The notes under the pieces were generated by a model. That model was not told the DNA's origin. It was given only the letters and a program-made list of their open reading frames with translations, and ran no database searches. The position numbers and the translations under genes are program-made. A stretch of DNA of 64,000 nucleotides from Ligilactobacillus cholophilus (GTDB lineage Bacteria; Bacillota; Bacilli; Lactobacillales; Lactobacillaceae): NCBI RefSeq assembly GCF_030389495.1, contig NZ_CP127832.1, positions 806,001 to 870,000 of the forward strand. The letters are read 5' to 3'. This document shows, in pieces, positions 1-64,000 of this stretch (the stretch's first letter is position 1; each line of letters starts with the position of its first letter).

Positions 1-2212
1 TTAATTCAATTAAGTTTTCCATTTGTCGTTCAGCATCTTGATTTTCAAAATCATCATGTACAACAGGATATTCTGCAACTACTAATGACTTACCTTCGTG
101 TGGCATTGTTAACCAAATTTTTTCAGTTACAAATGGGATAACTGGATGTAACAAACGTAATGTTTGATCTAATACGTAGCAAAGAATTGCTTGCGTATTC
201 TTCTTCAATTTTTCATCTGTTCCATTCAAGTTTTCTTTGGCCATTTCAATGTACCAATCACAGAAATCGTTCCAAATGAAGTTGTAAAGTGAACGTCCAG
301 CTTCACCAAATTCAAAAATATCAAAGAAGTGAGTTACATCTTTTACAGTATCATTCAAACGACTGATGATCCACTTATCTGCTAATTGCCATTCAGACTT
401 GTCAGGCAATTCAGCTTTTGTATCTTCATCTAAGTTCATAATTACGAAACGACTTGCATTCCAAATCTTATTGATAAAGTTCCATGCACCATCCATCTTT
501 TGATATGAGAAACGAATATCTTGACCAGGTGTTGAACCTGTTGTTAAGAACCAACGAAGTGCATCTGTACCATAATTATCAATAACATCCATTGGATCAA
601 TTCCGTTTCCGAGTGACTTACTCATCTTGCGACCTTGTTCGTCACGAATTAATCCGTGTAATACAACATTCTTGAATGGTGCTTCACCGGTAAATTCTAA
701 ACTTTGGAAAATCATTCTCGATACCCAGAAGAAAATGATGTCATAACCTGTAACTAATGTACTTGTTGGGAAATAACGCTTGAAATCTTCTGCATCTGTA
801 TCAGGCCAACCCATTGTTGAAAATGGCCATAATGCACTACTAAACCATGTATCTAATACATCAGAATCTTGTTCCCAGTTTTCTTCATCTGCAGGAGCTT
901 CCATTCCAACATATGTTTCGCCTGTTTCTTTGTTATACCAAGCTGGAATACGGTGTCCCCACCATAATTGCCGAGAAATAACCCAATCATGAACATTTTC
1001 CATCCATTGGTTCCAAGTGTGTTCAAAACGTTTTGGAACAAAGTTAACTGGATCGCCATCTTTTTGGTTCTTAAGTGCCATTTCAGCTAATGGTTTCATT
1101 TTAACGAACCATTGTGTTGATAAGCGTGCTTCAACTTGAACTCCTGTACGTTCTGAATGACCAACACTGTGAACAATTGGTTCGATATTAATCATAAAGC
1201 CTTCTTCTTCTAGGTCATTTACGATTGCCTTACGTGCTTCAAAACGATCCATGCCTTCATATTTACCAGCATTTTCGTTCATTGTTGCGTCTTCGTTCAT
1301 TGTGTTGATTCGTTTTAAGTCATGGCGATTACCAACTTTAAAGTCGTTAGGGTCATGAGCAGGTGTGATTTTTACCATACCTGTACCAAATTCAGGATCA
1401 ACGTATTGATCGGCAATAATTGGAATATGACGACCTTGTAATGGAAGAATTACTTCTTTACCAACAAGTTCTTTGTAACGTTCATCACTTGGGTTAACTG
1501 CAACAGCAACATCACCAAACATTGTTTCTGGACGAGTTGTTGCAATTTCAATGTAGTGTTTTCCATTAAATGTATAATCTGGATCTACAAATGGATATTT
1601 AACATGGTAGAATGCTCCTTCATCGTCTTGGTGAATAACTTCAATATCAGAAAGTGCAGTTCTTGCTTGTGGATCCCAATTAATAATGTATTCGCCACGA
1701 TAAATCAAACCTTTATTGTATAAATCAACAAAGACTTTGCGTACGGCTTTTGATAATCCTTCATCTAAAGTAAAACGTTCACGATCATAATCAACCGAGA
1801 TTCCTAATTTTGCCCATTGTTTGTGGATAATATCACTATATTCATTTACCCAATCCCAAACTTTATCAACAAATTTTTCACGGCCTAAATCGTAACGAGT
1901 AACGCCTTCTTCACGTAATTGTGCTTCTACTTTTGCTTGTGTAGCAATTCCAGCGTGGTCAGTTCCTGGTACCCATAAAGTATCGTATCCTTGCATTCGT
2001 TTTTGACGAATTAACATATCTTGCAATGTATTATCCCAAGCGTGACCCAAGTGTAATTTTCCAGTTACGTTTGGAGGTGGGATTACGATTGAATATGGTT
2101 TTGCTTCTTTATTGCCATTTGGTTTAAATAAGCCATCTTCGACCCATTGTTGATAACGACCAGGTTCAACTTGTTTTGGATCATATTTAGTTGACATATC
2201 GATTTCTCGCAT
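1..2212 (-). CDS. valS: Valine--tRNA ligase, C-terminal end cut by window edge
   Basis: Charges tRNA-Val with valine in the cytoplasm. No stop codon occurs before the left edge, so about 737 N-terminal residues are visible. The class I signature HLGH lies at residues 54-57 and KMSKS at 529-533, with the long editing (CP1) region between them containing the [11 protein letters not shown] motif. The tRNA-binding anticodon domain begins after KMSKS and runs off the edge. I chose the ATG at 2212 because GGGAAGG sits 9 bases before it; a second in-frame ATG at 2197 (MSTKYDP) matches the usual family start but has no clear ribosome binding site. The T-box leader directly upstream agrees with an aminoacyl-tRNA synthetase. 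Confidence 0.97.
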
Positions 2213-2267
2213 CAAAATCATCCTTCCCATCAGATAAATTGTTATAAACGGAATTTTATACACCAAT

Positions 2268-2512
2268 AAAAAAACACTGCCATCCTAAATTAGGACGACA
2301 GTGCCGTGGTACCACCTAAATTGAAAATGAACTAATTCATTTCCCGCTTAGCTGTATTAAATAACGAACTACAGTAAGTCCGGTTATTCTTAAAAATACC
2401 GTTCAGAATAACAGCTCCCAAGCTACAAACTCTAAGTGCAATTAAATCTTCTCAATAACGATTTTCCCTGTAAAATGCATCATTAAAGTCCCTCTTGTTC
2501 AGCGCTTATATT
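2268..2512 (-). promoter_or_regulatory. T-box riboswitch leader controlling valS
   Basis: Read on the minus strand, the leader contains the T-box core TGGTACCACGG (within plus 2304-2316), immediately followed by a strong hairpin (plus 2275-2303) and a run of seven T, the usual terminator that is replaced by an antiterminator when uncharged tRNA binds. A long stem I region occupies about 2400-2505. T-box leaders upstream of synthetase genes sense the cognate uncharged tRNA, so tRNA-Val is the inferred ligand; I did not fix the specifier codon by folding. Confidence 0.93.
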
Positions 2513-2515
2513 GAT

Positions 2516-2544
2516 ATTCTAGCTTGAAGGATGTTATTCGTCAA
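2516..2544 (-). promoter_or_regulatory. Promoter of the valS T-box transcript
   Basis: On the minus strand TTGACG (plus 2539-2544) and TAGAAT (plus 2516-2521) are separated by exactly 17 bases, a near-consensus sigma-A promoter. It starts transcription just upstream of T-box stem I and lies immediately downstream of the thiI stop codon, so valS is transcribed separately from nifS-thiI. Confidence 0.75.
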
Positions 2545-2549
2545 GATAA

Positions 2550-3767
2550 TTAAAGCAATTCTGCAAAATTATCTTCATTTTGATTCATAAAATGATCTGA
2601 AGCTTTGATTTCAGTAATTTTAATTCCATCTAAAGCTCGTTGAATTAAATTATCAACATCTAAACGTTCTTCGTATTGACGTGCCTTATCTATTCTTGGT
2701 TTTGTTTTAGGTGAAGGTGGTGCAAATACTGTACAACAATCTTCAAATGGTTGAATCGACAAATCAAATGTATCGATTTTTTTAGCGATATCAATAATTT
2801 CATTTTTATCCATTGAAACCACTGGCCGTAAGACTGGCATTGTTGTGACATCATTAATTGCTGCCATACTTTCTAGTGTCTGTGAAGCCACCTGACCTAA
2901 TGCTTCACCATTAAAAATTGCCAAGCCATGACGCTTTAAAGCAATTGCTTCAGTTAAACGCAACATAAAACGACGTTGAAGTGTCATTAAGTATCCCTCT
3001 GGAACTGAATGTTTAATAACTTCTTGAATTTCAGTAAATGGGACTTCAATAAACTTAATCTTACCTACATATGGTGCTAATTTTGTAGTTAATTCTTTTG
3101 CTTTGTTTAAAGCTTGTTCACTTGTATATGGTGGGCTAAAGAAATGAACCATCTCAATATCAACACCACGTTTCATAGCTAAATAACCAGCAACAGGAGA
3201 ATCAATTCCACCAGAAAGCATTAACATTGCTTTACCAGCAGTTCCCACTGGTAACCCACCAGCGCCTTGGATCTTCCCATATGATAAGAAAATCCCATCT
3301 GGTCGAACTTCACAACGTAATGTGACATCTGGATTTTTCATTTTTACATGAATATCATCAAATGCTTCTAAAATTGCTCCACCAAGGAGATCATTCATAT
3401 CATTTGTATCATATTTAAATTTATGATCAGAACGACGTGTATTTACCTTAAAAGTTAATCCATCGTGATATTTTTCTTGCATCATTTCTACTGCAACTTT
3501 TTTTACAGCATCGATATCACGTTCGACTTTAACTGAAGGTGAGTAATTTTGGATACCAAAAACTTGATTTAATCGTTTCATAACAGCATCTGAATCTTCA
3601 CCATTTAATTGAATATGCATCCGATCACGGCGTGCAGTGATCTTTAAATTAGGAAATTCATGTAAAGCTTGACGCACATTATATGCTAATCGATCAATAA
3701 AGTTTTTACGGTTCTTACCTTTTGTAGATAACTCACCATAACGAACCATAATTTCTGAATATTGCAT
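2550..3767 (-). CDS. thiI: tRNA 4-thiouridine synthetase ThiI
   Basis: Sulfurtransferase that makes 4-thiouridine at position 8 of tRNA. The 405-residue protein has an N-terminal ferredoxin-like/THUMP region (residues about 60-165, binds tRNA) and a PP-loop ATPase domain with SGGIDS at 185-190. There is no C-terminal rhodanese domain, as in most Firmicutes; sulfur would come from the cysteine desulfurase encoded 12 bases upstream in the same transcript. The start has a good ribosome binding site (GGAGGAAATAA before ATG). A thiamin role is possible for the family, but no thiamin gene is nearby. Confidence 0.95.
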
Positions 3768-3779
3768 TTATTTCCTCCA

Positions 3780-4928
3780 TTATGAATTAATCATTTTGAA
3801 CTTTTCATATAATTGATCAAACACTTTGATAAATTCATCAGCTTCTTCCATTGTATTATGTTCATCTAAACTCACACGAACTGCTGAAGAAGCGATTTTT
3901 TCTGGAATTTTCATTGCATTCAAAGTTCCAGCAACAGTCCCTTTCTTTGAAGAACAAGCACTCGTTGTTGAAATATAAATATCATAGTGTTCAAATGCAT
4001 GCACAATAGTTTCTCCACGAACTCCATCAATCGTAAAACATAAGATGTGAGGAGCAAAATCGTCATTTGGTTGTGAGAAAATGTGTACTTTATCAAATTG
4101 TTTAATGTGGTTATAAATTTTTTGTTTAATTGCACGTTGTTGTGCAACTTTTTGATCTTCATTTTCTAATAATAATCGTAAAGCTTTAGCCATACCTGCA
4201 ATTGCTGGAAGATTTTCTGTACCACCACGGAGATTCTTCTCTTGTCCTCCTCCATCAATTAAAGGTTGAATCATTCGACCACGCTTTTTGTACATAAAGC
4301 CAATTCCACGTGGAGCATGGAACTTATGGCCAGAAAATGTCATTAAGTCAATTCTTGGATTGCTTAACATTTGGTCTACACCCTTACCAACTGCTTGAAC
4401 AGCATCTACATGAAAATGAATTTTAGGGTAATTTTCTAAAACTTTAGCTAGTTCATCAATTGGTTCAATAGCACCGATTTCATTATTAATTGCCATAATA
4501 GACACTAATACAGTATCTTTGCGAATAGCTTGTTCTAGATCTTTAGGAGAAACTCGTCCTTCTTTATCAACTGGAAGATAAGTTACTTCAAAACCTAGTT
4601 TTTCTAAATGTGCCATAGTATTTAATACAGCTGGGTGTTCTACGCTTGAAGTGATTAAATGCTTTCCATATGGAAGTTTTTCCATTGCTGTTCCCTTGAT
4701 TGCCCAGTTATCACCTTCTGAACCACCACTGGTGAAGAAAATTTCATCAGGATCACAATGCACTAAACCTGCGATTTGACGCCGACATTGTTCCAATAAA
4801 TCATAGGCCTTCTCACCCCAACTGTGTAAAGAAGAAGGATTACCCCAGATTTTTTCACTAACCATATTGTAAGTTTGTAATACTTGATCATCTACTTTTG
4901 TAGTAGCACTATTATCGAAGTAAATCAA
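3780..4928 (-). CDS. Cysteine desulfurase (NifS/IscS type) paired with ThiI
   Basis: PLP enzyme that removes sulfur from cysteine to form a protein persulfide. The 382-residue protein has the PLP lysine in SGHKFHAPRG (K202) and the catalytic cysteine in TTSACSSKKG (C325). It starts the two-gene operon with thiI, so its main client is probably 4-thiouridine synthesis; the ISC/SUF role is likely covered by the suf genes represented by sufB at the right edge of the window. The start codon has AAGGAACC about 8 bases upstream. Among NifS-like paralogs, the thiI-linked copy is a common arrangement in lactobacilli. Confidence 0.93.
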   Translation of the reverse strand: MIYFDNSATTKVDDQVLQTYNMVSEKIWGNPSSLHSWGEKAYDLLEQCRRQIAGLVHCDPDEIFFTSGGSEGDNWAIKGTAMEKLPYGKHLITSSVEHPAVLNTMAHLEKLGFEVTYLPVDKEGRVSPKDLEQAIRKDTVLVSIMAINNEIGAIEPIDELAKVLENYPKIHFHVDAVQAVGKGVDQMLSNPRIDLMTFSGHKFHAPRGIGFMYKKRGRMIQPLIDGGGQEKNLRGGTENLPAIAGMAKALRLLLENEDQKVAQQRAIKQKIYNHIKQFDKVHIFSQPNDDFAPHILCFTIDGVRGETIVHAFEHYDIYISTTSACSSKKGTVAGTLNAMKIPEKIASSAVRVSLDEHNTMEEADEFIKVFDQLYEKFKMINS

Positions 4929-5027
4929 AACAAGGTTCCTTTCTATATTTATTTTATTTAATAATAAATTCTGGTACGACTCAACCTTAATTTAATCATT
5001 TAACTTAGTCTTTGTAAAGGTTTTAAC

Positions 5028-5076
5028 AAAAAAATAACCTAGCATTTAATTGGAAAAATCAATTAAATACTAGGTT
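5028..5076 (-). terminator. Rho-independent terminator of ezrA
   Basis: A 17-bp inverted repeat with one mismatch (5036-5052 with 5060-5076) is followed on the minus strand by a run of T (plus A run 5028-5034). It lies just after the ezrA stop codon, and separates ezrA from the desulfurase-thiI operon. Confidence 0.9.
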
Positions 5077-5080
5077 GTTT

Positions 5081-6799
5081 TTAATTCATTGGATATTGCC
5101 GTTGTGCTTGTTCTTGTGATTCATAATCATCTGTAATTCGTTTGTAAATTCCAGGTTCAACCTCTTCCAAAGCATTTGAAATTACATCTAAAGCATCGAC
5201 ATAATCGAATTGTTTGTTAAACATGTGATCTGCTTTTTTATAAGCTGCATCAACTTCTGGATAGCGTGTACGATAACGGTTTGCGTATTGTAAAAATTCT
5301 TCCGTTAAAGTTGCACAATCGATGATTTCTTTTGTCTTATCACCTAATACATCTAGATCTGATTGTGTATTAATTAATCCCTTAGTAATTTCATCCATAT
5401 TAATTTGGATTTGATTTAAAGCTTCATCTAAAGCTTGAATTTCATCACTAACTTTAAAGAAATAATCAGTATATTCTCTTGAAAGCCCTGGAAGATTTAA
5501 TTTTTCAATATCACGACGCATACGGTGGATTTCCAAATCAAATCCTTGAACTGCTTTTTGAGCTTCTTTTTCTTCTTTCCAAAGATTTGAAACATTATCA
5601 TTAATTTCTTGTTGATGTTTTTCAATCTTTGTAAGCTTTTTAATATTATCTTTTTGTGTAGCTAATTCTTTTGAATAGATTACACCTTCAGTACGTTGCT
5701 TTGTAAAATTATCAAAGGACTTACGAATATCTTGAATTTGTGCTTGAAGATCACGTGCATCTTCCATTTCATTATGAGTTAATTCATAATTTTGTGATAA
5801 ACGATCTAAGTCAATTAATAATTCATGTTCTTGTTCTTCAGCATGTTCTAAAAATTCTTGATAATATTTATAATTCTTTTCTACTAATTTACGTGAACGA
5901 TATTCTGTATCTACTGTATCGTAAACCTCTTCAATTAGGTCTCCTAATTGATCGTTAATTTTTTCTGCATCCTTAATATTTGTTTTTTCTAAATTAACAA
6001 GGTTTTTGTCTAAAAGTCGTTGAATTTCAGCTAACTTTTTCTTTAGATTTTCACGAAAGACATATTTTTCTTTTAATAATTGATCAACGGCTTGATTTAA
6101 CTCTTCAATTTGTTCTGGATAAACGTTTTTGAGATTTTTATAAATTGGAGGAATCTTTTCTACTTTTTCTTCCATATCAGCTGTTGCCGCTTGTAATTCA
6201 GCAAGTGGCTTAGCTGATTTCACATAATCTCCACTTTCCATTACACGAGTATAATCATCAAATTTTTGTTCTAATTCACCTAATTGATCTTCTAATTTTT
6301 CACTGCTAGGGCCGAATGAAAAGCTTTTTGCTAGTAATGTTTTGCGTAAATCTTTGTATTTTGCACTAAGTTCTTCTACTGCTTTTTGATGTTCTTCAGT
6401 AACTTTCCGAATATCATCCATCTTGGCTTTTATTTCATCAAATTGCTTTGTTAATGCTGTTAATTTATCACTCACATCAGCTAATTCACTTTTTACTCGT
6501 CCAAATTGATAATGCTGATTTAATTCTTGCAAATCATTTAAAATTTCAGAAACTTCAGGTAATTTACGATTTACAATTTCACGGTAATCTTCATCAATTT
6601 TTTCAAATTCATTTAAACTATCGCCTGATAGATTCAAATGACTAATTTCTGCCATTTCTTTTTCAAGAGAGGTATTGGTTATTTCCTTTACTCCTTCTTG
6701 GTAACTATCGATTAATTTAGTGTTGTGTCGCTTATATAGAAATACGCTAAGATAAATCACCAGCGCAACAATTACTAGCGATACTAAAAAGATAATCAT
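5081..6799 (-). CDS. ezrA: Septation ring formation regulator EzrA
   Basis: Membrane-anchored negative regulator of FtsZ ring formation that also links division to cell wall synthesis. The 572-residue protein has one N-terminal transmembrane segment (about residues 2-20), then almost continuous coiled coil rich in E, K, L and Q, the expected spectrin-like repeats, and the usual full length for the family. It is transcribed alone, divergent from rpsD, with its own terminator. In many lactobacilli and bacilli ezrA, the nifS-like gene and thiI are neighbours near rpsD, which supports the call. Confidence 0.93.
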   Translation of the reverse strand: MIIFLVSLVIVALVIYLSVFLYKRHNTKLIDSYQEGVKEITNTSLEKEMAEISHLNLSGDSLNEFEKIDEDYREIVNRKLPEVSEILNDLQELNQHYQFGRVKSELADVSDKLTALTKQFDEIKAKMDDIRKVTEEHQKAVEELSAKYKDLRKTLLAKSFSFGPSSEKLEDQLGELEQKFDDYTRVMESGDYVKSAKPLAELQAATADMEEKVEKIPPIYKNLKNVYPEQIEELNQAVDQLLKEKYVFRENLKKKLAEIQRLLDKNLVNLEKTNIKDAEKINDQLGDLIEEVYDTVDTEYRSRKLVEKNYKYYQEFLEHAEEQEHELLIDLDRLSQNYELTHNEMEDARDLQAQIQDIRKSFDNFTKQRTEGVIYSKELATQKDNIKKLTKIEKHQQEINDNVSNLWKEEKEAQKAVQGFDLEIHRMRRDIEKLNLPGLSREYTDYFFKVSDEIQALDEALNQIQINMDEITKGLINTQSDLDVLGDKTKEIIDCATLTEEFLQYANRYRTRYPEVDAAYKKADHMFNKQFDYVDALDVISNALEEVEPGIYKRITDDYESQEQAQRQYPMN

Positions 6800-7015
6800 A
6801 TAATCCCATCCTTTGCCTTTCTTGCAGCTTATTTTTAATTAAATTTAAATCGATTAATTTTTCATTCCCTACAATTATAACATATAAAACCGTATTCCAA
6901 TGTTTTTTATTAACGGAATTTTAATATCTTCCTAGTTTTTCGCTAATGTTATTTTTTATGCTCTATTCAATTTAAATTTTATGCGTAAAGAAAATAGTTT
7001 AACCATAACATTTCA

Positions 7016-7044
7016 TTGACTTTTAAACTAAAAATTGCTACAAT
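7016..7044 (+). promoter_or_regulatory. Promoter of rpsD
   Basis: TTGACT (7016-7021) and TACAAT (7039-7044) are separated by 17 bases, and the -10 box is preceded by TGC, an extended -10 element. This is a strong sigma-A type promoter, suited to a ribosomal protein gene, and it sets a leader of about 170 bases before rpsD. The remainder of the 6800-7015 gap is AT-rich and shows no gene. Confidence 0.85.
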
Positions 7045-7051
7045 AGCGCTT

Positions 7052-7207
7052 GTGTAAAATAATGCAGCAGTAAATGGTAAGAACGTCAACAGTTAATTGC
7101 CTAAATGGTTCTACAAGTAACTCTTCGGCTGCAAGAGCGAACGTCCAAAATTAACTGCACGAATACTAAATTTACAATCGTTATTTTACTCCATAAAAAT
7201 TACATTT
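7052..7207 (+). promoter_or_regulatory. Structured 5' leader of rpsD, candidate S4 autoregulatory RNA
   Basis: The long untranslated leader contains CAGTTAATT (about 7089-7097) and its complement AATTAACTG (about 7150-7158), which can close a stem around an inner hairpin near CTTCGGCTG. In Firmicutes S4 represses rpsD by binding its own leader RNA. Position, length and foldability fit this, but I did not match a covariance model, so the class is inferred. Confidence 0.6.
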
Positions 7208-7222
7208 TTGGAGGAATTTAAT

Positions 7223-7828
7223 ATGTCTCGTTATACAGGTCCATCATGGAAAGTTTCTCGTCGTTTGGGAATCTCTCTTTCAGGAACAGGTAAAGAATTA
7301 TCACGTCGTCCTTACGCACCAGGTCAACATGGCCAAAGTCGTCGTAAGTTATCAGAATACGGTTTACAATTACGCGAAAAGCAAAAGTTACGTATGATGT
7401 ACGGCATGACAGAACGTCAATTTGCTAACACATTCAAGCGCGCTGGTAAGATTCGTGAAGGTAAGCACGGTGTTAACTTCATGATTCTTTTGGAACAACG
7501 TTTAGATAACGTTGTTTACCGTTTAGGTTTAGCAACAACTCGTCGTCAAGCACGTCAACTTGTAAACCACGGTCACATCACAGTTGATGGCCAACGTGTT
7601 GATATTCCATCATACGAAGTAAAACCTGGTCAAGTGATCTCATTACGTGAACGTTCAAAGAACTTACAAATTGTTAAAGATGCTTTAGAAGCAGTTGTAG
7701 GTCGTGTTCCATTTGTATCATTTGATGATGACAAGATGGAAGGTACATTAGTTCGTTTACCAGAACGTGACGAATTAGATGCAAACATCGACGAATCACT
7801 TATCGTTGAATACTACAACAAACTTTAA
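7223..7828 (+). CDS. rpsD: 30S ribosomal protein S4
   Basis: Primary 16S rRNA-binding protein that nucleates assembly of the 30S body. The 201-residue product begins [16 protein letters not shown] and carries the S4 RNA-binding domain (residues about 90-150, with LDNVVYRLG and [13 protein letters not shown]). No zinc-binding cysteines are seen at the N terminus, so it is the zinc-free form. I chose the ATG at 7223, which has TTGGAGGAA upstream. It stands alone with its own promoter, leader and terminator. Confidence 0.98.
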
Positions 7829-7850
7829 TAAAAAGTTTGCTTATATTTGG

Positions 7851-7879
7851 GAGATTGCAATTATGCAATCTCTTTTTTT
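7851..7879 (+). terminator. Terminator of rpsD
   Basis: GAGATTGCA (7851-7859) pairs with TGCAATCTC (7864-7872) over a four-base loop and is followed by a T run to 7879. Confidence 0.9.
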
Positions 7880-7891
7880 AGTATTCTAAAT

Positions 7892-7920
7892 TTGATAAAA
7901 TATTGTTACTGCAATATAAG
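7892..7920 (+). promoter_or_regulatory. Promoter upstream of the yueI-like gene
   Basis: TTGATA (7892-7897) and TATAAG (7915-7920) are 17 bases apart, followed by the ribosome binding site and start codon at 7933. Confidence 0.55.
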
Positions 7921-7932
7921 GAGTGAATTAGA

Positions 7933-8401
7933 ATGACAGATCAATTACAAGAACATCTCAATAAAGGAATGTATGGGACTCCACAATTAAAGCCTGATGA
8001 ACAACGGAAATATCTTGGAACATTCCGTGAACGAGTTGATTTAACTATGACCTTCGCTCAATTAAACTCTGGTAAGTATTACGGATGCACTAGAACAAGA
8101 ATTAAAAAAACATCCTGATTATCGTATGACGATAAACGGAAAAGTTGATCAAGAACAATTAACAAAATTACTAACTTTAGCAAATAACACTAATGTTGCA
8201 TTTACTTGCAACACTGACCAATCATTACCTAATGCAGCTTCTGATTTTGCTGTTGTTTTTGCAGATAAAAAACAAGCAATTCACCATGAAATAATTGATA
8301 TTGCTAAACTTTATCCAGAACCAACCGTTACCAATGAAAAAGAAAAAGAAAAAGAGACAAAGAAGAAACGATTTTCTTTAAAAAACTTATTTCACTTTTA
8401 A
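7933..8401 (+). pseudogene. yueI: YueI family (DUF1694) protein gene, broken by a frameshift
   Basis: The first frame (7933-8118) encodes the conserved N terminus with LNKGMYGTPQLKPDEQRKYL and GTFRERV; the C-terminal part lies in another frame and its visible open stretch runs to 8401 (AASDFAVVFADKKQAIHHEI). Around 8080-8090, a one-base net change joins the frames: reading GAT GCA CTA GAA from 8085 restores DALEQELKKHPDYRMTINGK. The family (about 140-160 residues) has no firm function; the rejoined product would be about 155 residues with a lysine/glutamate-rich tail. It has a good ribosome binding site (AAGGAGTGAATTAG). It is either a recent pseudogene or a sequencing error. Confidence 0.8.
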
Positions 8402-8414
8402 TTTACATAAAATA

Positions 8415-8454
8415 AATAAGACTATGATGTCATATCATCATAGTCTTATTTTTT
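8415..8454. terminator. Bidirectional terminator between yueI and the 82-aa gene
   Basis: A perfect 15-bp inverted repeat (8415-8429 with 8436-8450) with T-rich tails on both strands sits between the convergent genes. Confidence 0.9.
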
Positions 8455-8701
8455 ACAAATTAAAAGCTTTCTGTCGTTGAAGATAAATTTGATTAGCATG
8501 TTTATCCATTGCTTTCCAGTTATCAAAATCTGTATTTTCTTTTACAAACTTATCAAGCAAATCATCTGATAAGTTATCAAATTCATTTTGATTTTTAACC
8601 CCTAGATTACCCATAAAATCATCCAAATTTTTAAATTTTGAATGACGTTGCATCTCGTCATCTGGAAAGAGTTCATATAATTCATCATTAAACTTTTTCA
8701 T
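8453..8701 (-). CDS. Small acidic protein of unknown function
   Basis: Encodes 82 residues with many D, N, E and K and no signal peptide or membrane segment. It has a good ribosome binding site (AGAGGGGAATTAAA before the ATG) and lies 18 bases after the glycosyltransferase stop, so both are probably one transcript ending at the terminator at 8415-8454. I recognise no domain. The sequence has a predicted helical, cytosolic character, but no function can be given. Confidence 0.65.
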   Translation of the reverse strand: MKKFNDELYELFPDDEMQRHSKFKNLDDFMGNLGVKNQNEFDNLSDDLLDKFVKENTDFDNWKAMDKHANQIYLQRQKAFNL

Positions 8702-8719
8702 TTTAATTCCCCTCTTATT

Positions 8720-9715
8720 CTATTCTGAATATAAATTTGAACTCGCAAATCTTTGAATAAACTCCTGATCATCACCTGCTGCTACAACACTTTTTACTTC
8801 ATCAATAAATGCACGTTGTTCATCAGATAATAAACTAACACGCATATGTTGCAGACAGACCTTTAAATCATTTTTCAAATAATAAATACGTTGTTTCGGT
8901 TTAAGCAATTGATTATGCTCATCAAATGCATATACATTTTTAACCGTATTAGTTAATGTATTATACCAATCTAAATTAATTAATTGACTAGCGTATTCAG
9001 GATTCCAATGAGCAAGTAATTGAACTAATGATTGAGTTTCATATTCACGAATCATTAAACGTTGTGCATCAAAATGATTTACTAATGACCCTTGTCGTTG
9101 CAAATAATGATAATATGGTTTTTCACTAAAATAAATATTATTACATCTAGCAAACACTTCATAATTTAAAACTGTGTCTAAACCAACTGTTAAATTTTCA
9201 AATTTTAAATCACGTAATATAGATTTATGATAAATTTTATTCGTATCATAATACATCATTTGTTGTTTATAAATTTCTGGGAAATGATTAACAATTTGTT
9301 CACGATTTGTTAAATTAGGTAATTTATATGCGGAATTTCTTCTTGTTTGATCAGCATATTCAAAATATAAATTACTAATGATCAAATCTGGTTTCTTCTC
9401 AATAATTGGTAGTACATTTTCATATGCCCCTGCAGATAAATAATCATCGCCGTCACAAAAAGTAATATACTCTCCCTTTACTTCTTTTAATGCTAAATTC
9501 TGAGCATGTGCTAACCCACCATGTTCACTTGCAATCAATTTAAAACGGTCATCTTGATCGCAAAAACTTTGTGCAATTTGCCTTGAATCATCAATTGAAC
9601 CATCATCCACCATGATACATTCGAAATCTTTAAACGATTGCGTTTGAATCGATTGCAGACATTTTTCAAGATATGGAGCAACATTGCAAATAGGTACGAT
9701 AATTGAGAGTAACAT
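8720..9715 (-). CDS. Family 2 glycosyltransferase
   Basis: Inverting GT-A glycosyltransferase that transfers a sugar from a nucleotide sugar. The 331-residue protein starts with the typical MLLSIIVPICNVAPYLEKCL; VDDGSIDDS follows at about residues 36-44 and the metal-binding DXD region is CDGDDYLS at about 92-99. There are no membrane segments. It is not in a recognisable polysaccharide cluster: upstream is a GshAB-like gene with its own terminator, and downstream only an unknown small gene. Substrate and product are unknown; teichoic acid, glycolipid or exopolysaccharide decoration are all possible. Confidence 0.9.
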   Translation of the reverse strand: MLLSIIVPICNVAPYLEKCLQSIQTQSFKDFECIMVDDGSIDDSRQIAQSFCDQDDRFKLIASEHGGLAHAQNLALKEVKGEYITFCDGDDYLSAGAYENVLPIIEKKPDLIISNLYFEYADQTRRNSAYKLPNLTNREQIVNHFPEIYKQQMMYYDTNKIYHKSILRDLKFENLTVGLDTVLNYEVFARCNNIYFSEKPYYHYLQRQGSLVNHFDAQRLMIREYETQSLVQLLAHWNPEYASQLINLDWYNTLTNTVKNVYAFDEHNQLLKPKQRIYYLKNDLKVCLQHMRVSLLSDEQRAFIDEVKSVVAAGDDQEFIQRFASSNLYSE

Positions 9716-9821
9716 TAATGATCTCCTTAAATATAATTCTAATAAAAATTAAATAAATACGTCATTTATTTAGTCTAACTATAATGATGAATGCCATAAA
9801 TTGCAAACATTAGCACTTTTA

Positions 9822-9851
9822 TAAAAAAAGACTATGAGTAATTTCATAGTC
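9822..9851 (-). terminator. Terminator of the GshAB-like gene
   Basis: GACTATGA (9830-9837) pairs with TCATAGTC (9844-9851); on the minus strand a run of seven T follows (plus 9823-9829). Confidence 0.88.
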
Positions 9852-9869
9852 CTTTTTATGATTAAAATT

Positions 9870-11882
9870 TTAATCATGAAGCAAACTTTCAACAATTTGT
9901 CCTGCTAAATCACGATGTTGATTCATTAACATTTCTTCATGTTTCTTCAAGCATGCATCTGCATGTGCACCTAAGAATGTTACTAATTCGGGATGTTCAC
10001 TGGTATATGGTTGATATAAATTCGAGATTACAATATCAATAAATCCATCTCTCATTTTTAATTTATTCGCAATTTTTTGAAGAATTTCGATATAACTAAC
10101 ATCAATATCATCTAAAGCATCATAACTATCAAAGTTTGTTCCGCTAAATGCATCATATCTTAATAAAGTTTGAATACCACGTTGACCAACGTTATCCAAA
10201 TCGATTCCTTGAGAAATTAAAGTTTGATGTTCATTTCGCCCAATTGTGAGTTTTTTATTTTCTACTAATTGGCCAATTGTTGAACGTCCATCGCCTACTA
10301 CGTTTTCAGGAATTCGTTCGATCACGCTTACTACTTTACCATTAAGTACCATTGCTTGATATGCAGAACCAGCAACAACTTGTTCAACTAAAACTTTATT
10401 AGTTTCTTTAAGCATTAATGCAACACTTTCAAGAAATTCACGTTTTGTTGGAGCTAAGCGGTATAATGTTCCCGCCTGATTAGTATGACCAACTGCATTT
10501 TTAATAACAACTGCTTTGTCTTTAATCAAAGGATATAAATGGCTTGCTTCATCATTATTTTTAACTTCCCATGCTTGTTGTAGTTGAATATTAAGTTCAC
10601 CAACCATTTGTTTAGCAATTTGTTTATCAGACCACATTTGTGGCAAAACAGCTTGATCACGTTCACTTGTTAGTCCATGTGTAACAAAGTGGTTATCTAC
10701 TTGAACAAGATCATTTGTAGCAGAGATCACTTGATAGTCAATGCCACGTTTAAAGGCTGCTTGCAATAAACGCAATGAATTATCAGAAAGTTCTGTTTCA
10801 ACATGTTTTTTTTGTTGTAATTCAATTGCCATTTGGCGTACATAATCCAATGAAGTTAAGGCACCTTGATTACGTAAAATTTGTGCTGCTGGTGTTTGCA
10901 TTACGTCATCTAATTTATTGCGCAATGTTTCATAAGCAGCATTCAACTGTTTACCATATCCATATTCTTGTGCAAAATGATTAAGATCTTCTAGAAGATC
11001 ATGCATTTCTTTAATCAATTCAGAACGTTTAAATGGATTATCATTAGCTACTGTTAAATCTTTTTGACGACTAGCTTTAACAGTTTCAACTAAGTCATCA
11101 TTAGCACAACTATTTTTCATTAAATAATATCCAACTAAAACATTAATGAGTTCCAAAATATTAGCACCAATGTTGCCAGTTGTATTAGGATTTAAATCAA
11201 TATGTTGCAAAGTTAATGCTGTAATTCCTTGATTTTGGTCAAATTGACCTTCTAATTTAACTTTAGCAACTGCTGATTGTGAAGCAAGATATGCTTTCAA
11301 AGTACGAAAATCAATTTCTTGATCAGCAACTTTTTCTAATACCATTCTTGTTTGTTGTGAACGTCGTGGACGTCCTTTTTCTTTTCCAGCGTTATCCCAT
11401 TTAAATGGAGCTGAACCAGTTAGATATGTAAGCAAGAACATTGCTTCTTCCATACCTGCAGCAATCTTTAAATAAATTTGATTACGAAAATCATAATAAT
11501 CGACTTTATATTTTTTAAATTTACGATTATATAATTCTGTAAATAATTCTTCTGGAATACGAATTTGAATCGTATTCCCCATACCATTAACAGATAATGG
11601 CCATAAAAATTGATTCTTAGCAAGAGTTGTTTTTAAAAAATAATTTCTTAAACGCAATTCTGACTTTAAGGCTGATAAATGCTGTTCATGATCATTTTTT
11701 AAAACCAAGTTCCCCTCATTTGTTGTTAAGTATTGAGTGTTATTCATTGTTAAACTTGTTTCAACAATTTCAGTTTGACGATTAATCAATAAGAATTCTT
11801 GTGAAACTTTCCACAATAAATTGTTTAACACTCCTGTTAATTCTTCATCTTTAATTGTTTGTCCGATTTCATCTAATTTCAT
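9870..11882 (-). CDS. GshAB/GshF-like protein: degenerate glutamate-cysteine ligase domain fused to ATP-grasp
   Basis: The 670-residue protein has the layout of bifunctional glutathione synthase GshF. The N-terminal part (about 1-270) keeps relics of the ligase fold such as QYLTTNEGNLVLKN, FLWPLSVNG, a YLTGSAPFKWD region and LQHIDLNPNTTGNIG, but I cannot find the acidic and basic catalytic signature (EKExxR-like) near the N terminus. The C-terminal ATP-grasp part is well kept: VVIKNAVGHTNQAGTLYRL, VLVEQVVAGSAYQAMVLNGK and ENVVGDGRSTIGQLVENKK. It may therefore be an ATP-dependent peptide-bond ligase with another substrate, or a glutathione enzyme fed by a divergent domain. It is shorter than typical GshF (about 750 residues). 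The ATG at 11882 has AGGATG 8 bases upstream. Confidence 0.75.
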   Translation of the reverse strand: MKLDEIGQTIKDEELTGVLNNLLWKVSQEFLLINRQTEIVETSLTMNNTQYLTTNEGNLVLKNDHEQHLSALKSELRLRNYFLKTTLAKNQFLWPLSVNGMGNTIQIRIPEELFTELYNRKFKKYKVDYYDFRNQIYLKIAAGMEEAMFLLTYLTGSAPFKWDNAGKEKGRPRRSQQTRMVLEKVADQEIDFRTLKAYLASQSAVAKVKLEGQFDQNQGITALTLQHIDLNPNTTGNIGANILELINVLVGYYLMKNSCANDDLVETVKASRQKDLTVANDNPFKRSELIKEMHDLLEDLNHFAQEYGYGKQLNAAYETLRNKLDDVMQTPAAQILRNQGALTSLDYVRQMAIELQQKKHVETELSDNSLRLLQAAFKRGIDYQVISATNDLVQVDNHFVTHGLTSERDQAVLPQMWSDKQIAKQMVGELNIQLQQAWEVKNNDEASHLYPLIKDKAVVIKNAVGHTNQAGTLYRLAPTKREFLESVALMLKETNKVLVEQVVAGSAYQAMVLNGKVVSVIERIPENVVGDGRSTIGQLVENKKLTIGRNEHQTLISQGIDLDNVGQRGIQTLLRYDAFSGTNFDSYDALDDIDVSYIEILQKIANKLKMRDGFIDIVISNLYQPYTSEHPELVTFLGAHADACLKKHEEMLMNQHRDLAGQIVESLLHD

Positions 11883-11985
11883 AATTATCATCCTAGATTA
11901 ATAATTTACTTTTATTATACCTAATCTTTGCACTAACTTGTAGCCTTCAAACATGCTATATTTATAAATGAAAGGAGAAAATAAT

Positions 11986-13275
11986 ATGCAACCCTTAGCT
12001 TATCGAATGAGACCACAAAATCTTGATGAGGTTGTTGGTCAGAAAGATTTAGTGGGCCCCGGAAAAATCATTCGGCGAATGGTAAATGCTAAATTATTAT
12101 CATCAATGATTTTATATGGCCCACCAGGAACTGGAAAAACAAGTATAGCAAGTGCGATTGCTGGTTCAACTAAATATGCCTTTCGTAAATTAAATGCGGC
12201 TACTGATTCTAAAAAGGCGCTAGAACAAGTAGTAGCGGAATCTAAAATGAGTGGAACGGTAATTTTAATGTTAGATGAAATTCACCGTCTAACTAAACCT
12301 AAGCAAGATTATCTATTACCTCATTTAGAAAGTGGCCAAATTATTTTAATTGGTGCAACAACGGAAAATCCATATATTGCGATTAATCCAGCGATTAGAA
12401 GTCGAACACAAATTTTTGAAGTTAAGCCATTAAGCGAAGATGATATAAAGACAGCATTATTACGTGCTTTAAAAGATGAAAAACGCGGCTTAGGAAGTTT
12501 CGATGTTTCTTTAGATGATGATGCCCTAACTCATTTATCACAAGCAACACATGGTGATTTACGGAGTGCTTTAAATGCATTAGAGTTAGCAGTAAAATCT
12601 ACCCCAGCAGAAAAAGATACTGGTAAAATTCACATAACTTTATCAATTGCAGAAGAATGCGTACAGCATAAATCATTAGTTCATGATAAAAATGGTGATG
12701 CACACTATGATGTAGTTTCGGCATTTCAGAAATCGATACGTGGTTCTGATACAGATGCGGCATTACACTACTTAGGTAGAATGTGTGATGCTGATGATTT
12801 ACCAAGTATTACTCGCAGATTATTAGTAATTGCGTATGAGGATATCGGTTTGGCAAATCCACAGGCAGCTGCACGTACTGTTCAAGCTGTTGAAGCTGCA
12901 GAAAAAGTTGGTTTTCCAGAAGCACGAATTCCCCTTTCTGTTGCTGTGATTGATTTATGCTTATCACCAAAATCTAATTCTGCTTTGAAGGCAATTGACA
13001 AAGCAATGGAAGATATTCATAAAGGAAATTACGGTGAAGTCCCAGATTGGCTACGTGATCCACATTATGAAGGTGCTAAAAAACTCGGTCGCGGAATTGG
13101 TTATAAATATCCACACGATTATACACATGACTGGGTAAAGCAACAGTATTTACCAAATAAAATTAAAAATCAGCACTATTACCTTCCTAAAGAAAATGGA
13201 CGTTATGAACGTGCTTTAGCAGAACAATATTACAAATTAGAAAAAGCCAAAGGTCGTTCATTAAAAGATCAATAA
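11986..13275 (+). CDS. rarA: Replication-associated recombination protein RarA (MgsA), AAA+ ATPase
   Basis: Clamp-loader-like AAA+ ATPase acting at stalled replication forks. The 429-residue product has Walker A GPPGTGKTS (about 45-53), Walker B LMLDEIHR (about 95-102), a sensor 1 GATTENP motif, and the C-terminal MgsA domain (YEDIGLANPQA, SVAVIDLCLSPKSNSA, HDWVKQQYLP). The ATG at 11986 follows AAAGGAGAAAATAAT. Its downstream neighbour is 6S RNA, a linkage also seen in other Lactobacillales and in Bacillus. Confidence 0.96.
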   Translation: MQPLAYRMRPQNLDEVVGQKDLVGPGKIIRRMVNAKLLSSMILYGPPGTGKTSIASAIAGSTKYAFRKLNAATDSKKALEQVVAESKMSGTVILMLDEIHRLTKPKQDYLLPHLESGQIILIGATTENPYIAINPAIRSRTQIFEVKPLSEDDIKTALLRALKDEKRGLGSFDVSLDDDALTHLSQATHGDLRSALNALELAVKSTPAEKDTGKIHITLSIAEECVQHKSLVHDKNGDAHYDVVSAFQKSIRGSDTDAALHYLGRMCDADDLPSITRRLLVIAYEDIGLANPQAAARTVQAVEAAEKVGFPEARIPLSVAVIDLCLSPKSNSALKAIDKAMEDIHKGNYGEVPDWLRDPHYEGAKKLGRGIGYKYPHDYTHDWVKQQYLPNKIKNQHYYLPKENGRYERALAEQYYKLEKAKGRSLKDQ

Positions 13276-13309
13276 TTTTATTTGAAAAAAATCGTGTGAG
13301 GCGTTATGA

Positions 13310-13510
13310 TAATGATGCAATATTTCTGTGGTGTACGCGTTGTCTTATCAATGTAAGGTTGACCGAACAATTATAGATATGAGCATTTCCGATAAATGGT
13401 GGCTGGCAGACTTATTTCACTTAAGAACCAAAAGCCATCTAACGAAATGCGTTCCTGCTAGCACTGCGGGTTCAACTACACAAGACGATTAACGGCACTA
13501 ATGGAACAAG
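13310..13510 (+). ncRNA. ssrS: 6S RNA (RNA polymerase regulator)
   Basis: The 240-base gap after rarA holds no gene but forms a long imperfect hairpin: GTTGTCTT..GGTTGA on the 5' side (about 13337-13366) can pair with GGTTCAAC..CAAGACGATTAAC on the 3' side (about 13469-13492), leaving a large central bulge. This is the architecture of 6S RNA, which mimics an open promoter and binds sigma-A RNA polymerase. The place directly downstream of rarA is typical. Ends are approximate. Confidence 0.8.
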
Positions 13511-13537
13511 GATGTGATTTCGATCACATCTTTTTTT
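13511..13537 (+). terminator. Terminator of 6S RNA
   Basis: GATGTGA (13511-13517) pairs with TCACATC (13524-13530) and is followed by seven T. Confidence 0.9.
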
Positions 13538-13579
13538 GTTATACTAACATTATTAAATTATTGGAGGAATCTATTTTCG

Positions 13580-13873
13580 ATGAGTATTGGAGTAAAAATT
13601 TTAATTTGGATCTTGAGCGCAATTGTACTCTTTTTGGGTGGATATATTTGGAAACATCGTAAGAAATCATTTATTACCTTTCATCCTGAAAAAAATCACA
13701 CTTTTTCTCTTCTACTAACAATAATGGGGAGCTTATTATTATTAAGTGGAATTATCACAATTATCATGAGTTTTACCGCCAATTTAATGTTAGTAATTAC
13801 CATGATTTTAGTTGATGTTGCTTTGGTTTCAATCCTTTCATTTATCCTCATTGGATATGCTTTCATTAGATAG
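13580..13873 (+). CDS. Small membrane protein, possibly DUF3899
   Basis: Encodes 97 residues with three hydrophobic stretches (about residues 4-21, 41-63 and 70-95), so a small integral membrane protein. The ATG at 13580 has TTGGAGGAA upstream; an in-frame ATG at 13514 lies inside the 6S RNA terminator and is rejected. The position between rarA/6S and uspA and the three-segment layout resemble DUF3899 proteins of lactobacilli, but I could not verify the family. Confidence 0.7.
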   Translation: MSIGVKILIWILSAIVLFLGGYIWKHRKKSFITFHPEKNHTFSLLLTIMGSLLLLSGIITIIMSFTANLMLVITMILVDVALVSILSFILIGYAFIR

Positions 13874-13938
13874 TTAAATTACTTTCATTTTTTAGATAAA
13901 TTTTGTAAAATGAAGTTGAGGATAGGAAGGTGATTTAA

Positions 13939-14445
13939 ATGTTACAAAATTATAAAAATATCTTAGTCCCAATCGATGGTTCATATGAATCAGAGTTAGC
14001 TTTTAAAAAGGCGATTGACGTAGCAAAAAGAAATGGTAAAGACACTGCATTACATCTAATTCATGTAATTGACACTCGTGCATTTCAAAATATTTCAAGC
14101 TTTGATACATCAATGGTCGAGCAAGTAACGCAAACGGCTAAAAAGACTTTAGAAGGCTACGTTGATGAAGCGAAAAAAGCTGGAATCACAAATATTGATT
14201 TCTCAGTAGAATATGGAGCTCCTAAGGTAATTATCGCCAAAGACATCCCCGAAGAGAAAAATATTGATTTGATTATGATTGGTGCTACTGGACTTAATGC
14301 CGTAGAACGGATCTTAATCGGTTCAGTTACTGAATATGTAACACGAATTGCTAAGTGTGATGTATTAGTAATTCGGACAGACTTAGAAAATAAGCCTGCT
14401 TTAACAAAAGACTTACTTAAAGCAAATCGTAAAGACAGTCTATAA
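13939..14445 (+). CDS. Universal stress protein, UspA family
   Basis: Cytosolic ATP-binding UspA-fold protein of 168 residues. It starts NILVPIDGSYESELAFKKA, and the C-terminal nucleotide-binding signature GATGLNAVERILIGSVTEYV (G-2x-G-9x-GS) is intact, so it probably binds ATP. It has a good ribosome binding site (GGAAGGTGATTTAA). The family helps stress survival, but the target is unknown. Confidence 0.92.
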   Translation: MLQNYKNILVPIDGSYESELAFKKAIDVAKRNGKDTALHLIHVIDTRAFQNISSFDTSMVEQVTQTAKKTLEGYVDEAKKAGITNIDFSVEYGAPKVIIAKDIPEEKNIDLIMIGATGLNAVERILIGSVTEYVTRIAKCDVLVIRTDLENKPALTKDLLKANRKDSL

Positions 14446-14474
14446 AAATAGGAATTCAACTACTTAATAAAACA

Positions 14475-14504
14475 AAAAATCCAGATAATTATCTGGATTT
14501 TTTT
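14475..14504. terminator. Bidirectional terminator between uspA and the aldolase gene
   Basis: AATCCAGATAATTATCTGGATT is a near-continuous palindrome flanked by A and T runs, between convergent genes. Confidence 0.88.
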
Positions 14505-15530
14505 ATATCATTTCTAACAAAGCATCAACATTTTCTTCTTTTGTAGCCCAATTAGTTACAAAACGTGCAATTGAATGAGTATCATCATATTTTTCCCAAC
14601 ATGCAAAATCAACTTTTTGTTTTAATTTATCGATTTCTTCATTTGTCATGATGAAAAATTGTTGATTAGTGTATGAATCGTAAAATAATTTGTATTCCTT
14701 TGCTAAAAAGCCTGCCTTCAATTTCATTGACATTTCAACAGCATGTTTACTAATGTCAAAATAAAGTCCGTCTTTGAATAACTCAAGAAATTGCACTCCA
14801 TTCAAACGACCTTTTGCTAAAAGGCCTCCATGACGTTTCACAACAGTTGTAAAGTGCTTTGGTGCATTATTATGTGTAAATACCACTGCTTCTCCGCATA
14901 ATGCACCGATTTTTGTTCCACCGATATAGAATGCATCACATAATTTAGTTAACTCTTGAATAGTAAGATCAGCCTTTTCGCTCATCAAGCCATATCCTAA
15001 ACGAGCACCATCAATGTAAAGTGGTAGATTATGTTTTTGACAAACTGCGTAAAGTTCTTCAAGTTCTTTTTTAGAATATAAAGTCCCATATTCTGTTGGA
15101 TATGTGATATAAACCATTCCTGGAAATACCATATGTTCCATGTTCATATCATTTTGGAAAGTTTGTACAAACTCATCAATGTCTTCAGGTTTTAATTTAG
15201 CATCATATGAAGGCAATGTAAGAACTTTATGTCTCCAGTAGCTTCAATTGCCCCTGCTTCGTGTACGCTAATATGACCAATTTCAGGTGCAATTACTCCT
15301 TCATAATCTTTAAGCATTGCATCAATAACAATTTGATTTGTTTGTGTACCACCTTGAAGAAAACGCACTTCCGCTTCAGGCGCATCCAAAGTCTCTTTAA
15401 TTACTTTAGCAGCTTGTTGTGAAAAACTGTCATATCCGTATCCGGGTTCTTGTTGCATGTTAGTATCTACTAACGCTTGCAATAAACGTGGATGCGCTCC
15501 CTCTAGATAATCATTTGCAAATGAAATCAT
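14503..15530 (-). pseudogene. ltaE: Low-specificity threonine aldolase gene, broken by a frameshift
   Basis: PLP enzyme of the beta-eliminating lyase family that splits threonine to glycine and acetaldehyde. The N-terminal frame (15530 down to about 15230) encodes MISFANDYLEGAHPRLLQAL, the LQGGTQTNQ substrate loop and HISVHEAGAIEATG; the rest, including the PLP lysine region FYIGGTKIGALCGEA, is in another frame ending at 14503. Near 15228-15236 the expected text ATG-x-HKVLTLPSYDAK is reached only after a net one-base shift. The flanks of the break match the family well on both sides, so the gene decayed recently or the base is a sequencing error. It has a ribosome binding site (AAGGGATGGATTAA). 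Confidence 0.87.
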
Positions 15531-15668
15531 TTAATCCATCCCTTATCAGTTAATATGCATGATTATTATTATAGAGAGTAATAGTTAAATGTCAATCAAG
15601 TATTTTTCAGTTTTTTGTTAAGACATCATGCTATAATTAGTTATTAAATAGATAAAGAGGTGTATTTT

Positions 15669-16205
15669 ATGAAAGACGCAGTTGTTGTAATTGATATGGT
15701 AAATGATTTCGTTACAGGAAAATTTGCAAATCCACGAGCAGAGAAAATTATTCCAGACTTTAAAAATTTAATTGATAAAGCTCATGAAAAAAATATTCCT
15801 GTGATTTATGTTTCAGACGCTCACTTACCTCATGATCCAGAATTAAAGATTTGGGGAGAACACTGTATGAAAGGTACTTGGGGAGCAGAAGTTATCTCAG
15901 ATTTAAGTCCACAAAAACAAGATTACTCTTTAGAAAAAAGAACATACTGTGCATTTTTCCAAACCGGATTAGATAGTTTATTACGTGAATTAGGTGTTAA
16001 AAATATCATCTTAGGTGGCGTTGTAACTAACATTTGTTTAATTAATAGTGCCGCTGCTGGTTTCTTTAATGATTATCAAGTAATTACTTCATCCGCAATT
16101 ACTGATGCTATCAATCAAGATTTACGTGATCAAAGTTTGAAATACATTCAAGATAATTATAATGGCGAAGTTATTTCACTTGATGAAATAGAAAAACGCT
16201 GGTAA
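15669..16205 (+). CDS. Isochorismatase-family cysteine hydrolase
   Basis: Cytosolic hydrolase of 178 residues in the nicotinamidase/isochorismatase fold. The catalytic aspartate is in VVVIDMVNDFV (about D9), the lysine in SLEKRTYCAFFQT, and the nucleophilic cysteine in GGVVTNICLINSA, preceded by the usual cis-peptide VV. It could be a nicotinamidase or an unrelated amidase; the metal-binding residues of true nicotinamidase (DxH) are suggested by SDAHLPHDPE but not proven. The ATG at 15669 has AAGAGG upstream; a GTG nine bases earlier overlaps that site. Confidence 0.88.
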   Translation: MKDAVVVIDMVNDFVTGKFANPRAEKIIPDFKNLIDKAHEKNIPVIYVSDAHLPHDPELKIWGEHCMKGTWGAEVISDLSPQKQDYSLEKRTYCAFFQTGLDSLLRELGVKNIILGGVVTNICLINSAAAGFFNDYQVITSSAITDAINQDLRDQSLKYIQDNYNGEVISLDEIEKRW

Positions 16206-16207
16206 AG

Positions 16208-16240
16208 AAAAAAGAACTCGTTCATTACGGGTTCTTTTTT
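16208..16240 (+). terminator. Terminator of the cysteine hydrolase gene
   Basis: AAAAAAGAACTCG pairs with CGGGTTCTTTTTT over a seven-base loop, ending in six T. Confidence 0.85.
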
Positions 16241-16354
16241 CTGCCAAAAATTATTAAAATCCAACCATTTAAGTTAATATATTCTCCACATATTTAATTT
16301 TAAAAACTATTAAGTTATTAGTATATATAATTAGTTATAAAAGGAGATGAAAAT

Positions 16355-16786
16355 TTGAAAGTAAATATTCATATAGAGAAAAGCCAAGATGAACATATTG
16401 ACTTTTATATTCATGAACTAACACCTGAATTGCAAGAAATTGCAAATCAAATTCAACAAGAATCAATTATTATTTGGGGAAGTAAGGGCCATACACTAAC
16501 ACCACTTGATTTAAATTTAGTTACTCGTATTTATACAGATAGTAACCATGTTTGTGCAGCATATGAAAATGAAACTTATGTTATTAAATATCGTATATAT
16601 CAAATTGCAAAAATTCTACCTTCTAATTTTATTCAAATTTCAAATAGTGAGATTTTAAATTTTGATTATTTAGATCATTTAGAATTAGAAAGAAATGGAA
16701 CAATTAAATTATTACTAAAAAATAATGATTACACATTTGCTTCTCGACGATTTGTAAAAAATATAAAACGGAGGTTAGGAATATGA
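16355..16786 (+). CDS. LytTR-type DNA-binding regulator
   Basis: Encodes 143 residues with a C-terminal LytTR domain (about residues 45-143: RIYTDSNHVCAAYENETYVI, LPSNFIQISNSEILNFDYL, FASRRFVKNIKRRL). There is no receiver domain, so it is a stand-alone LytTR regulator, not a response regulator. It starts at TTG 16355 with AAGGAG 8 bases upstream; the nearby ATG is out of frame. The stop overlaps the start of the DUF3021 gene by four bases. Such LytTR/DUF3021 pairs are common in lactic acid bacteria and are thought to be a membrane-gated regulator that controls its own operon or nearby transport genes. Confidence 0.9.
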   Translation: MKVNIHIEKSQDEHIDFYIHELTPELQEIANQIQQESIIIWGSKGHTLTPLDLNLVTRIYTDSNHVCAAYENETYVIKYRIYQIAKILPSNFIQISNSEILNFDYLDHLELERNGTIKLLLKNNDYTFASRRFVKNIKRRLGI

Positions 16787-17229
16787 AAAAGCTTTTTTCT
16801 CAAATTATTAATGGTTCTACCATGGGAATTTCAATTGGATTAATTGTTTCATTAATTTTTTCATATTTATATGGTGGTATGGCATATTACCCTTCTTCTG
16901 AAAAATTTATTATGCATTTTTCTAATAAATTAAATGCAATCTCTATCTCAATTATTTTATGGGCATTAATGGGAATAACATGGAATTTAAGTCGCAATGT
17001 ATTTAAGATTTATAAATGGAACTTATTAAAACAAACCATTGTTCATTTTCTAATTTCATTTACTTGTTTTACATTCCTTGCTTGTCTTGCAGGATGGTTT
17101 CCACTTACTGTTGCTTGCTTTACAATTTATACATTACTTTTTGTTGCAATATATTTACTTATCTGGTTTATCGCCCGTTATCAAACTTTAAAGTGGATAA
17201 AAAAAGCAAATCAAAAATTAAATAAATAA
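16783..17229 (+). CDS. DUF3021 four-TM membrane protein, partner of LytTR regulator
   Basis: The 148-residue protein has four hydrophobic segments (about residues 13-31, 45-66, 84-103 and 106-130) and a basic C-terminal tail, as expected for DUF3021. It is translationally coupled to the upstream LytTR gene (ATGA overlap; GGAGGTTAGGAAT as ribosome binding site). In the family the membrane protein is thought to hold or inactivate the LytTR regulator; the signal is unknown. Confidence 0.85.
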   Translation: MKKLFSQIINGSTMGISIGLIVSLIFSYLYGGMAYYPSSEKFIMHFSNKLNAISISIILWALMGITWNLSRNVFKIYKWNLLKQTIVHFLISFTCFTFLACLAGWFPLTVACFTIYTLLFVAIYLLIWFIARYQTLKWIKKANQKLNK

Positions 17230-17263
17230 AAATAACACTCACGATTTTGTGAGTGTTATTTTT
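17230..17263. terminator. Bidirectional terminator after the LytTR-DUF3021 operon
   Basis: AATAACACTCAC and GTGAGTGTTATT form a perfect 12-bp stem with T-rich tails on both strands. Confidence 0.92.
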
Positions 17264-17305
17264 ATAAACTTAGCGAAAATATATTTCACAATATAATATT
17301 ATTAA

Positions 17306-17848
17306 TCACAACTTATCAACAAATTTATTCTCGCAGGTTATCAAATGATCATTAATCACTCCAACCATTTGTAAATATGAATACATGCTTTTAGGACCAA
17401 CAAAGCAAAAATTAGCTTGACGAAACTTTTTAGCAACCACTTTTGACAACGCTGATTCACATGGAATTTGTTCTACCTTAGTCCATTCATTGTTAATAGT
17501 GCGATAATTTGTATTTTTCCACACTAATTCATCCAATGAATGTCCTGTCGCATGCAATTTCAATAAAGTTTGTGCATTGTGTATAATCGCATTGATTTTA
17601 CGTGGATTATTAATCACAAAATCCTGTTCGAGATTTAATGTTACTAATTTTTCTGGAACAAAATTTTCAAACTGTTCTTCCAAAATGCTTTGTTTATCCA
17701 AAATCATTTCCCATTTTAATCCACACTGAAATGTTAATAAACATAAACGTTTAAATAATTCCTGCTCATCATGAATTTCTTTGCACCAGACTTCATCATG
17801 ATATTTAATTAGATTTTCATTTGCGCCATATACCCATGGACATTTCAT
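17306..17848 (-). CDS. tag: DNA-3-methyladenine glycosylase I
   Basis: Base excision repair enzyme that removes 3-methyladenine from alkylated DNA. The 180-residue protein has the family opening MKCPWVYGANENLIKYHDEVW, with the likely zinc ligands C3 and H17, the substrate pocket FQCGLKWEMIL with the key glutamate, and the second zinc pair in NDHLITC near the C terminus. Length and order fit Tag. It is transcribed leftward as a single gene towards the 17230-17263 terminator. Confidence 0.9.
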   Translation of the reverse strand: MKCPWVYGANENLIKYHDEVWCKEIHDEQELFKRLCLLTFQCGLKWEMILDKQSILEEQFENFVPEKLVTLNLEQDFVINNPRKINAIIHNAQTLLKLHATGHSLDELVWKNTNYRTINNEWTKVEQIPCESALSKVVAKKFRQANFCFVGPKSMYSYLQMVGVINDHLITCENKFVDKL

Positions 17849-17898
17849 ATAATCCCCTCCATATAATATATACGCAAAAAAATGAATTTTTTTATAAA

Positions 17899-17924
17899 AA
17901 AATCGCAGTAAATACTGCGATTTT
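17899..17924 (-). terminator. Terminator of ddl
   Basis: AAAATCGCAGTA pairs with TACTGCGATTTT; the minus strand continues into a T run. Confidence 0.9.
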
Positions 17925-17933
17925 AATTATTTA

Positions 17934-19085
17934 TTAGTCACGGTGTTGACCATTTTTATCTAATAAACCTTTACCTAATTTTTCTGTTCCTAATTCAGTA
18001 AAGTCATAGTGAAGTTTAGCATTATCATTAAATTCATCAATAGCTAATTGGATTAACTTATCAATTAATTCTGAGTAACTAATGCCTGAAACTTCCCATA
18101 ATTGTGGATATAATGAGATGTTTGTAAATCCAGGTAATGTGTTTACTTCACCTAAGTATGGTACGTCATTTTCGTCAACTAAGAAGTCCATACGAGCTAA
18201 ACCACGGTTATCTAATGCTTTAAATGCATTGATTGACATTTCTTGGATTTCTTTAGTTAATTTTTCTGGTAATTTAATAGGAATTTCAAAAACAACACCT
18301 GATGCATCTACGAATTTATTGTTGTAATCGTAGAAGTCATCACCATTAACATCAACTGCACCTAACTTAGAATATTTAGGATCACGGTTACCTAATACTG
18401 AACATTCAACTTCACGTGGGTTCTTAATAGCTTCTTCAACCATTACTTTGTAATCATAACGGAATGCTTCTTCCATTGCTGATTCATATTCTTCTTCGTT
18501 AGTAACTTTGTTAATACCAACTGATGAACCTTGACGTGCAGGTTTTACAAAGACTGTTTCGCCTAATTCTTCTGCAATACGACTGTATGGAAAGTCTTCT
18601 TTTGTTTCTGGTGTAACTACAACATATTTAGTATTACGTACACCGTGTAATGTTAATAATTGTTTTGTTAAATCTTTATCGAATGAATTTGCTGAAGCAG
18701 CAATTCCACTACCAATCCAAGGTTTGTTTAAAAGACGGAATAAACCTTGAACTGTACCATCTTCACCCATGTTACCGTGGATAACTGGATAGAATACATC
18801 AACATCCTTAACTTCTGATAAGTTTTGAATGTTTGCTAATGGATTTGAAAAATCAACATCTTTTGTAGCTTCAGCAACCACTTCATCTTCTGGTTCACCA
18901 TTGAAGATACGTAATGAATCTTTGTTACCAAGTAAGAAACCTTGCTTTGTAAACATGAATACTGAAACTTCATATTTATCTTTATCTAAAGCATCATAAA
19001 TGTTGTGTGCTGAACGCTTTGAAACATCATGTTCTGATGAGTTTCCACCAAAGAATAATGCAATATGTAATTTTTTATTATCCAT
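17934..19085 (-). CDS. ddl: D-Ala-D-X ligase of the D-lactate (Phe) type
   Basis: ATP-grasp ligase joining two D-residues for the end of the peptidoglycan stem peptide. The 383-residue protein has FGGNSSEHDVS at the N terminus, the ATP loop FVKPARQGSSVG (179-190), ECSVLGN and the metal-binding GEVNTLPGF. The residue after K257 in FYDYNNKFVD is F258; D-Ala-D-Ala ligases have Tyr here (E. coli DdlB Y216) and D-Ala-D-Lac ligases of vancomycin-resistant lactic bacteria have Phe (Leuconostoc F261). I infer that it makes D-Ala-D-Lac. The start has AAAGGTGATAAAGTAA upstream. It is a single-gene transcript. Confidence 0.93.
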   Translation of the reverse strand: MDNKKLHIALFFGGNSSEHDVSKRSAHNIYDALDKDKYEVSVFMFTKQGFLLGNKDSLRIFNGEPEDEVVAEATKDVDFSNPLANIQNLSEVKDVDVFYPVIHGNMGEDGTVQGLFRLLNKPWIGSGIAASANSFDKDLTKQLLTLHGVRNTKYVVVTPETKEDFPYSRIAEELGETVFVKPARQGSSVGINKVTNEEEYESAMEEAFRYDYKVMVEEAIKNPREVECSVLGNRDPKYSKLGAVDVNGDDFYDYNNKFVDASGVVFEIPIKLPEKLTKEIQEMSINAFKALDNRGLARMDFLVDENDVPYLGEVNTLPGFTNISLYPQLWEVSGISYSELIDKLIQLAIDEFNDNAKLHYDFTELGTEKLGKGLLDKNGQHRD

Positions 19086-19171
19086 TTACTTTATCACCTT
19101 TTATATAGATTTTCGTACATAACTGAAACCTTATTATAGCATGAAATTTGAAAAATATCATTTATAACTCG

Positions 19172-20161
19172 TTAGAAAAGTCTAATTTGTGCTAAACGTT
19201 TATGTCTTTTACTCTTTTTTAAGAATTCTTCGCGTGATTTCGCCATTACTTGTTCAAAATCACGGAGACTTTCTTTATCCCATAGAGCCATTGCTCTCTT
19301 TTTACTGATAAACTCTTGATTTCCAATTGCTTGTTCAATCTTTGTTGCATCCTCAATTTTCGGACATTGACTATGATCTAACATTCCAACTGGTCGTCCT
19401 TGTTTAAATGCATGTTGTAATGCAGATTCTGTTTTTCCATTTTGATCTGTTTCAACAACTACAAGTCCATCAGCCAAGCCACTTTCCCATTCATCACGAG
19501 CAGCTAAAAATTGCCGTCTTACAATTGCTCCTAATGAATAGGTTGACATAATTGCTCCACCATTATCAATGATTTCTTGTGCCAAACCTACATTTTCTTT
19601 AGGATAAATTGGTTGTTCTAAACTTTGACCTAAAATTGCTACAGTTGTTCCGCCTGCTTCCAAAGCTCCACGGTGTGCTGCTGTATTTGTTCCCACTGAC
19701 AATCCACTTACAACTGTAAGTCCATCTTTAGCAAATTGATATGCCATGCGTTCTGACATTTTATAACCTAATTCAGTTGGACGTCGCGTACCTATAAAAC
19801 CAACTGATGGTCCCTGAAGTGCTTTTACATTTCCCTTAACATAAATAATTAATGGGTAATGATTTAAACTTCTTAAATTATCAGGATAATCATCATCTTG
19901 GTAGTTTAAAACTGTCATTCCCAATGATTTTGATTTTTCCAATAATTCATGAGCTTTCTCTAATAAGTTTTTCCATTCCTGATAATCAAGAACACCTTCA
20001 TTGATTCGCTTATTAATGACCGTATTTCGATGCATATTTCTAAAATTATCCAAAATCATTTGTGGCTTAACTGTATCGAAAAATTTTAAAACTGTTTTAG
20101 GACCAACGCCCTTAATCATTTCAAGTGCCAAAATTAGCTCGGTTAATTGATCACTTTGCAT
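19172..20161 (-). CDS. Divergent DprA/Smf-like protein
   Basis: Encodes 329 residues: an N-terminal helical part with a helix-hairpin-helix-like segment (LEMIKGVGPKTVLKFF, 13-28) and a DprA-type Rossmann fold (about 85-290) with GFIGTRRPTELG (121-132), SGLSVGTNTAAHRGAL (152-167), GQSLEQPIYPKEN (178-190) and ETDQNGKTESA (237-247). Canonical DprA loads RecA on incoming single-stranded DNA in transformation. Here the usual SGLAxGID is SGLSVGTN and the FPxRNR region reads RRQFLAARDEWES, so the DNA-binding site has changed. It also lacks the usual neighbour topA. It is either the only, unusual DprA or a paralog with another job. The C-terminal KKSKRHKRLAQIRLF tail is very basic. Confidence 0.75.
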   Translation of the reverse strand: MQSDQLTELILALEMIKGVGPKTVLKFFDTVKPQMILDNFRNMHRNTVINKRINEGVLDYQEWKNLLEKAHELLEKSKSLGMTVLNYQDDDYPDNLRSLNHYPLIIYVKGNVKALQGPSVGFIGTRRPTELGYKMSERMAYQFAKDGLTVVSGLSVGTNTAAHRGALEAGGTTVAILGQSLEQPIYPKENVGLAQEIIDNGGAIMSTYSLGAIVRRQFLAARDEWESGLADGLVVVETDQNGKTESALQHAFKQGRPVGMLDHSQCPKIEDATKIEQAIGNQEFISKKRAMALWDKESLRDFEQVMAKSREEFLKKSKRHKRLAQIRLF

Positions 20162-20197
20162 CCTTCTACCTCTTCCTTACATATCATTAAAAGTAAT

Positions 20198-20226
20198 AAA
20201 AAAGGCTGCGACAAAAGTCCAGCCTT
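20198..20226 (-). terminator. Terminator of the rodA transcript
   Basis: AAGGCTG pairs with CAGCCTT and GAC with GTC inside it (20202-20226); the minus strand ends in T. It lies between rodA and the DprA-like gene. Confidence 0.8.
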
Positions 20227-20267
20227 AGGTTCATGCCTATTTTCCGATGGACCGGCAATCACACTTT

Positions 20268-21470
20268 TTAACTAAAATCTGAGTTGTTACTAAACATATA
20301 ACTCTTGTGGTGATACCTCATCGACATTATCAGTCCAATACCAATCATATTACCAATCAATGAAGATCCACCTTGACTGATAAATGGCAATGGAATACCT
20401 GTTAATGGAAGTAATCCGATACTCATACCAATGTTTTCAAATACGTGGAATAAGATCATCATAATAACACCAGTTGAAATATATGCATAAAATTCATTTC
20501 GTGTTTCAAATGTTACTTGAACCATTTGGAAAATTAGTAATAAGTAGATGAAAATTAATACACATCCACCAATAAAACCAAAGTTTTCCCCAATTACTGA
20601 GAAGATCATATCTGATTCTCGAACTGGAACATAAACGTTTGAAACATTAAATCCTTTACCAAATAATTGACCCGAACCAATTGCTTCAATACTTCTCCAC
20701 AATTGATAACTTGATCCTGTTGTACTATTTTCTGGATGTAACCATGCATCAATTCGTTGGAATTGGTAATTTTGGAATCCTAAATGTAACAGGATATTAC
20801 GATTGAAAACTGCTAAATAAATAGCAATTGCACCAATAGCAACAAAACCACCAAAGATAGGTCCGATAATTTTCCAGGATATTCCAGAAATTAAGACCAT
20901 CCCACCAAAAATAGCAAGGAAAACTAATGTAGTACCAAAGTCATTTTGTAGTTTTAACAAAATAACAATTGGAAGTGTCCATAAGAACATTTTCCACAAT
21001 AGTTTCCAATCAGATTCGATTGTATGTGTTGTATATTCTGAATTATGTTCCGCAATTACACGTGCTAGCATCAGAATATACGCGGGTTTCATTACTTCTG
21101 ACGGTTGAAATGTTAACGGCCCAATTGCAAACCAACTTTTAGCACCTGTTTGTGCTGCATAAGACCTACTATACAGGAACAGCAACAGGAACAGGAGCAG
21201 AAGCCCAAAGCCATATGCAATCGGCGCAATTTTCCAAAGTTGCTCAGCATCAAATTGCATAATGATTACCACTGCAATAATACCAAAAACATACCATATT
21301 GCTTGTGATAATAACGTTTTAGTTACACTTGCATCACTTGTATCATGCTTTACTGCAACATAAATCGATAACATTCCAATTACAGCTAATACTAGAACTG
21401 AGAAAATAATTCCCCAGTCTATCCGATCGTCGTTACTTTTAGCACGACGACTATTTTTACTATAATCCAA
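20268..21470 (-). CDS. rodA: RodA/FtsW family peptidoglycan glycosyltransferase (SEDS), likely RodA
   Basis: Polytopic membrane polymerase that elongates glycan strands from lipid II. The 400-residue protein has about ten TM segments and the SEDS motifs GAKSWFAIGPLTFQPSE, LQNDFGT, VPVRESDMIFSVIGEN and LTGIPLPFISQGGSS. Linkage to mbl, yidD and murA points to the elongation system, so RodA is preferred to FtsW. It starts at TTG 21470 with AAAGGAGCC upstream. It is the last gene of a leftward run from murA. Confidence 0.93.
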   Translation of the reverse strand: MDYSKNSRRAKSNDDRIDWGIIFSVLVLAVIGMLSIYVAVKHDTSDASVTKTLLSQAIWYVFGIIAVVIIMQFDAEQLWKIAPIAYGFGLLLLFLLLFLYSRSYAAQTGAKSWFAIGPLTFQPSEVMKPAYILMLARVIAEHNSEYTTHTIESDWKLLWKMFLWTLPIVILLKLQNDFGTTLVFLAIFGGMVLISGISWKIIGPIFGGFVAIGAIAIYLAVFNRNILLHLGFQNYQFQRIDAWLHPENSTTGSSYQLWRSIEAIGSGQLFGKGFNVSNVYVPVRESDMIFSVIGENFGFIGGCVLIFIYLLLIFQMVQVTFETRNEFYAYISTGVIMMILFHVFENIGMSIGLLPLTGIPLPFISQGGSSLIGNMIGIGLIMSMRYHHKSYMFSNNSDFS

Positions 21471-21500
21471 TTTAATGGCTCCTTTGCGTAATTGTAATGA

Positions 21501-21722
21501 CTATGAGTGTAAGTGATAGTGACTAATCAATAAGTTCATTGCTTCTTCATGACTTTTAACGTTAAATGATTCGCCATCTGGAAGGCTAGCAGTAAACTTA
21601 TTCTTTCCATCATCTGTAACTGTGCCAAGCAATTGGTCGCCTAATTTCAATTCTGAAATTTCAATACCATCAATTACTTTTTCATCTTCAACTAATTCAA
21701 TTGTCTTTGTTTTCTTGGACAC
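21501..21722 (-). CDS. DUF2969 protein
   Basis: A 73-residue cytosolic protein with a short basic start (MSKKTKTIEL) and an acidic middle, ending in LLISHYHLHS. It starts at a GTG after AAGGAGGTAAGC and lies between yidD and rodA. DUF2969 is found at this position in many Lactobacillaceae. No activity is known. Confidence 0.82.
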   Translation of the reverse strand: MSKKTKTIELVEDEKVIDGIEISELKLGDQLLGTVTDDGKNKFTASLPDGESFNVKSHEEAMNLLISHYHLHS

Positions 21723-21726
21723 ACGC

Positions 21727-22026
21727 TTACCTCCTTAAATGTTTTTCTTCTTCATAAAAGAAATTTTCATTAGGATCATCTTTCCATGAATTATTCCTTC
21801 GTAAACTAAAATGATCTGGCAATGGATCATATCCACCTTTTACAAACGGATTACAACGTAAAATTCTAAAAAATCCCATCATAATCCCCTTAAACGCACC
21901 AAACTTTTGAATGGCTTGCAAAGTATAATTTGAACAGGTTGGATAATACCGACATGTTGGTGGAAATAGCGGAGAAATAAATCGCTGATATTGTCTGATC
22001 AACCATGTAAAAAATCTCTTAAACAT
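21727..22026 (-). CDS. yidD: Membrane protein insertion efficiency factor YidD
   Basis: Small peripheral membrane protein that helps YidC-dependent insertion. The 99-residue product shows the full family signature: [30 protein letters not shown], then [16 protein letters not shown], with its three conserved cysteines in the first and last parts. The start codon lies 6 bases after the mbl stop and has only a weak ribosome binding site, so translation is probably coupled. Confidence 0.95.
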
Positions 22027-22032
22027 TGTTTA

Positions 22033-23022
22033 TTATTTATTTTCGCTTCCTACAAGCTTTTCTAATAAAATACCTGTACCAATTGCAACATCATCTAATG
22101 GTGTATCAGAAATGTTAACTGGAATATTCAAGTTATCCATTAACAATTGATCCATTCCATCTAACAATGCTCCTCCACCTGTCATCATAATACCATGGTC
22201 AATCGTATCTGCTGACAATTCTGGTGGAATGATAGCTAATACGTCTTTAGCCGCATTAACAACATTCATCATTGTTTCATTTAATGTTGGTTCAATATCT
22301 TCTGATTTCAATGTAATTGTTCTAGGTAAACCTGAAACAGTATCACGACCACGAACATCAATTTCTTCATTACGATGTCCTGGTAAAACTGTTCCAATTT
22401 CAATTTTAACTTTTTCAGCAGTCCGTTCACCAATTTGAAGATTATATTTCTTTTTGACAAAATTCAAAATATCCATATTTAATCGATCACCAGCAATCTT
22501 CAATGAGCGACTTGCCACAATATCACCTAATGATAAGAATGCAACATCACTGGTACCACCACCAATATCAATTACCATATTACCAAAAGGTTTGAAAATA
22601 TCTAAACCTGCACCAATTGCAGAAACTTTAGGTTCAAGTTCAAGGAAAACATTTCCTCCACCGATTTTTTCAGCAACTTGATGAATTGCTTTGTGTTCAA
22701 CATCGGTTGTGTTTGTTGGACAACAAATCATAATATTTGGCTTAGACATAAAGCCCTTAACATTTAATTTCTTAATGAAATATGAAAGCATTTGCTCTGT
22801 GATATCAAAGTCAGCAATTACACCGTCCTTTAAAGGACGAATTGCACGAATACTACCTGGTGTTCTACCAACCATTTGGTATGCTTCAGAGCCAACTGCC
22901 AATACTTTATTTGATTTTGAATTTACAGCTACAACTGAAGGTTCATTTAATACAATACCTTCACCTTGGATATTAATTAAAACATTTGCTGTACCCAAGT
23001 CGATTCCAATGTTTTTTGCCAT
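22033..23022 (-). CDS. mbl: MreB-like actin homolog (Mbl)
   Basis: Bacterial actin that forms membrane-bound filaments and directs lateral wall synthesis. The 329-residue protein has phosphate 1 IGIDLGTANVLI, phosphate 2 MVIDIGGGTSDVAFLSLG and the adenosine motif IMMTGGGALLDG. Length and the LxxxV-type start (MAKNIGIDLGTANV) fit Mbl/MreB. Lying next to rodA and yidD suggests it works in the elongasome. It has a strong ribosome binding site (AAAGGAGAAAATTTCT). Confidence 0.94.
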   Translation of the reverse strand: MAKNIGIDLGTANVLINIQGEGIVLNEPSVVAVNSKSNKVLAVGSEAYQMVGRTPGSIRAIRPLKDGVIADFDITEQMLSYFIKKLNVKGFMSKPNIMICCPTNTTDVEHKAIHQVAEKIGGGNVFLELEPKVSAIGAGLDIFKPFGNMVIDIGGGTSDVAFLSLGDIVASRSLKIAGDRLNMDILNFVKKKYNLQIGERTAEKVKIEIGTVLPGHRNEEIDVRGRDTVSGLPRTITLKSEDIEPTLNETMMNVVNAAKDVLAIIPPELSADTIDHGIMMTGGGALLDGMDQLLMDNLNIPVNISDTPLDDVAIGTGILLEKLVGSENK

Positions 23023-23131
23023 AGAAATTTTCTCCTTTGATACTTTCAGTTACTCAAATTAAGGATATATCTAAGTTATTATAACATAGATACAACCTTG
23101 GTGCGAATAACCATTGAATAAATCAACGACT

Positions 23132-23162
23132 AAAAAAAGGTTGGACACAATGTCACAACCCT
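23132..23162 (-). terminator. Terminator of murA
   Basis: GGTTG/CAACC and GACA/TGTC form a hairpin at 23139-23160 with a one-base bulge, followed on the minus strand by seven T. Confidence 0.82.
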
Positions 23163-23180
23163 CTTAAATATTTACATTAA

Positions 23181-24488
23181 TTATGCATTTTTTACGCCAT
23201 TTTCAACTTTAATTTCTTGTTCTGTAATATCGTTAACACGTTTAATTTCTGCTCCTAATGCAGCTAATTTTTGATTAAAGTGCCAATAACCACGATCAAG
23301 ATATTCCAGATGGGTAACTTGCGTAATACCTGTAGCAACTAAACCTGCTAAGATTAATGCTGCTGCAGCACGTAAGTCAGTAGCAGCTACTTCTGAGCCA
23401 CTAAAATGAGTTGGTCCATTAAGCACTGCTGCATTACCTTCAATTTTAAAGTCTGCATTCATCCGACGTAATTCTTCTAAATGCATAAAGCGATTTTCAA
23501 AAACAGTTTCTGTTAATGTACTTGTTCCATCTGCTGCTAATTGTGCCACACTGATTTGTGGTTGCATATCAGTTGGAAATCCTGGATATGGTAATGTCTT
23601 AACATCAACTGGAGATAATTTTTCTGGTCCAATTACTCGAATGCCATTTTCTTCTTGAATTACATCAGCACCCATTTCTTTCAACTTAGAAATCAATGGT
23701 TTGTTGTGTTCTTCAATTGCATCTTTAATTAATACATTACCATGTGTAATTGCTGCAGCAATCATAAATGTACCCGCTTCGATTCGATCTTGAACAACAA
23801 CATGATCTGCACCATGTAAATGATCAACACCAACAACCTTAATTGTTTCTGTACCAGCACCCATAACCTTAGCACCCATCTTATTCAAATAGTTTGCTAA
23901 GTCAACGATTTCTGGTTCTCTCGCAACATTTTCAATTACTGTTGTTCCTTCTGCTAAAGTAGCAGCCATCATAATATTTTGTGTTGCCCCAACACTAGGG
24001 AAATCTAAATAAATATTAGCTCCCTTTAATCCGTCAGTAGTTGCTTCAATATAACCATCTGTCCGAATAATTTTTGCTCCCATTGCTTCAAGACCTTTTA
24101 AGTGTAAATCAATTGGACGTGAACCAATTGCACAACCACCAGGCATTGCAACTTTAGCATGTTTTAATCGTGCCAATAATGGTCCTAAAACCACGATTGA
24201 TGCACGCATTTTTGATACATATTTAAATGGTGCTTCATATGATAAATCACTTGTTGAATCAATAGTAATTTCTTTCTTATCTTGATCAAATCCTACTTTT
24301 ACATTTAAAAAGCGGATCACATTATTCATTGTAAATACATCTGATAAAATGGGAACGTTATGTAAAACAGTCCGACCTTCTGTTGGCAAAATTGCAGCTG
24401 CTAAAATTGGTAGCACAGCATTTTTTGCTCCTTCAATGTTAACTGTTCCGTTTAATTCGTTTCCACCACGAACAACTATTTTTTCCAA
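23181..24488 (-). CDS. murA: UDP-N-acetylglucosamine 1-carboxyvinyltransferase
   Basis: First committed step of peptidoglycan precursor synthesis: transfers enolpyruvate from PEP to UDP-GlcNAc in the cytosol. The 435-residue protein has the EPSP-synthase fold; the catalytic cysteine is C119 in [15 protein letters not shown] (the residue that fosfomycin attacks) and the PEP-binding lysine is in EGAKNAVLP. It starts at TTG 24488 with GGAGGATATAAGTA upstream. A small DUF1146 gene lies 15 bases upstream in the same transcript, as in related bacteria. Many Firmicutes have two MurA copies; which one this is cannot be told. Confidence 0.96.
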
Positions 24489-24503
24489 TACTTATATCCT
24501 CCA

Positions 24504-24734
24504 TTACAATAGATATCCTAAATTTCTTACACTATCGATGAAGTTTAGGAAGAATTGGCTTACTAAGAAACCTAGAGCAGTTGAAACTAGAACCAAAACT
24601 AATTTAAATGCTTGTTGTTTACTCTTATTAACATAGTAGTCTAACCTGAGTGACTGCAAACATTTAAATGCAATAAAAATAAAAGTAAAATTGCTAATTA
24701 AATTAAATACAGCATTGATTCCAATCTGTCTCAT
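24504..24734 (-). CDS. DUF1146 small membrane protein
   Basis: A 76-residue protein with two hydrophobic segments (about residues 5-25 and 45-66), matching DUF1146 (YwzB), which regularly lies between atpC and murA in Firmicutes. The middle (KCLQSLRLDYYVNKSKQQAFK) is the conserved part. Ribosome binding site GAGGGG is close to the ATG. Function unknown. Confidence 0.85.
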   Translation of the reverse strand: MRQIGINAVFNLISNFTFIFIAFKCLQSLRLDYYVNKSKQQAFKLVLVLVSTALGFLVSQFFLNFIDSVRNLGYLL

Positions 24735-24915
24735 CTAACCCCTCATTTCTTATCGCAATTATCATATCATACTTGTCTTTTATAACATAATATTGTGCAG
24801 AATATCAATCAAATTGTTTAATCTTAATTTGCACTCCCTTAACTATACAATAAAAAGCTATAAAAAACACTCATTTTTATTTTGATGAATTAAAGATTTA
24901 ATTAAGACTTTGCAA

Positions 24916-24944
24916 ATAAAAAAGCTACGATCAAATCGTAGCTT
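24916..24944 (-). terminator. Terminator of the ATP synthase operon
   Basis: AAGCTACGAT and ATCGTAGCTT (24922-24944) form a perfect stem with a three-base loop; the minus strand continues in T. The 24735-24915 gap beyond it is AT-rich and likely holds the promoter of DUF1146-murA. Confidence 0.92.
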
Positions 24945-24949
24945 TTTTA

Positions 24950-25375
24950 TTATTTATTTGAACCAGAAATTCTAATTCGATTAATCGCACGCTTCAATGA
25001 AATTTCAGCACGCTTCAATTCTTTTTCATCATGTTTTGTCCGTGCGTCTTTGATCCGCTTTTCGGCACGTTGACGCGCACGTTCAGCACGTGATGTATCA
25101 ATATTTTCTTTACGTTCTGCAGCAGACGCAACAATTGATAATGTATTATTTGAAAATTCCAAGAAACCACCACTTATAGCAATTTCATCGAATTTATCTT
25201 CTCCTGTTTTAACACGAATTTCATCAATCGCAAGTGATGCTAAAACTGGTGTATGGTTAGGCATAATTCCCAATTCACCTTCAGTTGTTTTGCAAACCAC
25301 TAAAGTTGTTTTGTTATTGTATACTTCACCATCAGGAGTAACAACAGAGACTGTTAATTCAGGTTTATCACTCAT
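24950..25375 (-). CDS. atpC: F1 ATP synthase epsilon subunit
   Basis: Central-stalk subunit that links rotation to catalysis and can inhibit ATP hydrolysis. 141 residues: N-terminal beta-sandwich (LTVSVVTPDGEVYNN, GELGIMPNHTPVLASL) and a C-terminal helical hairpin (AERARQRAEKRIKDA) with many R and K. Last gene of the leftward atp operon, 14 bases after atpD; strong ribosome binding site AAGGAGGGACCTCAA. Confidence 0.97.
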   Translation of the reverse strand: MSDKPELTVSVVTPDGEVYNNKTTLVVCKTTEGELGIMPNHTPVLASLAIDEIRVKTGEDKFDEIAISGGFLEFSNNTLSIVASAAERKENIDTSRAERARQRAEKRIKDARTKHDEKELKRAEISLKRAINRIRISGSNK

Positions 25376-25388
25376 TTGAGGTCCCTCC

Positions 25389-27768
<2,380 letters not shown>

Positions 27769-27786
27769 CAGCCTTCACCACCCTTT

Positions 27787-29310
<1,524 letters not shown>

Positions 29311-29856
29311 TTATCTTTTTAATAACAGACGTTTAACTTGTTCTAACTTAGATTTAATTGAACCATCATAAATATAACTTGATGATTGTAAAACCACTCC
29401 GCCAATAATTGATGGGTCAACTTTTTCTTCTAAGATAACTTGATTTGCATTTTCGATTTCAGCAAATTTCTTTGCTAATTTATCTTTTTGTGCATCATCA
29501 AGTGCAATCGCAGTTTTAACAGTTGCACGAACAATTTTACGATCTTCATCGTATAATCTGTTAAATACATCGATAATTGCTTGCAAGATCATGATTCGAT
29601 GATAGTCATATAACATCTTTAGTAAATTTTGTACTAATGATGATGCATTCTTTGTCATCTCTTCTAATGTTTCTTGTTTAGCTTTTTCATCGATTTGAGG
29701 ACTTGTCATAAAAACGACGAATCCAGGTTCTTTATCTAAAGCTGCTTTTAACTCACTTAACTCGTTAGCTGTTTCAGTCAAAGAGTCTTGTTCTTTAGCA
29801 ACTTCAAAAAGGGCATTGCCATAACGAATTGCAAGTGTTGCATTACTTATTGCCAT
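29311..29856 (-). CDS. atpH: F1 ATP synthase delta subunit
   Basis: Stator subunit that ties the top of F1 to the b-subunit stalk; 181 residues with the six-helix N-terminal domain ([13 protein letters not shown]) and the C-terminal motif [21 protein letters not shown] use the ATG at 29856 ([13 protein letters not shown]), which lies inside the last codons of atpF (14-base overlap), instead of an upstream TTG; translation is probably coupled to atpF. Confidence 0.95.
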
Positions 29857-30361
29857 TTTGCTTTCCCAACCCTTCAATATATGAATCTACTAATTCCTTT
29901 TGATTTTCAGGAGTTAGTTCTTTTTGAATAATCTTCGAAGCAATTTCAATAGATAATTCAGCAACATCATTCTTGACACTTGATAAAGCATCTTGCTTTT
30001 CTTGTTCAATGTCTTTCTTGGCATTAACCTTCATTGTCTTAACTTCTTCATGTGCAGCATCGACAATTGTTGCTTTTTGTTGTTCACCATTTTGTTTTGC
30101 ACGGCTGATAATTCCGGCAGCTTCTGTACGTGAATTGTTTAATGCATCTTCACGCTTCTTTGCGAGTTCTTCTGCTTCTTTCCGTGCTTTCTCAGCTGAA
30201 TCGATATCATTTGAAATCTTATCAGCACGTTCATTCAAGATCTTTGTTACTGGACCCCATGCAAATTTCTTTACAATAAGAACCATGATCACAAATAGCA
30301 CTAGATAGAATAGGAAGTCACCCCATTGTATACCAGCATCGCCAAGTAAAAATGTAGACAT
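29843..30361 (-). CDS. atpF: Fo ATP synthase b subunit
   Basis: Peripheral stalk of the ATP synthase: one N-terminal TM segment ([20 protein letters not shown], about residues 16-35), then a long charged coiled coil. 172 residues, the usual length. Strong ribosome binding site AAGGAGGTGTCAATAG. Overlaps atpH at its 3' end. Confidence 0.96.
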
Positions 30362-30419
30362 CTATTGACACCTCCTTAATTTCAAAGATAACTGCATGTT
30401 ATTTTGACGTTTAAAAAGG

Positions 30420-30659
<240 letters not shown>

Positions 30660-30674
30660 TTAGTGTATTAAATA

Positions 30675-31391
30675 CTATTCTTTTTCGACCTTTTGAGTAA
30701 TGTAAACCATTGCCAACGTTACAAAGACATAGGCCTGGATTGATCCAATAAAGACGGAGAATCCTTGCCAAATCATTTCCAATGGAATAGCTGGAATAAA
30801 CGTTAAGATTCCGTGTGAATGAGCCATTTGGAAAATAAGTTTAAGTAACACTTCACCAGCAAAAATGTTTCCGTATAAACGTAAAGCTAAGGTAATAAAG
30901 TTTGTAAATTGTTCCAAGACTTTAATTGGGAACAAAATAGCCATTGGACTGAAGAAACTGTTCTTAACATATCCCTTAAAGCCAAACTTATTAATTCCAG
31001 CAATATGTGAAATTACTAATACCATAAATGCCAACGTTAACGTAGTCATTGGTAAAGCTGTTGGACTTTTAACATATGTAACATCGCCAATTACAAATTG
31101 AACGATCAACCCTAATTGGTTAGCAACAAAGATAAAAGTGAACAATACGAACATCAATAGCCCATATCGATCGCTTTCTTTATCTGGGATTGCTGCCTTG
31201 ACAATTCCATTAGTAAAATCGATCAACCATTCAAGCGCGTTCTGCTTGCCAGTTGGCTTCAACTTCAAATTACGTGAAAACCAAATAACTAATCCGCATA
31301 CAATAATTGCTGATAACAAACCTGAAACACAGTTACCTACATTAAATGTAAGCCCAAATAGCTTGACAATTTTAGTTCCGTCATCAAACAC
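30675..31391 (-). CDS. atpB: Fo ATP synthase a subunit
   Basis: Membrane subunit that forms the proton half-channels next to the c-ring; about 238 residues with five to six TM segments and the conserved arginine in ALRLYGNIFAGEVLLKL. First gene of the atpBEFHAGDC operon. The start is either TTG 31394 or GTG 31391; the GTG has better spacing from AGAGGTGAG, so I use it. The operon promoter is at 31494-31522. Confidence 0.94.
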   Translation of the reverse strand: MFDDGTKIVKLFGLTFNVGNCVSGLLSAIIVCGLVIWFSRNLKLKPTGKQNALEWLIDFTNGIVKAAIPDKESDRYGLLMFVLFTFIFVANQLGLIVQFVIGDVTYVKSPTALPMTTLTLAFMVLVISHIAGINKFGFKGYVKNSFFSPMAILFPIKVLEQFTNFITLALRLYGNIFAGEVLLKLIFQMAHSHGILTFIPAIPLEMIWQGFSVFIGSIQAYVFVTLAMVYITQKVEKE

Positions 31392-31493
31392 CAATTCTCA
31401 CCTCTTTTCGATTGTAGTCGTATGGTTGAAAAAATTGGTCGAACCATAAAAATATTTCGATCCAAAGATGGACAATCTTCGAATACAATTTTC

Positions 31494-31522
31494 ATGATAC
31501 CACCATTCTAAGCAAAGTACAA
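31494..31522 (-). promoter_or_regulatory. Promoter of the ATP synthase operon
   Basis: On the minus strand TTGTAC (plus 31517-31522) and TATCAT (plus 31494-31499) are separated by 17 bases, about 100 bases upstream of atpB. The rest of the 31395-31690 gap is AT-rich and shows no gene; upp has no obvious terminator in it, since upp is transcribed towards the atp genes and its end lies at 31693. Confidence 0.6.
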
Positions 31523-31692
31523 AACCAAATTATGGCTTTTATATTGCGATTTATTATTATTTTAAAGCTAAAATGTAAGCGATTAACAGGTTAATCTGTG
31601 CATAATAAATCGCAAAACTACGCTATTTATATTTTTATAAAGTTTATTAATTTTATTTATACATCAATAAATTATTATAAATTTCAGTGATG

Positions 31693-32322
31693 CTATTTTG
31701 TACCAAATAAACGATCTCCTGCATCACCTAATCCAGGCACAATATAGCCATTTTCATTTAGATGATCATCTAATGCAGCAGCATAAACATCAATATCTGG
31801 ATGAGCTTCACGCAATGCCTTTACTCCTTCTGGAGCTGCTACTAAACAAACAAAACGAATTGATCTTGCACCGCGTTTCTTTAATGCATCAACAGCTGCT
31901 ATTGCTGAACCCCCTGTTGCCAACATTGGATCAACAATTATCATTTCACGTTTATCCAAATGTTCGGGCATTTTCACAAAATATTCATGTGGTTGTAATG
32001 TTTCTTCATCACGATACATTCCAATATGACCGACTTTTGCAGCTGGTAGCAATTCTAATACCCCATCTACCATACCTAAACCGGCACGTAAAATTGGAAC
32101 AACAACTACTTTCTTCCCCGCTAAACGCTTTTCAACAGCTGTTGCTACCGGCGTTTCAACTTCTACATCCTCTAATGGCATATCACGACATACTTCGTAA
32201 ACCATTAGTTCTGCAATTTCATTAACAATTTCACGAAATTCACGAGTACCACAGTTTTTATCACGAATAATTGTTAATTTATGTTGAATCAATGGGTGAT
32301 CTAAAACTTCAAATTTTCCCAC
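31693..32322 (-). CDS. upp: Uracil phosphoribosyltransferase
   Basis: Pyrimidine salvage: makes UMP from uracil and PRPP. 209 residues with [15 protein letters not shown] and the PRPP loop [15 protein letters not shown]; the C-terminal [12 protein letters not shown] is typical. The start is GTG 32322 ([15 protein letters not shown]), which has AAAGGAG 9 bases upstream; the ATG nine bases earlier abuts that site and is not usable. Linked to the atp operon, as in most lactobacilli. Confidence 0.96.
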
Positions 32323-32379
32323 AATTAACATCTCCTTTAATATATTTAATACTATTTTAGCGAAATTAAATTTTATTTT

Positions 32380-33363
32380 CTACTTTAATTGCCACATTTG
32401 ATCTGCACTAGCTTTACGTAATCTATTCATATATGCCTCACCTAAACCGATTTCTGGAAACTGTTGAACTAAAATTGTATCAACACCTTTACTATCAAGT
32501 TCACGAATGCCAGCAAAGAATTTTCGACTAGCTGAATTAATATTTTCACCCAAATCATATGTGATTACATTTTCAGGAACTTTTTTAATTATATTTGTAG
32601 TAGCCATAATTCCGATATTCATTTGTTGAGAAGCCCACTTAATCGCATCACTCCAATCAGAATCAGATACCATCATCACATTTGCATTAGGATTATAATG
32701 TTTGTATTTTTCTGCAGATGCTTGTTTTTTCATTTTAATTGGCATCCCTAATACCTTTTCAATTTCAGTCGTACTAATTGCTCCAGGACGAACAATAACT
32801 GGAGTATCCCCACTCAAATCGATAATTGTTGATTCCATTCCAACAGCAGTTGGTCCATCATCAATAATCCCTGCAATCTTGCCCTCCATATCATGAAAAA
32901 CATGTTGTGCACTCGTAGGACTTGGCTTTCCAGAAGTATTAGCTGAAGGCCCAACAATTGGAGTTCCTGCCTTCTCAATAAGTTCTAATGTGACTTTATT
33001 ATCTGGACATCTAAATGCTGCTGTTGTTAATCCACCAGTAACAACCTTAGGTAGTGAGCCAGATTTTATTTTAAAAATCAACGTTAATGGTCCTGGCCAA
33101 AAATTTTGTATTAATTTTTGACCCCAATCATTAATTTGATTTACATATTTTTTAACCATTTCTGAATTTGCTACTGTAACATTTAGCGGATTATCCGCTG
33201 GACGATTTTTAGCTTGAAATACGCGTAATACTGCTTTTTCATTATTCACATCTGCACCTAATCCATAAACGGTTTCTGTTGGAAAAGCAATTAACTCTCC
33301 CAACTGAATTTCACGTGCAGCCTGATCAACTTCACTAGGTTGATATATTTTTGTGATTTCCAT
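32380..33363 (-). CDS. sua5: L-threonylcarbamoyladenylate synthase (Sua5/YwlC)
   Basis: Makes threonylcarbamoyl-AMP from threonine, bicarbonate and ATP for the t6A modification of ANN-decoding tRNAs. 327 residues: an N-terminal YrdC domain (PTETVYGLGADVNNEKAVLR, ADNPLNVTV, GPSANTSGKPSPTSA) and a C-terminal Sua5 domain after about residue 210 (AEKYKHYNPNANVMMV). The two-domain length makes it Sua5, not the short TsaC. Follows prmC after 12 bases, in the tdk-prfA-prmC-sua5 operon common in Firmicutes. Confidence 0.95.
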   Translation of the reverse strand: MEITKIYQPSEVDQAAREIQLGELIAFPTETVYGLGADVNNEKAVLRVFQAKNRPADNPLNVTVANSEMVKKYVNQINDWGQKLIQNFWPGPLTLIFKIKSGSLPKVVTGGLTTAAFRCPDNKVTLELIEKAGTPIVGPSANTSGKPSPTSAQHVFHDMEGKIAGIIDDGPTAVGMESTIIDLSGDTPVIVRPGAISTTEIEKVLGMPIKMKKQASAEKYKHYNPNANVMMVSDSDWSDAIKWASQQMNIGIMATTNIIKKVPENVITYDLGENINSASRKFFAGIRELDSKGVDTILVQQFPEIGLGEAYMNRLRKASADQMWQLK

Positions 33364-33374
33364 TCTTACACTTC

Positions 33375-34211
33375 CTAAAATTGAATCTTTACCATACGAT
33401 CATGATTTGAAATATCTTTTTTTATTGTAATTTTTGCATCAGGAAATTCTTTTTGAAAAATCTCTTTTACTGCTTTTCCCTGTTTAAATCCGATTTCTAA
33501 ATACATCAGCGCATCATCAGCTAAATATGGTGCACATTCTTTTGCCAAACGTTGATATATTTTTAATCCTTGATTGTCAGCAAACAATGCCAAAGATGGT
33601 TCATGTTCTAAGACACTTTGATCCATTAATCCTTTTTCATCCTCTGCAATATATGGAGGATTAGAAACAATAATATCGAATTTTCCATTTAAATTTTCAA
33701 ATAAATCACTTTGAGTCAAATAAACTTCTTCATCCAATGTTTGAGCATTTTCTGCTGCAACTTTCAGCGCTTCAGTTGAAATATCACTAAGTGTTATCTT
33801 CCATTCAGGAACAGCCTTTTTCAAGGATAAACCAATTGCTCCAGTTCCTGTGCCAATGTCCACTACTCTCAAAGAATCATTTACTTTATTTTCATTTAAA
33901 ATCCAATCTACTAATTCTTCCGTTTCCATCCTTGGAATTAATGTATTTTCATTCACTTTAAACTTAGAGCCATAAAAATCAGCTTTACCTATTATGTATT
34001 GTGCTGGATAACCATTCACATACTTTTCCACATTACGTTGAAATTTTTCTAATTCTTCTTGAGGCATTTCATCACGTAAGTGCATTAAAAGCTCTGTATC
34101 ATTCCAGCCCATCTGTTCTTTTAATAACAACTCTACACCAGAACGATCAGCATTTGATCCTTCAATAAAAGAAAAAGCCCATTGTTGGGCCTTAAAAAAC
34201 GAATTATTCAT
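33375..34211 (-). CDS. prmC: Peptide chain release factor N5-glutamine methyltransferase
   Basis: Methylates the GGQ glutamine of release factors with SAM. 278 residues with the SAM motif [15 protein letters not shown] and the catalytic NPPY in [13 protein letters not shown]. The ATG at 34211 ([13 protein letters not shown]) overlaps the end of prfA by 8 bases and has TTGGAG upstream inside prfA, so the methyltransferase is translated together with its substrate. An upstream in-frame ATG (34244) has no such site. Confidence 0.95.
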
Positions 34212-35289
34212 TTTGTAAATTCTCCAATGCTTTTGTTTGATCATATAACACTAGAGCATCAATAATATCATCTAACTCACCATTCATAATCTTATCAAGT
34301 TTGTTCAATGTAAGACCAATACGGTGATCTGTCACACGGTTTTGTGGATAGTTATATGTCCGAATACGTTCTGAACGATCACCTGTCCCTACCGTTGACT
34401 TACGATTTTCATCATATTCACTTTGTTCTTGAGATTTGTAGTAATCATATACACGTGCTTTCAAAATCCGCATTGCTTTTTCACGGTTTTGTTGTTGTGA
34501 ACGTTGGTCCTGCATCGATACAACAATTCCTGTTGGCAAGTGAGTCATACGAACAGCAGAAGATGTTTTATTAATATGTTGTCCACCGGCACCTGATGAG
34601 CGGAACACATCAACACGAATATCTTTTGGATCGATCTCAATTTCTACATCCTCTTCTTCTGGCATAACAACAACAGTTGCTGTTGAGGTATGTACTCGAC
34701 CAGCAGATTCCGTTACTGGCACACGTTGAACACGGTGAGCACCACTTTCATATTTTAATTTTGAATAAACACTCTTACCATTAATCAAAATTACAATTTC
34801 CTTAAAGCCACCAACTTCAGTCACATTTTTATCCACAACTTCAATTGACCAGCCTTGTTTTTCTGCATATCTTGAATACATATTAAAGAGATCAGCTGCA
34901 AATAAACTAGCTTCATCACCACCAGCAGCCCCACGAATTTCCATAATAATATTTTTATCATCATTAGGGTCTTTAGGTAGCAATAAAATCTTAATTTCTT
35001 CTTCAAGCTTTTCTTTTGCTTCTTTTGATGATGCTAATTCTTCTTTGACCATCATAGTCATTTCTTCATCATCTAAACCTGCATTCAACATTTCTTCATC
35101 ATCTTTTATTTGTTGAACGACTTTCTTATATTGATTATATTTTTCAACTGTTTCACGTAAATCAGCCATTTCCTTTGATAGCTTTGTGAAACGATTTGTA
35201 TCTGCAATTACTTCAGGATCTGATAATAGTTCGCCTAATTCTTCATAACGATCTTCAAGCATTTGCAATCTATCAAATAACTTATCCAT
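34204..35289 (-). CDS. prfA: Peptide chain release factor 1
   Basis: Terminates translation at UAA and UAG. 361 residues; the peptide anticodon PVT is at about 191-193 in [15 protein letters not shown] and the catalytic GGQ at 235-237 in [32 protein letters not shown] before the ATG. Second gene of the leftward tdk-prfA-prmC-sua5 operon. Confidence 0.97.
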
Positions 35290-35298
35290 CGGAACCTC

Positions 35299-35901
35299 CT
35301 AGTTATTATTTAATTTTTCAATTTCATCAACTGGCGGATTAAAGTAATGCCGTCTGCAAACTGGGAAGTATGCTTCATTACCTGCAATCATGATTTGTTC
35401 ACCTGAATACACAGGTTTTCCATCATTAATACGCAAGTTCATTGTTGCTTTTTTATTACAAAACCAACAAATTGTCTTCATTTCTTCAATTTTATCAGCA
35501 TACAATAGTAAATACTTTGATCCTTCAAATAATTCATTACGGAAATCATTTTTCAAGCCAAATGTCATTACCGGAATGTTAAATTGATCTACAATTTTAG
35601 TTAATTGACGCACATGTTCCTTCTTTAAGAATTGAGCTTCATCAACTAATACGCATGCAATTGATTCTGCTGCATTTTTCTTTTGTACATAGTCAAACAC
35701 ATCTGTTTGATCTTCAATCGGAAACGCAGGACGTTTTAAACCGATTCGACTAGATACAAATCCCACCCCATCACGATTATCAATCGCACTTGTCATTAAA
35801 ATTACCTTTTTATCTTGTTCTTCATAGTTATGTGCAACTTTTAAAATTTCAATTGACTTTCCACTGTTCATTGCACCATAACGGAAAAATAATTGTGCCA
35901 C
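35299..35901 (-). CDS. tdk: Thymidine kinase
   Basis: Type II (TK1-like) thymidine kinase for salvage of thymidine. 200 residues: P-loop [15 protein letters not shown], Walker [11 protein letters not shown] with the catalytic glutamate, lasso loop, and zinc cysteines in CWFCNKKA and [10 protein letters not shown] choose the GTG at 35901 ([10 protein letters not shown]), which matches the family start and has GGAAGTG 6 bases upstream; an upstream ATG at 35928 would add an unusual nine residues. Confidence 0.93.
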
Positions 35902-36086
35902 AAATTTCACTTCCAAAAATTTTTTCATTCCATTTTAGTATATACGATTTACAATTAAATTTCACTGTTAATTATAGACTTTATATAATTTTGCAAATTA
36001 ACCAAAGTAAAACTTAAATCAAAACTACTCTGACTAAATTTGTGATAAAATACAAAAAGAATATTATTACAGGAGGATTTTCATAG

Positions 36087-37436
36087 ATGTCTCTAAAAAG
36101 CAATATTGCTATTGCAGCTGGTAAATCATCTTACTGGTTTCTTCATAACTTTATGCATGGCGGAACTAGTTTACCTGGCAAATTAACTTTAGCCATCGAT
36201 CCTGATGTATTACAAGCACTAGCGAAAGATTATGAAATTATTATTGTTACTGGAACTAATGGTAAAACTCTTACAACAGCTCTAACTGTTAAAGTATTAT
36301 CTGAAAAGTATGATAATATCTTAACCAATCCTAGTGGTTCCAATATGAAACAAGGAATCGTAACTGCATTTTTAACAGCTAAAAAAAGTAAACATGGCAA
36401 AAAGCTAGCTGTTTTAGAAACTGACGAAGCAAATGTTCCAATTATTTCTCAATATATTGAACCAAGTGCTTTCGTTTTAACTAACTTATTCCGTGATCAA
36501 CTTGATCGTTTTGGTGAAATTTACACTACTTACAATAAAATTTTAAAGGGAATCAAAATGCATCCAAAAGCAAAAATCATTGCTAATGGTGATGAACCTT
36601 TGTTTAATAGTGTAGATCTCCCTAACCCTACTGTTTACTTTGGTTTTGATAATGAGGAAGATCGTGATCAAAAAGCTCCTGCAAATACAGATGGTGTTTT
36701 ATGTCCCGAATGTAATCACATCATCCGCTTTAAGAGTCGTACATATGGTAATTTAGGTAAATATTACTGTCCTCACTGTGGTTATAAACGACCTGAATTA
36801 ACATATAATGTTACTGAAATCATTGACCAATCTCCACAATGGTCAAAATTCAAAATCAATAATGAAGAAGTTACTCTTCATATTGGTGGAACATATAATA
36901 TCTACAATGCTTTAGCCGCATATGCAGTAGGTAGTGAATTCGAATTACTTCCATTTGAAATCACTAAAGCATTAAGCTCACCTGACCAAAAAATCTTTGG
37001 ACGTCAAGAAGTCATTAAAGTCGGTGATAAAGATGTAACTTTAATTTTAGTTAAAAATCCGGTTGGATTAGATCAAGTTTTACAAATGATTAAGACAGAT
37101 CGCAATCCATTTTCATTAGCTGTATTACTAAACGCTAACTATGCTGATGGAATTGATACTAGTTGGATTTGGGATGGATCTTTTGAAGAATTACCATTTG
37201 ATCGCATTCCTTCAGTTCTAACTGGTGGCGAACGCTATAAAGATATTACTTTTAGATTAAGAGTCGCAGGCGTCCCAGAAGAAAATTTCCATCAACGTGA
37301 AAACTTAACTGAAGCAGTTAAATTCATAGAACAAATGCCAACAAAACATGTTTATGTTCTTGCAACATATACCGCAGTTCTTCAATTACGTAAATTATTA
37401 GCTGATGAAGGATACATCAAAGGAGGTATGGATTAA
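36087..37436 (+). CDS. murT: Lipid II isoglutaminyl synthase, MurT subunit
   Basis: Mur-ligase-like subunit that, with GatD, amidates the D-glutamate of the lipid II stem peptide. 449 residues with P-loop IVTGTNGKTLTTAL, a Mur-ligase centre and a Cys4 zinc ribbon insert (CPECNHIIRF and YYCPHCGYKR, about 213-235) typical of MurT, followed by the DUF1727 C-terminal domain. RBS AGGAGGATTTTCATAG. The stop overlaps the start of gatD by one base. A -10-like TAAAAT lies about 40 bases upstream. Confidence 0.96.
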   Translation: MSLKSNIAIAAGKSSYWFLHNFMHGGTSLPGKLTLAIDPDVLQALAKDYEIIIVTGTNGKTLTTALTVKVLSEKYDNILTNPSGSNMKQGIVTAFLTAKKSKHGKKLAVLETDEANVPIISQYIEPSAFVLTNLFRDQLDRFGEIYTTYNKILKGIKMHPKAKIIANGDEPLFNSVDLPNPTVYFGFDNEEDRDQKAPANTDGVLCPECNHIIRFKSRTYGNLGKYYCPHCGYKRPELTYNVTEIIDQSPQWSKFKINNEEVTLHIGGTYNIYNALAAYAVGSEFELLPFEITKALSSPDQKIFGRQEVIKVGDKDVTLILVKNPVGLDQVLQMIKTDRNPFSLAVLLNANYADGIDTSWIWDGSFEELPFDRIPSVLTGGERYKDITFRLRVAGVPEENFHQRENLTEAVKFIEQMPTKHVYVLATYTAVLQLRKLLADEGYIKGGMD

Positions 37437-38140
37437 TGAAATATGAATTACGTTTAGCACACTTATATGGTGATTTGTTAAATACTTATAGTGATATTGG
37501 TAATATTTTAGTTATGAAATACTATGCTAAACAAATGAATACTGATATCGATGTTCAATTAATTTCATTAGATGATACTTTCAACGCTGATAATTTTGAC
37601 ATTGCCCTTTTTGGTGGTGGTCAAGACTTTGAACAAACAATTGTATCAAAAGATTTACCTAATAAGCATGATGAAATCCAAAAATTCGTTGAAGAGGGTA
37701 AGCCTTTGTTAGCTATTTGCGGTGGTTATCAAATGCTTGGCCAATATTATGTTGGTGCTGATGGTGTTAAAATTCCTGGACTTGGTGTCTTATCTCACCG
37801 TACAGAAACTCAAAAAAATAACCGTTTTATTGGCGATATTACTATTAAAAACGAAGAAACGGGAGAAGAATATCATGGATTTGAAAATCATAGCGGTGTA
37901 ACTTACCTTGGTGATGATGAAAAACCACTAGGTAAAGTTATTGTCGGAAATGGTAACAATGGCCAAGATGGTTTTGAAGGTGCTATTTATAAAAATACAT
38001 ATGGTACTTACTTCCATGGACCAATTCTTGCTCGGAATGGTAATTTAGCTAAACGATTACTATTACTTGCACTAAAACACAAATATCCAAATGATGATTT
38101 TTCACAACAAGAAGCTCTTGAAATCAAACCAACATACTAA
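37436..38140 (+). CDS. gatD: Lipid II isoglutaminyl synthase, GatD glutamine amidotransferase subunit
   Basis: Class I glutamine amidotransferase that releases ammonia for MurT. 234 residues; nucleophile C95 in LLAICGGYQMLG and H194 in GTYFHGPILAR (S. aureus GatD uses C94 and H189). Translationally coupled to murT through TAATG. Ends at the terminator at 38143. Confidence 0.96.
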   Translation: MKYELRLAHLYGDLLNTYSDIGNILVMKYYAKQMNTDIDVQLISLDDTFNADNFDIALFGGGQDFEQTIVSKDLPNKHDEIQKFVEEGKPLLAICGGYQMLGQYYVGADGVKIPGLGVLSHRTETQKNNRFIGDITIKNEETGEEYHGFENHSGVTYLGDDEKPLGKVIVGNGNNGQDGFEGAIYKNTYGTYFHGPILARNGNLAKRLLLLALKHKYPNDDFSQQEALEIKPTY

Positions 38141-38142
38141 TT

Positions 38143-38178
38143 AGAGGTACTGGCTCCAATGCCAGACCTCTTTTATTT
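38143..38178 (+). terminator. Terminator of murT-gatD
   Basis: AGAGGTACTGGC (38143-38154) pairs with GCCAGACCTCT (38161-38171) with a one-base bulge, followed by TTTTATTTTA. Confidence 0.88.
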
Positions 38179-38237
38179 TATTCGGTTTTATTGTTTTTTA
38201 GACAGATTTAAAAAAATCAAACAATTGAAATTTAGTA

Positions 38238-38265
38238 TTTACATTAACAATTTATATGATAAAAT
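38238..38265 (+). promoter_or_regulatory. Promoter of the adenine deaminase gene
   Basis: TTTACA (38238-38243) and TAAAAT (38260-38265) are 16 bases apart. The -10 box overlaps the first in-frame ATG of the gene, which therefore cannot be the start. No purine riboswitch core is seen between promoter and gene. Confidence 0.55.
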
Positions 38266-38309
38266 ATAGGATAATTCGTAACCAAATACATTATAAAGGG
38301 ATGATTAGA

Positions 38310-39986
38310 TTGCAAAATGTTGATTTAAAAATTACTAGCCAACATGTATTAAATGTCTTTACGCGGACATTTGAACCAAATATTTTATGGATTAATCAGG
38401 GTAAAATTGTCGCTACTGGTGAGCAAGAAGATTTCACTGCTAATCAAACCCTTGATTATTCTGATAAATATTTAGTTCCCGGATTCATCGATGCTCATGT
38501 TCATATTGAGAGTTCACTTGTTCGTCCTAGTGAATTCGGTAAAGTTCTTCTCCAACAAGGCACCACTTCTATTTTTGCTGATCCTCATGAAATTGCTAAC
38601 GTCTATGGCACTCGTGGCATTGATTTTATGCTCGAAGATGCTAAAAAAACTCAATTAAACACTTTCATTATGTTACCCTCTTGCGTTCCATGCACATCAT
38701 TTGAACATAACTATGAAAAACTTGACGCTAAAAAGCTCCGTTCTTATTACCAAACACCTAATGTCTGTGGCTTAGCAGAAATAATGGATTATCCCGCTGT
38801 TGCCAGCAAAGATGCTGACATGTTAGAAAAGATCAACGATTGCTTAGCAAATCATCGACAAATTGATGGACATGGAGCTGGCTTAAATCGGCAACAACTT
38901 GATATTTTTCAACAAAATCATATTACAACTGATCATGAATGTTCTACTCCTGAACAGGCGCTTGAACGTATTAAATTAGGTTTCTATGTTTTCTTACGCG
39001 AAGGAACCGTTGAACGTGATTTAGAAAATATCATTAATGTTGTCAATGAATCGAACGCACAACGCTTTGCCTTTTGTACTGATGATAAATTAATCAGTAG
39101 TTTACTTGAAGAAGGCGGTATTAACTACTGCATTAAGTTAGCAATTCAACATGGTATCCGTCCTGAAACTGCCTACACAATGGCTAGCTATAACGCTGCT
39201 AATGCCCATCACCTTTCAAACTTAGGAGCATTAAGTAGTAGTTTTAATGCTGACATTGTTGTTTTAGATGACTATCAAAATGTATCTATTCATTCCGTAA
39301 TCAAAGATGGAGAAATTATTAACTCCACAGAATCACATGCTTCAAATGCAAATTGTCCAAGTTCTATGAACTTTTCAATTACTCCTAACCAACTAGAATT
39401 AAAAATGCAATCTTCAAAAGCAAATATTATCGGTGTTATTCCTAATCATATCGACACAAAGCATCTTATTGAGGACGTAACTGTCGAAAATAATTTATTT
39501 GTACCAGATACTTCCAAAGATCAACTTAAAATTGTTGTAGTTGAACGACACCACCACTTAAATACAGTAGGCGTAGGTATTGTAAAAGGCTTTAAATTAC
39601 AACAAGGAGCTATTGCTTCTACAATTGCTCATGATTCACATAATTTAATTGCTGTGGGTACAAATGATCAAGCAATTTTGAATGCAATTTTACATTTAAA
39701 AGAAATTGATGGAGGAATTACTGTCTTTGATGATCAAAAAGAATTAGCATCAATGCCTCTTTCAATTGGCGGATTAATGTCTGATAAGCCATATCAAGAA
39801 GCTAATACTGATCTTAAAAATGTTCAAGATGCTTATCGTTCTATTAGTCAGGAAATTAAATTTGATCCATTTATCACACTTTCATTTTTAGCTCTTCCTG
39901 TAATTCCAACACTTAAAATTACAGATCAAGGACTTTATGATTTTGATCAACAAAAATTTATTAATGTAAGCAATCTAGAAAAATAA
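38310..39986 (+). CDS. adeC: Adenine deaminase
   Basis: Amidohydrolase that converts adenine to hypoxanthine and ammonia. About 558 residues: metal-binding DAHVHIESSLVRPSEF, FADPHEIANVYGTRGI, DGHGAGLN, TTDHECSTPEQALERIKLG and FCTDDKL, then the AdeC C-terminal domain (AHDSHNLIAVGTND). I prefer TTG 38310 (LQNVDLKITSQHV) with AAAGGGATGA as ribosome binding site; the ATG at 38301 abuts that site. Purine salvage; single-gene transcript. Confidence 0.95.
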   Translation: MQNVDLKITSQHVLNVFTRTFEPNILWINQGKIVATGEQEDFTANQTLDYSDKYLVPGFIDAHVHIESSLVRPSEFGKVLLQQGTTSIFADPHEIANVYGTRGIDFMLEDAKKTQLNTFIMLPSCVPCTSFEHNYEKLDAKKLRSYYQTPNVCGLAEIMDYPAVASKDADMLEKINDCLANHRQIDGHGAGLNRQQLDIFQQNHITTDHECSTPEQALERIKLGFYVFLREGTVERDLENIINVVNESNAQRFAFCTDDKLISSLLEEGGINYCIKLAIQHGIRPETAYTMASYNAANAHHLSNLGALSSSFNADIVVLDDYQNVSIHSVIKDGEIINSTESHASNANCPSSMNFSITPNQLELKMQSSKANIIGVIPNHIDTKHLIEDVTVENNLFVPDTSKDQLKIVVVERHHHLNTVGVGIVKGFKLQQGAIASTIAHDSHNLIAVGTNDQAILNAILHLKEIDGGITVFDDQKELASMPLSIGGLMSDKPYQEANTDLKNVQDAYRSISQEIKFDPFITLSFLALPVIPTLKITDQGLYDFDQQKFINVSNLEK

Positions 39987-40005
39987 TAATAATAATAATA
40001 AAAAC

Positions 40006-40048
40006 TAAAAAAACTAAGGGTAATAATCTACCCTTAGTTTTTTAGTTT
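40006..40048. terminator. Bidirectional terminator between adeC and manA
   Basis: AAAACTAAGGGTA pairs with TACCCTTAGTTTT over a short loop, with T runs on both strands, between convergent genes. A short ATA/TAA repeat (about 39983-40001) precedes it. Confidence 0.9.
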
Positions 40049-40052
40049 TTAA

Positions 40053-41018
40053 TTAGCAAATGCTTTTCCCAGGTTCTGAAGCAATTATTTGTAAATTTCC
40101 TTGAATTTTCCAACTTTTAACTGAAAATGGTAATATAAAGTGCATTCCCTTTTTTATTAAATATTCTTGGTCAGCAATTTTTATTGATCCACTTCCATCT
40201 AAAACAGAAACCAACATATATGGAGCTTGTTGTTTAAATACTCCACTTCCTCCATCAACTACCCACTTATATACAGAAAAAAATTTATTTGAAATAAAAC
40301 GAGTAACTAAAACATCACCAATATGGTAATTTTCTGGTTTTATTTGCCAATCTTTTTGTGGCACACTTATACATTCCACTGATTGTTTTAAATGTAATTT
40401 TCGTTTTTGTTTTGTATGTGGATCAATTCGATCAAAATCATAAATGCGATATGTAGTATCTGAACTTTGTTGTGTTTCTAATACCATTAATCCCTTACCA
40501 AGAGCATGTACTGTGCCACTTGGCACATAAATAAAATCGCCTTCATGTACAGTCTTTTTTCGAAATAATTTATTCCATTCATGATTATAAATCATTTCCT
40601 TTAACTCACTTCGCGATTTAGCATTGTGCCCATAATAAATTTGAGCTCCCTTATCTGCTTTAATTACATACCAACATTCATTTTTCCCCAACTCATGTTC
40701 ATGTTTTTCGGCATATGCATCATCAGGGTGAACTTGTACAGATAAATCATCCTTTGCATCTAAAATTTTTACAAGTAATGGAAATACATCCCCTTTGGCA
40801 TTTCCAAATTCCTCTCGATGATTTTTCCACACATATTCCAAACTCTTGCCTTTAAATGGTCCATTTTCCACAATTGATAATCCATGTGGATGAGCAGAAA
40901 TTGCCCAACATTCCCCCGTATGATTACTTGGAATATCGTAATCAAATTCATCTTTTAACCTTTTTCCACCCCAAATTTTTTCTTGGAAAAATGGTTTCAA
41001 GAAGATTGGTTCATTCAT
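40053..41018 (-). CDS. manA: Mannose-6-phosphate isomerase, type I
   Basis: Zinc enzyme that interconverts mannose-6-P and fructose-6-P. 321 residues: cupin zinc site with VQVHPDDAYAEKHEHELGKNE (Q, H and E ligands), FIYVPSGTVHALG and the substrate arginine region SDTTYRIYDFDR. Short form typical of lactobacilli. RBS GAAGGTAGTATATT. Confidence 0.95.
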   Translation of the reverse strand: MNEPIFLKPFFQEKIWGGKRLKDEFDYDIPSNHTGECWAISAHPHGLSIVENGPFKGKSLEYVWKNHREEFGNAKGDVFPLLVKILDAKDDLSVQVHPDDAYAEKHEHELGKNECWYVIKADKGAQIYYGHNAKSRSELKEMIYNHEWNKLFRKKTVHEGDFIYVPSGTVHALGKGLMVLETQQSSDTTYRIYDFDRIDPHTKQKRKLHLKQSVECISVPQKDWQIKPENYHIGDVLVTRFISNKFFSVYKWVVDGGSGVFKQQAPYMLVSVLDGSGSIKIADQEYLIKKGMHFILPFSVKSWKIQGNLQIIASEPGKSIC

Positions 41019-41097
41019 AATATACTACCTTCTATCTGATTGAAATTTATTTACAAATTAATTTTATCAAGTTGTCAATCAGATGTAAACGCTACCA

Positions 41098-42096
41098 TTA
41101 ATCGAATTTTACGAATTTACTTACTATTTTATCTCTTCGATCTAAGAACTCTTGATTATTAGACGATGGATGAACTCGATTTGTTAAAACAATTAGTCCT
41201 TGTTGATACTTTTTGCTCAATAAAATAAATGTTCCAGTATATCCTGTATGATAAATCCATGGTGTTTGATCAGGACTAAAACGCAAATCCCATCCTAGTG
41301 AACGTTGTAAATGATTTGTTGTCCAATCTTTAAATAAACTATTAATCGTTTGATTAGTCAAAATATCATTTTCGTGTTCATCACTTAAAATCCAATTTGC
41401 AAATTTAATTAAATCATTCAATGTCATAAATAATCCTGCAGATGCACAATGTTCCTTCAAAACAAAAGCTTTAGGATCATGCACCTCTCCTTGAATTAAT
41501 CCTCGTTTATCAGTAATCTCAGTAGGGACAGAAAACTGCTTTTGTGGATTAAATGTGCTTTCTTTTAAATTTAATGGTTCCAATATCTTTTCTGTTATAG
41601 TTTTTTGCACAGGTTCATGATAAAATGATTCAATCATTTGTCCTAACATTATTAATCCAACATCCGTATAGACGACTTTTTTATCGAACCAGTCCCCTAC
41701 TTTTAATGAATCTAATGCATCCAATAATTCTTTACGATTAAGTTCATCCCGATGTGGAATATATCCAGAAATAGCAGATGTATGTGTTAATAAATGACGT
41801 ACTGTTACACGTTGATCATCAAACAAAGGAATAAAATCTGCTACCTTATCATTTAATGATAGTCTACCTTTTTCTACCAAATTCAAAATTAAAGTAGTTG
41901 TCCCTACAACTTTCGTTAGCGAAGCAACATCATATAACATGCCATATCTTAATTCTTTTTTTATCGGAATAATTTGTGATTTTCCAAATACATGTGTTTC
42001 AACATTATTTTTATCTATAATTGCATATGAAATTCCAGGAACTACTTTATCTGATACAAGTTGTTTAAGTTCCTTTTTAATTTCTTGTTTTCTCAT
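41098..42096 (-). CDS. Serine hydrolase of the beta-lactamase/PBP4* family
   Basis: 332-residue penicillin-recognising hydrolase without signal peptide or TM segment, so cytoplasmic. The SxxK is in DVASLTKVVG (about S78), the YxN-type triad residue in VYTDVGLIMLG, and the third motif HTG in IYHTGYTGTF. Family members include esterases, D-amino-peptidases and PBP-like enzymes; the substrate is unknown. Start overlaps the end of the upstream phosphatase gene by 20 bases, with GGAGGATTTAA as ribosome binding site, so both form an operon. Confidence 0.88.
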   Translation of the reverse strand: MRKQEIKKELKQLVSDKVVPGISYAIIDKNNVETHVFGKSQIIPIKKELRYGMLYDVASLTKVVGTTTLILNLVEKGRLSLNDKVADFIPLFDDQRVTVRHLLTHTSAISGYIPHRDELNRKELLDALDSLKVGDWFDKKVVYTDVGLIMLGQMIESFYHEPVQKTITEKILEPLNLKESTFNPQKQFSVPTEITDKRGLIQGEVHDPKAFVLKEHCASAGLFMTLNDLIKFANWILSDEHENDILTNQTINSLFKDWTTNHLQRSLGWDLRFSPDQTPWIYHTGYTGTFILLSKKYQQGLIVLTNRVHPSSNNQEFLDRRDKIVSKFVKFD

Positions 42097-42754
42097 TTAA
42101 ATCCTCCAATTGATTTATATACCGAATCTTAAACTTTCCATCTTGATAATCTACTAAACTTGCTCGTGAATTATCTAATAAAAATACTGGCACATCACCA
42201 CATAAACTTTCGATAAAATTCGATAATATCAATCCATGAGTTACAATCAAAATATTACATTCTTCATCTTGATATTCATTACCAATTAATTTTAATGCCC
42301 GACTAAAGCGTGAATATAAATGAGCGGAGTCTTCGATTTTCTCTGTCCCATCCATTGTACGAAAAATTTTAATCAATTCACCTACATGTTCTTCATTTAA
42401 AAATGCACGAATTATTTTTCTGATCCCTAAAGTACGCAATGCCTGTGGAATCACTTCAAAATTATGTGCTTCTTCAAATCTACCAAAACTTAATTCCCTC
42501 AAATCAGGATCACGATAAATTGGAGGAATTCTTTGCAGGTTCTCCTCTAAAATATATTTAGCAGTATCTTGCGTTCGCTTCAAATCGCTTGTAAAAACCG
42601 CACGAAACTTTATCTTTCTAAGCTCATATCCCAATCTTCTTGCCATTCTAATTCCTTTTTTAGTCAAAGGAGAATCTGTAATTCCTTGCAAACGAACTTG
42701 ACGATTTAATTTTGTTTGTCCATGCCTAACGAGATAAAAATGAACTACAGCCAT
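42077..42754 (-). CDS. Histidine phosphatase family protein (phosphoglycerate mutase-like)
   Basis: 225 residues; begins HFYLVRHGQTKLNRQVRLQG, where RHGQT carries the phospho-accepting histidine, with the second histidine in LIVTHGLILSNFIE and the acid residue near RELSFGRFEEA. Broad-specificity phosphatase or GpmB-like enzyme; substrate unknown. I use the ATG at 42754 (MAVVHFYLV) with AAAGGAGAAAAG upstream. Confidence 0.9.
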   Translation of the reverse strand: MAVVHFYLVRHGQTKLNRQVRLQGITDSPLTKKGIRMARRLGYELRKIKFRAVFTSDLKRTQDTAKYILEENLQRIPPIYRDPDLRELSFGRFEEAHNFEVIPQALRTLGIRKIIRAFLNEEHVGELIKIFRTMDGTEKIEDSAHLYSRFSRALKLIGNEYQDEECNILIVTHGLILSNFIESLCGDVPVFLLDNSRASLVDYQDGKFKIRYINQLEDLNEKTRN

Positions 42755-42884
42755 CTCTTTTCTCCTTTCTTTAACTTGAATATTAACATTATAAACCAAT
42801 CAATTAACTTTTATAAATTATCTGTTACTATGTTTCTGTTATTCCTGTTAAAATATAGATAGAACTAAGAGAGAAGGCCTGCAA

Positions 42885-43214
42885 ATGGAACTTACATTTG
42901 ATTCTATTTATAAAATTTTAAATCAGATTGAACATAATCCTGAAATGGTAACTAAAACTAAATCTCCATATGAAAATGTTGTTCAATTATTTATTCCTGA
43001 TTCAATTCACATTGATCACGAAGATTTCTATTTTCCTGCAAATAAATTAATGGTTAACCTTTTACCAGAAGATTTTATTAATAAACATCAACATTTATTC
43101 AAAACTTACTGGGAAATGGCTGGTAAACCTATTCCATATTTTGACGAAGTATGGATCACAACTGCTCATTTAAATCAGGCCAAAGTATACTTAATCGAAT
43201 TATCCTTTGAATAA
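42885..43214 (+). CDS. Conserved-looking small protein of unknown function
   Basis: 109 residues, cytosolic, mixed alpha/beta character, with a charged start (MELTFDSIYKILNQIEH) and HLNQAKVYLIELSFE at the end. Ribosome binding site GAGAAGG and a dedicated terminator support a real gene. No domain recognised. Confidence 0.7.
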   Translation: MELTFDSIYKILNQIEHNPEMVTKTKSPYENVVQLFIPDSIHIDHEDFYFPANKLMVNLLPEDFINKHQHLFKTYWEMAGKPIPYFDEVWITTAHLNQAKVYLIELSFE

Positions 43215-43262
43215 AAAAAGCCTAGATTCTCCGCCTATAATATGGCTGAATCTAGGCTTAAT
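43212..43262. terminator. Bidirectional terminator between two small genes
   Basis: AAGCCTAGATTC (43218-43229) pairs perfectly with GAATCTAGGCTT (43248-43259) around an 18-base loop; A/T runs on both sides; convergent genes. Confidence 0.88.
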
Positions 43263-43277
43263 TGTTAATTAACTAAA

Positions 43278-43544
43278 TTAATCGTCTAAGTCTTCCTCAA
43301 TATTTAAATTATACAAATTACTTACTGGCTCGTCTTTTGCTACTGGATGTACAACAATTACTGCAACTGCTCCTTTTTCAGAAACATATCCTGCAAATTG
43401 AGTAATTGCTTCAACTTCATATACTAGACCGTCAGTATTATAAATATACTGACCAACTTCAGGCATAATTTCAAATTCAATTTTATTCATTCGATAATAA
43501 TCTTCAAATTTAACATCATGCATGACAAGCAAAACTTTATGCAT
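43278..43544 (-). CDS. Small protein of unknown function
   Basis: 88 residues, beta-rich, no TM: MHKVLLVMHDVKFEDYYRMN, then VGQYIYNTDGLVYEVEAITQ and an acidic end. The ATG at 43544 is preferred (GAGGGGATTATTGATA upstream) to a TTG six bases earlier. Size and beta-rich layout suggest a small barrel, but no family is recognised. Confidence 0.7.
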   Translation of the reverse strand: MHKVLLVMHDVKFEDYYRMNKIEFEIMPEVGQYIYNTDGLVYEVEAITQFAGYVSEKGAVAVIVVHPVAKDEPVSNLYNLNIEEDLDD

Positions 43545-43656
43545 TATCAATAATCCCCTCTTTAGCTTTTGATATTATTATACACGAGAAATTCTATTTT
43601 AAAAGATTTTTCTTAATTTTCACTAAAAAAAGTTAAACATAGCGCATGATGGTTGC

Positions 43657-43685
43657 TTGACATATTATTTCCAATTTAATAGAAT
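43657..43685 (+). promoter_or_regulatory. Promoter of tRNA-Gln
   Basis: TTGACA (43657-43662) and TAGAAT (43680-43685) are 17 bases apart, 18 bases before the tRNA. Confidence 0.7.
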
Positions 43686-43702
43686 TAAACTGTTATAATT
43701 AT

Positions 43703-43774
43703 TGAGCATTCGCCAAATTGGTAAGGCAGTGGACTCTGAATCCATAATTTACAGGTTCGAACCCTGTATGCTCA
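43703..43774 (+). tRNA. tRNA-Gln (anticodon CUG)
   Basis: 72 bases fold as a cloverleaf: acceptor TGAGCAT/ATGCTCA with the U1-A72 pair usual for tRNA-Gln, anticodon stem GTGGA/TCCAT with loop CTCTGAA (anticodon CUG), and T arm ACAGG/CCTGT around TTCGAAC. No CCA is encoded. Its 3' 13 bases are part of the attachment core of the element that follows; the tRNA stays whole after integration. Confidence 0.95.
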
Positions 43775-43779
43775 ATTGA
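43762..43779 (+). repeat. attL core repeat
   Basis: CCCTGTATGCTCAATTGA, identical to 55217-55234. Its first 13 bases are the 3' end of tRNA-Gln, the normal attachment type for tyrosine integrases. Confidence 0.95.
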
Positions 43780-43962
43780 GACCTTTATAACTATCTATGA
43801 TTGTCTATAAACGTTGAGTTTATAGGCTTTTTTATTTTCTAGTATCTACAAATAATTGTGGATAACTACACTGGAGAGACCCTAAAAGAGACCCTGAAAC
43901 GCATTAGACAATCATTGATATATTAACGATTATCAACAATAAAACATAAAAAGAGAGACCCT
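43778..43962 (+). repeat. Left-end arm-type repeats (GAGACCCT)
   Basis: The octamer GAGACCCT occurs at 43876, 43888 and 43955, and GAGACCTT at 43778, all in the same orientation. Two of them are 12 bases apart, the same spacing as the pair at the right end (55136 and 55148). They probably are arm-type integrase binding sites. The stretch has no gene; a further hairpin is listed separately. Confidence 0.7.
43805..43838 (+). terminator. Hairpin just inside attL, likely terminator
   Basis: CTATAAAC (43805-43812) pairs perfectly with GTTTATAG (43818-43825) around GTTGA, followed by GC and a T run; it would stop transcription coming from the tRNA. It also contains the ATAAACGTTGA motif found in the origin region. 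Confidence 0.7.
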
Positions 43963-45103
43963 AATTTAAATAATTAGCAAATTTAATTACTGTTTCGCTT
44001 TGCTCTTTTTGTGTAACGTGAGTATATACATTTAATGTAGTTTTTGCATCCGCATGTCCTAACCTGTTTTGAACCTCTTTTATGGTTGCTCCTGCTTGGA
44101 ATAATATACTTGCATGAGTATGCCTAAAGCCATGACAAGAAATATATTTCAAACCATATTTCTTACTTAATTGATGCATCCAGTTATTTGGTCGTGTTGG
44201 ATGCAAGATTGACCCTTTTTTATTTGAAAATATTAAGCGGTCATCAAGAATATTTTTTCCATTCATATAAAAAATATGCGACTGTTTAACTTTCCATTCT
44301 TTTAAAATGCTCATGGTTTCTTTATCCATATATAAATTACGTTTGCTTGATAATGTTTTAGGCGATTGAATAACTAACTTATTATTTTCAACCATAGTTA
44401 CAGTTTTATTAATTGTAATCATGTTTTTATTAAAATTAATATCTTTCCAAGTAAGTGCCAAAGCCTCGCCTTTTCGCATTCCGCTATATGCTAGCAAACG
44501 AAAGAAAGTGTAAATTTTAAAATTACCATTATTCTTACAACAGTGTAAAAACTGGTTTAATTCTGCTTTTGAATAAAAATTTGTGAAAGTGGATGCATCC
44601 CTTTTTATTTTTGGTTTAGTAACGTTCTTAAAAGGGTTTTTATTGATAATTTCTAATTTAACAGCATAATCAAGTATTCTAGTTGTATAAAATACATATC
44701 TGTTTAATTGCTTAGGATATTCTTTAAACCACTTATTAACAGCCTTTTGACAATCAACAAGCGTTATTTTTTTAACATAGTAATCTTTAAAAAGTGGTAA
44801 TACATGCATATTTAAAATACGTTTAGTGGTTGCAAAGGTTGAGGGCTTAACAGTTCCTTTATATAAATCAAACCACAATTCTAATAACTCATTAAATCTA
44901 ATATTACTATCCTGTTTAAAAAATTCGCCTGTGCTTACTTGATATGAAATTTTTGAAAGCTCTTTTTGTGCATCTTGTTCGCTTAAAAAATTAGAACGCT
45001 TAACGTAACGCTTTTTGCCTGTCTTTTCATCTACACCCGCATACAAACGAAATTTGTAACGTGTTTCATGTTTTGAATTTTCGTACTTAACAATTTTTAC
45101 CAT
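43961..45103 (-). CDS. int: Tyrosine recombinase (phage-type integrase)
   Basis: 380-residue site-specific recombinase. N-terminal arm-binding part (KYENSKHETRYKFRLYAGVD), SAM-like core-binding domain (about 60-150), and catalytic domain with the first arginine in YSGMRKGEALALTWKDI, HGFRHTHASILFQAG (HxxR) and the nucleophile in LGHADAKTTLNVYTHV. It points to attL, as expected for a tRNA-integrated island. GGAATTTCTTTCTTTG-rich upstream sequence gives the ribosome binding site (AAAGGAATTTCAGGA). Confidence 0.96.
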   Translation of the reverse strand: MVKIVKYENSKHETRYKFRLYAGVDEKTGKKRYVKRSNFLSEQDAQKELSKISYQVSTGEFFKQDSNIRFNELLELWFDLYKGTVKPSTFATTKRILNMHVLPLFKDYYVKKITLVDCQKAVNKWFKEYPKQLNRYVFYTTRILDYAVKLEIINKNPFKNVTKPKIKRDASTFTNFYSKAELNQFLHCCKNNGNFKIYTFFRLLAYSGMRKGEALALTWKDINFNKNMITINKTVTMVENNKLVIQSPKTLSSKRNLYMDKETMSILKEWKVKQSHIFYMNGKNILDDRLIFSNKKGSILHPTRPNNWMHQLSKKYGLKYISCHGFRHTHASILFQAGATIKEVQNRLGHADAKTTLNVYTHVTQKEQSETVIKFANYLN

Positions 45104-45122
45104 TCCTGAAATTCCTTTCTTT

Positions 45123-45152
45123 GAGTTTGCCCGCTCTTATAATTCCAAGAAA
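45123..45152 (+). repeat. 30-bp hairpin repeat, copy 1
   Basis: This copy and 48351-48380 match at 27 of 30 bases in direct orientation. The first part can form a stem GAGT/GCTC around TTGCCC. It lies just upstream of the integrase start codon. Confidence 0.8.
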
Positions 45153-45706
45153 TCTATTAAATTGTATTTGTGGCCAAGATTTAAATTTAAAATAAATTGC
45201 TAAAAACGTTATATTAACAGCATTTTCTTTATTATAAATAATAAATTAAATTGCACATAAATAACCACATAACAGAGATTTAACAAGGTTGTATATTTTG
45301 TAGTAATTAAATGTTAACACTTAAAAAGTGCAGAAAAATGCAGAAAACAAGGCTTTTTTAATTGGCTTAATTTACTTATAAGCACTAATATAACAACGTT
45401 TTAACAAGCTAAATATATTTAGTGTACTGTACTTTAAAACCTTGCAAAATCTTGCAAAACCTTACATTTTTTAACGATTAAAGTTACATTTGCGACACTA
45501 TAAAAAAGATTTAAAAACTGAATGCATTCGAAACTTGAAAAACCTGAAATAATATCAGAAAACAACTTAATAATGATTAAAGGTAATATTTAAAATTACT
45601 ACTTTTCACTACTAAGAAACGCACTAAATTAAACTTAGACTCCGGCTCAAATTTGAGCTCATTAAAATATAGATCATTATATTTTTAATTGTTTCATTAT
45701 GGCTTT
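45153..45706. other. Gene-free stretch between int and the repressor
   Basis: About 550 bases of AT-rich sequence without a believable gene. It holds short local duplications (CTTGCAAAA twice near 45440, GCAGAAAA twice near 45329-45345) and a perfect 14-bp palindrome GCTCAAATTTGAGC at 45645-45658. It probably includes the int promoter and the 3' end of the repressor transcript. Confidence 0.6.
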
Positions 45707-46411
45707 TTAGTCTTTTCCTCTCATAAATCTTTTAATCAACTCAAGGTCTTCCTTGGGTATTTCTCGACCTTCGTACGTAAAAATAACATCATCATCTAAG
45801 TCTACTTTTTTAGGTACGTCATTATGTGAGTATTTTCTAGGTTCTTGTTTCAAATATTTATCCATTTTATCTAATAAGTATGGGACTAATTTATTATCGT
45901 CTATTAGATTTCCATACTTATTAGTGATATTGTCGGAAAAATTTAAACCAAGATTTATAAAAAAATCAAATGGAAAAATATCACTTAACAAGTCATCTAA
46001 TACCAAATCTCTTTTTTGGAAATCTATTTCACCGTTCCGCTCAATATTTTTCAATATATCCTCTAAACTAGTGTTTTTTAATTGATATATCTTATTTCTA
46101 TCGTTTAAAAAATACGTTCTTAAACTTTTTATATGGATATAATCGTGCATTTCATCATCATTAGTAATCATCAGTCCATATACATCGTCCTTTATTTCAC
46201 TGGCACTATATCCCAAATACCCCTGCAAATACGAAATTGGTACATTAAAAAAATCAGCTATTTTTTTCCATGTCTCTAGTTTAGGTTCCCTTTTACCATT
46301 TTCATAAAATGATACAGTTTGAAAAGATTTACCAATCGCCTCCGCTAATTTTTTCTGTGAAATACCTTTTTCTTCTCTTAATTCTCGTATTCTATTTTTG
46401 TACTTTTTCAT
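45707..46411 (-). CDS. CI/Stl-like XRE repressor of the element
   Basis: 234 residues with an N-terminal HTH (about 8-62: ELREEKGISQKKLAEAIGKS, QTVSFYENGKREPKLETWKK) and an acidic C-terminal half with no visible LexA/S24 peptidase motif (no S/K dyad region). The C-terminal DVIFTYEGREIPKEDLELI resembles non-cleavable phage and island repressors. It is read away from the Cro-like gene, with shared operator region. Induction may therefore need a protein partner rather than RecA-stimulated self-cleavage. Start ATG 46411 with AGAAGGATATTTTG upstream. Confidence 0.88.
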   Translation of the reverse strand: MKKYKNRIRELREEKGISQKKLAEAIGKSFQTVSFYENGKREPKLETWKKIADFFNVPISYLQGYLGYSASEIKDDVYGLMITNDDEMHDYIHIKSLRTYFLNDRNKIYQLKNTSLEDILKNIERNGEIDFQKRDLVLDDLLSDIFPFDFFINLGLNFSDNITNKYGNLIDDNKLVPYLLDKMDKYLKQEPRKYSHNDVPKKVDLDDDVIFTYEGREIPKEDLELIKRFMRGKD

Positions 46412-46458
46412 CAAAATATCCTTCTTTCACTTATAAATTTATCATAAAAAAAACACTT

Positions 46459-46548
46459 ATTCTACTAAAAGTTGATTTATTCAATTGACATTCCACTAAA
46501 AGTAGAATATATTGTTAATCAAGGTTGACACTCTTCAAAAAGTAGAAC
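46459..46548. promoter_or_regulatory. Switch region: three operator-like repeats and rightward promoter
   Basis: Three related inverted repeats lie at 46459-46476, 46490-46508 (ATTCCACTAAAAGTAGAAT, nearly perfect) and 46530-46548. A rightward promoter TTGACA (46485-46490) and TATATT (46508-46513), 17 bases apart, encloses the middle operator; a second TTGACA at 46525-46530 abuts the third. This is the layout of a CI/Cro-type switch. Confidence 0.8.
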
Positions 46549-46567
46549 ATAGAAAGAAGATAGTAGT

Positions 46568-46777
46568 ATGAAATTAACAAATTCTCAAATTTTAGCTCTT
46601 AAACGAAAACGCGGGGAGTTAAATATATCTGTGTTAGAAATGTCAAAACAAACCGGCGTAAGCCGTTGGACACTAGACAAAATTTTTAAAGGCGAAAAAA
46701 CAAACGTTTATAAATCAACCTTTGATAAATTAAATAGCTGGCTTATATCTCAATTAGACGTACTCAAAGAGCAGTAA
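46568..46777 (+). CDS. Cro-like small XRE regulator
   Basis: 69 residues that are almost only an HTH domain: LNISVLEMSKQTGVSRWTLD as recognition core. First gene of the rightward operon, divergent from the repressor. It likely binds the same operators to keep the repressor off. RBS AGAAAGAAGATAGTAGT. Confidence 0.85.
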   Translation: MKLTNSQILALKRKRGELNISVLEMSKQTGVSRWTLDKIFKGEKTNVYKSTFDKLNSWLISQLDVLKEQ

Positions 46778-46791
46778 GGAGGATGCAATTA

Positions 46792-47451
46792 ATGAAAGAA
46801 TTAGTATTCAAAACCACGGCATTAAGTACCGCTGAACCTTATACAACAAGTGAGGTTATTGCGGAATATAGCGAGAATGAGCATAAAAGCATTAGAAAAC
46901 TAATCGAAACACATAAAACAACGCTTGAACGTTTAGGAGTTTTGACATTTGAAATCGCTAAACCTCCTAAAAATTCAAAAGGTGGTAGACCTAGAAAGAT
47001 TTATCACTTAAACGAACAACAAGCCACCTTTTTAATTACATTGCTAAAAAATACGCCTAATGTAGTAGCATTCAAATTTGAACTCACACGGCAATTTTAT
47101 GCAACACGTAACGAATTAAAGAAAAGACATTCTTTAAGGCTTGAAGATAAAAGCAAACGTAAAACATTAACGGATGCAGTTAAAGAATGGAATTTAAAAG
47201 AAAATTACCCACATCCGTATTCAATGTTTACAAATTTGCTTTGTAAAGTTACAACTGGTAAATCATGCAAACAATTTAAAGCATCATGCAAAGCAGATAA
47301 AAAGACCCCTATTACTGAACTAATGAACGTTAACCAATTAGAAAAGTATCAAGGGTTAGAAAATAAAATTATTGCTTTGCTATCGCTTAATATGGACTAC
47401 CAACAAATCAAAGCATATTTAAATGGTGGAACGCTACAAGTAACAATTTAA
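46792..47451 (+). CDS. Rha-family regulatory protein
   Basis: 219 residues; N-terminal pRha domain (TTSEVIAEYSENEHKSIRKL and GGRPRKIYHLNEQQATFLIT, about 15-95) and a C-terminal part (KTLTDAVKEWNLKENYPHPY) found in phage anti-repressor-like proteins. Members are phage regulators that bind DNA or other regulators; the target here is unknown. Start ATG 46792, nine bases after AAGGAGG; the ATG at 46783 abuts that site. Confidence 0.85.
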   Translation: MKELVFKTTALSTAEPYTTSEVIAEYSENEHKSIRKLIETHKTTLERLGVLTFEIAKPPKNSKGGRPRKIYHLNEQQATFLITLLKNTPNVVAFKFELTRQFYATRNELKKRHSLRLEDKSKRKTLTDAVKEWNLKENYPHPYSMFTNLLCKVTTGKSCKQFKASCKADKKTPITELMNVNQLEKYQGLENKIIALLSLNMDYQQIKAYLNGGTLQVTI

Positions 47452-47465
47452 GAAAGGAATTAAAC

Positions 47466-47609
47466 ATGAAAATAATCGAAATTACAAAATATGAATCATT
47501 GTTAAAGAAAAAAATTGCATCAGACCCACAAAGAAATAAAAAAATTATTAACGATCATAATTGGAAAGTTAAAGGACTAAAAGAATATTTATTGAGTTTG
47601 GCCAACTAG
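47466..47609 (+). CDS. Small basic protein of unknown function (47 aa)
   Basis: 47 residues: starts MKIIEITKYESLLKKKIA and ends LKEYLLSLAN, lysine-rich, no TM. It has the same type of ribosome binding site (AGAAAGGAATTAAAC) and spacing as its neighbours in the rightward operon. No domain recognised. Confidence 0.65.
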   Translation: MKIIEITKYESLLKKKIASDPQRNKKIINDHNWKVKGLKEYLLSLAN

Positions 47610-47625
47610 AAAGGAATTGAATTAA

Positions 47626-47847
47626 ATGGATATTGAAGAATTAAATTTACAAAATAAAGCCTTAATCACTTTATTAGATGATGCAATAGAAAGTATTTCA
47701 CGAACTAAAGATAAGTTAAAAGATTATGAATTTAACCGCTTAGAAAATTCAATTTTTTATATTATTAGTGAATTAAGCGGAAATACAAAAGCAATTGATG
47801 AATTAGTTACAAGAAAGGATTACAAGCACAATGAACAATCTAGATAA
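47626..47847 (+). CDS. Small acidic helical protein of unknown function (73 aa)
   Basis: 73 residues, mainly helical heptad-like pattern (NLQNKALITLLDDAIESIS), no TM. RBS GAAAGGAATTGAATTAA. Overlaps the next small gene by 17 bases. No domain recognised. Confidence 0.65.
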   Translation: MDIEELNLQNKALITLLDDAIESISRTKDKLKDYEFNRLENSIFYIISELSGNTKAIDELVTRKDYKHNEQSR

Positions 47848-48010
47848 AGAAAAGCTATTTCAAATGTTGGCCGACTTAAAAGATTTTGAAACGCAATTCA
47901 AGCAAGTTAAAAACTATGATGATGAAAATAATATTATTCAAAATCTACTTTATGTAATGTTTTATGGTCGGCATTACATAGATAAAATGTTGGAGATTGT
48001 TGGAAAGTGA
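47831..48010 (+). CDS. Small protein of unknown function (59 aa)
   Basis: 59 residues: starts MNNLDKEKLFQMLADLKDFE, ends YIDKMLEIVGK. Starts inside the end of the upstream gene with GAAAGGATTACAAGCACA before the ATG, and its stop precedes the AlpA-like start by 10 bases, so it belongs to the same operon. No domain recognised. Confidence 0.6.
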   Translation: MNNLDKEKLFQMLADLKDFETQFKQVKNYDDENNIIQNLLYVMFYGRHYIDKMLEIVGK

Positions 48011-48020
48011 GGATAAAAAC

Positions 48021-48296
48021 ATGTTTCAAGTTGTGTTAGATGAACAGCAACGCAAGGAATTAAGCAACGATATTTATAACACTGTTAAAAATGCAATTAG
48101 TAAAGCAAAACAAGAAGAACAACACGCTAAGCCCTATTTAAATAAAAAAGAAATGGCTAAATGGTTAGGCGTTTCAACTGATACTATTTATAAATTTATT
48201 AGAAATGGTTTACCAGTTGCAAATATAGACGGGATGCAACTAATCGGAAAAGAAACCATCATTAATTTTTTAAAAGAACATGAAGAACTTATTTAA
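48021..48296 (+). CDS. Excisionase/AlpA-like winged-helix protein
   Basis: 91 residues; after a helical N terminus comes a MerR/AlpA-type HTH (KPYLNKKEMAKWLGVSTDTI, YKFIRNGLPVANIDGMQLIG). Such proteins serve as recombination directionality factors, so it may steer the integrase to excision; regulator function is the alternative. Start ATG 48021 after GTGAGGATAAAAAC. Confidence 0.8.
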   Translation: MFQVVLDEQQRKELSNDIYNTVKNAISKAKQEEQHAKPYLNKKEMAKWLGVSTDTIYKFIRNGLPVANIDGMQLIGKETIINFLKEHEELI

Positions 48297-48302
48297 ACAA
48301 AA

Positions 48303-48336
48303 TAAAAAAGCCGTTTAAAAAACGACTTAATAAATA
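48303..48336 (+). terminator. Possible hairpin terminator after the AlpA-like gene
   Basis: AAGCCGTTT (48309-48317) pairs with AAACGACTT with one mismatch; only a weak T run follows, so it may be an attenuator. Confidence 0.4.
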
Positions 48337-48350
48337 GAGAAATACAAAAA

Positions 48351-48380
48351 GAGTTTGCCCACTCTTATAATTTCGAGAAA
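48351..48380 (+). repeat. 30-bp hairpin repeat, copy 2
   Basis: Second copy of the repeat at 45123-45152 (27 of 30 identical). Here the stem is longer: AAGAGT/ACTCTT around TTGCCC. It lies about 100 bases upstream of the primase gene. Confidence 0.8.
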
Positions 48381-48477
48381 CGACTTTTTACTTAAATTAC
48401 AAGCATAAAAGATGACCCTTAAACTTAATTTTAACAGCAATAAATAAAATAAACAACACCATTAAAGGATGAATTAA

Positions 48478-49266
48478 ATGAACACAAAACAAAAAGCGTT
48501 ACAGCTTGCTAAAAACAAATTTAAAGTATTTCAGTTATCGCATAACAGCAAAATACCTCTTAAAAATTCTCATGGCTATAAAGATGCTACTAATGATATT
48601 GATTTAATTAAACAAACTTATCATAAACAAAATAATCTAGGACTAGCATTATCGCAAAATAAATTAGTGCTTATTGATATTGATATAAGTAATCAAAATC
48701 AATTAAAGGAAGTTTTAATTGAACTTAAAAAAAGAAATTACAACTTACCTCAAACATATACCGAGAGAACCCAAAGCGGTGGAACTCATCTAATTTATAA
48801 AACTAATAAATCACTAACGCCAACTAATAAAACATTATTCAATTTAGGTAATCATCTTGGCGCAGAAATACGAACAGACGGCGTTATTATTTCGCCCTCT
48901 TGCGTTGCTGAATACATTTATAAACCGATTAATAATATTAGTCTACAAGATGCAACTAAAGCGCCACGTTGGATATATAACGAATTACAACAGCATCCAA
49001 ACACTGATTTTCATTACAAAATAAGAGTACCAACTAATAAATATTACACTGGTAAAAAATTAGATGAGATAGCAAAAGGAACAGGACAAGGAAACCGCAA
49101 TAACTGGCTTACTGGCGTTATTGGTTGGCTTTTTGGAACTGGTGCAGACCCTGAAACAGTTTACCAGTTTGCGCATGCTATCAATGATACCTTTATTAGT
49201 CCACCATTGAAAAATAAAGAAGTAAATACAATATTCAAAAGCATATTAAGGAGGATGACCGCGTAA
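48478..49266 (+). CDS. pri: Prim-Pol primase (bifunctional primase/polymerase domain)
   Basis: 262 residues. N-terminal Prim-Pol domain (about 5-170) with LVLIDIDIS (metal-binding DxD), ERTQSGGTHLIYKT and the LGAEIRTDGVIISPS core; C-terminal PriCT-like domain (GQGNRNNWLTGVIGWLFGTG). It would make primers at the element's own origin. Its stop is directly followed by the helicase start codon, whose ribosome binding site AGGAGG is inside this gene. Confidence 0.93.
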   Translation: MNTKQKALQLAKNKFKVFQLSHNSKIPLKNSHGYKDATNDIDLIKQTYHKQNNLGLALSQNKLVLIDIDISNQNQLKEVLIELKKRNYNLPQTYTERTQSGGTHLIYKTNKSLTPTNKTLFNLGNHLGAEIRTDGVIISPSCVAEYIYKPINNISLQDATKAPRWIYNELQQHPNTDFHYKIRVPTNKYYTGKKLDEIAKGTGQGNRNNWLTGVIGWLFGTGADPETVYQFAHAINDTFISPPLKNKEVNTIFKSILRRMTA

Positions 49267-50820
49267 ATGATGCTTATTGACGAAGAAACACAAAAGAATA
49301 TGGAAAAGTTACGTAAATTACAACAATCAAATAATGAACCACCCAAAACAAACCAAGAACTATTTAGCAAATTGAAACAGGCGGGCAATAATTTGCGTAA
49401 AAATAAAGAATACACTATTGAAAGCGGAGCGCATAAAGGAGAAGTAAGAAAGCCACGTTTAACATTCAGAGAAATAACTAACATTGTTGAAAAATATGCA
49501 ATTTTTAGAACTATTGGAGAAAATGAGAAAGAATTAGAACAATCGCCGTTATATTGGTATGACTTAGACAACGGAATATATACAAAGAATATAAAAAGAA
49601 TTAGTACGCTGATTAATTATGTAGATAATCAAGCAACCGAAAGAATGATTAAAGAAATTAGGAATAAGTTACTTATTGAATGTAAAGAAACATCTAGAAC
49701 GTATGATAATAATTTAACTATTGTAAATAATGGCATCTATAACCGTGAAAAAGATAAATTATTGCCCTTTAGTCCTGATTATGTATTTACTACAAAAATA
49801 GCGACTAATTACAACCCGAATGCATCCACTGAACCCGTTTATAATGGTTGGTCTGTTTCTAAATGGTTTAATGAAATTGCAAACGGACAACAAGACAAGA
49901 TTAATCTATTATGGCAAATTATCACGGCTAGCATTGACGCTAATATTTCGCATGAAGCTGCTATCTTTTTAGTAGATAACGGACAAGGAAGAACAGGAAA
50001 AAGCACTTTTGAAAAATTGATAATGAACTTAGTTGGCGAAGAAAATTGCGGACAATTAAAACTAATTGAGTTTGAAGATGATTTTAAACTTGCGGGCGTG
50101 GATGAAAAAGCCGTAATTATTGGAGATGATAATGACCCAAATACATTTAATGAAAATAGTAGCAATTTTAAATCTTTAGTAACTGGCGAAACAATGATTA
50201 TTAACCCGAAAGGACTACCCTTATATTACAACCGTTTTAATAGTTTAATCATTCAATCAATGAATGGCGTACCACGTTTTAAAGATAGTACAGACGCTCA
50301 TTTAAGACGGTTTAGAATTGTAAAATTTAATCATCAATACCAAGCGACGCCTAAAAATAGAAAAATCAAAGATGATTATATTAATCGTAAAGAACTACTT
50401 GAATGGCTTTTATATAAAGCCTTGCATAGCAAACCAGTAACTACATTTATTCAAACAGACGAAAGCAACAATGCAACACAAGAGATTAAAGAAGATAATG
50501 ACGCCGTTTATTATTTTATTAATAAATATTTGGACGAGTTAGAAAGTACACGCATACCAAGCTCATTTTTATTTAATTATTTCATGGTTTGTATGGACAT
50601 GGAAAACAACCACCAAAAAATTAAACAACGTACTTTTACTTTAAGAGTGCAAAAGATTTTAAAAAATAAAGGTTGGGAATATACACCAACACCAAGATTA
50701 AAGCCACTTAAATATTGGAGTGGTAAAGATCAACAGAAATTGGATGAATTAAGAAACGACCAACGTTATTTATGCAATGTTGACCCCGATAAATACCAAC
50801 GATTATTTTATAAAAAATAG
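49267..50820 (+). CDS. rep: Phage/plasmid-type SF3 helicase (D5/P4 family replication protein)
   Basis: 517 residues; the N-terminal part carries a D5-N-like region (about 110-230), followed by the SF3 helicase domain with Walker A VDNGQGRTGKSTFEKL (about 233-248), Walker B VDEKAVIIGDDND and motif C around IIQSMNGVPRF. The C-terminal D5 winged-helix region starts near 420. With the Prim-Pol gene it makes the replication module of phage satellites; it probably melts the origin-like region immediately downstream. Confidence 0.93.
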   Translation: MMLIDEETQKNMEKLRKLQQSNNEPPKTNQELFSKLKQAGNNLRKNKEYTIESGAHKGEVRKPRLTFREITNIVEKYAIFRTIGENEKELEQSPLYWYDLDNGIYTKNIKRISTLINYVDNQATERMIKEIRNKLLIECKETSRTYDNNLTIVNNGIYNREKDKLLPFSPDYVFTTKIATNYNPNASTEPVYNGWSVSKWFNEIANGQQDKINLLWQIITASIDANISHEAAIFLVDNGQGRTGKSTFEKLIMNLVGEENCGQLKLIEFEDDFKLAGVDEKAVIIGDDNDPNTFNENSSNFKSLVTGETMIINPKGLPLYYNRFNSLIIQSMNGVPRFKDSTDAHLRRFRIVKFNHQYQATPKNRKIKDDYINRKELLEWLLYKALHSKPVTTFIQTDESNNATQEIKEDNDAVYYFINKYLDELESTRIPSSFLFNYFMVCMDMENNHQKIKQRTFTLRVQKILKNKGWEYTPTPRLKPLKYWSGKDQQKLDELRNDQRYLCNVDPDKYQRLFYKK

Positions 50821-51110
50821 CTTACGAATAACTTACTAATAAAAAATAATACGTAAGTAACTTAATCGCTTGAGAGAGTAAGAGAACTATCGTTACTTAC
50901 GTTACTTACTTATATATATTTATATATAAGTAAATAATAATAATAATATATATAAGGAATTGAAACATATACGAAAAACGTTAGTTATGTAAGTTATGCT
51001 TTATAAACGTTGATATATAGGCGTTTACGTAACTATCGTAAAAAAGTAACAAATGTAAGTATATAAAATAAACGTTGATATATAGGCATTTCTTAACTAC
51101 CACATAACGA
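50821..51110. other. Origin-like region: iterons, AT-rich palindrome, 20-bp repeats
   Basis: Directly after rep there is no gene for about 440 bases. GTTACTTAC occurs in tandem at 50892 and 50901 and inverted (GTAAGTAAC) at 50853, beside an AT-rich palindrome (50908-50931, 11-bp arms). ATAAACGTTGATATATAGGC occurs twice, at 51003 and 51068. Iterons around an AT-rich core behind rep is where satellite islands keep their replication origin. The stretch 51110-51263 shows nothing else but a likely promoter for the next genes. Confidence 0.7.
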
Positions 51111-51263
51111 AAAAGCAACACAAAAACGAGGTTAAAATTGGTTATTTACATTTTAAATAGTTTATTCAACCTATTTTAGTAATAAAAAAAGATGCTTGGA
51201 TGCATCCTAAACAATAAATAATATGACTAAATTAAATTATATTTATTGGAAAGGATGCAGTCA

Positions 51264-51686
51264 ATGACGCTTACAAAACAACAAAAACAAACTTGTAAAA
51301 ATGTGAGATATTTCTTTAAAAATGATTTTGAAAAATATAAACAACTAGCAACTTTAGCAGATTTAAAAAGTATTAGTTATAACGGAACTAAAGTATCAAC
51401 CAACAGCAATATACAAGAAGATAAGACAATAACCGCATCCTATTATAAAAATATTGTAGATACTATAAAGACTATTATTGAACGCATACAAAATGAACAA
51501 TGTAAAAAGGTAATAAAATACCGTTATTTTGAACATTTATCTTATTGGCAAATTGCTCAAAAGATGCAATACGGCGAAAGTACAGTTAAACAATTAAATA
51601 ACAAAGCATTATTAATATTTGCTGATATGTTGGCAATGGTTACGAATATAGATTTAAGAAAGGAAGATTATATTGAAAAGCATTAA
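51264..51686 (+). CDS. ArpU/RinA-like transcription regulator
   Basis: 140 residues; the C-terminal part (about 75-125: CKKVIKYRYFEHLSYWQIAQ, KMQYGESTVKQLNNKALLIF) is a sigma-70 region 4-like HTH as in ArpU-type phage late regulators. Start ATG 51264, nine bases after GGAAAGG. It overlaps the next gene by 14 bases. In phages it turns on late genes; the element carries none, so its target may be its own genes or a helper phage. Confidence 0.78.
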   Translation: MTLTKQQKQTCKNVRYFFKNDFEKYKQLATLADLKSISYNGTKVSTNSNIQEDKTITASYYKNIVDTIKTIIERIQNEQCKKVIKYRYFEHLSYWQIAQKMQYGESTVKQLNNKALLIFADMLAMVTNIDLRKEDYIEKH

Positions 51687-51999
51687 ATTATCAAAGGTTG
51701 AAAAACGTATTTTAAATATTATTGCTAACCGTGGCAAAGCAGTATCAAGATTAGAAATAACGCAAATAGCAAATGTTTCATCAAGAACTGTTACTGATGC
51801 AGTAGCAAAATTAAGAAGTAAAGGTATTCCGATTGTTTCAGAAAGAAATGGCAAAAATGCGGGATATTCAATTGCAAAAGATGAATTTGATAGAAATAAA
51901 TGTGTTGCAATGCTAACAAGCCAAGCAACAAGCATGATGAATAATATTAATAGTTTAGCTAATGCCGATTTAAAAAACTGGGATAAAAGAATTATATAA
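51673..51999 (+). CDS. Winged HTH protein (108 aa)
   Basis: 108 residues with an N-terminal HTH (VEKRILNIIANRGKAVSRLE, ITQIANVSSRTVTDAVAKLR) like HTH_11/DeoR folds, then a variable helical tail. It starts at TTG 51673 with AAAGGAAG 7 bases upstream. Probably another regulator of the element. Confidence 0.75.
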   Translation: MKSIKLSKVEKRILNIIANRGKAVSRLEITQIANVSSRTVTDAVAKLRSKGIPIVSERNGKNAGYSIAKDEFDRNKCVAMLTSQATSMMNNINSLANADLKNWDKRII

Positions 52000-52081
52000 C
52001 TTATTGCTTTCTAAATTAATTGCCTTTAAAATAAAACAAACAAATTATTTAATAGACAATTATTAGGAGAGTTGCCACAAT

Positions 52082-52237
52082 ATGACTATTTTTATTATTA
52101 CGTTAATATCGTTTCTATTATCATTATTCCTTAACCACAATAACGAAGATAGAAAAGTAACATGGATCATAATAGATACAATAATGATAACCATAGTAAT
52201 ATCAATGATTTATTACTTATGTATTCAAGAAACATAA
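52082..52237 (+). CDS. Small two-TM membrane protein (51 aa)
   Basis: 51 residues: two hydrophobic segments (MTIFIITLISFLLSLFL and TIMITIVISMIYYLCI) around a charged loop (NHNNEDRKV). RBS AGGAGAGTTGCCACAAT. It could be a small effector, holin-like or exclusion protein, but nothing identifies it. Confidence 0.6.
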   Translation: MTIFIITLISFLLSLFLNHNNEDRKVTWIIIDTIMITIVISMIYYLCIQET

Positions 52238-52251
52238 AGGAAGTATATTAA

Positions 52252-52704
52252 ATGAACATATTAGAATTATTATTCGCTGATATTTACGAATTTAACGACC
52301 AAACACACAAATTATTAAATGACTACAAGAGATTAAAAAACCTAGATAGCTATTTAAATGACCGCTTTAAACAACTAACAGCAAATCGCATTTATACGCT
52401 TAAATTTCCATTTAATCTACATAAAAGTAAAATGATTATTGATGATTTAAGCGACCCAAAAGAGATAACAAAATATAATAATGAAGTCCACGAATTTAAT
52501 AGTTTAGCGGATAACGTTAAGAGACTAAACCAACATTTAAACAGCTTACAAATAGAAATCGGAATGCTTGCTGATAGTTTAACTTTTGATGATTACTTGG
52601 AATGTTGTAAAGATTATCCCGAAATGAGTAGCAAAGAAGAATATAATAATATTCAAGACAAATTAAAGGGTTTCAAAGAATATCTATATAAGCAAATTAA
52701 ATAA
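52252..52704 (+). CDS. Unknown helical protein (150 aa)
   Basis: 150 residues, mostly helical with coiled-coil potential (NDQTHKLLNDYKRLKNLDSY and VKRLNQHLNSLQIEIGMLAD), no TM, acidic. Last gene before the terminator at 52714. Satellite genes at this place often act on helper phage packaging, but no motif is recognised. Confidence 0.7.
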   Translation: MNILELLFADIYEFNDQTHKLLNDYKRLKNLDSYLNDRFKQLTANRIYTLKFPFNLHKSKMIIDDLSDPKEITKYNNEVHEFNSLADNVKRLNQHLNSLQIEIGMLADSLTFDDYLECCKDYPEMSSKEEYNNIQDKLKGFKEYLYKQIK

Positions 52705-52713
52705 AATATTATG

Positions 52714-52739
52714 GCCGTGATTATTCACGGTTATTTTTA
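52714..52739 (+). terminator. Terminator of the main rightward operon
   Basis: CCGTGA pairs with TCACGG (52715-52730) and is followed by TTATTTTTAT. Confidence 0.8.
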
Positions 52740-52927
52740 TCCCCCCTACTATTAAAAAATATAATTACAAATAGCTAGGAGCGGACACGGACATTCATTT
52801 ATAATAAATTCGCTTTTCAAAAGTTTTTTATTATGATTGGCATAGCAATATTATTAATAATGAACCTGACAAAACCTAACATATTTTTTAATATCGGGTG
52901 CGAAATCTAAAATTTAATATTAAATAA

Positions 52928-52950
52928 AACTGGAAAATATCCAGTTTTTT
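52928..52950 (+). terminator. Second terminator before the antitoxin module
   Basis: AACTGGA (52928-52934) pairs with TCCAGTT (52940-52946), followed by a T run. Confidence 0.75.
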
Positions 52951-53246
52951 ATTTTATATAACTGACTGCATCCATTTTAATTTTATAAATATGGTTTACA
53001 AAATATGCTTTTTATATTTTGCTAATTGCTTATTATAGTAACGTTTATTAATGTTTTGATTAACTTTAATGTAAACTGGACAAAACTAGACAAAACGCTC
53101 CTTTTTGTTTTGGGTAAATCATTGATACAAAGCATATTACAGCCACTTTAATAGTTTTAATTGTCCAGTTTAGAAACGTTGGTAAAATATTGAAAGGTAT
53201 TAAAATTAATTGAATGTAAAAAATATTTATTTTTTATTAAATATAA

Positions 53247-53299
53247 TTGACGTTTATTAAATTTTATTGTAGATTTTTATTCTGTGTTACAATCACAGT
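53247..53299 (+). promoter_or_regulatory. Promoter and operator-like repeat of the antitoxin module
   Basis: TTGACG (53247-53252) and TAGATT (53270-53275) are 17 bases apart. Just after them CTGTG-TTACAAT-CACAG is an inverted repeat (53282-53298), a possible operator for autoregulation. RBS CTAGGAGGTTTTAAAA follows. Confidence 0.5.
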
Positions 53300-53337
53300 A
53301 ATGATTAAAGTATCACATTTTCTAGGAGGTTTTAAAA

Positions 53338-53856
53338 ATGTTAGCTATGGACTGTGCTGATTATATTGTTGATAAGGCAATTAAAGAAAAATTATCAATT
53401 ACAAATTTACAACTTCAAAAGGTACTTTTTGTTTTAGTTGCCCAATACATTAAAGAATATAATTGCGACTATCCTTTAGATAGCTTTTTTAAAGCTTATG
53501 ATTATGGTCCAGTTATTCCTGAAGTATATGCAGAATATAGCAGTTATGGTTCAAATCCTATAAAAAAAGTTAGCGACCATGAGGAATTTAATTTTAATAG
53601 TTTTCAATTTGAAACTCATACATATAATGAAGAAAAAATACCTTCTGAATTTAAAGATTTAGTAAAAAGGTATTTAAAAAAATTATTAAGTATAAATGTA
53701 TTTAATATAGTGGAATATACACACTCACTTCCATTATGGAAACAAAATGAAGAAGATATTCATAGTCATGAACCTATTTATTATGGGAAAAATGATGTTA
53801 AATTAGATGCAGATTTAGATACATTAATACGCAATAATTTTGTTAGAGGACAATAA
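53338..53856 (+). CDS. Panacea/SocA-domain (DUF4065) antitoxin
   Basis: 172 residues with the domain signature at the N terminus: DCADYIVDKAIKEKLSITNL, QLQKVLFVLVAQYI, then FFKAYDYGPVIPEVYAEYSSYG. Panacea domain proteins (PanA) are antitoxins that neutralise many unrelated toxins, often membrane-active ones, by direct binding; SocA, an adaptor for ClpXP, belongs to the same group. It is 2 bases before its partner gene, in an operon with its own promoter and terminator. The target toxin is inferred from context. Confidence 0.9.
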   Translation: MLAMDCADYIVDKAIKEKLSITNLQLQKVLFVLVAQYIKEYNCDYPLDSFFKAYDYGPVIPEVYAEYSSYGSNPIKKVSDHEEFNFNSFQFETHTYNEEKIPSEFKDLVKRYLKKLLSINVFNIVEYTHSLPLWKQNEEDIHSHEPIYYGKNDVKLDADLDTLIRNNFVRGQ

Positions 53857-53858
53857 TT

Positions 53859-54850
53859 ATGGATGAACAAAATCGTAGTAAAGATTTATTATTTTTAACA
53901 TTAGTACTTAATATTTTGTATATCAAAAATGAAATAGGCTTATCAAAAAATCAATATAATCGCGTTTCAAAATTAATAAAACAATATAATCTACAAACTA
54001 GTAAAAAAGAAAACTATTATATGTTAAAAGTATCTGATAAAACTCACATAAAAAAAGATTTAAGTATGATGCTTTTAAAATTATTATCCATGTTAGATAA
54101 AGATAATATTCCTTATGATGAAATAACAGAATTAATTTATAACTGCAAAATGAAACTATATGATGATAATAGTGATGCTTCGTATGAGTTTAACTTGTAT
54201 TTTGATGAAAAAGAAAATGATCCTTTATGTAACAATGATAAAAAAATTAAAACTAAAATTGAAACACATTTTAAACTTTGTATGTTACAGATATCTAAAA
54301 TACAAGAAGAAAGTTCAGAGGCAAGCGAAATAGCTCGGAAAGCAAAAGTAATAGCAGAGGATGCAAGCAATATTAAAAATTCTATATATACAGATTTTAT
54401 CGCAATATTAGGAATATTTTCAGCATTAATTTTTGGGATGTTTGGTGGTTTTGATAGTCTAAAAGAAATTTTATCAAATCTTCATAATACTTCTATATCT
54501 ACTACTCTTATATGTTTTTCTTCATTGATGCTAGGATTACTTTGTTTGATATTTTTATTAATTCAAAGCATTGCAAGAATAACAGACAGGGATACACTAA
54601 GTTGTAGTCATCATGGAAACGATAAAAAATGCGAATGTAGTATCATAAAAAATATCCAGTTTTTATATGCTCAATGCTTATTTTTTCAGCTATTTTAATT
54701 ATTAGTTGCATAATTAGATTTTTTGATCATAATGAATTATATAAGGCTGTACCGATTTATTTGATAATTGCTGGAATACTAACTATAATTATAGCTATTG
54801 TTCTCTATGTTGTATTTAAAACTAATAAAAAGAAAAAACATTCACATTGA
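53859..54850 (+). pseudogene. Multi-TM partner (putative toxin/effector), frame broken at a T6 tract
   Basis: The open frame 53859-54698 encodes 279 residues: a soluble acidic and helical N-terminal part (about 1-165), a coiled coil (EESSEASEIARKAKVIAEDA) and two TM segments (DFIAILGIFSALIFGMFGGF; LICFSSLMLGLLCLIFLLIQ). At about 54678-54685 a run of six T is followed by an early stop. One added T would continue SAILIISCIIRFF and a fourth TM, AVPIYLIIAGILTIIIAIVL, with a basic end KTNKKKKHSH and stop at 54848-54850, 28 bases before the terminator. So the ancestral protein is about 330 residues with four TM. It could be inactivated, phase-variable or a sequencing error; the T6 is not a canonical frameshift heptamer. 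Confidence 0.8.
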
Positions 54851-54877
54851 ATTAATTATATAAATTTTATGATTTTT

Positions 54878-54915
54878 CTCACGTATTATCTTGAATGGTT
54901 TACGTGAGTTTTTTT
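54878..54915 (+). terminator. Terminator of the antitoxin module
   Basis: CTCACGTA (54878-54885) pairs perfectly with TACGTGAG (54901-54908), followed by seven T. It marks the natural end of the partner gene at 54850. Confidence 0.92.
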
Positions 54916-55025
54916 ATATACTCAATCAGTAAAACATACTTTTAAACTTAACTCTTTCATATTACTTTAATTTAATTTTATTTTTAATACATCTATCTTT
55001 TAAAAATGCTAACAAATGCTAACAT

Positions 55026-55056
55026 AAAAAAATAACCATGTTAAAAAACACGGTTA
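55026..55056 (-). terminator. Minus-strand terminator near the right end
   Basis: On the minus strand TAACCGTG pairs with CATGGTTA (one G-U) and is followed by seven T (plus A run 55026-55032). No minus-strand gene precedes it inside the element, so it may insulate the element from host transcription. Confidence 0.65.
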
Positions 55057-55135
55057 GGAATTTCAAGGGTTGTTATGTACATTTAAATTATATCATTTCT
55101 TGTAATTATAAGAACAGGCAAACTTTATTTATTGA

Positions 55136-55155
55136 GAGACCCTAAAGGAGACCTT
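55136..55155 (+). repeat. Right-end arm-type repeats
   Basis: GAGACCCT (55136-55143) and GAGACCTT (55148-55155), 12 bases apart, copy the left-end pair at 43876 and 43888. Confidence 0.7.
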
Positions 55156-55172
55156 ATAAAAAAGCAACATCA

Positions 55173-55199
55173 TTAAACGCTTGATATATCAACGTTTAA
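55173..55199. repeat. Right-end palindrome with the origin motif
   Basis: TTAAACG and CGTTTAA flank the perfect palindrome TTGATATATCAA. The inverted form of TAAACGTTGATATAT is the motif repeated in the origin-like region. Confidence 0.7.
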
Positions 55200-55216
55200 G
55201 GCTATTTGTTTTTGTG

Positions 55217-55234
55217 CCCTGTATGCTCAATTGA
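55217..55234 (+). repeat. attR core repeat
   Basis: CCCTGTATGCTCAATTGA, identical to attL; only the last 13 bases of the tRNA are copied, so no second tRNA exists here. Confidence 0.95.
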
Positions 55235-55246
55235 ATTTGAATAATT

Positions 55247-55283
55247 AAAAAAAGATCTATAAATATTTATAGATCTTTTTTTT
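55247..55283. terminator. Bidirectional terminator beyond attR
   Basis: AAAAAGATCTATAAATATTTATAGATCTTTTT is one continuous palindrome; it would originally have ended both the tRNA-Gln transcript and the nucleoside hydrolase transcript. Confidence 0.85.
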
Positions 55284-55285
55284 AA

Positions 55286-56224
55286 TTATTCGAAATGTGC
55301 TGACTTAGCTAAATCATCCATTATTTTATAAAATTTAGTTTCATCTGCTTCAGTCACTAATGTAATTTCTCTTCCATTCTCAGTTGGATATGTCCGACCA
55401 TCAGCATGTCCTCCAACAATCACATCACTTTTAACCTTTTTCGACTTAATAGTTTCAGGATACAAGCTTGAGATGGTTGTAAGCACATCCCATAGATAAT
55501 AAACTGAATTAGCTTCATAATTAAGTACAAGAGCATATCCCTGTCCAATTAAATCCATTGCAGGATATTTCCTTAAACTAGCCCAATGGTCTCTCAATTT
55601 TATGTTAAGTGGTAATTCTTCTGTACTTTCAAGTCCCACCATTTGAATATCTAAATTAGAATTCCAAACTGTTTTTACAGCCTCTGGATCCCAAAAAGCA
55701 TTCCATTCAGCTGTACCATCATAATCAGGTTCTATAACGTTCCCATGACCATCAAGAGAACCTCCCATCCAATATAATTTTTCAATTTTATTTTGAATTT
55801 CAGGTTGAATTTCTAATGCTCTTGCTAAATCTGACAATGGTCCAGTCATGATTAAGATCGTTTTTCCATCCTGATTCATAATTTTATCAATCATATCAAG
55901 ATGTGCAGGTTTTTCAGCTTGAGGAGTTTTAATCTTCCCCTTTTCATTTAAAATAGGAAATGAATTAAATGCGTAAGAACTTAAGCGCCATTCTTTTGGA
56001 AATGGGTGTTTTGGTCGAGAATCAGATAATGCAACTTCTAACTTATGATTAAAACTATTAAAACGATCGATTATCTTGCGTGATGCTTCTGCAGCAGGTT
56101 TAACAAAACAATCGGCATCTGTAACTCCCACTCCAATCAAATTAATATCTGGAACTTGTAATAATAATAACAAAGATGTTAAATCATCGACATTACCATC
56201 ATGATTAAAATAAACATTTTTCAT
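55286..56224 (-). CDS. Nucleoside hydrolase (inosine/uridine-preferring family)
   Basis: Splits ribonucleosides into base and ribose. 312 residues; the calcium-binding DxNxDD-like start reads NHDGNVDDLTSLLLLL, followed by LIMTGPLSDLARAL, YWMGGSLDGHGNV and AEWNAFWDPEA. Shape and length fit the IunH family; substrate range unknown. RBS AAAGGAGTTTTATAA. Confidence 0.92.
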   Translation of the reverse strand: MKNVYFNHDGNVDDLTSLLLLLQVPDINLIGVGVTDADCFVKPAAEASRKIIDRFNSFNHKLEVALSDSRPKHPFPKEWRLSSYAFNSFPILNEKGKIKTPQAEKPAHLDMIDKIMNQDGKTILIMTGPLSDLARALEIQPEIQNKIEKLYWMGGSLDGHGNVIEPDYDGTAEWNAFWDPEAVKTVWNSNLDIQMVGLESTEELPLNIKLRDHWASLRKYPAMDLIGQGYALVLNYEANSVYYLWDVLTTISSLYPETIKSKKVKSDVIVGGHADGRTYPTENGREITLVTEADETKFYKIMDDLAKSAHFE

Positions 56225-56342
56225 TTATAAAACTCCTTTAAAACTTCTACTACTAAACACGTATTATTTTACCACTTTTAACGTTTTTGTTCATTATAAA
56301 ACTGACATTAAATGTGATAAATATATTTTAAGTTCAAAATAA

Positions 56343-56377
56343 CAAAAAAAGAGGAACTTTTTATAGATTCCTCTTTT
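56343..56377 (-). terminator. Terminator of the 100-aa gene
   Basis: AAAAGAGGAA (56347-56356) pairs with TTCCTCTTTT (56368-56377); the minus strand continues in T. Confidence 0.85.
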
Positions 56378-56389
56378 GTAATATTGCTA

Positions 56390-56692
56390 TTAAATTTTTT
56401 CCTTACTTGCTATCAATAAAGTGTTTTTATTTAAATCATCAAGTGAAATCTTTTTCTGTTCAACATCTACAAAATTATCATCAATTAATTCAAATAGGAA
56501 TAATTTTTTCCCTAACATATTCTCTATATCTGTCCTAATCATTTCTTTATCGATTGAAGGATTTTCTTCTTTTACTAAAGATACCAATTTAGATAAAACA
56601 ACAGGTGTAATCTCTCCCGCATTAACTCTCTCCTGTTCAGAAATCACTTGATATACCAAATTTTCATGACTTAATTTTCGTCTTTCAGACAT
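56390..56692 (-). CDS. Small protein of unknown function (100 aa)
   Basis: 100 residues, helical, charged, no TM: LSHENLVYQVISEQERVNAG in front, DIENMLGKKLFLFELIDDNF in the middle. Ribosome binding site GAAGGGGATGATAGCAT. Single-gene transcript. No domain recognised. Confidence 0.65.
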   Translation of the reverse strand: MSERRKLSHENLVYQVISEQERVNAGEITPVVLSKLVSLVKEENPSIDKEMIRTDIENMLGKKLFLFELIDDNFVDVEQKKISLDDLNKNTLLIASKEKI

Positions 56693-56767
56693 ATGCTATC
56701 ATCCCCTTCTTTTTTAAATTATATGCTTTTTGTCACTTTAAAATATTAAATACGCATCATTTAAAAA

Positions 56768-56896
56768 TAAAAAAACTTCGCTCCTCTTTCTGGAGCGAAG
56801 ATTTTTGGTTGAACTGCTTTCACTCACCTACTAGAGCAAAGCCTTACTTCATCAACCACCATTATCATAATGTCATTGGTTAATTTAATCAACTAA
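56768..56896 (-). ncRNA. Candidate structured RNA or long 3' UTR ending in a strong terminator
   Basis: The region after the 107-aa gene is GC-richer than its surroundings. On the minus strand GGTTGATGAAG at its front and TTCAACC near the end can close a stem around GGCTTTGCTC..GAAAGCAG; then CTTCGCTCC/GGAGCGAAG (plus 56776-56800) with a T run makes a strong terminator. It may be a small RNA or only the 3' UTR of the upstream gene. No known riboswitch core is recognised. Confidence 0.4.
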
Positions 56897-56906
56897 TATG
56901 CATTGA

Positions 56907-57215
56907 TCATACATGCTTTTTCTTTTTTTTATTTTGAGAAAATGCTTTTTCATGTCTTCGTAAATAATTCAATAATTCTGCTTCATTATGAAATTCACGA
57001 GGATGGTGCTGGCCATGTAGTCTTAATATAATATTATTTATCTTAATCCGACCAGTCCATGTATAAGTATGTTCAACAATAAAACGATTGTTTAGACGAT
57101 TGCCTCTACCAAATTTTAATACATACACTTTCTCAGGCACGATTAATGGATTAACGTGCTCTTTTTCATAGTCAACGCCATGCGCTCTTAAAAAATGTTT
57201 TGTTTTATTTAGCAT
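56907..57215 (-). CDS. Small basic protein of unknown function (102 aa)
   Basis: 102 residues, rich in R, H, K and N: LNNRFIVEHTYTWTGRIKIN and LRLHGQHHPREFHNEAELLN, ending in NKKKKKHV. Basic charge suggests nucleic acid or cell surface contact, but no domain is recognised. I prefer the ATG at 57215 after GAGGAGGAG; a GTG overlaps that site. Confidence 0.7.
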   Translation of the reverse strand: MLNKTKHFLRAHGVDYEKEHVNPLIVPEKVYVLKFGRGNRLNNRFIVEHTYTWTGRIKINNIILRLHGQHHPREFHNEAELLNYLRRHEKAFSQNKKKKKHV

Positions 57216-57308
57216 GTTACTCCTCCTCACCTGATTTACTTACTCTAATATTATATCGTAAAAATAAATTAGTTGCTAAAAAAATTTATATTTTAAAAAT
57301 ATAATAAA

Positions 57309-57332
57309 AATGCTCATAAAAATACGAGCATT
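57309..57332 (-). terminator. Terminator of tRNA-Glu
   Basis: AATGCTC (57309-57315) pairs with GAGCATT (57326-57332); T-rich tail on the minus strand. Confidence 0.7.
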
Positions 57333-57342
57333 CCAGAGTATA

Positions 57343-57415
57343 TCACCCGTACGGGGATCGAACCCGCAACTCCGCCTTGAGAGGGCGACGTCTTAACCAA
57401 TTTGACCAACGGGCA
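57343..57415 (-). tRNA. tRNA-Glu (anticodon CUC)
   Basis: 73 bases fold as a cloverleaf closely matching bacterial tRNA-Glu: TGGTC D-stem region, anticodon stem TCGCC/GGCGG with loop CTCTCAA (anticodon CUC), T arm GCGGG/CCCGT. The acceptor stem TGCCCGT/ACGGGTG pairs well inside, but the end pairs are U1-G72 and G2-U71 instead of the usual G1-C72. No CCA encoded. Confidence 0.92.
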
Positions 57416-57459
57416 AATTTACTCTTACTATTATACAGATGTTCATAAAAAAGTCAAAC

Positions 57460-57693
57460 TTAATGGTGATCATAAAAATGACGTAATAACAGATATATAA
57501 ACAAGAAGAATAATACTATACACCAGATTAAACTAAAAAATCCTACTAAAATCAAAAAGTGTATGCTAAACAAGTTCCCCATTATTAAGCAAACTAATGT
57601 AAATATACTCCACTTTATTAACCTTAATTTTAAATCTTCAATTTCGTGCCGCATTAAGTTCAATCCATTCTTAATCAGTCCACCATTTGTCAA
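57460..57693 (-). CDS. Small two-TM membrane protein (up to 77 aa)
   Basis: Up to 77 residues with two hydrophobic segments (LIKWSIFTLVCLIMGNLF and FLILVGFFSLIWCIVLFFLF) and a histidine-rich end (RHFYDHH). It overlaps the end of rdgB by 23 bases; the start could also be ATG 57654 (MRHEIEDLK, 64 residues). No family recognised. Confidence 0.6.
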   Translation of the reverse strand: MTNGGLIKNGLNLMRHEIEDLKLRLIKWSIFTLVCLIMGNLFSIHFLILVGFFSLIWCIVLFFLFIYLLLRHFYDHH

Positions 57694-58273
57694 ACTGTTT
57701 CATTAATGATCTTACTGCTTTACCTCGATGACTTACACTGTTCTTTTCATCAACCGTTGCTTCGGCAAATGTCTTATCTAAATCAAATGAATAGAAGAGT
57801 GGATCATATCCAAATCCTTTTTCACCAACTTCATGTGTTAAAATTCTTCCCTCTGCTTCGCCACTAACTTTAAGATTTTCCTTTGTAGGATGAGTAACTA
57901 CGATTGAAGTATGAAAGTGAGCTGTTCTTTTTTCTTTTGGAACATCTTTCATTTCTAATAGTAATTTTTTGCGATTAGCTTCATCATCATGATCTCCTGC
58001 ATAACGTGCTGAATGAATTCCTGGTGCTCCATTTAAAGCATCAACACATAATCCTGAATCATCAGCTAAAACAGTAATTTTCATTGCATCAGTTAATGCC
58101 TGTGCTTTAATATAAGCATTCTCATCAAAAGATTGTCCATTTTCATCGATTGAAGGAATACTCTGTTCTTCTAAATCTAATAAAGTAATTACTTCAAATC
58201 CTTTTGGCTCAAAAATTTTACGATATTCACGTGCCTTACCTGGATTTTTTGTAGCAATTAATATTTGTTCCAT
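57671..58273 (-). CDS. rdgB: XTP/dITP diphosphatase (RdgB/HAM1 family)
   Basis: Removes non-canonical purine triphosphates from the nucleotide pool. 200 residues: ILIATKNPGKAREYRKIF, SFDENAYIKAQAL, LADDSGLCVDALNGAPGIHS and EKGFGYDPLFYSFDL, with the C-terminal SHRGKAV. Start ATG 58273 (MEQILIATKN) with TGAGG upstream; an upstream ATG at 58321 has no such site. Confidence 0.96.
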   Translation of the reverse strand: MEQILIATKNPGKAREYRKIFEPKGFEVITLLDLEEQSIPSIDENGQSFDENAYIKAQALTDAMKITVLADDSGLCVDALNGAPGIHSARYAGDHDDEANRKKLLLEMKDVPKEKRTAHFHTSIVVTHPTKENLKVSGEAEGRILTHEVGEKGFGYDPLFYSFDLDKTFAEATVDEKNSVSHRGKAVRSLMKQFDKWWTD

Positions 58274-58388
58274 TTTAAAAACCTCATTGTTTAATTTTAT
58301 CTTCATTTTATCATTCATCATTTAAATTAGTAAGAATTTTCTACAGTAAAACGATATAATAGTAATAGTTGTTTTGAAGGAGCAAATT

Positions 58389-58952
58389 ATGGAAGAAAAT
58401 TTTTTTACCAAAACATTATTAAATAAATCTGGTACTACACTTGGTACAGAGATGTTACGTGATTTATTAATCCCTAGTTTAGTTGGCAATAATAAAGATA
58501 TCATGTACTGGTCAGGAAAATTATTAGCACGTAAATTACCACTAGCAAGTAAAAAAGACTTAAAATTATTTTTTAAATATGCTGGTTGGGGAGACTTGAA
58601 GTTAATTAAGTCAAAAAAAGATATAGAAATTTTTGAACTAAGTGGCGAGCCTATTAAATTACGTTGTAAATTAACAGAAAAACCAGATTTTAAATTAGAA
58701 ACTGGTTTTATTGCTGAAACTTATCAATTAGAGGATCAATTTGTAACTGAAGGTGAAATTGAAAAAGTTGACAGTAAAAATTATACTGTAACTATCAACA
58801 TTCACATTGATAAACATTCTTCTATGTTAGAAGAAAAAACGGGTATTCAGCCATTTTCATTGATTGAATTTGATAAAATTCAAAAAGAAGCTCAAAAAAT
58901 TGATTCATCTAATTTAGAATCAACTTCAAGTAATACTAATGACAATGCTTAA
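58389..58952 (+). CDS. yslB: YslB/DUF2507 family protein
   Basis: 187 residues: FTKTLLNKSGTTLGTEMLRD, YWSGKLLARKLPLAS and LETGFIAETYQLEDQFVTEG are the family core (V4R-like fold), followed by a low-complexity end rich in S, T and N (about 170-187). Function unknown. Start ATG 58389 with AAGGAG upstream; divergent from rdgB. Confidence 0.82.
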   Translation: MEENFFTKTLLNKSGTTLGTEMLRDLLIPSLVGNNKDIMYWSGKLLARKLPLASKKDLKLFFKYAGWGDLKLIKSKKDIEIFELSGEPIKLRCKLTEKPDFKLETGFIAETYQLEDQFVTEGEIEKVDSKNYTVTINIHIDKHSSMLEEKTGIQPFSLIEFDKIQKEAQKIDSSNLESTSSNTNDNA

Positions 58953-58983
58953 TCTTTTTAACAACAGCCAACAAAACAATTTA

Positions 58984-59028
58984 AAAAAGTGAAGTTTAGT
59001 TAGCAACATACTAATTAAACTTCACTTT
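58984..59028. terminator. Bidirectional terminator between yslB and the RNase Z-like gene
   Basis: AAGTGAAGTTTA (58988-58999) pairs with TAAACTTCACTT (59016-59027) around an inner AGTTAG/CTAAT part; convergent genes. Confidence 0.88.
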
Positions 59029-59031
59029 TAT

Positions 59032-60003
59032 TTATTCTTCAGTTTTTGTTTCAATAATTGTTGGTTCAGCAAAATCTTGATCAAAGTTTAAAGTAAAATG
59101 CATATGATCTTTTCCAATTACTGTATTAGGGAAAATATCAGTAGCATTCTTTAAATATTTTTCTGGATGACGCATTGCCTGTGAAAAGTGTGTCAAAACC
59201 ATTTCCTTAACATGACCCTTTTTAGCTTGAGTTGCAGCTTCAGCAAATGTCATATGCATTTTATTTGCTGCTTTTTCAGTGTCATCATTTGATCCAAAGT
59301 TTGCACAACTTAATAACAAATCTGAACCTTCAATAAAACCAGGAATTTCTGGTGTTGGACGTGTATCTGTAACCCAACTTACACGCATTCCCTTGCGTGC
59401 ATTTCCTAATACCATATCAGGCGTATATGTCTTACCATCTATCGTAATTGGTTCATCTTTACGTTGAAGATCACCCCAAATACGTTGTGGTACTTCATTT
59501 TCTTTAGCTTTTTGAGGATCAAATTTTGGATTTCGTTTCAAATCAACACGATAAGCAAAATTAGGCCGTGTGTGCTTTACAGGTAATGCAGAAATTGATA
59601 ATTCACCATGAATCCACTTATTATTAATTACAATAGGTTCATTTGGCTTAGGATCTTCGATGATATTTATGTCATAATTTAACCATGGCATAATAACTCT
59701 GAATCCCTTCATAACATCTTTAATGCCCTTAGGACCAATGATTGTGATTGGTTCTGTTCTTCCTGTGTTACTTGTTGTTCCTAAAATTCCTTGTAAACCA
59801 ATTACATGATCACCATGTAAATGAGTAATACAGATTACATCTAATGATTTAAAACCACTTCGAACTGCACGCATTGAGACCCCAGTACCTTCACCGGCAT
59901 CCATCAAAATTTTACGTCCCTTATATTCAATAATTGCTGATGATAAATAACGGTCAGGTAATGGAATACTTCCACCAGTACCCAATAATGTAACATCAAT
60001 CAT
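59032..60003 (-). CDS. rnz: RNase Z family metallo-beta-lactamase
   Basis: 323 residues; metal site THLHGDHVIGLQG (HxHxDH, about 60-72), front LLGTGGSIPLPDRYLSSAII, the GEGTG loop, KHTRPNFAYRVDL and the end HFSQAMRHPEKYLKNA. The LPDRYLSS-type front resembles the clostridial-type RNase Z rather than the B. subtilis one. Expected to cut the 3' trailer of tRNA precursors lacking CCA, which fits the two CCA-less tRNA genes in this window. RBS AAGGAAGAGGTAAGATTA. Confidence 0.87.
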   Translation of the reverse strand: MIDVTLLGTGGSIPLPDRYLSSAIIEYKGRKILMDAGEGTGVSMRAVRSGFKSLDVICITHLHGDHVIGLQGILGTTSNTGRTEPITIIGPKGIKDVMKGFRVIMPWLNYDINIIEDPKPNEPIVINNKWIHGELSISALPVKHTRPNFAYRVDLKRNPKFDPQKAKENEVPQRIWGDLQRKDEPITIDGKTYTPDMVLGNARKGMRVSWVTDTRPTPEIPGFIEGSDLLLSCANFGSNDDTEKAANKMHMTFAEAATQAKKGHVKEMVLTHFSQAMRHPEKYLKNATDIFPNTVIGKDHMHFTLNFDQDFAEPTIIETKTEE

Positions 60004-60083
60004 TAATCTTACCTCTTCCTTAATAGCATTCTATATATAAAGTTACGCTAAAAACACATAAATGTACAACAATAAAGCTTTAA

Positions 60084-62444
60084 TTATTTAAAATTAACAA
60101 TTGTTGCACCATCACCACCTGCATTTGCAGATGCGTAATTAAAACTCTTAACCGATTTATTATTTGAAAGATATTGTTTAATTGCACTCTGTAAAGCACC
60201 AGTACCTTTTCCATGAACAATTGTTACTGATGGATATCCTGCAAGTAATGCTGAATCAATATATCGATCAACACTCATCAATGCTTCTTCTTTAGTTTGA
60301 CCACGTAAATCCAATGTAGTTGGTAATCCAGATGATGAACTTCGTTTTACACTAACCCCTGAATGAGATTTTTGTTTTTCATCAACTTTAATTTTTTCCA
60401 AATCACTGGTTTCAATTTTCATTTTTAAAATTCCAATTTGAACTTCCCAATGATCTGCATCACTTTGACGAAGCAATACACCTTTTTGTCCATATGATTT
60501 AACTAATACATCATCATCAACATGGAATTCTTTTTGATTTTTTGCACGTTTTAACACACGATTCTTTTTTAAATTAATTGGTTGTTCAAGTTGATTTAAC
60601 TTAGTTTTTGCATCTACAAGTTCATTTTCTTTAACAGCATTTGCACCTTGCATTCTCATCTTGCGTAACTCCGCAATAATTTGATCTGCTTTTTTCTGTG
60701 CATTCTCAATGATTCCATTAGCTTCTTTTTTAGCTTGATTCATTTGATTATCTTTTTGACTTTCAAATCTTTCAAAGCCAACTTCTAAATCATGATGTAA
60801 CTTTTCAGCTTCTTTTAAATATTTTTTATAGAAAGCTTGTTTTTCTTCAGCATCATGTCTTTTTTTAACTAAATCAGAAATCATTTCGTTTAAATCTTGA
60901 CTATCTTGACTAACCATTTGTCTTGCTGAATTAACAATTTGTTCTGATAGGCCTAACCGTTTAGAAATATCGAATGCATTACTTCTTCCTGGAATTCCTA
61001 TCAATAAATGATACGTTGGTTGAAGCGTTTCACTATCAAATTCCATTGAAGCATTAATTGTTTGTGGCCGTTCAAATCCATACGCTTTTAATTCTGGATA
61101 GTGAGTAGTTGCAACTACATAACTTCCAACTGCACCAATTGCATCTAAAATTGAAATTGCTAATGCTGCACCTTCTTGTGGATCTGTTCCAGCACCCAAT
61201 TCATCAAACAAAATTAAGGAATTAGCTGTTATAGAATTTAGAATTTCTACTATGTTAGTCATATGTGATGAAAAAGTACTTAGACTTTGCTCAATTGACT
61301 GTTCATCACCAATATCTGCAAAAATTTCATCAAATACGCCTACTCGACTTTCTTCATTTGCAGGGATAAACAATCCCGATTGAGCCATTAATTGAATCAA
61401 ACCCAATGTTTTTAAAGTAATTGTTTTTCCACCTGTATTAGGTCCAGTAATTACAATTGCTTGATAATCTTTTCCCAAAGCAATGTCATTCTTAACTACA
61501 GTCTTAGGATTAAGTAACGGATGCCATGCTCTACGAATATATATATCATTCTCAAGTGAAATTTCAGGTAACGTTGCATGAATTTCTTTTGCATACTGAG
61601 CCTTTGCATTAATAAAATCCATCTTACCTAAAATCAGTGCATTTTGTTCTAATTCCTGTGTATGCGGTGCAACTAATTCAGATAATTCTCTTAAAATTCG
61701 TTGAATCTCTTCTTTTTCAGCTAATTGTTGTTGTTTAAGTCGATTATTTAAATCCACAATTGCCTGTGGTTCAACAAAAAGTGTCTGCCCTGATGCACTT
61801 TGATCATGTACAACTCCACCAAATTGCCCACGATTTTCAGCTTTTACAGGAATTACATAACGATCATTACGAATTGTTACAAGTGAATCACTTAAATATT
61901 TAGCTTTACTTCCATGAGTCAAACTTGATAGTTTATCACGAATCGTTCCTTCTGTACTTTCAATTTGTTTTCTTAAACTTTTAAGTAATGAAGAGGCATC
62001 ATCTGTTACATGACCATCGCTTTCAATTGAAACAAGCAATTTTTTGCTTACTTCTGGGATTGTTTGCAAGTCTTCATTAAGTTTATCAACAGATTTTAAA
62101 TCAATTTCATCATCTGCTAACTCTCTAAAAAATGCTTTAACTACATTCGTAGCACGCAAAACTTTAGCAATCATCGCAAGTTCTTTTCCGTTTAATGTAG
62201 CATCAATCTCTAATCGTTTTAATAAAGCTTTGATATCCAACAACTTAGGCATTGGTATTCCGCCCTTTAATCTTAAGATATCAGCTCCATCCTGTGTTTC
62301 TGCCAAATTACGCTCAATTGTTTCAGCATCTGAACTTGGAATTAAATTTAATGCTAATTTTTTACCATTCTCTGTTACAGTATAATCTGCAATTTTTTGT
62401 CGAATTTTATCATATTCTAATGTTTTTAAAATTTTAGAATGCAT
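60084..62444 (-). CDS. mutS2: Endonuclease MutS2
   Basis: 786-residue MutS-like ATPase without mismatch domain; suppresses recombination and has been linked to rescue of collided ribosomes. ATPase: VITGPNTGGKTITLKTLGL (Walker A), SLILFDELGAGTDPQEGAAL (Walker B), ATTHYPELKAYG; then coiled coil, a KOW-like part and the C-terminal Smr nuclease domain (LDLRGQTKEEALMSVDRYID, VTIVHGKGTGALQ). RBS GAAAGGAGGATTTACGG. Last of zapA-cvpA-mutS2. Confidence 0.97.
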   Translation of the reverse strand: MHSKILKTLEYDKIRQKIADYTVTENGKKLALNLIPSSDAETIERNLAETQDGADILRLKGGIPMPKLLDIKALLKRLEIDATLNGKELAMIAKVLRATNVVKAFFRELADDEIDLKSVDKLNEDLQTIPEVSKKLLVSIESDGHVTDDASSLLKSLRKQIESTEGTIRDKLSSLTHGSKAKYLSDSLVTIRNDRYVIPVKAENRGQFGGVVHDQSASGQTLFVEPQAIVDLNNRLKQQQLAEKEEIQRILRELSELVAPHTQELEQNALILGKMDFINAKAQYAKEIHATLPEISLENDIYIRRAWHPLLNPKTVVKNDIALGKDYQAIVITGPNTGGKTITLKTLGLIQLMAQSGLFIPANEESRVGVFDEIFADIGDEQSIEQSLSTFSSHMTNIVEILNSITANSLILFDELGAGTDPQEGAALAISILDAIGAVGSYVVATTHYPELKAYGFERPQTINASMEFDSETLQPTYHLLIGIPGRSNAFDISKRLGLSEQIVNSARQMVSQDSQDLNEMISDLVKKRHDAEEKQAFYKKYLKEAEKLHHDLEVGFERFESQKDNQMNQAKKEANGIIENAQKKADQIIAELRKMRMQGANAVKENELVDAKTKLNQLEQPINLKKNRVLKRAKNQKEFHVDDDVLVKSYGQKGVLLRQSDADHWEVQIGILKMKIETSDLEKIKVDEKQKSHSGVSVKRSSSSGLPTTLDLRGQTKEEALMSVDRYIDSALLAGYPSVTIVHGKGTGALQSAIKQYLSNNKSVKSFNYASANAGGDGATIVNFK

Positions 62445-62465
62445 CCGTAAATCCTCCTTTCATAG

Positions 62466-62966
62466 TTAATTAGATATATTATCAAAAATATTTTGTGAAA
62501 AAAGCGGAGTTTTTGTTAAAATCCATTGTGCAACATTTGATTCATGTACACTTTGTTGCACATTTGAGTTTGGCCATGCTGACATCAACAATAACCCAAA
62601 GAAAATCACTATATACATTAAAATCGTTGAAAGTGCTGCACCTGCAAGTGCATTAAGTTGTGAAATTAAAGGCAATTTAGTTATGCCATTAACTGTTTTC
62701 GCAACCACGCGATAAATAATACTACCAACAATTGCGATAATCCAAAAAGCCAATACTTGATAAAATATAGTTGAAAAATCAACATTTTTACATAACGCTG
62801 GTAATGCACCTGATAACGCAATTCCCATTGGTTTAGCTAAAAAAATTGCTAGCAAAAATACAACAATATATCCTGCAGCACTCATTAACGTCATTAATAA
62901 TCCACGTTTATAACCAAAGCGAAATGCAAGAATTAATAAAAGAATTATAATCAATGTTACTAGCAT
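62466..62966 (-). CDS. cvpA: CvpA family membrane protein
   Basis: 166 residues with four TM segments; the family start (LVTLIIILLLILAFRFGYKRGLL) and GIALSG and LPLISQLNALAGAALS regions are visible. Despite its name (colicin V production), it is a general envelope protein. Lies between zapA and mutS2, as usual in Firmicutes. Confidence 0.93.
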   Translation of the reverse strand: MLVTLIIILLLILAFRFGYKRGLLMTLMSAAGYIVVFLLAIFLAKPMGIALSGALPALCKNVDFSTIFYQVLAFWIIAIVGSIIYRVVAKTVNGITKLPLISQLNALAGAALSTILMYIVIFFGLLLMSAWPNSNVQQSVHESNVAQWILTKTPLFSQNIFDNISN

Positions 62967-62979
62967 ATTATCACCTATA

Positions 62980-63225
62980 TTAATTTAATTGTTCCTTTAA
63001 CTTATCTAATTCTTCCTGTTTTTCTAATTGATCAGATACAGCATTTATTGCCAATAATAATGCTGCTTTCTTTTCTGATAATGAAGGCATTAGCTTCTTT
63101 ATTGTAGCTAATTCTTGATTAGTAATTTCCATTACTGCATCCATATGTTCTGGTGTACTTTTTCCAATTATTGTAAATTCTTCTCCATCAATTTCAACTT
63201 TAAAACGTCTTTTTCTTTCCGCCAT
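62980..63225 (-). CDS. zapA: Cell division protein ZapA
   Basis: 81 residues: RRFKVEIDGEEFTIIGKSTP (beta-hairpin of the ZapA head), then EHMDAVMEITNQELATIKKL and a C-terminal coiled coil. Cross-links FtsZ filaments at the septum. RBS AAAGGATGAGACGGA. Starts the zapA-cvpA-mutS2 operon. Confidence 0.93.
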   Translation of the reverse strand: MAERKRRFKVEIDGEEFTIIGKSTPEHMDAVMEITNQELATIKKLMPSLSEKKAALLLAINAVSDQLEKQEELDKLKEQLN

Positions 63226-63323
63226 TCCGTCTCATCCTTTCAAAAAACTCAATACCATTAATTTTAGCATATTTTGAGGTTTATTAGGTTGTTTCCTTAG
63301 TTAAATTCAAAATAAAGTTACAT

Positions 63324-63354
63324 AAAAAACACAAGAACTTAAAAGTTCTTGTGT
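63324..63354 (-). terminator. Terminator of the suf transcript
   Basis: AACACAAGAACTT pairs with AGTTCTTGTGTT (63329-63354); the minus strand continues with six T. The zapA promoter side (63230-63320) shows nothing else. Confidence 0.9.
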
Positions 63355-63372
63355 TAATTCACAAATTAAAAT

Positions 63373-64000
63373 TTAACCTACAGAACCATCCATTTGATAT
63401 TCAATCAAACGATTCAATTCAACTGCATATTCCATTGGAAGTTCCTTTGTAAATGGTTCAATAAATCCCATTACAATCATTTCAGTTGCTTTTTTAGCAG
63501 ATAAACCTCGACTCATTAAATAATATAATTGTTCTTCTGATATTTTTGAAACTTTGGCTTCATGTTCAATTGAAACATTACCATTTAAAATTTCATTGTA
63601 AGGCAATGTATTACTTGATGACTTATCATCCATAATAATCGTATCACATTCAACATGACTAAATGATCCTTGGCTGTTTTTACCAAAGCGGACAACACCA
63701 CGATAATCAGCTTTTCCGCCATCTTTGCATAATGATTTAGAAACAATTGAAGAAGAGGTATTTTGTGCATTATGAATCATTTTTGCTCCAGTGTCAGAAA
63801 TAATCCCATTTCCCTCAGTATCTTTTCCTGCAAATGCAATTGAAAGCATTGTCCCCTTTGCATTTTCGCCATTTAAATAAACACTAGGATATTTCATAGT
63901 AACTTTTGAACCCAAATTACCATCAACCCACTCCATTGTCGCATTCTCCATTGCCTTTGCACGTTTTGTTTCTAAGCTATAAACATTGTCAGACCAATTT
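63373..64000 (-). CDS. sufB: Fe-S cluster assembly protein SufB, N-terminal part cut by window edge
   Basis: Scaffold subunit of the SUF system. About 208 C-terminal residues are visible: the frame continues to the right edge ([20 protein letters not shown]), then [40 protein letters not shown] (with the conserved cysteine), [20 protein letters not shown] and [20 protein letters not shown]. It ends at the suf operon terminator, so sufB is the last gene of its operon. Confidence 0.97.

What the first reader, a model, noticed from the sequence alone, without database searches (positions are those of the whole stretch)
53338..54850. Panacea antitoxin paired with a four-TM partner at the satellite's cargo end
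Seen: a clear Panacea/SocA domain gene 2 bases before a gene for a soluble N-terminal part, coiled coil and TM segments, in an isolated transcription unit between two upstream terminators and its own terminator. Known: PanA antitoxins neutralise diverse, often membrane-acting toxins. Inference: a toxin-antitoxin type anti-phage or island-maintenance system; the partner resembles no toxin I can name, and the coiled-coil plus four-TM layout suggests a membrane-damaging effector.
Basis: partly seen in the sequence, partly recalled or inferred. Interest (0 to 1): 0.78.

Follow-up and report, generated by a model that had tools for sequence, protein, structure and literature searches.

The report
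Mobile toxin-antitoxin pair, membrane effector
A satellite-like island in a probable lactobacillus carries a two-gene toxin-antitoxin pair of a widespread but untested family; its predicted membrane-damaging half is frame-broken in this copy, while intact relatives travel on streptococcal and listerial phages, streptococcal satellites and a lactobacillar plasmid.

Summary
A Panacea (PF13274) gene, 53338-53856, lies 2 nt before a partner gene, at the attR end of an 11.5-kb integrase/primase island (18-bp repeats at 43762 and 55217). The window's partner ORF (279 aa) has only TM1-TM2; the TM3-TM4 part is a 58-codon remnant in another frame. A 97.7-98.4% identical cargo block in a Ligilactobacillus MAG (L002) carries an intact 330-aa, 4-TM protein. 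The partner belongs to an unnamed family (phrog_5763): variable N-part, coiled coil continuing into a conserved TM1, then one to three more TMs, cytosolic-N by charge. A Panacea gene lies directly upstream in 52 of 54 distinct loci. One exception pairs the same membrane core, under an unrelated N-part, with an RmrA-like (M78) antitoxin. PanA divergence tracks the partner's N-part far more than its membrane core. In six loci the partner is broken and PanA intact; the reverse was not seen. Best reading: a PanAT pair with a membrane effector held by PanA at the N-part, probably anti-phage cargo. Toxicity, neutralisation and defence are untested. Membrane PanTs, one with coiled coil and TMs, are published, so this is a new family within a known kind.

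The parts
43762..43779 (.). attL, 18-bp repeat at 3' end of tRNA-Gln
   Evidence: identical to 55217-55234; tRNA-Gln 43702-43776
43961..45103 (-). tyrosine integrase of the island
   Evidence: PF00589 E 6e-30
48478..50820 (+). primase-polymerase and D5-type helicase of the island (two genes)
   Evidence: PF09250 E 2e-18, PF08708, PF19263, PF03288
52711..52734 (+). terminator-like hairpin upstream of the pair
   Evidence: z -5.2
52926..52948 (.). second terminator-like hairpin, found on both strands
   Evidence: z -3.3
53324..53329 (+). AGGAGG, likely ribosome-binding site of PanA
   Evidence: read from the sequence
53338..53856 (+). PanA, stand-alone Panacea antitoxin, 172 aa
   Evidence: PF13274 E 1.8e-11; model pLDDT 88
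53859..54698 (+). partner (putative PanT), truncated ORF, 279 aa; its last residues are out of frame
   Evidence: family phrog_5763 by its intact relative L002
53859..54224 (+). variable N-part of the partner (residues 1-122)
   Evidence: model of L002's protein; mean majority-residue frequency 0.20
54225..54374 (+). coiled coil (residues 123-172), one helix with TM1 in the model
54375..54458 (+). TM1 with the family motif (residues 173-200), most conserved part
   Evidence: mean frequency 0.66; G185 and F187 in 45 of 45, F192 in 44 of 45 near-complete partners
54507..54563 (+). TM2 (residues 217-235)
   Evidence: hydropathy
54674..54850 (+). 58-codon remnant carrying TM3 and TM4 in another frame, identical to L002 over all 174 nt compared
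54878..54915 (+). terminator of the pair (8-bp outer stem, then T run)
   Evidence: z -5.1
55217..55234 (.). attR, 18-bp repeat

Best explanation
The two genes are a type II toxin-antitoxin pair of the PanAT kind. The partner is a membrane effector: a cytosolic N-part and coiled-coil stalk run into a conserved first transmembrane helix followed by one to three more helices. PanA binds the N-part and stalk and keeps the membrane helices from assembling; when an infecting phage or another stress disturbs PanA, the effector oligomerises through its coiled coil and depolarises or perforates the cell membrane, stopping growth before the phage finishes. The island carries it as cargo that protects its host cell and so itself. 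Shown here: two-gene linkage, family conservation, membrane topology by charge, PanA tracking the N-part, presence on mobile elements. Inferred: toxicity, oligomerisation, neutralisation by binding, phage trigger. In this window the effector has lost TM3-TM4 to a frame lesion, so this copy is probably inactive or altered, unless the lesion is a sequence error.
For: PanA directly upstream in 52 of 54 distinct loci, all found by the partner alone (48 of 50; one broken locus; three more viral loci, each below 66% identity to any other). 45 of the 48 gaps are -60 to +20 nt. These PanAs were called with a home-made profile seeded from the loci and then checked: 52 of 52 match PF13274 and no other Pfam family; PMC10440598 (abstract and passages) reports that stand-alone Panacea neutralises directly and contacts the region before the TMs of one PanT. 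Distances over 43 pairs: PanA vs partner N-part partial r 0.45 (p 0.0005), vs TM core 0.08 (p 0.045). K+R density alternates 0.18/0.09/0.17/0.07/0.31 along pre-TM1, loops and tail: N-in. TM1 is the most conserved part (0.66 against 0.15-0.41 elsewhere), odd for a mere anchor. Six loci have a broken partner with intact PanA, none the reverse. L088: the same core with an unrelated N-part behind an M78/RmrA-like antitoxin. Published membrane PanTs and the Rosmer toxin of phage Kita depolarise membranes, and the Kita pair blocks some phages (PMC8832971, PMC10440598).
Against: No toxicity or neutralisation data were found for any member. The AlphaFold model is weak (mean pLDDT 68, pTM 0.42) and has no convincing solved-structure match, so it gives no mechanism. 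No detectable homology to Kita gp33; homology to the validated membrane PanTs could not be tested. The decay imbalance (6 to 0) is weak because the partner gene is about twice as long. The TM-core correlation with PanA is small but not nil. The N-part aligns poorly, and one of the 43 pairs (L004) has a truncated partner. The window copy is broken.
Confidence: 0.68

Rival explanations
1. Same toxin-antitoxin pair, but its main role is to keep the satellite, prophage or plasmid from being lost (addiction), not to stop phages.
For: Carried by integrated elements and by a mobilizable megaplasmid; a terminal cargo place fits either role.
Against: A place after the lysin or next to attR is the usual one for conversion and defence genes (general knowledge, no call); integrated elements need addiction less than plasmids; broken toxins beside intact PanA occur in six loci, so loss of the toxin is tolerated.
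Confidence: 0.25
2. The partner is not a killer but a membrane receptor or exclusion protein that blocks phage DNA entry, with PanA as its regulator.
For: Strong TM1 conservation and the place after the lysin in the five non-satellite phages opened, as for superinfection-exclusion genes.
Against: Panacea partners validated elsewhere are toxins (PMC8832971); the same core is found once behind an RmrA-like antitoxin; exclusion proteins are not known to need a dedicated antitoxin (general knowledge).
Confidence: 0.1
3. The window copy is a dead remnant: toxin inactivated, PanA kept as passive immunity against the same toxin on other elements. This can be true together with the best explanation of the family.
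For: Frame lesion with PanA intact; five other loci show the same pattern; PanA differs from L002 by 5 residues only.
Against: The remnant is identical to L002 over 174 nt, so the lesion is very recent or a sequence error; TM1-TM2, the conserved core, is still encoded.
Confidence: 0.45
4. PanA and the partner are neighbours by chance within a cargo hot spot.
For: Cargo regions collect unrelated genes; L002 has an extra DUF1304 gene there.
Against: 52 of 54 distinct loci keep the pair in the same order, and only one PF13274 gene exists in this genome.
Confidence: 0.01

Closest known systems
PanAT systems with membrane PanT (Helicobacter sp., E. coli, Bartonella; PMC8832971)
   Same: Panacea antitoxin next to a TM-bearing partner; the Helicobacter PanT has an N-terminal coiled-coil-like part and C-terminal TMs and depolarises membranes (paper's words)
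   Different: No streptococcal pair is named in that main text and Table 1 lists one lactobacillar pair, a toxSAS; whether this partner family is one of the paper's 88 predicted clusters could not be read (supplements not available); sequence homology to those PanTs untested
RosmerTA (RmrA/RmrT; PADLOC, PMC10440598)
   Same: Small operon of antitoxin and membrane toxin on phages; in L088 the same membrane core is paired with an M78/RmrA-like protein
   Different: Window antitoxin is Panacea, not M78; Kita gp33 (119 aa, 2 TM; taken as its toxin) shows no homology (hhalign probability 0.2%)
PHROG family phrog_5763 (unknown function)
   Same: Partner family matches it: L002 E 7e-33, Streptococcus prophage copy E 7e-68; 9 of 9 partners tested hit it
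   Different: The PHROG carries no function; this report adds its linkage to Panacea and its architecture
RipAB/Spr1630-Spr1629 of S. pneumoniae (PMC12795458; abstract and passages)
   Same: Rosmer-type antitoxin; L088's antitoxin weakly matches the spr1629 model (E 1.9e-6, 27 bits against a cut-off of 335)
   Different: RipA acts on DnaN; the words 'membrane' and 'transmembrane' do not occur in that main text

Membership tests
PanAT (Panacea toxin-antitoxin) | One gene with a Panacea domain (PF13274) above its cut-off | tested here: met
   45.4 bits vs 25.7; 52 of 52 PanAs of related loci match at E <= 0.001
PanAT (Panacea toxin-antitoxin) | Two-gene arrangement within 100 nt conserved in at least two species (criteria quoted in PMC8832971 section 5) | tested here: met
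   Gap 2 nt here; 45 of 48 distinct PanA-bearing clusters within -60..+20 nt
PanAT (Panacea toxin-antitoxin) | Partner is toxic when expressed alone | not testable with these tools
   Indirect only (decay pattern)
PanAT (Panacea toxin-antitoxin) | PanA neutralises by direct complex | not testable with these tools
PanT membrane toxins | Transmembrane segments in the partner | tested here: met
   3 TMs in 25, 4 in 19, 2 in 1 of 45 partners of at least 225 aa, by hydropathy; window ORF has 2
PanT membrane toxins | Sequence homology to a validated membrane PanT | not tested
   Their sequences were not at hand
RosmerTA | Antitoxin with M78/ImmA domain | tested here: not met
   Window PanA has PF13274 and no M78 match; one related locus, L088, does have M78
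RosmerTA | Homology of partner to RmrT | tested here: not met
   No RmrT-named PADLOC match (whether that library holds RmrT models was not checked); Kita gp33, taken as RmrT, hhalign probability 0.2%

The most novel reading that the evidence does not exclude
phrog_5763 proteins are a modular, transferable membrane effector: one conserved TM core with interchangeable N-terminal adaptors, each adaptor fitted to a different antitoxin class (Panacea in nearly all loci seen, an M78 ImmA/IrrE-type antitoxin in at least one), so that phages, satellites and plasmids swap sensors while keeping the same membrane weapon; a Cys/His-rich loop between TM2 and TM3 in most streptococcal, listerial and viral members adds a possible metal or redox switch.
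Probability: 0.3. Interest if true: 0.7.

Novelty: new member of a known kind. Interest (0 to 1): 0.5.

Why it matters
It gives a likely function to a recurrent 'hypothetical protein' family that sits behind the lysin gene of streptococcal and listerial phages and at the end of streptococcal satellites, and offers a natural swap (Panacea or M78 antitoxin over one membrane core) with which the open question of how Panacea recognises so many toxins can be tested directly.

Tried and rejected
Tried without result: Pfam and PADLOC on the window partner and nine relatives, NCBIfam on eight relatives, gave only weak, mostly coiled-coil-like matches below cut-offs; the window's own partner was not run against NCBIfam or PHROGs. 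The partner model found nothing convincing among solved structures (best Foldseek E 2.0) and, at E below 0.002, three viral proteins; a profile search of PDB sequences gave one hit at E 0.095. The PanA model (pLDDT 88) has no convincing solved match either. Class-level search with alignment A1 gave 5 of 398 genomes and phylum-level search with phrog_5763 1 of 299, the window's own; these and one search scored only six or seven candidates a genome, so they are lower bounds. L003's partner had no match in plasmids or phages, nor L055's in plasmids.

Considered and rejected: membership in RosmerTA; homology to Kita gp33 and to the Javan226 2-TM protein; strong purifying selection on the pair from its low difference to L002 (8 in 1513 coding against 37 in 803 flanking positions), because many flanking differences are clustered as if exchanged in blocks and all 8 coding changes are nonsynonymous. 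A first conservation count (44 sequences) had been restricted by the very motif it then found invariant; it was redone without that filter on 45 sequences chosen by length alone, and those numbers are given. The charge profile is's set.

Dropped rows: of the 51 clusters, eight were left out of the distance test: L003, L034 and a second L087 fragment (no PanA), L016 (PanA cut by the contig start), and L013, L015, L032 and L087 (core incomplete or not matching the script's pattern). L087's two fragments count as one locus, hence 50 loci. Six rows under 225 aa were left out. L037's partner starts 112 nt after PanA and may lack part of its N-part; it was not counted as broken.

Papers seen: PMC8832971 (abstract, passages, section 5 part 1 of 2, section 10), PMC10440598 (passages, section 5), PMC12795458 (abstract, passages), PMC12322248, PMC13376191 and PMC6813308 (passages or term counts only: the last two hold no SocA or DUF4065); others only as listings.

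Full report
What is there. The window holds an integrated element bounded by identical 18-bp repeats at 43762-43779 (3' end of tRNA-Gln) and 55217-55234. Of nine of its genes compared with Pfam, the integrase, primase-polymerase and D5-type helicase are clear and none is structural; its other ORFs were not searched. This is the layout of a phage satellite, but packaging and helper dependence were not tested. The last two genes before attR are PanA (53338-53856; PF13274 E 1.8e-11) and, 2 nt on, the partner (53859-54698). Terminator-like hairpins flank the unit on both sides. Promoter-like matches are no more than chance.

The partner is frame-broken here. The ORF gives 279 aa with TM1 and TM2; the rest lies in a 58-codon ORF in another frame. 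The Candidatus Ligilactobacillus excrementigallinarum MAG (L002) holds a related element whose core genes are 73-78% identical to the window, but whose cargo block is 97.7-98.4% identical, and there the partner is a continuous 330-aa protein. The remnant is identical to L002 over 174 nt, so the lesion is very recent or an error of sequence.

The family. The intact partner matches phrog_5763, function unknown (E 7e-33). Relatives were found in 16 of 301 genomes of the window's family and, with phrog_5763, in 15 of 395 of its order, the window's own included in both; in 17 phage records and 1 plasmid record; and in 21 plus 5 viral contigs, two of the 5 being repeats. I opened 10 of the 18 phage and plasmid records. 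In all five non-satellite phages opened the pair follows the lysin gene; in three of the four satellites opened (Javan397, 375, 212) it lies within 350 nt of the record end, in Javan360 it does not; the tenth is an L. salivarius megaplasmid.

Linkage to Panacea. At 90% identity the partner ORFs of 87 loci fall into 51 clusters, one locus (L087) giving two fragments, so 50 distinct loci; 48 have a Panacea gene directly upstream. Adding a broken locus missed by that script (G041) and three further viral loci gives 52 of 54. The loci were found by the partner alone. PanA was called by a profile seeded from the loci themselves, and 52 of 52 of these genes then matched PF13274. The two exceptions are L034, a partner fragment next to transposase-like ORFs, and L003/L088, where a 372-aa M78 protein matching PADLOC RmrA models (best E 8e-14) precedes the partner. 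L088's partner shares the membrane core (49% identity over 114 aa with L055), while its N-part finds one 24-residue match (E 0.006, in the coiled-coil stretch). Of the three full-length relatives of its M78 protein among phages, two are followed by DUF4411/PIN proteins and one is not, so in L088 either the toxin or the antitoxin seems to have been exchanged.

Architecture. The model (16 sequences, mean pLDDT 68) is all helical, with one helix, residues 123-210, spanning coiled coil and TM1, then TM2, TM3 and TM4. Positive charge alternates as for a cytosolic N-terminus. Over 45 partners of at least 225 aa, chosen by length only, the mean majority-residue frequency is 0.20 in the N-part, 0.66 in TM1, 0.41 in TM2, 0.28 in TM3 and 0.15 in TM4; G185 and F187 are found in 45 of 45, F192 and G196 in 44 of 45. 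The broken L015 copy has A for G185. Of the 45, 25 have three TMs, 19 four and 1 two. A permissive Cys pattern between TM2 and TM3 (mostly C-x-C/H...C-x-H/C) is matched by 27 of 43 members, among them L002 but no other of the 13 lactobacillar rows; a metal or redox role is inference.

Which part meets PanA. Over 43 pairs, PanA distances follow the distances of the partner's N-part (rank correlation 0.48, partial 0.45, permutation p 0.0005) and hardly those of the TM core (0.20, partial 0.08, p 0.045). The N-part as cut there includes the coiled coil and aligns poorly, so this is suggestive. It agrees with the L088 swap and with the published contact of stand-alone Panacea with the segment before the TMs of another PanT (PMC10440598, passages).

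Toxin-like decay. The partner is broken with PanA intact in six loci: the window, G094 (L004), G041 (L009/L090), G102 (L013), G148 (L015/L091) and G106 (L087/L089). No locus shows an intact partner with a broken PanA; L029 has both shortened, L034 lacks PanA, and L016's PanA is cut by a contig end. The partner is about twice as long, so the imbalance alone is weak.

Mechanism. From these facts and from published PanATs I infer a membrane effector restrained by PanA at its N-part and released on infection or stress. Membrane PanTs stop transcription, translation and replication and depolarise cells, and one has an N-terminal coiled-coil-like part and C-terminal TMs (PMC8832971, passages and section 10); the Rosmer toxin of Gordonia phage Kita depolarises and forms pores, and its system blocks some phages (PMC10440598, passages). 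Kita gp33, which I take to be that toxin from its place after the M78 gene, has no detectable homology to this family. Everything past linkage, topology and covariation is untested here.

Novelty. The kind is known. No library searched names the partner family's function, and paper searches for Panacea with antitoxin and toxin, DUF4065/SocA with prophage, DUF4065 with phage satellite, PanAT, and DUF4065 with phage defence showed no work on it in the listings returned, three of which were capped (25 of 34, 20 of 31, 20 of 321). The 88 PanT clusters and the NetFlax nodes sit in supplements that could not be read, so it may already be one of them.

Noticed in passing
L002:6639-7037: A DUF1304 membrane protein gene (PF06993, E 4e-24) sits in the cargo block of the related element before PanAT and is absent from the window around 52916-52923.
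   Followed up: partly
L103 (Streptococcus phage Javan226) 2381-3443: An M78 gene overlapping a 162-aa gene with two C-terminal TMs follows the lytic transglycosylase gene: a Rosmer-like pair in the slot that PanAT takes in other streptococcal prophages.
   Followed up: partly
L100:2489-4173 and L102:2363-4038: M78 proteins related to L088's antitoxin are followed by DUF4411/PIN proteins in unannotated gut phage records.
   Followed up: no
L027 (L. salivarius plasmid NZ_CP062072.1) 1980-4831: PanAT lies beside an AbrB and PemK/MazF pair and a Fic gene, a cluster of toxin-antitoxin-like genes downstream of a relaxase.
   Followed up: no
window 43874, 43953, 55134: GAGAGACCCTAA repeats near both att sites look like integrase arm-binding sites.
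   Followed up: no
L002:7053-9379 and 5932-6604 vs window 52251-55232: Cargo block nearly identical between elements whose core genes differ by about a quarter: recent exchange of the cargo end only.
   Followed up: yes
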